From Liolophura sinensis (lineage: Eukaryota; Mollusca; Polyplacophora; Chitonida; Chitonidae): a stretch of 64,000 bases of DNA. The stretch covers positions 2,170,001 through 2,234,000 of the forward strand of contig NC_088307.1 of NCBI RefSeq assembly GCF_032854445.1. Direction: 5' to 3'. The position numbers were made by a program, and so were the translations under genes. The notes under the pieces were generated by a model, which was not told the DNA's origin, did not search any database, and saw only the letters and a list, made by a program, of their open reading frames with translations. Of this stretch, positions 1 to 64,000 are shown piece after piece; the stretch's first letter is position 1, and every line of letters starts with the position of its first letter.

Positions 1-659
1 TATACGACTTCAGGTATACTCATTGCCAAGTCTGCTGGACCCACAATAACAAAGATGTCTTATATTTAAGTCGCACATAGTCTTATTTTAAGGTATTATT
101 CCTGAACTATTCTTGAACTTTAAGGCTAATTTTCATTTTTGGTGTGAATGTTTTAAGTCAACTCTCAATATTAAAATAGACATTCTTACAGTGATTCACA
201 ACTGTAGAGCAGTAAACCGCTTCGATGCTAACATGTCTGATCTAAGTGTATGACAGCTACTTGGTCCTGCGTCCTTGTACTTGTTCGGGAAGCTGATCGT
301 GTTAAATGATCGTTTTAAAGAAAACAGAAAAAATACTAAATTCTCCACAGCGAAATATTAACAAATAATTAATTTGCTTGCAGTTATGCAAGCAGTGTCC
401 GTTCACTCCAAAATGTAGTATATATACTGTTAATATTAAAAATGAGATTTTGAAAACAACTATATACTCAACACGAGTGCCACAATCCACACAAAGCATT
501 TTGGAGTAACTCCTCGTCGTCAGTTTGTATTTTCCGAGGGAGAGTTTGATAAAGTGAGATTTCCGGTGGGTCCAAATGATGCCCCCTTTCCACTTATCTA
601 TACACATGTATACCGGTTCTCTATGACAACTATTACAACTAGTAAGTAATCCTCATCCG

Positions 660-800
660 GCACGATCATTGTCATTCACTAAACGGTATATTGATGATCT
701 GCTAGTTTTAAACAATCCATGTAGAGCAAAGGCTGTGAAAGATATTTTTTCACCTTCGATGGATCTTAAGGAAATACATACTCTCTACGTGGTAATCTTA
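660..800 (+). pseudogene. Reverse-transcriptase remnant (YIDD motif)
   Basis: The plus-strand frame from 669 reads RYIDDLLVLNNP, then about 18 residues later MDLKEIH. This resembles the catalytic YxDD block and the following segment of reverse transcriptases of the Penelope-like type. Only about 45 residues are recognisable and no flanking domains are seen, so I read it as an old, truncated copy. Confidence 0.5.
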
Positions 801-1060
801 TCTCATCTGTGTAAAAAAAAAAGACCAAAACGGTTTTCTGTACCGCAGTCTTCACGACAAGAGAGATTGTTTCTTGCATGCTTTACTTACACGAATTGAA
901 TCCCGTATTTCGTGTCTGTGACGAATCCATCTGATTATCCCGCAGAATTAGAGAGCCCATCGACAAGAACTTGTCGACAAAAAAAAAAAAAAAAATTATA
1001 TCCAGGGTGTCGTCAAAGCGGGAAGTTGATCAAGCTTTTACCTGGTCCTTGGGGGTGGAC

Positions 1061-1298
1061 GTGGCTAAGTGGTTCGTGCAGCGCAACGACTCAACAGCCT
1101 CACCAATGATGTGGTTGTGAGTTAAGCCCAGCTTATGCTGGTTCCTCTCCAGTCATACGTGGGTAGACCTGCCAGTAGCCTGCGGGTGGTCTTAGGTTCC
1201 ACAGAACGCTGTCCGATTTCATCCCATCATAATGTTGACGTCGTTGTGAATTATTCTTGATTACGACGTAAAACACCAATCAAATAAATTAATAAATA
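1061..1298 (+). mobile_element. SINE-like family A, near full-length
   Basis: The tRNA-like head has an A-box-like GTGGCTAAGTGG and a B-box-like GTTGTGAGTTAAGCCC. A body with CCTGCCAGTAGCCTGCGGGTGG follows, then a tail GTAAAACACCAATCAAATAAA with an A/T-rich end. The same layout recurs many times in this window. Confidence 0.8.
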
Positions 1299-1560
1299 TT
1301 CAGCGTCTTCTTGTGGCAGGGCAAATATGCCGGTACTGAAGTACCATGCTGAAGCCACCAGACAAGACACCCCACGCTGTCACATTATACGGACAGCGGG
1401 TCAACCAGTCCTGTTTCCTAGATCTAACCTCCTGGTGCTGAGCGCCAAGCGAGGCAGCACCAAATACCATTTTTGAAGTCTTTGGAATGATCCGACCCTG
1501 GTTTGATTCAGACCTGCAGGCGGGTGCTCAAACCAACAGCCCATCAAAGTGGTCTAAAAA
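1298..1560 (-). mobile_element. SINE-like family B copy
   Basis: Read on the minus strand it contains GGTGCTGCCTCGCTTGGCGC, then a block with CCGTATAATGTGAC, GTGTCTTGTCTGGTGGCTTC and CATGGTACTTCAGTACCGGC. Homologous blocks occur at 11270-11430 and, in part, 43765-43962. It directly abuts the family A copy at 1061-1298. Confidence 0.7.
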
Positions 1561-1854
1561 CAATCCTGAGGTAAATTAAGAAACGGGTCGGATTTAGTTG
1601 ACCAAGCAATTGTCAACTATCACACTAGCTGTCGTCACAACTTTACTCCCAATGCTGATGTCTTTCGTATTACGTGGCAAAACAAAACTGGAAGTATATA
1701 TAGATGACAAAAATATCACAAAATAAATATTGCTCAGCGATTCACATTCATGCGGAATGATTTGCGCTGCGCAACATGCATTTATTAATTTATTCCGCAT
1801 GTGTTTGCTTCTTTACTGTAAGAATATTTGCATATATCATTAACGAAAGGGGTC

Positions 1855-1990
1855 AGGTTTAACTATCGGTGGAGGAAACCTGGCAAATTTTGGAGGTTGC
1901 CACCGCACATTCGTCTACACGGCCGACGGGAGCTTCATTCAATCACACGACCTCAATGCCAAGGTCTAGTCTTCACCCGGGGCCCTGCAA
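1855..1990 (-). mobile_element. Diverged SINE-like family C tail
   Basis: Begins CGGTGGAGGAAACCTGG, the antisense of the GTTTCCTCCACC block also seen near 7060 and 43970. Strongly diverged, so the limits are approximate. Confidence 0.4.
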
Positions 1991-2140
1991 CTGTATGTCA
2001 CTGTAAATGGTGACATGATTCAGCGTACTGACGACATATTATAGAACGTTAATCCGAATCATGCTTTTGCCGCTTGGTTCAAAGTGTGCAGTTTAATGCA
2101 GATAAACAGAGGAAAAGAGTTATTAGATAGTTTTTAATAT

Positions 2141-2348
2141 ATTTGCTTTATTCGATTGGTGTTTTATGCCACACTCAAGAACATTTCACTTATACGGCGA
2201 CAACCAGCATTATGGTGGTAAGGAAACCTGGTAGAGCCGGGCGGGAACCCACGACCATTAACAGGTTGCTGTATTGCAGACGTTCTCACGTAAGACCAGA
2301 GAGAAAGCCAGCACGAGCTGGACTTGAACTCACATTGACCGCATTGTC
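2141..2348 (-). mobile_element. SINE-like family A copy
   Basis: Starts with the antisense tail GATTGGTGTTTTATGCC, then the CAGCATTATGGTGG body and the B-box region (GGACTTGAACTCACA). The A-box end of the head is missing. Confidence 0.8.
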
Positions 2349-2917
2349 ACCTTGGCCCCAAACAGGTTTTAAAGCACATACTCAAACACTGTTCAATATG
2401 ACCGTAGCCATGTTCATGATTTGTCAAAAAATCGAACAATTACAATATTCGCTTTGAGAGGGCTTTATTGTTTTGAGGTGTTAACAACTGAGATATTAAG
2501 TCAGATGTCAAGCCTGCTCATTTTAAACAGAACATCAGACTGAAGTCCTGTCTAAATCGAATGTTTGGGAATGACGAAAACCAGCTTCCGTGTAACAGGT
2601 TAGTCAAAACAAGGAGGTTTCTAGACTAACACTTTCTACAACACTGTCTCTTTTGGTTTGATGTTCTCCCTAATTCCCGTACATAAACCACAACATAGTT
2701 TATTCTATACTTACTCCAGTTTTGAGGAATGGAGACGTTTAGTTACAAGTTACAACCCGTAGCTTATAACTGTAATTGTATTAACACTGGCATTTCACCT
2801 TCAGTTGTCTTTCAGTAAACAGAGCCAGGGTTTTGGACATGACACTGCTCATGAGGTCTACAAGACATTGCTCAAACAACCATTATGTCTTGAAAATGAA
2901 CACCACACAACTTCTTC

Positions 2918-2955
2918 CATACACACACACACACACATACACACATACACACACA
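2918..2955. repeat. CA-rich microsatellite
   Basis: A run of AC dinucleotides broken by T about every 10-14 bases. Confidence 0.9.
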
Positions 2956-4314
2956 TTCTACATTCTAAACCAGCCACAGCTATGCAGTCATGTTGAAGAA
3001 AATTTCTGCAATACTGGACGCTGTTTCCACACGATTAATCTCACAAACCAATTTTGGAGAGAAACTAAAACTAAACACTTTAACAATACATTGTCAGGGC
3101 ACTGAGAATGACTCTGAACACCAGTAGTTACACTTTAATGTTCACAAAAGGTTCTATTTCGAAAAGGACAAAAAAAAACATTTGTTCAATTTGTGTAGTT
3201 TATGGACAAATGAAATACATTATACAGAAAAACAAGATGAGAAAAATGGAGCAGTGAGGCATGTGTTATTAACGCTGGCTGTCAAGTTCTTGATAAAACT
3301 ATACGGCATTGTCACATACACACACAATCACACGCAACCATGCTCCTTTCCCCCACACACTGGCCTGTAGATATGATATTTCATAGGTATCTATGTACAC
3401 AGTATTATTAGACTCTGTGGTTATAAACTCCGCCCACAAGAAAATCAACGGCTGCCAATCATTCTGACTGTACATATGATTAGCTTGTCAAAAACTGTCA
3501 ACAGAAATATTTACATTCAACACCAGATATACATATTCATATATATTTAAATGATAATCATAACATTTTCATCTGAAACAATTCACCACATTTTGTGGCT
3601 ATCTTGTTCACTTTGGTTCGGACTTAAAAATGGACAGGGAGGTAGAGTTAAACTTGTCTCTCCACAGGAGATACGCAACTAAATATGAAATAATCACGGC
3701 GTCTAATACAGAATGTTTGCCTGGCTGTTAATTAAAAACCAAATGTCTACGTCACATGGTCTGTTATTGGCTCACTGAGTTGTGCTTCTGTCAGTGGCAG
3801 ACATCACAGGAGCTAGACAATGTGCAAGAAATAATTCTTCTTGGAAACCTTCAGAGTGTTGCTCACTCATCACATGAGCTCCCGAAGAAAATCAGCTTGA
3901 TCAACAAGCAGTCCGCACACAAAATTATGACACAGCATAGGTGCTCAAACAAGTTTCATTGACCATAGTGAAAATAAAGTTCATAAAGACACACTTATCC
4001 AATGAGACTTGCACTCCAACAACAGTAGCAGAGGTAGAGCAAAACTGAAAATAAAATAAAGCCAGTTGATCACCAGGTTTTCAAGGGATTTATCCTCAGC
4101 AAATATCCTTTTTCAGGGGAGGTAACTTTCATTCAGTCTCGTCCTGTTTTCCTAATGTAGAAGAAATCGAGTCAATAACAAAATATCTGTCAAGTGTTGA
4201 AGGTTCCTCAAGACAATTTTAAGAGGGCAGTTTGGTGTATGACGCTACCGTATAACTGGATGTCTTGGACTTGCCTCTGTGCACACTTGGGAAAATTTTG
4301 TGATCTGAAACACC

Positions 4315-4532
4315 GTAACTCTTCAATGTTTCCGCATGTTGACAAGGTGTTTATTCAAGCAAAGTTCAGAGGTCATTATTCTGTGTACAATGTTAAATTT
4401 TTTTCTTTTTGTGAAGCCCGGAAATTGGCCAATCCAACCAATGTAAGTTAGTCTCCAAAATCAAATTAAAAACGGGCATAAATTGCACTGACAGTTGCTC
4501 TTTCACAAGCGAACAGGTTGAGGAATTAGGGT
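4315..4532 (+). mobile_element. MITE copy 1 (inverted-end family)
   Basis: The left end reads TCTTCAATGTTTCCGCATG and the right end is GTTGAGGAATTAGGGTA, imperfect inverses of each other. The interior (GTGTTTATTCAAGC, GAAGCCCGGAAATTGGCCAA) also occurs at 14471-14667, 58689-58892 and, inverted, 59789-59994. No coding capacity. Confidence 0.7.
4350..4355 (-). terminator. Candidate COP1 polyadenylation signal
   Basis: This is the first AATAAA on the minus strand after the COP1 stop, about 780 nt downstream. It lies inside MITE copy 1 (4315-4532). No transcript end is visible in the sequence; a second AATAAA is at 2464-2469. Confidence 0.3.
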
Positions 4533-5135
4533 ACTAGATCAAGTATGAAGCACAAGCTACTGTCACATTTCCTCGGCTTCTCTTTCCGCGTGACAGATCT
4601 CCATCAAAAGAGTAATGAAGTTTAACTGGTGCAGTTTAACTGTGTTCAACTTTGCCACATCCCAGCTGAGTATCAAAGCCTACAGAGGCTATGAAATAGA
4701 TCTCAGATCAATATTGTTTCTGTTCACGTGAAAAAATCCGCCGATCTCTCAGGGACTAAAGTTAGCCTGGATGAATCTGGCTTGACTGTGAACGCTTTTC
4801 ATCGTGTAGCCTCAAGATGTCTCGTGTTTCACAGGTGCAGAATTTCATGGGGACTGCTCTGTTACTGACACTAGCATGGTGTGCCATATAAATATAGCTG
4901 TGTGTTTGGAGTAGGAGCAGTTGTAGCGATCTGTCTGACATCTTCAGCACTGATATACAATAAATCTGGATATGTATGTCAACATGTTATAGGTGCTGCC
5001 AGGGAATATGGACAAGCTTCAGCCCAGAGCGTGTCATTGCTTGTGTTAGTCTCTGAAGTCACCTGAGAAATTCTCATCAGAGGCAGACAACTAGGAATCA
5101 CCAAGTGAAAACAAAGGACCAGCACGAACCTCCTG

Positions 5136-38998
<33,863 letters not shown>

Positions 38999-39270
38999 GA
39001 TAACGGGACCAATCCTCTCGTGTCACCGAGAACACGATCACATGCACAGCAACTCGCTCACTTCCCCAGGCCCACCGAGTTTTGCTCTAGGTTTGTGCAC
39101 ACTTTCCACAGAAATTTTTCCGCAACATCTTCAACCAGGGATGAGTCTTTTGTTCATTGCAGAGATAGAAAAGGAGGCGCATAAAAGGAATCAAAGAAAT
39201 ATTTGCAAGAAAAGAAAAATTTGACGGAAACGCAGTGTTTACAGCATCCGGAGTTCCTGTTCATCTCGAC

Positions 39271-39279
39271 GCATGCGCA
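39271..39279. promoter_or_regulatory. NRF1-like site
   Basis: GCATGCGCA matches nine positions of the palindromic NRF1 consensus; the upstream half is imperfect (GAC instead of YGC). Confidence 0.55.
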
Positions 39280-39283
39280 CAGC

Positions 39284-39295
39284 TCCCAGAATGCA
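39284..39295 (+). promoter_or_regulatory. ZNF143/STAF-like site
   Basis: TCCCAGAATGCA matches the core of the ZNF143 motif (TCCCAGMATGC). It sits 5 bp after the NRF1-like site. The upstream ACTACA part of the long motif is absent. Confidence 0.55.
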
Positions 39296-39564
39296 CTGCT
39301 AAGATCTCAGCTGCCCGGATGAAAACATGATTGCAGACGAATTTTGAAGACAAAACAAGCTGTTTCCATTCAGTTCATTCATGCAAAGCTTAATCAATGA
39401 ACCACTTTTGCTAAACTGAATGGAAGTCAGATAACTGCGTGTGTGTGTTTTTAAGCGGGAATGAATTAAGTTATTGCACAAGTAATAGGTGAGCCGATGT
39501 GGCGCAATGAAAGCCAGCACCATAGGGTGATCAGATTTCGTCCATTATCATTAGCAGACGGTCC

Positions 39565-39585
39565 ATGTTATATGTGACTTGCTGA
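39565..39585 (+). CDS. Short upstream ORF overlapping the XRCC2 start
   Basis: ATG at 39565 opens a six-codon frame (MLYVTC) that ends in TGA at 39583-39585. The A of this stop is the A of the XRCC2 ATG (TGATG). If it is in the mRNA it could lower XRCC2 translation or feed termination-reinitiation. The transcript start is unknown. Confidence 0.4.
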   Translation: MLYVTC

Positions 39586-39611
39586 TGGCTAAGTCGGAAA
39601 CAGGAACGCAG
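39585..39611 (+). CDS. XRCC2: XRCC2 exon 1
   Basis: Encodes MAKSETGTQ, ending at CAG/GTATGG. It matches the very short first coding exon of vertebrate XRCC2 in position and in its GT(E/Q) end. Confidence 0.88.
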
Positions 39612-42600
39612 GTATGGCTGATATTCAAGTGTGCTTTAAACGGATACATAGAAATAATTTACCACACATTTAATTATTCCTTGTCTTAAAACTTTTGACA
39701 ACCCAATTAGTTATGAAATGACATTGTCAAGTGGAAGAACAGTGAAAAGGCGCACAGCAACTTTCACAAAATAAGACAAAAGTTTTAAAAACGAGTTCAA
39801 ACAGGTTGAAGCAACGTGAGGTGGGGGGTCTTACAAATTAACACCGCTGAAAGACATGATCTTATGGTAATTGACAACGACGTAGCAACTACCATAAAAT
39901 ATCGCCTCTAAACTGTGTTAATTTACAAGAACTCCCCATTTTGTATTACCTTGCATGAACTCGTAAGACTCCTGAAATGCCTAACAGGCTTATTTTGCAT
40001 ATCAAATTTTGAATATTTATAATAAAACCTTTTTTCAAGGCCCATCCAAGTACATTGACTAGCAGGTTTAGAAATATTTGGATACGACAGAATCATGGCT
40101 GCTTGACCTCAACTCACAGACACCTTGCCATTCTCCCAAATAGTGGGGGGAACAGAATTTCAGCACGAATAAGCACACTGAATACATCTAGCTGGTCAAA
40201 TCCACATGATAATATCTCCCCTTACCATCACCACCCACAGTTTTATAATGGTAATCGGATAAAGTATTGTTTCTTGTGAAAAAGCCTCCAGGTTATACTG
40301 TCGCTAGTGATTTTAAGACAGCCACCATTTACCTCATTGTTTAACTAGGTGACTAGGTGATGTGAACTCTTGAACTCTTAAATCATCAATAATCAAATTC
40401 CTGGACTTGTTATTCATAATTGACCTTTTTTCAGGTAGTGCAAGACTATGATACTATGAATAACCCAATTCCAAAAAAGTTTAAAATGTGTGGCACAAAA
40501 ATAATACAAGAGACTAAAAAAAAGACTGTTAGAAAAAAAAACTACAAAAGTTTGCATATAGGCAGGTTCCCAAAATTGTATGCAAATCTTTAATAGTATT
40601 GCAGCCATCTTGAAAACATTGTGGTTCTCCATTCACATAGCCTGGATGTTTTCTTGCATATTAATGATATTTGATCACACAACGTTGTGTGTGGCAATGG
40701 AAAGGGGAGATGTTAATGATGTCTCCACCATCTTAGCCAAATGGCAGGGTCTCTGACTAGAAGTTGAGCAGCCATGACTATGGCATATCCTAATATTTCT
40801 CAACCAACTAGACGTCCGTCTAAACTACTTCGGGCCATGGCCAATCCCCCAGTACACAAGTAAGTTAACATTAATTTAGGTTAAGGAATTCTTCTTTGTG
40901 ATAAGAGTAAGGTGTGATGATGGTTTGATCCCAGGTCTCCCAACGGTGTACCCATCAAGTCATCTCCTATAAAAGGGTCATGGCAAAAGAAGAACGTAAA
41001 GATAACCTTGTTTGTGGCCATAAAATCTGGTTGTTATGATGGGATGGTTCAAATATGTTATGTCATTCAAATGATGTAATATAAGGTTAGAAGGAAAGAA
41101 TTTACAAATGGAAATGTGATTTGGTCCCATAAGCCCCACCCCCTTCCCGGCTTGCTACTCGCAATATTGCAGAGAGGAAGAATTCCCTTTTCAAATGTCG
41201 TTCTAACAGGATATTATGTAGAGGGGACCTCCGTGGCCTCTATGGTTACTGTGGATCAGTGACCCAGGAGCCTCTCACCAAAGCAGTCGCTGTGAGGTAG
41301 TTCACCTCATGCCGGCTTGCTCCCTGGTGTACGTGGGAAGGTGTTCCAGCAACCTGAGGATGGTTGTGGGTTTCTCTACCCCTCTTTTAAAACTGTGCGT
41401 AACAGTGTCTATATATTCAGATTTTGTCCATGCATCTCTTCACAAACTACTGTGCAGATTTTAATGAAACTTACCAATCATCTGGACTTGAGCATGCGTA
41501 AATTTAATCGCAAGTTATTGTCATCATTACCTCCATGTGGGACTTTGCATAATAGTACTTTACTATGTATTCAGAGTTTTTCAGTGCAACTCTTCCTAAA
41601 TCACTGAACCTATTTTCATGAAACTTAGCACACGTCTTCCCTGCAATCTAAATGTTTTTTTCATAATTACTCCCGTTCAGGCAGTTAGTGCAATAATGGA
41701 TTTCATGTACGCTGTATTCTCTTCTGATGGCTACATTTCTACCTTCAAACTGGATATATTAGTAGTGCAATCATTGCACATCATTAATGGCCCATGAAAC
41801 AGTCTATATGGAGCCAAACTAAGCAACATGACATCCTATCATTTCCTTTAAGGTTTTCTTTCTTTCACTTGTGGAAATGTTGGGTGTTGGAAGGAGGGTA
41901 TTTTGGACATGTGATTCTAGTTTTGTTTATGATGTCTCTTTGATGGCTTTGTAGTGACCAGTACCGGTATTTGTCTGTTCTAGTTACTGGCTCGCCTTGG
42001 AGCTCGTCCATCTCTAAGCGGTTTGGAATCCGCACTTTTTGGATCAGAACCTGTGTCTGGCAGCGTTTATGAATTTTATGGAGGAGAAGGCACAGGTAAA
42101 ACCGAGATGACATTACACCTGACTGCTAAATGTATCCTCCCTGAAAGCTGGCATGATGTACCCCTGGGTGGGAAAGACACAGGTGTCATCGTTGTGGATA
42201 CAGAGTATAAATTCCCTGTATTTCGATTGGCTGTTATTTTGGAGCACCGGATTAAGGCAGCCATGGAAAAATCCAGTATAGTGGCGTCAGCTGCAGCAAA
42301 AGAAGAAACTAAAAGTAAAAGTTTTGGGTGCACGGAGAATGGAAATACCAATTTGGGGCAAAATGTCGATGCTTTTTCAGAGGAAGACATTGAAAGATTC
42401 ATTCAAAACTGTTTGAGAAATTTACACATACTACAGTGTGGCAGCAGTTTTCAGTTTCTCATGTCAATGTGTTCGCTAGAGAGTTTGATATCAAACAACC
42501 CCAATATATCCATGATAGTAATTGATACAATCTCGGCGTATTACTGGGTTGAAAAGTGCCAGGTACCTGACGGTCAACAAGCCATGGATTCCGTGATGAA

Positions 42601-42961
42601 ACCCATCATCTCTGTCCTGTCAGATTATGTGAGGGACTACAACACGGTGGTGTTGTGTGTAAAATCTGCTTTGTGCGTCCACAGAAGCAGTCAAAAGTCC
42701 GGACAAAGAAGCAAGGGAGATAACTCTCCTCACCCTGACTCCTCCGTGCAAAGTGCTTCCAGTCTGTCCAGAGAGTTGAATGCATCAGACCACTTTGAAT
42801 TCTTGGGAAAACTGTGGAATAAATTTGTGACTAAGAGGTTCACTTTTACCCAGTCTGCTGTCAGTACTGGACAGGATTTCTCTGTGACTGCCAGTAAGGA
42901 GGGACAAACCACAAAAGTTAAATTTAAAATTTTTGATTCTGGCATCTATTTCATACCGTGA
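39585..42961 (+). CDS. XRCC2: XRCC2 DNA repair protein, complete, two exons
   Basis: Exons 39585-39611 and 41984-42961 join in phase 0 to 334 aa. XRCC2 is a RAD51 paralogue of the BCDX2 complex (RAD51B-RAD51C-RAD51D-XRCC2), which helps RAD51 act on single-stranded DNA in homologous recombination in the nucleus. Seen: GTQLLARLGARPSL after the start (GTELLARLEGRSSL in vertebrates), a Walker A motif GGEGTGKT at 42-49 followed by EMTLHLTAKCILP, VVDTEYKFPVFRLAVILEH, and a Walker B strand MIVIDTISAYYW at about 186-197. It is longer than human XRCC2 (280 aa) through an insertion around residues 103-140. An in-frame TAG lies upstream of the ATG. Confidence 0.95.
39612..41983 (+). other. XRCC2 intron (2.4 kb)
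   Basis: Contains one SINE-like family A head at 41222-41380. No other feature recognised. Confidence 0.75.
41222..41380 (+). mobile_element. SINE-like family A head
   Basis: Reads ACCTCCGTGGCCTCTATGG, GTGACCCAGGAGCCTCTCAC, CGCTGTGAGGTAGTTCACCT and CAGCAACCTGAGGATGG: sense tRNA-like head plus the start of the body. The tail is missing. Confidence 0.75.
41984..42961 (+). CDS. XRCC2: XRCC2 exon 2 (ATPase-like core)
   Basis: A single 978 nt exon after the acceptor TTTGTCTGTTCTAG carries residues 10-334 with Walker A and B motifs, ending ...FDSGIYFIP then TGA. In vertebrates this part is split between two coding exons, so one intron is missing here or was gained there. Confidence 0.96.
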   Translation, partial: LLARLGARPSLSGLESALFGSEPVSGSVYEFYGGEGTGKTEMTLHLTAKCILPESWHDVPLGGKDTGVIVVDTEYKFPVFRLAVILEHRIKAAMEKSSIVASAAAKEETKSKSFGCTENGNTNLGQNVDAFSEEDIERFIQNCLRNLHILQCGSSFQFLMSMCSLESLISNNPNISMIVIDTISAYYWVEKCQVPDGQQAMDSVMKPIISVLSDYVRDYNTVVLCVKSALCVHRSSQKSGQRSKGDNSPHPDSSVQSASSLSRELNASDHFEFLGKLWNKFVTKRFTFTQSAVSTGQDFSVTASKEGQTTKVKFKIFDSGIYFIP

Positions 42962-43127
42962 TCGTCTTTGCGCTTTGTAATTCATTGCACTTTATAATTC
43001 ATTGAAAGAACCATCTTTATCAGAAAATTTTCACATCATGATCTTATTGATCTTATTTTGATAAAATCCAAGCTTTATATTAAGTGAATTAGTATGTGTA
43101 ATTTGTCATTACAGGAAACATAAAGGA

Positions 43128-43133
43128 AATAAA
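43128..43133 (+). terminator. XRCC2 polyadenylation signal
   Basis: AATAAA 167 nt after the XRCC2 stop, the only such signal close downstream. It implies a short 3' UTR ending near 43150. Confidence 0.65.
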
Positions 43134-43573
43134 ACATATGTTTATAAGTTTTCACGGTGTCTTGTTTTTGAACATATTAAGCTCTCTTGGAGTCTCTTCA
43201 GCATAAATTGTCAGATTTTGAAATCAGGCTGTCTCAGTGCTAGTTTTTTTGTTTTTGATGCTTTCATACATGTATGTCATTATATGAACTCGTGAAAAAT
43301 TAACAACCATACTAACAGACCTGGATTCATTACCAAGTGATCTTTCTGTTGGAGGGAGCGATATATGGTTGAGATGGATTCTTGGGTGCAGATTGATGGG
43401 TGGTAGGTGGGTGAGTGGTTGATATTTTTTAGGAACTGTCAGGTACCTCAAGTACGTATACTACAATCTTTAAGTCGCTGTTGTTTTCCCCACACCTACC
43501 AAACCCGCTGACATCATTTGGCGAGAGAATTATTATATTAGATTGTTTTTTACCACTATCCTCAAGAATATTT

Positions 43574-43722
43574 CAGCCGTAAGTGGGAAGGTCTGCCAGC
43601 AACCGGCGAATGGTCGTGGGTTTCCCCCGGGCTCTGCCTGGTTTCCTCCCACCATATTGCTGACCTCCATCATATAAGTGAAATATTCTTGAGTATGACG
43701 TAAAACACCAATCAAATAAATC
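43574..43722 (+). mobile_element. SINE-like family A copy
   Basis: From CGTAAGTGGGAAGGTCTGCC through GGTCGTGGGTTTCCCCCGGG to CACCAATCAAATAAAT. Among the best kept body segments in the window. Confidence 0.85.
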
Positions 43723-43764
43723 AAGAATATTTCCTTTACATATATGTAGACAACTTCGGTGGAC

Positions 43765-43962
43765 TACTAGTTTGAGTGCCTGCCTCGAAGTCGGGATCTA
43801 ACCCAGGTGGAGTCAAACCAAAGACAGGTGGTACTTGCTGCTGCCTCGCTTGGTGCAAGGCCACAAAAAGACACTATATGTACATACATCTGACTCCTCG
43901 TCATATGACCGAAAAATTAAGTACGACCTTAAATCCCACACATACATACATAATATACAACA
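43765..43962 (+). mobile_element. SINE-like family B with internal deletion
   Basis: Starts CTAGTTTGAGTGCCTGCCTC and GGGATCTAACCCAGG (B-box-like), then CTGCTGCCTCGCTTGG, and jumps to the tail CTCGTCATATGACCGAAAAA with CGACCTTAAATCCC. Confidence 0.65.
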
Positions 43963-43967
43963 GTTTT

Positions 43968-44040
43968 ATGGGTGGAGGAAAACTCAATAAACCACCGACC
44001 TTTGGCAAGTTACTGGTGACCATTTTCACGCTTGACATAC
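43968..44040 (-). mobile_element. SINE-like family C fragment
   Basis: TTTTATGGGTGGAGGAAAAC then AAACCACCGACCTTTGGCAA, antisense to the GGTGGTTT..CCTCCACC tail. Confidence 0.55.
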
Positions 44041-44813
44041 GTATAAGTACACCATATTGCTGGAAGACTGGTCATATCCTGTCATCATCTAAAAATGTGT
44101 ACAGTTTCAAATTTTTTTGTTTTTTATCAGTTCAGTGTTCAAAATACAATCTATACTTGGCAATGGTTATAAGTATACATGACAGAAGTACATGTAAACC
44201 TACAAAACAGTCATGAATCTGACATTATACATAGCTTTACAGACCAGATTTTGGTACTGGAATAAAATATCTTTTCCATTTTATTACAATTTTTATTTAC
44301 CCTAAGACGTGTAGATAATATCAGATAAGCTATTTTATTCAGTCTGTTACGTATACTTAGTACTATTTCGCGAAAAGATTTCATAAACTAGAGTTTGAGG
44401 TGATATATGCCTTTACACAAATGCTAAAAGTTACCCCGTCCCTGTGAGTTTGACACTGAATTTTACTTTGTTTTCTGGTGAAAAGGCCTCACGACCATGA
44501 AGAAATAAATGTACATAGTGATCAGGGTCCATGCAGCACAATAATGGATTCCCTGACCATTTCAGATAAAATTCCAAGAACTTTCCCAGTTTAGGTTTAC
44601 CGATTCTCAGCACCGCACAGAGCCTCCCACTGTTTGGTGGACATTTGACCATTTGGCTATTCCTGACAACAAAGTTCACTCGCAAAAGCCAGGGTAAACA
44701 ACACCCAATGCTTTACTATTCCCCTTTCACGTATGAATCTTACTGTGCGTACGCTCTTGATAAAATAATGTGTAACAACAAACAAATTCAAATAACCTAC
44801 AGAAAATAATACC

Positions 44814-44819
44814 TTTATT
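44814..44819 (-). terminator. Candidate TBC-gene polyadenylation signal
   Basis: AATAAA on the minus strand, the first seen after the stop at 46934. It implies a 3' UTR of about 2.1 kb. Confidence 0.4.
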
Positions 44820-46933
44820 GACTATGATGTTAACAGGACTTTACCCTGATCTAGGGCCTAATGCCTCACCACCATGTCCCATATGTCATAACAAGGCACA
44901 AAATATACAAATTCAACAACAATGATAATATTGCACTGTGAAGAAAATAATTCATTCAATGTTAGTCAATGTACTAGACAATTAAAATATATCATCAACA
45001 ATCTCATTATATAATCATAACTGAACAAACATATTTTAGATCTGATAAAACAATTATGTGTTATAGGTAACTGAATGCATTAGAAAATGAGACAAGAAAA
45101 AAATCAGAATAAATGTTTCAAGGGAATCAAATTTGCATTTTTCAACACAGGTGAAAAGCAAACCATTTAGTGGTTTACACTGTCGGTACACATTTACACA
45201 TGTAACATAAGAATACTATGCAATTCGCATTTAAAATTGACCCAAACATAACTGTACATTCAGTGGAAGACCTGTTCTGTTGAGTTTGCACTGATTCAAT
45301 ACAAACAGAAAAATTAATACTATATTATTATTATATTACACTGAACTGGTTCTTAACCAATCCACTTAACAAATCTATTTACAAAAAACACCAGTTGTAA
45401 AGGGAAATAACTCAGTTTGACGTCATCCATGATCTGGAATTTATCCGTCAATTTATAACAGTAAATTATTTTTTCCTATCACAGCAGGTAACACAACTAC
45501 AACTTTTCAGCCAAAGAGCTGACATTTCATCAAATAACAGTACAAATGAAGTTAAAACTGTCAAATAAATTCACTTCTGTAAATTACATCAACACACAAA
45601 CATTCAACAAGACTTGACAGATCAACACACACAAAAAAAACATCCAACTAGATCAAGCTATGCAGTTACAGTATGCTACAGTATGCAGTATCTAGTAATA
45701 AAAAGGTAATATGCAAACATGTTGTCATACAAGGGTGTTCTGAGAAAAATACAACTTTCACAAAATAGCCTTCCCTGGATTTGGGATTAAGGTTAAATTA
45801 CAATGAAATTTACAAACTGCAACTTTATACATGTTACAGCTGTGTACAATTACCAAAGTGGGTTTAACACAGCTACAGATCTAACAAATTAGTTGGGATA
45901 AGAAATTTTCATGTGTATATACGTTCAGAAAACTTTCAAGGCACAAATAATCTGGTATAATATATTAGACATTTTTTGTTTGTATGTTACTGTAGTATAC
46001 ACTATTAAATTTAAACATATATATACATAATTGTTAAGGCAAGTGTTTAATAAAACACATATAAGGCACTGGAATGCAACTGTATTACTATTGAAAATAC
46101 TTGTACATTTTCCATGTCAAAAATACACATACATTTTCCATGTCAAACAAACACATACCTTTTTCATTTCAAACATACACATACATTTTCCATGTCAAAA
46201 ATACACATGCACTTTCCATGTCAAAAATACACATACATTTTCCATGTCAAAAATACACATACATTTTCCATGTCAAAAATACATGGACATTTTGAGGGAA
46301 AGAGCATAACCATTTCCCTCCAAAATAGACTACTATCTATTTTGGCAATACCAAATTTTCATCTGCCAATATGAATGGCAACAAAAATTGTCAAATCTGA
46401 GAATAAGTAGCAGAAAAGCTCGCATCAGTTCTTTACAGTCAGATTCACGCTCCAACGAGATTCTGCTGTAATTTGTCCCATGAAGGGCAGCCAAAATGAT
46501 CATGTAAGTGTGAGTGTGCCATGGATAACAGACTTCTGTAGAAAACAGCCCGTTATTCTCCATAAACTATTGCAAATTTGCCCTAAAACATAGCAACAGC
46601 TGTACAAAAATGCTCTGTTCACAGACTGCCCAGAAGTCCAGAACACGTGTGTCCTCCTTTACTGGCTAGATCTTCCTTTTGGCAACAATTGGTGACAATC
46701 AATGTTCATTTCCAAGGAAAGCCTTCTCAAATGAGAGGTGTGAATCATGACAACGGCAAAAGCATTTGTCAGCTGCCATGTCCTGGTATTAGGTAAACGC
46801 AGCGACCACCTTTCACTAAACCTGGACATGGTCTTCTCTCCACATCTATTGGTATTTCAAGTCACAATACATCTGACCCACCCAAGGGGGACAACTCTGT
46901 CATCGAAGGCCCTCCAGCTTCCCCAAGTGTCCC
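44820..46933 (-). other. Probable 3' UTR of the TBC gene
   Basis: An A/T-rich stretch between the stop at 46934 and the first AATAAA. No splice signal or coding frame is evident. Contains the 26 bp array at 46103-46290. Confidence 0.45.
46103..46290. repeat. 26 bp tandem repeat, about seven copies
   Basis: Unit TACACATACATTTTCCATG followed by TCAAAAA. It would lie in the TBC-gene 3' UTR. Three short plus-strand frames run through it and only reflect the period. Confidence 0.92.
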
Positions 46934-47086
46934 TCAGATGTTGTTCAGGGCAACCACTGAGCTGCTACTTGTTCTACTCTCACTACTCGACTGAGAGGAA
47001 GACACGCTATTGCGCATGTATGTCGGCAGCTTGGCCTTGTTTGTTGTCTGGCAAATCTCATAGATTGGTTCATTTGTCCAAATTTT
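46934..47086 (-). CDS. TBC gene terminal coding exon
   Basis: KIWTNEPIYEICQTTNKAKL, PTYMRN, a Ser-rich tail and ...VVALNNI then TGA at 46936-46934. Acceptor TATCTTTCAG. Confidence 0.9.
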   Translation of the reverse strand, partial: KIWTNEPIYEICQTTNKAKLPTYMRNSVSSSQSSSESRTSSSSVVALNNI

Positions 47087-47139
47087 CTGAAAGATAAGTT
47101 AATGTTGCAATATAGAAAAAAAATACAGTATACTGTATA

Positions 47140-47182
<43 letters not shown>

Positions 47183-50100
47183 AACTGTCAATACCAACGA
47201 TGCTGCTAGTGATTAAAGATTTTATGGCACAGCGTAACATATCAGATCAAAGTTGATCATTTTTTGCTCTTTAATCACAAAATTTGAAACGTCCCATCAG
47301 ACTGGCGCGTTGTCACCTAAACTGTCCATTCCACTTTTACTTACTCATTATTAATTACAAGTCACATATGATGTTATGCAATATTCAGAATGTAATTTTT
47401 CTCAGAACAACAAAGCACTCCAATAATAAGATTTGGGGGTTTGATTTGGAAATCAACAAACAAGTAGTAACACAGGTAAGATGGCATCTTCCCACAAAGC
47501 CTACCTCATTGCCATCCTTCCTCCATCTGAGCACAGCTTCATCATCACCATGGCAACCAGCACAGCTCACTATCACTGTTTCCTGTTTCACACTGAAATA
47601 GCAAAGGAGAATTTCTGCAGTTGAAAGTTTCCTTTTTTCACCTGTAACTGATGCTTTAAGTCAGGTGGATTGACTGGAATCTGACAAAGGACACGCCTTT
47701 ATTTTTAGGCCTATAAACCAGCTCACAAGTGTTGCGTCAGTGACACCTTCTACAACGTTCAATTATTATCACTGGTTAGTAAACCATAGTTAGTTAGTAG
47801 TGATAGTTAGTAACTTTGCCCTTAACAAAACTTTCTCCACAAGTTGAGACTATTTATTAACCACATTACTTCATCTAACAATTTAAATGGTATAGCTTTC
47901 CAATGCAATTTTCAATTTTCTTTTTTTTTTTTTTTTTTTTTCATTGTTATCAAAGATTTGATAGATTCTGGGGTGTATGTCAACAAAAAAGACCTCACTA
48001 TGTCTTCATGGGAAAATAAACAGCATATAACCTACCAATTTTTCACATGACACTCCCCACCCCCCACTCCGTCAAAAAAAAAAAAGAAAAACAGAACATG
48101 AGACAAACCTTGTGGGGAGAAGACATTTCACTGGCTTGTCTGAGATCTTGACCTTGGCCTGTAATACAAGGTCGAAGGCGTAGAGCTGTGCTTCTGTCAG
48201 GCTGCAGAGTGAGGTAGAGCTGGAGTTATGGCTGATCTGGACTCTCCCTACCCCCAGCTGACCCTTAGCCTCTGAGGATTCACACTCCTTGTGTGATGAC
48301 ATGTCCTCCAAACTGGACAGGCCCACAGAATCCATGTGGGTGTCCGAGCTGGACACCCTCTTAAATGCTGACATTTCCAGGAACTGATTTGTCTTGTGCG
48401 AAGCAATGATGATGGGTGGAGTGGTTGCCATAGCGATTTTCTCACTGGGTTTGGTGTAGAGTTGCGACATGCTGCAGGAGTTGTCTCCCCTGAGGCTGCT
48501 CTTCAGCTGATCCAGAGAAGAGTCGCTGGGGTACCAATTCGACATCAGCGAACTTCTTCTCTCCGAAAATGAAGATGAGCTGACTGTGGAGTCAATGGAA
48601 ACTTTCATGTCGGAGAAGTCAAGGCGATACTGAACCTCTGACGTCAGCTTTTTGGAGCGCTTTCTTATCTTCAAAGGTCGGCTTCTCAGTTTGTCCTTGG
48701 ATTGGCCCGGTGACCTTGGACGCGATGTTTCGTTCACAGTCAGCTCGGAAGGCTTCTCAGCTGGTTTGTCGTTATTGGACGCTGCCTCATTCATGGCCTC
48801 GTAAAAAACTTCATCTTCGAATATATCTTCACTGTTACCTGTACAGCTGACAAAATCGTTTGAGCTGCTGTCAACAGTGATTTCAGACACGTCTTTTACG
48901 TTGTCATTTTTATCTTCACAAGTGCGGAAGGACTCGTTTGATGTCACGCTTGCAAACAGACTGTTCTCTTCAGAAGTGCTCCCTCCAGTCTCCTTTTCAC
49001 TAACCACATGTTCTCCATTAATGTTTATCTTGGGGATATTATTGTTGTTGTTGTTCAGATTGTCATCCACAACATTTGCATTTGGGTTGTTTTCCTGTGG
49101 TACGATGCAAGTATCACTGCCATTTTCTTGGCAGATGTACTTTCCATGAACGGTCGTCTTCACGACTTCAGCTGTCTCACCCTTCAAGCCACTGTCATTG
49201 ATGTTGTCCTGGCGCTCAAGGTCGTTCTTGTTGAACAAGGTCAGGCCATCTGCTGTAGGTGTGGAAGGAGATGGACAGTCTTGGGTTACGAAATCCTGAG
49301 CCAGAAGCAGTTCTCTCCCTTCTTCCACAATCCTGGTCTCAGCCCTCAAAACCTGACCTTGTTCACTGTCGGAATTATCTCCCTTGCTCTGTACTGAACT
49401 GTCATGCATCGAAATGGAATTTGAAATTTCACTACAGGCAAGAGAGCTTGGATAAGAGATTGTATCAAAGTCCCTTAAGACATCAGTCCTCGGACTGGAA
49501 CACTCCAAATTTGGCTCCCATGCCAAATTTTCATCCATGCTTGTTATCTCCCTTTGGTACAATGGCATCTCCAGTCTTTCAAAATACTCCTTGACTTTGT
49601 CCTTGGCATCATTCACAGAGTTCAAAGAAACAGAGGAGTGAGGCTCTCTAGGATTGGAGATGTAAAATGGTGAGCTGGAGCGACTCTCGCTGCATTGTGA
49701 TCCGTCTGGCGAGGATTTTGTGGGAAGCCTCTCTACCACTTCAAAGGTGATAAGAACACCATCACCAGTGCCTACCATGACTGTGTTACCATGGGAATAG
49801 ATGGATGTTATGCGAGCCTTGTTGAAGTAGGAGTCATCCTCCTGTAGAAAATAAATGACGCTTATTTTTTTTACTCGCTGTTTTATGCCACACATCTAAG
49901 AAAAATGGAATGTATAAACCATAAAATTATTCTTATACATATTTTTACTTGACAGCCATACACCATACTCCATAGGTTTTCATTCACTGAATAGCGTTCA
50001 AGTTTACATAATGGAGGAAAATCTCACGCTTTGCCACATATCTGATAAAGCTCTGGACTATAAACTGCAGCTCAACAAGCAAGACCAGGACTTGAGCTTA

Positions 50101-53100
50101 CAACCTCAATGAGGTCATGACCTCAAATCCTGCGGTCAGGCACTCAAACCTTGCTCTCACAGGTTTAATTTTGTCACAAGATTTCTCAGGCACCTCACGG
50201 AGATTTACGTTGTGAAAGTGAAATGTTCTTGAGTAAGGTGTCAAACGCCAATGGTAACAAATACATGAAATTCACAAAAAGCAAACGACCAGCCTTAGTA
50301 ACAGGCACTGCAGGAAGGAGGTGACCCGAGAAGAGACAAATCAACAAGATGTACTGGTGATCTCTTGTTCCCCGAGAGAATAAGTGAGTGAGTGAGTGAG
50401 TACTTGGGGTTTAACGTCGTACTTAACAATTTTTCAGTCATATGTTGACGAAGGAATCCTTATAGTGCATGTAAGGTGCCTCCTTGTTACAGGACGGATT
50501 TCCAACGCTCTTTTATCTAGAGCTGCTTCGCTGAGATGCCTTACTGAAGGCAAGTAAGGGGCCCCACCCAAACCATTATACTCCCAAAGGGGACTGAGAG
50601 AATAAGTGAAATTAAACCAGTAATTCACAACAAAGCAAGCTTTGACCTTAGACTTTTATCAGGAGGAAACAACCCAACGCCACTGATTTACAACAATGGA
50701 TTTCTTAGGAAGGAAAAAGGTTAAGCTAGGAACTTACAATAAGGTAAGTCACTCTTTTCCTAACAACCTTCATGTTTGACCTTCACAAATCTTTCTCAAG
50801 AGGGAAAAAAGTGAGGCCAATGGTTAACAATAAGGGGAAATGTCTTTCCACAATTTTCTGCTTTGATCTTGATTGACCTTTCTCAGAAAGGAACAAAGTG
50901 AAGCCACTGATTTACAATAAAGTAGTTTCTTTCTATTGACTTTCAACTTTGACCTTGACTGACCTTTCTCAGGTTGGGGTATCTGCCTGCACGAGTGTCG
51001 TACAGCATCTTACAAGAGAGGCCCTTGGTATCCCACAATTCCAAGATGGAGGATCCTTTGAGGGAGATCCACATGCCAAACTCCCCAGGTACCAGACTGA
51101 GGACTTGATCATATGGATTGGCGGATACTGTGAAGTTGTCCATCGGATCCAGAGTTCTGTGGTAAATTAGAAGAAGAGTTTGTACCACATGGTGTGAGTT
51201 TGTACCACATGGTGTTTCATACAGAGAAACATAACGGCTTAATAATTCTATCAAAAATATATAGAGATACGCTTAGGTGATACAAGTTTCATTTTGTGTT
51301 TTTACTGGTGAGGTGACCTTAAATCTAGTAATGGAGTGAACATAAAATAAAAAATCCATCTTTTTATGTTACTTAATCTTGAAAACGTTCACATTTTTCA
51401 GGTTTTCTGATCATGTAAATATGTCCTCTACAGGGAAATTTGATGGAAGGGTCCACATTTCTCACGAACAAGATGGCTTTTCAGTTTTCACATTCATTCT
51501 GCTCATAAGACATCAAGTTTGACTCGGTGTGTGCTGAGTGACAAATAAAATACAACTTCCTCGACAACTTCTGTAACAACATCTGCAGGATTAACTGACA
51601 ACATTGTCAACAGTTTAAGGAGACAAACTAAGCAGGTCATATTGACTTCAAACCAATCTAAGGGACTCTTCCACTTCTCACCTGGCATGCAGAACGTACA
51701 CCATGTTCCCTGAGGCACACCACAGCTGGTCGTTGAGCAATGACATGGATGTCACAGATGATTTTCCCACAGGTACGTAGAACACATCCAACTTGGGCAG
51801 GCTAGAGCCTACATTCTGTAAACAAGACCATATGTTCCAACATCACCCGATATCACCCAGCATTGGAATAAATTTATTATTGTAATGACCTCGTTTGTGA
51901 AATGCACTAGTTTGGCATTGCAAAAGCCCTCATTCTTCGCTGCATGGAAGCGTTCTGACAAGGACAAAGTTGTGATTTTACAAGGACGTTTTGTGGACAA
52001 ACTTGTGGCAGTACAGTTACTTTTGTATTGCGAGAGAAGAGTGGCCAATCCAGCTTGGACCTGAGTGGTCAATCCAGCTTGGACCTGACATTCCATAAGA
52101 AAAGATATACCATTTATCCGTGACTAGTTTTTACAATAATCTTTAATAAATAATATATATAACAATGTAAAAGTATACATATTGTATGGTGTAAGTTTCT
52201 CTGTTATGACTGACCTCCAGCACTGCCAAGGTTCCATCGGCCAGAGCTGCAAACACTCTACATTGCTTACCATCCTTCAGGACACACAACGACAACACAG
52301 CATCATGAAGCTGTAACTCCCACTTCTGCTCCCTGATGACAATATCAACAAAACCATTAACTTACATGAACTTTTACATTCATATTAATTACATGCATAA
52401 ACTTCCTTTGGGTTTAAACCTGACTTTTCAACAATAGTTTGGTTGCATCATGATGCTCATGTAGAAAACCAGTCACAATATCATTTCTTGTTCTACCTGA
52501 CTGGAATGCTTAAGGTACCACTGATCATAATACACTGACACCAGACTTCTGACCTCAGTTCCCCTGAGTTGTAATGTATTGGCACCTGAGTCTGACCAGT
52601 AGTTGTCTTTGACCCATTAGCAACACACCAAGCAAGGCTGTGTTTGAGTGTCACAAAAACATGGGTGGCATTATCTGGTTTATGGGGGAGTAAACTGACA
52701 GGCCCATCGATGGGTTTTCCTCTGTTTTGGTATCTTTGTCATGCAGAATTTCCATGGAACTGGACACATAACATGATCATGTCACTGACAGTCGTGGCCT
52801 GCTACTGTAATACTGGCTGAGGGTCCAATCAACTCTCTCACATAACAACCGCTTGATATCTCCCTGCCTGCACACCTGATATTACACAATGTGCACACCT
52901 GATATCACCTGAAAGACACCCCTGACATCACCCAACAGGCACACTTGACTCCATCCGAAAGGCTCACCTGACTCCACCCAAAAGGCACACCTGATATCAC
53001 CCAACAGGCACTCCTGACTTCACCCGAGGGGCACACCTGATATCACCCAACAGACACACCTGACATCACACAATATGCACACCTGACATCACCCAACAGG

Positions 53101-56100
53101 CACTCTTGATATCACCCACAGACACACCTGATATCATCCAACAAGCACACCTGACATCATCCAACAAGCACACCTAATATCACCCGACAGGCACACCCTA
53201 CAGACATACCTGACATCACATAATATGCACACCTGACATCACCCAACACACCTGATATCACCCAACAGGCACACCTAACATCACCAAACAAGCACACGAC
53301 ATCACCAAACAGGCACACATGACACCACCCAACAGGCAAACCTGATTTCACCCAACAGGCACAAACGGTATCACCCAACAGGCACAACTGACATCATCCA
53401 ACACACACCTAACATCACACAATATGCACACCTGACTTCACCCAAAATGCACCCCTGATATTACCCAACCGACACACCTGACAACACCAAAGACACACCT
53501 GACATCACACAATATGCACCCATGATATCACCCAACAGACACACCTTCATATTATACAATATGCACACCTGATATCACCCAACAGACACAACTGATATTA
53601 CCCAACAGACACACCCGACATCACCCAATAGACAAACCTGATATCACCCAACAGACTCAACTGACATCACACAATATGCACCCCCGATATCACCCAACAG
53701 ACACAACTGATATTACCCAACAGACACACCTGATATCACCCAACAGACACACCTGATATCACCCAACAGACTCACCTGACATCACAGAATATGCACCCCT
53801 GATATCACCCAACAGACACAACTGATATTACCCAACAGACACCTGATATCACCCAATAGACACACCTAATATCACCCAACAGACACAACTGATATTAGCC
53901 AACAGACACACCTGATATTAGCCAACAGACACACCTGATATCACCCAACAGACACAACTGATATTAGCCAACAGACACAACTGATATTAGCCAACAGACA
54001 CACCTGATATCACCCAACAGACACAACTGATATCACCAACAGACACAACTGATATTACCCAATAGACACACCTGATATCATCCAATAGACACACCTGATA
54101 TCAAGCAGTGTGCACACAGAATCATGATATTTTAACACTGTATAATAATAAATAAAAAAATAAAACATAACATTTTCTCACACATCATACCTGGAGCGGG
54201 TGTCGAAAGCTAACAGTGACCAGGCAACGGTTCCAATCAACATGATGTCTGTTCTCAGGGCTGTCATACACAACACCCGAGACTCGAACTGGGCAAAACA
54301 AGATAAGATGAAAATAAGGTAATAAGCACATACCGAAAATACAGCATCAGTTTATAATAAAATCACATCGGTGAAACACATACAAAACACAAAGATATAT
54401 AAATGTTTCATCAGTAGTAAATCCATCAGTTATACAATGTATATCTATGTCCAACTTCATATTACAATGCCATAACTGGAGAGAGGAGCTTGAATCTCCT
54501 CAGTTAACTGATCAGATGCAAGATTTGTCTCCCTTCGCCTGGATGTGTTTGGGAGTTACCCCCCTTTAGTGTGACCACACATGAGTTCATTCCCTTTCAA
54601 CATTAACCTTACAGCTAAGAAAAAATGAGATAATCATATTCGTTATAAAAGCTAACTTCAATAGGAGAAGACTGTTATCAGTGCAGCCTAGATTATCACT
54701 GCTTGTCCATCACGCTCGCCTATTAGTTGGGTAACAAGCCTCATTAGAGCCGCAAACATCAAAACTTTGATTTTAAAGAGTTCAGCTGATCTTAATAAAG
54801 ATATTCATGTAATACTGCCTTTGTTCCAATTTTAATAAATTGTTTTCCAATGTTACTGCTTATTCCTTTCAGATTATAGAGGTCCATAATGAAGTACACA
54901 AACACCGGTACAGACACTCTGCAAATGAAAACCTGATACAGATATTCCAGTTCTAAATGATTACAGCAACTCATTAAACAAGGTATCCAGGAAACTTCAA
55001 GAAACAACTTCAAATTCACAGTTGGTGAAAATGTCAAAATTCTGATTCACTTCTCTTACCTTTAAATGGTCATAAAGATGACCCTTTTTTTTCGAGACAT
55101 ATTGCTGACCGTGATAAAAATTGTGCTGTTATTTTAAACATCATCTCATAAAGCTGAGGCTTCCAAATGTCTAGCGACATTTACCTGACTTTGAGTGAAC
55201 AATCAAACGTTCAGTTCAACCATCAAACTCACTCAGGTCGCTATAGTTAGAAACATGGCCGATGTCCCCTGTTGTCTAGACGACAAATTACATGTATTAC
55301 CAGGTAATTTCAATTCTGCCGTACAAAACACTGTGAATTACAAATACTTTATAGTACATAATTGTTACAAAGGAAGATTTTATTTGGTTTACTAGACTCA
55401 GTAAAGTCTTTCTCTTTCAATCTACCATACTGGTTACACCTTGTTCTCAGAGTGACATAACCATAGTTTACCTGTAAGGTTACAACTTGCCTAAAAAGCC
55501 AGGGTGTACATCATGTTCTCAGAGTAGTTCACTTTGCACACCTTGATCTCAACGAGATATAACCATGGTTTACCTGTAAGGTTACAACTTGCCTCCAAGG
55601 CCAGGTTGTACATCGTGTTCTCTAAGCAGTTCACTTTTGTACACTTTGTTCTCAGTGTGCCATATCCACAGTTTACCTGTAAGGTTACAACTTACCTCCA
55701 AGGCCAGGTTGTACATCATGTTCTCTGAGCAGTTCACTTTGCACACTTTGTTCTCAGCATGACATAACCACAAGTTACCTGTAATTTTACAACTTACCTC
55801 CAAGGCCAAGTTGTACATCAGGTTCTCTGAGCAGTTCACTTTTGCACACTTTGTTCTCAGTGTGACATAACCACAGTTTACCTGTAAGGTTACAACTTAC
55901 CTCCAAGGCCAGGTTGTACATCATGTTCTCTAAGCAGTTCACTTTTGTACACTTTGTTCTCAGTGTGCCATATCCACAGTTTACCTGTAAGGTTACAACT
56001 TACCTCCAAGGCCAGGTTGTACATCATGTTCTCTGAGCAGTTCACTTTGCACACTTTGTTCTCAGCATGACATAACCACAAGTTACCTGTAAGGTTACAA

Positions 56101-58471
56101 CTTACCTCCAAGGCCAGGCTGTACATCATGTTCTCTGAGCAGTTCACTTTTGCACACTTTGTTCTCAGTGTGACATAACCACAGTTTACCTGTAAGGTTA
56201 CAACTTACCTCCAAGGCCAGGTTGTACATCATGTTCTCTAAGCAGTTCACTTTGCACACCTTGTTCTCAGTGTGCCATATCCACAGTTTACCTGTAAGGT
56301 TACAACTTACCTCCAAGGCCAGGTTGTACATCATGTTCTCTGAGCAGTTCACTTTGCACACCTTGGAGATGTTGTTTTCACTGTGACATAACCACAGTTT
56401 ACCTGTTTGAAGAAACAAACAAAGATTAGACCATTTTAATGTGCTAGATGTACATGTTATGTGTCTCAGGTGGCTTTCAGAAATGATAAAGTTTTGAAAT
56501 GTGGGTAAACTTAAGTGTAGTTCAACGTGAAAGATTTAAAACACTAGGTGCAATTTTTTTTCCATAAGAAGTCCACTGCATAGTTTTTCGTTTCATCTTG
56601 CCCTAGTTAAATGAATGGCCAATAACGAAGATCTAAAGTAAAAAATTTGACTGAATGGCCAACTGAATATTTTACTACATTTTTTGTTCACATTTGCCTT
56701 AAAGCCATGTTGGAAAATCACCCGGGCTGGTAGCAGAAGAAGTTCTATGACAGACAGAAATGACAGACTGTAGTCCAATGAAGTGTGAGTTCAAATCCAG
56801 TTTTAGCCAGGTTGTCAGGCACTGACACATATTACACTAACCAATCAAATGGGTAGAAAGCACAAATTCATAAAATTTCACTAGAACTGATCATGCAGTC
56901 ATCGTGTTTAATCTTTTTCATTTTAAACGGTTGTACGCTCAGGCAGAACACGCAAGCCGTGTATAATCTGATGGATAAATCAGTGATAAACAAATCCAGG
57001 AAAACCTTGTCTTACCTTCATCATACTCTGCCACGCACTCAATCAACATCGCATTCTCCGAATCTGCTTTCTGCTCCAGTAGCTGAAGTTCAAAAACATT
57101 ATAAAAATGACGTGTGAAAAAACATATTTTTTTGCTAGCCAATTTACTGCACACGGTGGCAAGTTTGTATAAAGACTCATATTGCAATTTCTTCATTTTT
57201 TCCGGCCTGAGTTAAATATTGTGCTTTACATTTCTTTAAGCTAAAAATGCTTCATATGAAATCACCTGGGCCTAATTTGATGTTAGTACTGTAAAGCTTC
57301 AAATGAGAAGAAAGAATCTTGTAAGGGGAGATAACTAATAATTCTCAAATCCTCTCCTATTTTCTGTAGTAGCGATTGGTGTAGCTCATTACTTAAACTG
57401 TTACCATTTGTTCCCGCTCAACGTAAGCTCTCCTGTGCCATTCTCGCTTCTTGTACTTGTCCTTCAAGACGTTCAGGTAACAAGCTTGTTTGATGCTGAT
57501 GTCACGGCGGCTTGGGAAGGGAGCTAACTCCTCGAAGGCCGTCTAAAAATGTTAGTACATTCAATAAGATAATAAATGTTAATTATCTCCATAATGTAAT
57601 CACCATATGTACTCTAACAGTTATTGGTCAATCTGGTTATTTGGAGAATAACTGATTCATTTATTTATTTGACTGGAGTTTTACATCGTACTCAAGAATA
57701 TCTGACACATATTACATCGGAAGAATATATGAGCTGAAAGACTGGTCAGGGGAGTTTCAGCTGAGGATGTCTACACTGCTCTTCCTGCAAATGTCCCAAT
57801 AACCTTTTAGCTCAACCACTATACACCTGTATTCATGAAATAAGGCAACTTTGTTCTATATCATTGAATAAGATCTTGACAGTTTTAGTTCTGAAGTGAA
57901 TCATTTTCTTGTAAAAAGATATTTCCTTGACACAACCAAAAACACATAGCCCTATGTGTTTTGCTTAACTTTCCTTAACTTGAATCATGCATGGCTGTAA
58001 AAAGTTTACCCTTTGTGTTGCTATAAAACTTTGTTTAAACTCTTTAACATCAATGATTAAAATTTTTTTGACTCTCACATTTTGGTAAGGTTTTGTTTTC
58101 AATGTGACTTTTTCTGATTAAAAAAGTTTTCATCAATGCCTTAGATGTGTGCAACTAGATTAAAGACAAATGGTTAGTGTCAGCATGATCTTTTATAGCA
58201 CGCAACCAAGATCTATTATTAAAAACACATGTCTAAAATATGGCGGACAAAAGTAAGTGTCTGCGGACAAAAGTAAGCGTCTGCCACATACTTTGATCAA
58301 TCCATCGATGTCATAGGTGAGCTTAGCGCATGCCTTCAGGTGGCGCATGACGCTGATTGTGTCCGTCTTCTGCAGCAAATCATGCTGGTGGACCTTCAGG
58401 ATTGCCAGCGAAAAGCGAAACAGCACTTTGGGCCCCTCCAGCAAAAAACAGTCCCATATCCTCAACAGTGT
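46934..58471 (-). CDS. TBC (Rab-GAP) and beta-propeller-like protein, 3' part
   Basis: Exons: 58292-58471, 57405-57542, 57016-57082, 56311-56402, 54191-54288, 52215-52332, 51682-51815, 50964-51156, 48109-49841, 47505-47592, 46934-47086. They sum to 2994 nt (997 aa plus stop), every junction in phase. Residues 1-60 are the end of a TBC domain (RIWDCFLLEGPKVLFRFSLA), the fold that stimulates GTP hydrolysis on Rab proteins; the upstream arginine/glutamine finger motifs are not in this window. About 61-129 is a helical, basic linker. About 130-370 and 918-960 look like propeller strands (IMLIGTVAWSLLAFDTRS, VFAALADGTLAVLE, LWCASGNMVYVLHAR, GMWISLKGSSILELWD, NTVMVGTGDGVLITFEV). Between them lies a roughly 540-residue acidic, Ser/Asn-rich insertion. 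I do not recognise a human gene with this order. Any vesicle-traffic role is inference. Confidence 0.85.
47139..47177. repeat. TA microsatellite
   Basis: An almost pure run of TA dinucleotides in the last TBC-gene intron, close to the acceptor of the terminal exon. Confidence 0.95.
47505..47592 (-). CDS. TBC gene exon j (last blade)
   Basis: SVKQETVIVSCAGCHGDDEA then VLRWRKDGNE. Phase 2 in, phase 0 out at GTAGGC. Confidence 0.92.
48109..49841 (-). CDS. TBC gene exon i (blade plus giant disordered insertion)
   Basis: 1733 nt, residues 341-918. Starts with a blade (EDDSYFNKARITSIYSHGNT, VMVGTGDGVLITFEV), then runs into a low-complexity region rich in Ser, Asp, Glu and Asn, including a poly-Asn run. 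A basic cluster KLRSRPLKIRKRSKKL lies near its C-terminal third and could be a nuclear-localisation or phosphoinositide-binding patch. The end (LQAKVKISDKPVKCLLPTR) re-enters folded sequence. Donor GTTTGT. Confidence 0.95.
50200..50262 (+). mobile_element. SINE-like family A tail, diverged
   Basis: GTGAAAGTGAAATGTTCTTG then AGTAAGGTGTCAAACGCCAA. Confidence 0.5.
50380..50590 (-). mobile_element. SINE-like family B tail
   Basis: Begins with GAGT repeats (GTGAGTGAGTGAGTGAG), then GGGGTTTAACGTCGTACTTA and TTTTTCAGTCATATG, the antisense of the family B tail. Lies in a TBC-gene intron. Confidence 0.65.
50964..51156 (-). CDS. TBC gene exon h (propeller blade)
   Basis: TLDPMDNFTVSANPYDQVLS, LVPGEFGMWISLKGSSILEL, WDTKGLSCKMLYDTRAGRYP, NLRK. 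Phase 0 exit at GTCAGT. Confidence 0.93.
51177..51215. repeat. Short direct duplication
   Basis: GAGTTTGTACCACATGGTGT is present twice in tandem, just upstream of TBC exon h on the minus strand. Confidence 0.8.
51682..51815 (-). CDS. TBC gene exon g (propeller blade)
   Basis: NVGSSLPKLDVFYVPVGKSS, VTSMSLLNDQLWCASGNMVY, VLHA. Phase 2 exit at GTGAGA. Confidence 0.92.
52035..52088. repeat. Short direct duplication
   Basis: CAATCCAGCTTGGACCTGA occurs twice, 23 bp apart. Confidence 0.8.
52215..52332 (-). CDS. TBC gene exon f (propeller blade)
   Basis: EQKWELQLHDAVLSLCVLKD then CRVFAALADGTLAVLE. Phase 0 exit at GTCAGT. Confidence 0.92.
52860..54115. repeat. 23 bp minisatellite in a TBC-gene intron
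   Basis: About 50 copies of a 23 bp unit, CACCTGATATCACCCAACAG plus ACA. Variants use GACATC, GATATTAGCC or CAATATGCAC. It fills most of the intron between exons e and f. Confidence 0.93.
54191..54288 (-). CDS. TBC gene exon e (propeller strand)
   Basis: FESRVLCMTALRTDIMLIGT then VAWSLLAFDTRS, a typical propeller blade. Phase 0 in, phase 2 out at GTATGA. Confidence 0.9.
55430..56310 (-). repeat. Tandem array derived from TBC exon d
   Basis: About eight units of 102-103 bp. Each holds, on the minus strand, an acceptor-like CTTACAG, an exon copy (GKLWIWHTENKVCKVNCSEN, MMYNLALE) and a donor GTAAGTTGTAAC. The sequence between one donor and the next acceptor is only about 19 nt, too short to be an intron. 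The read-through frame stays open where units are 102 bp but shifts in those with an extra T. Three unit types recur as a 308 bp block (55582-55889 and 55890-56197). The last unit near 55490 is degenerate and has GC in place of GT at the donor. Confidence 0.85.
56311..56402 (-). CDS. TBC gene exon d (parent of the tandem exon array)
   Basis: Residues 129-159: GKLWLCHSENNISKVCKVNC then SENMMYNLALE. Acceptor CAAACAG, donor GTAAGTTG, phase 1 in and phase 0 out, so it joins exons c and e in frame. The adjoining array at 55430-56310 is made of copies of this exon lacking nine bases (around NIS). Confidence 0.85.
57016..57082 (-). CDS. TBC gene exon c
   Basis: LLEQKADSENAMLIECVAEY then DE and the first base of a Gly codon; exits in phase 1 at GTAAGA. 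The next real exon starts in phase 1 with GT AAA CTG. Confidence 0.87.
57405..57542 (-). CDS. TBC gene exon b (post-TBC helix)
   Basis: Residues 61-106: AFEELAPFPSRRDISIKQAC then a Lys/Arg/Glu-rich helix KDKYKKREWHRRAYVEREQ. Phase 0 on both sides, donor GTAACA. Confidence 0.9.
57655..57710 (-). mobile_element. SINE-like family A tail fragment
   Basis: ATTTATTTATTTGACTGGAG then TACTCAAGAATATC, in a TBC-gene intron. Confidence 0.65.
58292..58471 (-). CDS. TBC gene exon a (end of TBC domain)
   Basis: Residues 1-60 of the visible part. RIWDCFLLEGPKVLFRFSLA then ILKVHQHDLL is the hallmark C-terminal block of TBC domains. Phase 0 on both sides, donor GTATGT. The preceding exon was not found in 58472-64000. 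Confidence 0.93.
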
Positions 58472-58518
58472 CTGCAAAACACAACATTTCAGAGCAATGA
58501 AAACTTTTTTCTGTTGCA

Positions 58519-58668
58519 TGTATTTATTTATTTATTTGATGTGTGTTTTACGCCATACTCAAGAATATTTCGCTTATACGACGACGGCAAGCATTAAGAT
58601 GGGAGGTAACTGGGCAGGGCCCCGGTGGAAACCCACGACCATCCACAACTTGCTGCTGTTGTATGACG
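58519..58668 (-). mobile_element. SINE-like family A, 3' part
   Basis: Starts TATTTATTTATTTATTTGAT, then CGCCATACTCAAGAATATTT, GGAAACCCACGACCATCCAC. It lies just upstream of TBC exon a. Confidence 0.8.
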
Positions 58669-58688
58669 ACTGACAAAAATGTTTACTG

Positions 58689-58892
58689 TAATTCTTCAAG
58701 TTTTTCACATGTTTATTTAAGCATATTATGATGGCATTGTTCTGTATAGACTAATTAACTTATTCTTTCTATGATACCCTGAAATCAGCCAAACCAACCA
58801 ACGTGAATGTGTCCAAAGGCAAGTTAAAAGCGACGATAAAGTATGCCGAGAGTTGCTCTTTCATGGGTAAAAAAGTTGAGGAATTAGGGTAA
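58689..58892 (+). mobile_element. MITE copy 3
   Basis: Left end ATTCTTCAAGTTTTTCACATG, interior TTTATTTAAGC and CCTGAAATCAGCCAAACC, right end AAAGTTGAGGAATTAGGGTA. Confidence 0.75.
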
Positions 58893-59007
58893 ATGAAGTA
58901 TAGGAAGTATTATAATTCTTAGCAGAAAAAACATATTATAAATAATTCAGTCTTCTGAGGTACAATTTCATAACCTGAGGAAACATTCCCATACTGATAG
59001 AAGCAGG

Positions 59008-59103
59008 TAATCCCTCAGATTTCAGCAGCCCTAATCCCTCAGATTTCAGCAGCCCTAATCCCTCAGATTTCAGCAGCCCTAATCCCTCAGATTTCAGCAG
59101 CCC
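59008..59103. repeat. 24 bp perfect tandem repeat, four copies
   Basis: Four exact copies of a unit starting TAATCCCTCAGATTTCAGCA and ending GCCC. No divergence, so probably recent. Confidence 0.95.
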
Positions 59104-59788
59104 AAACACATGATCTTGTTAGAAAGAATCCATGTAAACTGCAGATTGAAAAAAAAAAAAAAATGGAACAAGCCAGTTTTGAGCTTTCAAGATGAAATTT
59201 AAAACTTGAGCCCATAATCAGGGCGTCCTCTTACAAAATCATTATGAACATACGCCTGAACATATATTTAAAATGTGTAATATCTAATAATTCCATTATC
59301 ATTCAGATTCCCCGGCCTTTCCCACCAGGAAAAAACTGATACAAGTCAGTTCAGAGCCTAAACCTTCCTACAAACTTCCTTGCCTATATAGAACACTTCC
59401 ACAATAACCTCAACAACACTTCAACATTAACAAAAGCAAAGTTCTGCTGACTTTGAAAATCTACAAAGACATCTGTCAGTGACCGATAAGACACCACATT
59501 TGACCTGTTGTGGTTTTTATATTACTATTTAGTTACACACAAATTAATCAGGGCTGTCACAGACTGTGTTAACATACGCCGCATAAATCAGCTATTGTTT
59601 ATACAGGCTGGAGTGTCCATGTACCCACCACCTCTTGTGCTCTAAGATCCTGCCTGCCAACTTCAGGTCTGAACACTGAGACCATCAATTCTGTCAAGAT
59701 TTCCAGGATCTTAGCATCTGACCTGCTATATTACATGTACATTAAGTATTAACCAATGAGGTTGATTCCATAAAGGTATTTCTGACTT

Positions 59789-59994
59789 AACCTTATTCCT
59801 CAACCTTTTCGCATGTGAAAGAGCAACTTTCAACTCGATTTGTAACTCCATTTCAGTGACAAAACCACATTGGATGGTTTGGCCGCTTTCAGGCCTTCAA
59901 AGAGAAGTATAATTTTATTAAACAGTCTACAAAGAAGAAAACAGAAAATGGGTGAATAAACACTTTGCAACATGCGAAAAGGTTGAAGAATTAC
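59789..59994 (-). mobile_element. MITE copy 4 (inverted orientation)
   Basis: Best kept ends: ATTCCTCAACCTTTTCGCATG at the left and CATGCGAAAAGGTTGAAGAAT at the right, inverse of each other with one mismatch. The interior is the antisense of copies 1-3 (TTGGCCGCTTTCAGGCCTTC). Confidence 0.8.
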
Positions 59995-61012
59995 ATTATA
60001 CTGGCTTTAACTGGTTTATATTTCAAACCATGCAACAATGTAAGTGTCTGACGTACTGGTAGTCATGCTGCACTTAAAGCAAAGGTAAGATAAGGTAAAA
60101 GCACTTAAAATTCTGTGCTTCATATTTGGCCTGTTTCTGGAGATTCCATCGACTTTAGAGAGATGTTTTGAGGTTTATTTGAAGGTAGTTTGATATTCTA
60201 CCAGGAAAATATACTCACCAAACAAACAAATAAACGGAGCAATTTTCATATTGTTTTCTCCCAGTATTAAATAATGTGTTAACTCAACAATCAGGGTGAG
60301 TATTCATTATCAGTTGTAGCCTCATTTTCCACTTCACGCTGATTTGAAGAAAACAAACCTATCATGAATGGTCATTTCAACATATCATTTCTTCATGTAA
60401 AAATGCAAATTTTTGGAGGAGCGAAAGTTTAGGTAATTTACCACACGTCTAATTAATGTACATTTGTTTAGCAAGACTACTGCACAGAATCAACTTTCAT
60501 AACACAGAAACCCCCTAACGAATCTATACAACCACCAGGGCAGGAAATAATATACATTAGTTGGTTGATTACACCAATCCAAAAGAAAGTCACTTAGAGT
60601 AAATATTCTACTTAATTCTCACATACAAGTGTTTATATGTCAGATGTAATGCCCCAGGAAACATAAACGGGTGGACAAATGACTGACTCATCACAGAACT
60701 CTGGCTTTTCACTTCTCTCTAACTTGATGGTGTGTGTGTGTTGGGGTGGGAGTCGCAAAAAAAAAAACAACCAAAATTAATACAGCTCAGCTGAGACACA
60801 AGAAAAGATTTACCATGTTGTCTCTGAGTGGGATTTAGAAGTTTGTTTTGTGACCGAGTAGAAAAGAAAATGCTCAAGGATAACAATAACTTGTTCTTTT
60901 ATTGGTGAGGATGTTTTATCTGACTTAGTTCACAGCGATTAAAATCAAACCCAAAATGTCATCCTCAATAAATGACACATTTGTTAACCATAAGTCATTT
61001 ACTATGTAACTG

Positions 61013-61852
61013 GAGGCTCCTGCATCATTGTGCTGCACTGGCACCCTAACTGGAGGCTCCTGCATCATTGTGCTGCACTGGCACCCTAACTGGAGGCTCC
61101 TGCATCATTGTGCTGCACTGGCACCCTAACTGGAGGCTCCTGCATCATTGTGCTGCACTGGCACCCTAACTGGAGGCTCCTACATCATTTTCCTACACTG
61201 GCACACTAACTGGAGGCTCCTGCATCATTGTGCTGCACTGGCACCCTAACTGGAGGCTCCTGCATCATTGTGCTACACTGCCACCCTAACTGGAGGCTCC
61301 TGCATCATTGTGCTGCACTGGAACACTAACTGGAGGCTCCTGCATCATTTTTCTACACTGGCACACTAGCTGGAGGCCCCTGCATCGTTGTGCTACACTG
61401 CCACCCTAACTGGAGGCTCCTGCATCATTGTGCTGCACTGGCACACTAACTGGAGGCTCCTGCATCATTGTGCTGCACTGGCACCCTAACTGGAGGCTCC
61501 TGCATCATTGTGCTGCACTGGCACACTAACTGGAGGCTCCTGCATCATTGTGCTGCACTGGCACACTAGCTGGAGGCCCCTGCATCATTGTGCTACACTG
61601 CCACCCTAACTGGAGGCTCCTGCATCATTGTGCTGCACTGGCACCCTAACTGGAGGCTCCTGTATCATTGTGCTGCACTGGCACCCTAACTGGAGGCTCC
61701 TGCATCATTGTGCTGCACTGGCACCCTAACTGGAGGCTCCTGCATCATTGTGCTGCACTGGCACACTAACTGGAGGCTCCTGCATCATTGTGCTGCACTG
61801 GCACCCTAACTGGAGGCTCCTGCATCATTGTGCTGCACTGGCACACTAACCA
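61013..61852. repeat. 40 bp satellite, 21 copies
   Basis: A 40 bp unit, CTGGAGGCTCCTGCATCATT then GTGCTGCACTGGCACCCTAA, repeated about 21 times with few changes. It matches the antisense head of SINE-like family A (GAGGCTCCTGGGTCATTAC..GCTGGCACGCTAAC at 24028-24060). Confidence 0.95.
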
Positions 61853-63274
61853 CCTTGGCCCACAATTAAATATTAAAGCAAGATTACAAAATTATTATCG
61901 TGAGTACATTAATAATATACACTGAGACTAATACTAAAAACTGAGTACAACCTCATGCTGCCTGGCTTTATTATACTTAACATTTCTGAGGTGTCTTCAG
62001 CATGGCCTACCAGTGATGTAGCACAATCTAGCTTGTAGAGAGCATTCAAACTATACTCAATCATCCGAAAAAAAAAGGGCAAAAACAGAAAAACAAAAGA
62101 TCTGTACAGTAACGCCAGAAAACGCACAGCAATTTTGTTTCTGCCATAAAAGTACAACAGACATTTGCAGTTGCAACAGCAACACCAGTACTGGTTCCGG
62201 CCTAGTACTTCTATGTGCTCTGACTCTTCAAATTGCTTACATGTATAAACACAGGGTCATTGTTTGGGACACAAAACTGCTAGTATTCTTACATATAGTC
62301 AATAACCAACAATACTAATGTAACTGGGTAGAACATTCCAGAAGCTAGGGTATGCTACTGCGGAATATGAAGACAGGCTCCGTTGAAAGTTGAAATCATT
62401 ACTCAACTTACTCTGAATGACCTAAAAATTAGACCTCAAAAGAGCATTTTAGAAGGCAAATAAATCTCATGAGATATTACCTCTAGTGGTAAAATTTACA
62501 TTTACATAAGGATATCATCCTACCTCTTACAGGAAGAGTCTAAAATCAATAGCACTCTCAGAATCTGGAAAAGTGAGAGCAATTTAGCCAAGGAATCAGC
62601 CATGGGCAAAATATGTCAACTGCTTTCCTCAGATAACAAATTTATGTTACATATAGAATCAAAAAAAATGCTGTAGGCTTACGCCGAAGTTACAACAGAA
62701 CTATGTTTGATACGACTGGTGTCAACCATCTTATTACAGTCAGACACTGGCCTTATGTTTGAGTGAAAAACAGAAACACCATTGTCAACAAGATGCTTAT
62801 AACATAAAGTCTGTGTCAAATAACCACAAATATGTCTAGTAACCACAAATAATTGATTCTCGATAATGTTTCTTTATATTTGTTTTACCTATCCGGCAAA
62901 CATGTCTCCTTCTCAAAACAAGATCCCACTCAGAGTTATGACAAATAGTTTCTGTGTTCAAATTACAGCAGATTTCTGTTTGAGAGGTGAAACAAAACAG
63001 CAAAACATGTGCGAACAAGTGAAAGCACTGTTACCAAAAAGTGTCATAACCGTACCGGAAGTGGTTATGTTCAGGACATGTTGCTCATTAAGTCAACATT
63101 CTACATGTACGAAACATTATTTCAGTTAATATCCGCTGACAAGAAACATTCCTCGCACACAACCACAATATGAAAGACTGACAAGAAACTAAGAAGAAAT
63201 AAAAACATAATTTTTGTACTTCACTACTGCAAAATCATTGATAAATAATCCCCGAGGTACTTCAACTGAAGTTC

Positions 63275-63330
63275 AGTTATTTATCTGATTAATATTTCAT
63301 GCTGTACTCAAGATCTCTTCCCTTGATTAT
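63275..63330 (-). mobile_element. SINE-like family A tail, diverged
   Basis: GTTATTTATCTGATTAATATTTCATGC then TACTCAAGATC, a weak but ordered match. Confidence 0.45.
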
Positions 63331-64000
63331 GATAGCAGTCAGATTCTAACTGTCTTAAAGGCAAAGAAAACACTCCGCTGAAGTATAAGGCAGATGAAAG
63401 GCCATTCAATATTATTCAAATTTTTTTTCAACCCAGTAAAATGAAACTTTGGATTCTGTGGTGGACTTTTCCAGCCATTTTGGGACAACATCGCATCTAA
63501 GTTTCTGCCACTTTACACCCAGAAAAAATATGGATGTGACATCACTGATACACTGACGGTCGAAAAAATTCTAAAAAATTATTTCAATCAAACTATTTTC
63601 TGGGCACTGTTTAACCGTCTTTCATCTGATATATACTTCAATTTACTGTTTTCTTTGATCGTAAAAAAACTAAAGCTGAATTGGTGACATGCACCTGAGG
63701 AATTTTTTTTCCTTCCAGGTAGTGACAACTTAAAAAAAAAAAATTAATCAAATGTGCTTTATTAGATAAAGCTATTTTATTATAATTACTTATTACACAT
63801 GCGTTTTGTTAAACTGCTATCATCACCCTTATTTTATACAGGAAAGTTTTTCATACAACTATACCTTTCATCGCCTTTAAGATGACAGAATTAAAATGAC
63901 TCTTTGCATTTTGTCGCATTTTTTACCCTTGTATTTTAGTTTAAATGGCATTCATACAGTCCCATTATCCATGGCACCTGTACACATCCATGTACACGAA

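Follow-up and report, generated by a model that had tools for sequence, protein, structure and literature searches.

We think it highly probable that the tandem array adjoining exon d of a gene on the minus strand of this window (the whole 64,000-nucleotide stretch of chiton DNA that was analysed) is a minisatellite seeded by that exon, of the "mirage" kind known from lancelets, here carrying a whole exon and mostly silent. A first-pass annotation of the same stretch had offered an exon-seeded minisatellite as its cautious option, and the anatomy, divergence, splice signals, and reading frames of the copies support this as the best reading.

Nine exons can be joined in frame in a partial gene model that begins at exon a (Table 1). 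The predicted protein matches the end of a RabGAP-TBC domain (Pfam, 3.8e-7) followed through residues 120-378 of the query by an LRRK2-like beta-propeller (Beta-prop_LRRK2, 1.1e-20); exon d lies inside the propeller match and encodes a segment near its start. The d-e intron measures 2022 nt with the array included, and the shortest of the eight introns in the model is 322 nt. Two further features of the window may be recorded here: a long minisatellite in intron e-f (52870-54103, minus strand), with units of about 23 bp for which TRF also gives 46 and 69, has two donor-like sites but exon seeding was not seen in it; and an open frame of 325 residues that contains a GEGTGKTE nucleotide-binding motif, which we take to be perhaps an XRCC2/RecA-like single exon, lies on the plus strand at 41984-42961.

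Table 1. Exons of the partial gene model and components of the array in the intron after exon d, in coordinates of the window.
Feature	Position	Strand	Remarks
Exon a	58471-58292	minus	in-frame join
Exon b	57542-57405	minus	in-frame join
Exon c	57082-57016	minus	upstream neighbour of exon d; leaves phase 1; in-frame join
Exon d (parent)	56402-56311	minus	92 nt; enters phase 1, leaves phase 0
Exon e	54288-54191	minus	downstream neighbour of exon d; entered in phase 0
Exon f	52332-52215	minus	in-frame join
Exon g	51815-51682	minus	in-frame join
Exon h	51156-50964	minus	in-frame join
Exon i	49841-48072	minus	in-frame join
First spacer, gtaagttgtaaccttacag	56292..56310	minus	flanks exon d on its donor side and c1 on its acceptor side
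Copy c1	56209..56291	minus	83 nt; open in parent's frame; donor gtaagt
Copy c2	56106..56189	minus	84 nt (+1 A); donor gtaagt
Copy c3	56004..56086	minus	83 nt; open in parent's frame; donor gtaagt; identical to c6
Copy c4	55901..55984	minus	84 nt (+1 A); donor gtaagt
Copy c5	55798..55881	minus	84 nt (+1 A); donor gtaagt
Copy c6	55696..55778	minus	83 nt; open in parent's frame; donor gtaagt
Copy c7	55593..55676	minus	84 nt (+1 A); donor gcaagt
Copy c8	55491..55573	minus	83 nt; most diverged copy; ends in TAG; donor gcaagt
Copy c9	55436..55471	minus	truncated after ~36 nt; right array edge
Duplicated three-unit block	55574..56189	minus	c2-c4 (56189-55882) and c5-c7 (55881-55574), 308 bp each

TRF places a 102/103-bp array at 55436-56365, with a score of 1629 for the period of 308. 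Read from 56291 down to 55436, the array consists of nine copies of exon d, eight of them full and one truncated, on the same strand as exon d and adjoining it, with unit starts at 56291, 56189, 56086, 55984, 55881, 55778, 55676, 55573, and 55471, each 102 or 103 from the next. The unit is a copy of the whole exon plus 19 nt of intron, repeated head to tail across the exon-intron boundaries, and a 19-nt spacer like gtaagttgtaaccttacag follows each of c1-c8, with a changed middle after c5 and a gc start after c7 and c8. Nine nucleotides of exon d are absent from all nine copies. At its left edge the array has ACAG in common with the exon d acceptor, and at its right edge TGTAACC in common with the spacer; such microhomologies would fit slippage or template switching. 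The two 308-bp blocks differ by 7 mismatches. Much of this had been anticipated in the first-pass annotation, which joined exon d in frame to its neighbours, described about eight copies with acceptor, coding part, and donor at a spacing of about 19 nt, and read the duplicated three-unit block as a mark of stepwise growth; all of this is borne out, with the truncated c9 in addition, and the block duplication supports stepwise growth.

Fifteen arrays with a period of at least 8 (score at least 80) cover 6177 of the 64,000 bp of the window, and the exon d array is the only one among them with more than two donor-like sites. A search with the unit through the genome assembly (G000, representing one haplotype; 609,464,459 bases in 632 contigs) returned four matches, all within the exon d array, which gives no support to a dispersed repeat, although a missing match does not prove that the unit is rare.

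The full copies are 85-96% identical to exon d, a likeness that is not due to chance. Among themselves they range from c3 and c6, which are 100% identical, and c4 and c7, at 98.1%, to c8, which is only 81-85% identical to the other copies: the internal copies have been homogenised and the edge copy has diverged, as in the lancelet mirages. Nucleotide diversity (pi) among c1-c8 is.083,.114, and.101 at codon positions 1, 2, and 3, so that the third-position excess we looked for among these copies is absent, and there is no sign of coding selection on them. The spacer is the least variable part of the unit (pi.049, with 3 of 19 columns varying among c1-c8), which could hint at retained splice signals, as a splicing function would predict the same.

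All eight full copies are entered at an AG, and the exit is GT in six and GC in two (c7 and c8). The donors of c1-c6 are all identical to the parental GAGgtaagt, placing seven identical consensus donors in a row (exon d and c1-c6); donor scores came from an approximate position table, so that only equality with the parent is informative, but the pyrimidine counts that describe the acceptors are unaffected. These counts are 8 of 18 in seven of the full copies and 6 of 18 in c6, compared with 14 of 18 for exon d and 10-15 of 18 for the eight other acceptors of the gene; the copy acceptors are poorer than that of exon d, yet the gap to the weakest acceptor of the gene (10 of 18) is small. The usual copy acceptor is preceded by AG dinucleotides at 14 and 19 nt, a proximity that leaves little room for a branch point.

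The spacing and the frames of the copies bear on several claims that the first-pass annotation had made about splicing. From donor to acceptor, neighbouring copies are 19 nt apart, too short for an ordinary animal intron, but skipping one copy widens the distance to 121-122 nt, and skipping more widens it further, so that length is no bar to joint use of copies: copy-to-copy splicing, which had been called impossible, is so for neighbours but not for skip-one pairs, and the mutually exclusive choice said to follow from it is not forced, some joint paths being in frame. Entry in phase 1 and exit in phase 0, attributed to every copy, holds for those of 83 nt but not for the four of 84 nt (c2, c4, c5, and c7), and by frame the replacement of exon d by any one intact copy shrinks to c1, c3, and c6, the only three of the eight full copies open in the parent's phase, whose acceptors are also poorer. 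The one-base insertions that were thought to break some copies are indeed present in four of the eight, but a +1 copy that is entered in phase 0 after another copy also leaves in phase 0. The 19-nt spacer (1 mod 3) contains no stop in the parental frame, and unspliced exon d, spacer, and c1 form one ORF. When all paths are enumerated, 5 of 45 with one segment (d; d..c1; c1; c3; c6) and 22 of 210 with two segments reach exon e in frame without a stop; none of the single exons that run from the exon d acceptor to a donor beyond c1 is in frame.

Could the copies nevertheless be used? A pool of alternative exons, in which c1, c3, or c6 would replace exon d and leave the exon-d segment of the propeller 3 residues shorter, would draw on the right phase of these three copies, their parental donors, and the identity of c3 and c6, but would have to work with purine-richer acceptors crowded by upstream AGs, and it sits poorly with the flat distribution of changes over codon positions and with an extra base in half of the full copies; we consider it quite unlikely, and as far as the sequence can tell the alternative-exon idea appears to lack support. 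Alternative 5′ splice sites are unlikely too, although not to quite the same degree: exon d might sometimes be extended to the c1 donor, a gain of 34 in-frame residues, or to later donors, with a frameshift, and the row of seven identical donors, the open spacer, and the right phase in which d..c1 leaves all speak for such use. Against it, splicing generally prefers the nearest donor and the first one here is equally strong, the 34 added residues would duplicate a segment of the propeller, and beyond c1 the frame is lost.

The most elaborate scheme would treat the two copy lengths as combinatorial cassettes, with 83-nt copies (phase 1 to 0) taking the place of exon d, and copies of 84 nt (phase 0 to 0) added after another copy, through 121-nt introns that skip one copy. 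The 22 two-segment paths that are in frame and free of stops speak for such a scheme, but so small a share needs no design, a slippage base (AAA to AAAA) together with the block duplication can explain the mixed lengths, and the poorer acceptors weigh here as well; we regard the scheme as extremely improbable. A coding repeat of 34 residues, suggested by a 102-nt period (34 codons) and an open spacer, is ruled out by the extra base in c2, which breaks the frame. An RNA structure dependent on the copies was likewise rejected: the donor region folds no better than its shuffles (z 0.55), and the fold of a single unit is weak (z -1.55, with 17 of 200 shuffles as good).

We therefore return to a mostly silent, exon-seeded minisatellite, whose history might have run as follows. 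A stretch of exon d reaching across its exon-intron boundaries would have been copied in head-to-tail orientation into the next intron, with a difference of 9 nt between this first copy and its parent that arose either by loss from the copy or by gain in the parent; the resulting 102/103-bp unit, a whole exon with 19 nt of intron, would then have been repeated by unequal exchange or slippage; and a block of three units would have been duplicated later. The gene would still splice c-d-e, entering exon d at its own acceptor and leaving it at 56311; the copies, presumably neutral, would be removed with the 2-kb intron. By analogy with lancelets, regular c-d-e splicing with the copies unused is most likely. 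Several observations count against complete silence, namely the parental donors kept in c1-c6, the low diversity of the spacer, acceptors that come near the weakest of the gene, and the three fully open copies. Since the GT donor is kept in six of the eight copies but all of the acceptors are poorer, any leak would most plausibly involve a later donor rather than an exon swap, and might take the form of exon d, spacer, and c1 read together, with 34 extra residues in frame.

Mirages were described as minisatellite-like tandem duplications of exon-intron boundaries in the lancelet Adh3 and globin genes, with many units carrying AG/GT signals and with edge units excluded from homogenisation (excerpts of PMC3087553); unit lengths are given as 10-160 bp (excerpts of PMC3087553 and PMC3902484). 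The Adh3 data and globin RT-PCR suggest that regular splicing is undisturbed, and mirages were proposed as a source of new introns (excerpts of PMC3087553). Excerpts of PMC3902484 add troponin C as a lancelet case and describe, in lancelet PGBD5, tandem repeats of 60 bp and 108 bp over exons 3 and 4 at splice sites, whose copy numbers differ between two sequence versions (2 and 3, or 7 and 6) and in which a gene predictor calls an unconfirmed exon.

The chiton array has each of the mirage features that we tested: it is a tandem repeat spanning exon-intron boundaries, it carries AG/GT signals, and it is homogenised inside and diverged at its edge. In the portions of the literature cited above, the lancelet mirages of Adh3, the globins BflGb6 and BflGb9, and troponin C likewise combine an intragenic tandem of a boundary with AG/GT signals, internal homogenisation, and edges left out. 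The chiton array differs in its mollusc host and in repeating a whole exon with both splice sites, whereas the repeated part holds one boundary in the two lancelet globin cases as excerpted. The PGBD5 repeats resemble it in having a unit near 100 bp that coincides with or overlaps splice sites, but the excerpted text of PMC3902484 does not describe them as whole-exon units.

Other known systems are more distant. Mutually exclusive tandem exons also lie as copies beside their parent, some of them phase-matched, but the chiton copies have 19-nt gaps, poorer acceptors, extra bases, and no coding constraint. Intron gain by tandem genomic duplication with AGGT likewise brings a GT...AG spacer between two copies, but here the spacer is 19 nt long, too short for an ordinary animal intron. 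As described in excerpts, intronic minisatellites near alternative exons of C. elegans are not exon copies (PMC4039745), and a 27-bp intronic minisatellite of abalone is not placed on an exon boundary (PMC6905558). In the part of the literature that we searched, mostly as listings, we found no published case of a minisatellite on a mollusc exon-intron boundary.

Arrays that copy exon boundaries recur in this genome, in which a search for donors in tandem revealed many arrays. We picked 31 loci for tandem donor motifs (16, then 15), all in the first 6.8 Mb of contig C1 (96,433,062 bases), and sent to Pfam 20 ORFs at their edges, chosen as the most exon-like, so that the sample is not blind; 10 of the 20 gave matches at E up to 0.0011 (WD40, DUF4457, Branch, Prominin, PTR2, Ank_2, Antistasin, SUFU, SNF2-rel_dom, and Alpha_L_fucos), and the other 10 gave no match. 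At eight loci (L009, L013, L017, L018, L021, L023, L025, and L030) the array copies the 3′ end of an exon recognised by Pfam, over 14 to about 71 nt and together with its donor, the longest being L018 as measured from the array edge at 1079 to the donor at 1150. L008 and L033 only abut an exon, with 2-3 exon nucleotides shared and a Pfam match below the gathering score; L029 has no TRF array, and no donor lies close to the start of the array that TRF chose in L016. Within the reach of the homology test, the other arrays contain only an exon end, whereas the exon d array holds the whole exon. The first donor at such loci is presumably the one used. Among individual loci, L009 and L028 (G000:C1:2772200-2775000) are two different exon-end arrays within about 2 kb, the former with a DUF4457 match and the latter with no Pfam match, beside exons that we take to look like KATNIP; and L018 (G000:C1:6735400-6738200) is a 96-bp (32-codon) array seeded by the exon end of a POT-family transporter, open in the frame of the exon for several units within an ORF of 284 residues.

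It is possible, but in our view doubtful, that 5′ splice sites are preferred birthplaces of minisatellites in this chiton, with many arrays starting where an exon ends and copying its donor, and that the whole-exon array is a living intermediate between a mirage and a new exon or intron. The enrichment of tandem donors is suggestive only. Genome-wide, MAGGTRAGT gave 3331 tandem matches (66-96 nt gap) against 33494 single matches (9.9%), compared with 652 against 24251 (2.7%), 1666 against 28939 (5.8%), and 1404 against 23038 (6.1%) for three rearranged control motifs, all of these being counts that clump by array. Counted as clusters in one stretch of one contig (C1:0-5.27 Mb) among the matches listed, there were 21 for the donor motif, whereas two controls had 3 and 5 (binomial p 0.00023), or 14 versus 3 and 4 (p 0.009) after dropping clusters with one listed match (7 of 21 donor clusters and 1 of 5 in a control). 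At a gap of 28-58 nt, CAGGTAAGT showed no clear excess over its control (585 of 9807, or 6.0%, versus 250 of 4854, or 5.2%); the pattern GGTAAGT..CAG..GGTAAGT was found 2437 times and 1738 times when read backwards, singles not being counted. Donor-bearing tandem matches are dense near the end of C1, with 100 of the 3331 in the first 5.3 Mb, which is under 1% of the genome.

Eleven control loci (L034-L044) represent nine arrays, L036/L037 and L039/L040 each being read as the two ends of one array. Eight of these arrays supplied the 10 edge ORFs that went to Pfam, with none from L042 and several other listed ORFs left out. One of the nine arrays touches a clear exon (L044, SPG48, 1.8e-14), and L038 gave a weak match (0.03); the controls are thus not free of exon-edge arrays. 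In L044 (G000:C1:4609500-4612800) it is the 3′ edge of the array that touches the open frame matching SPG48 (AP-5), so that amplification may also affect boundaries on the acceptor side.

The proposal that mirages supply the raw material of new introns and exons has so far come from a small number of lancelet genes. It could be tested in a mollusc genome that has several mirages, one of them composed of whole exons with their two splice sites: one could ask which of the copies is ever spliced, and by what means the spliceosome passes over seven consecutive donors of identical consensus sequence. Should 5′ splice sites indeed be favoured seeds, a mutational mechanism linked to the ends of exons would be indicated.
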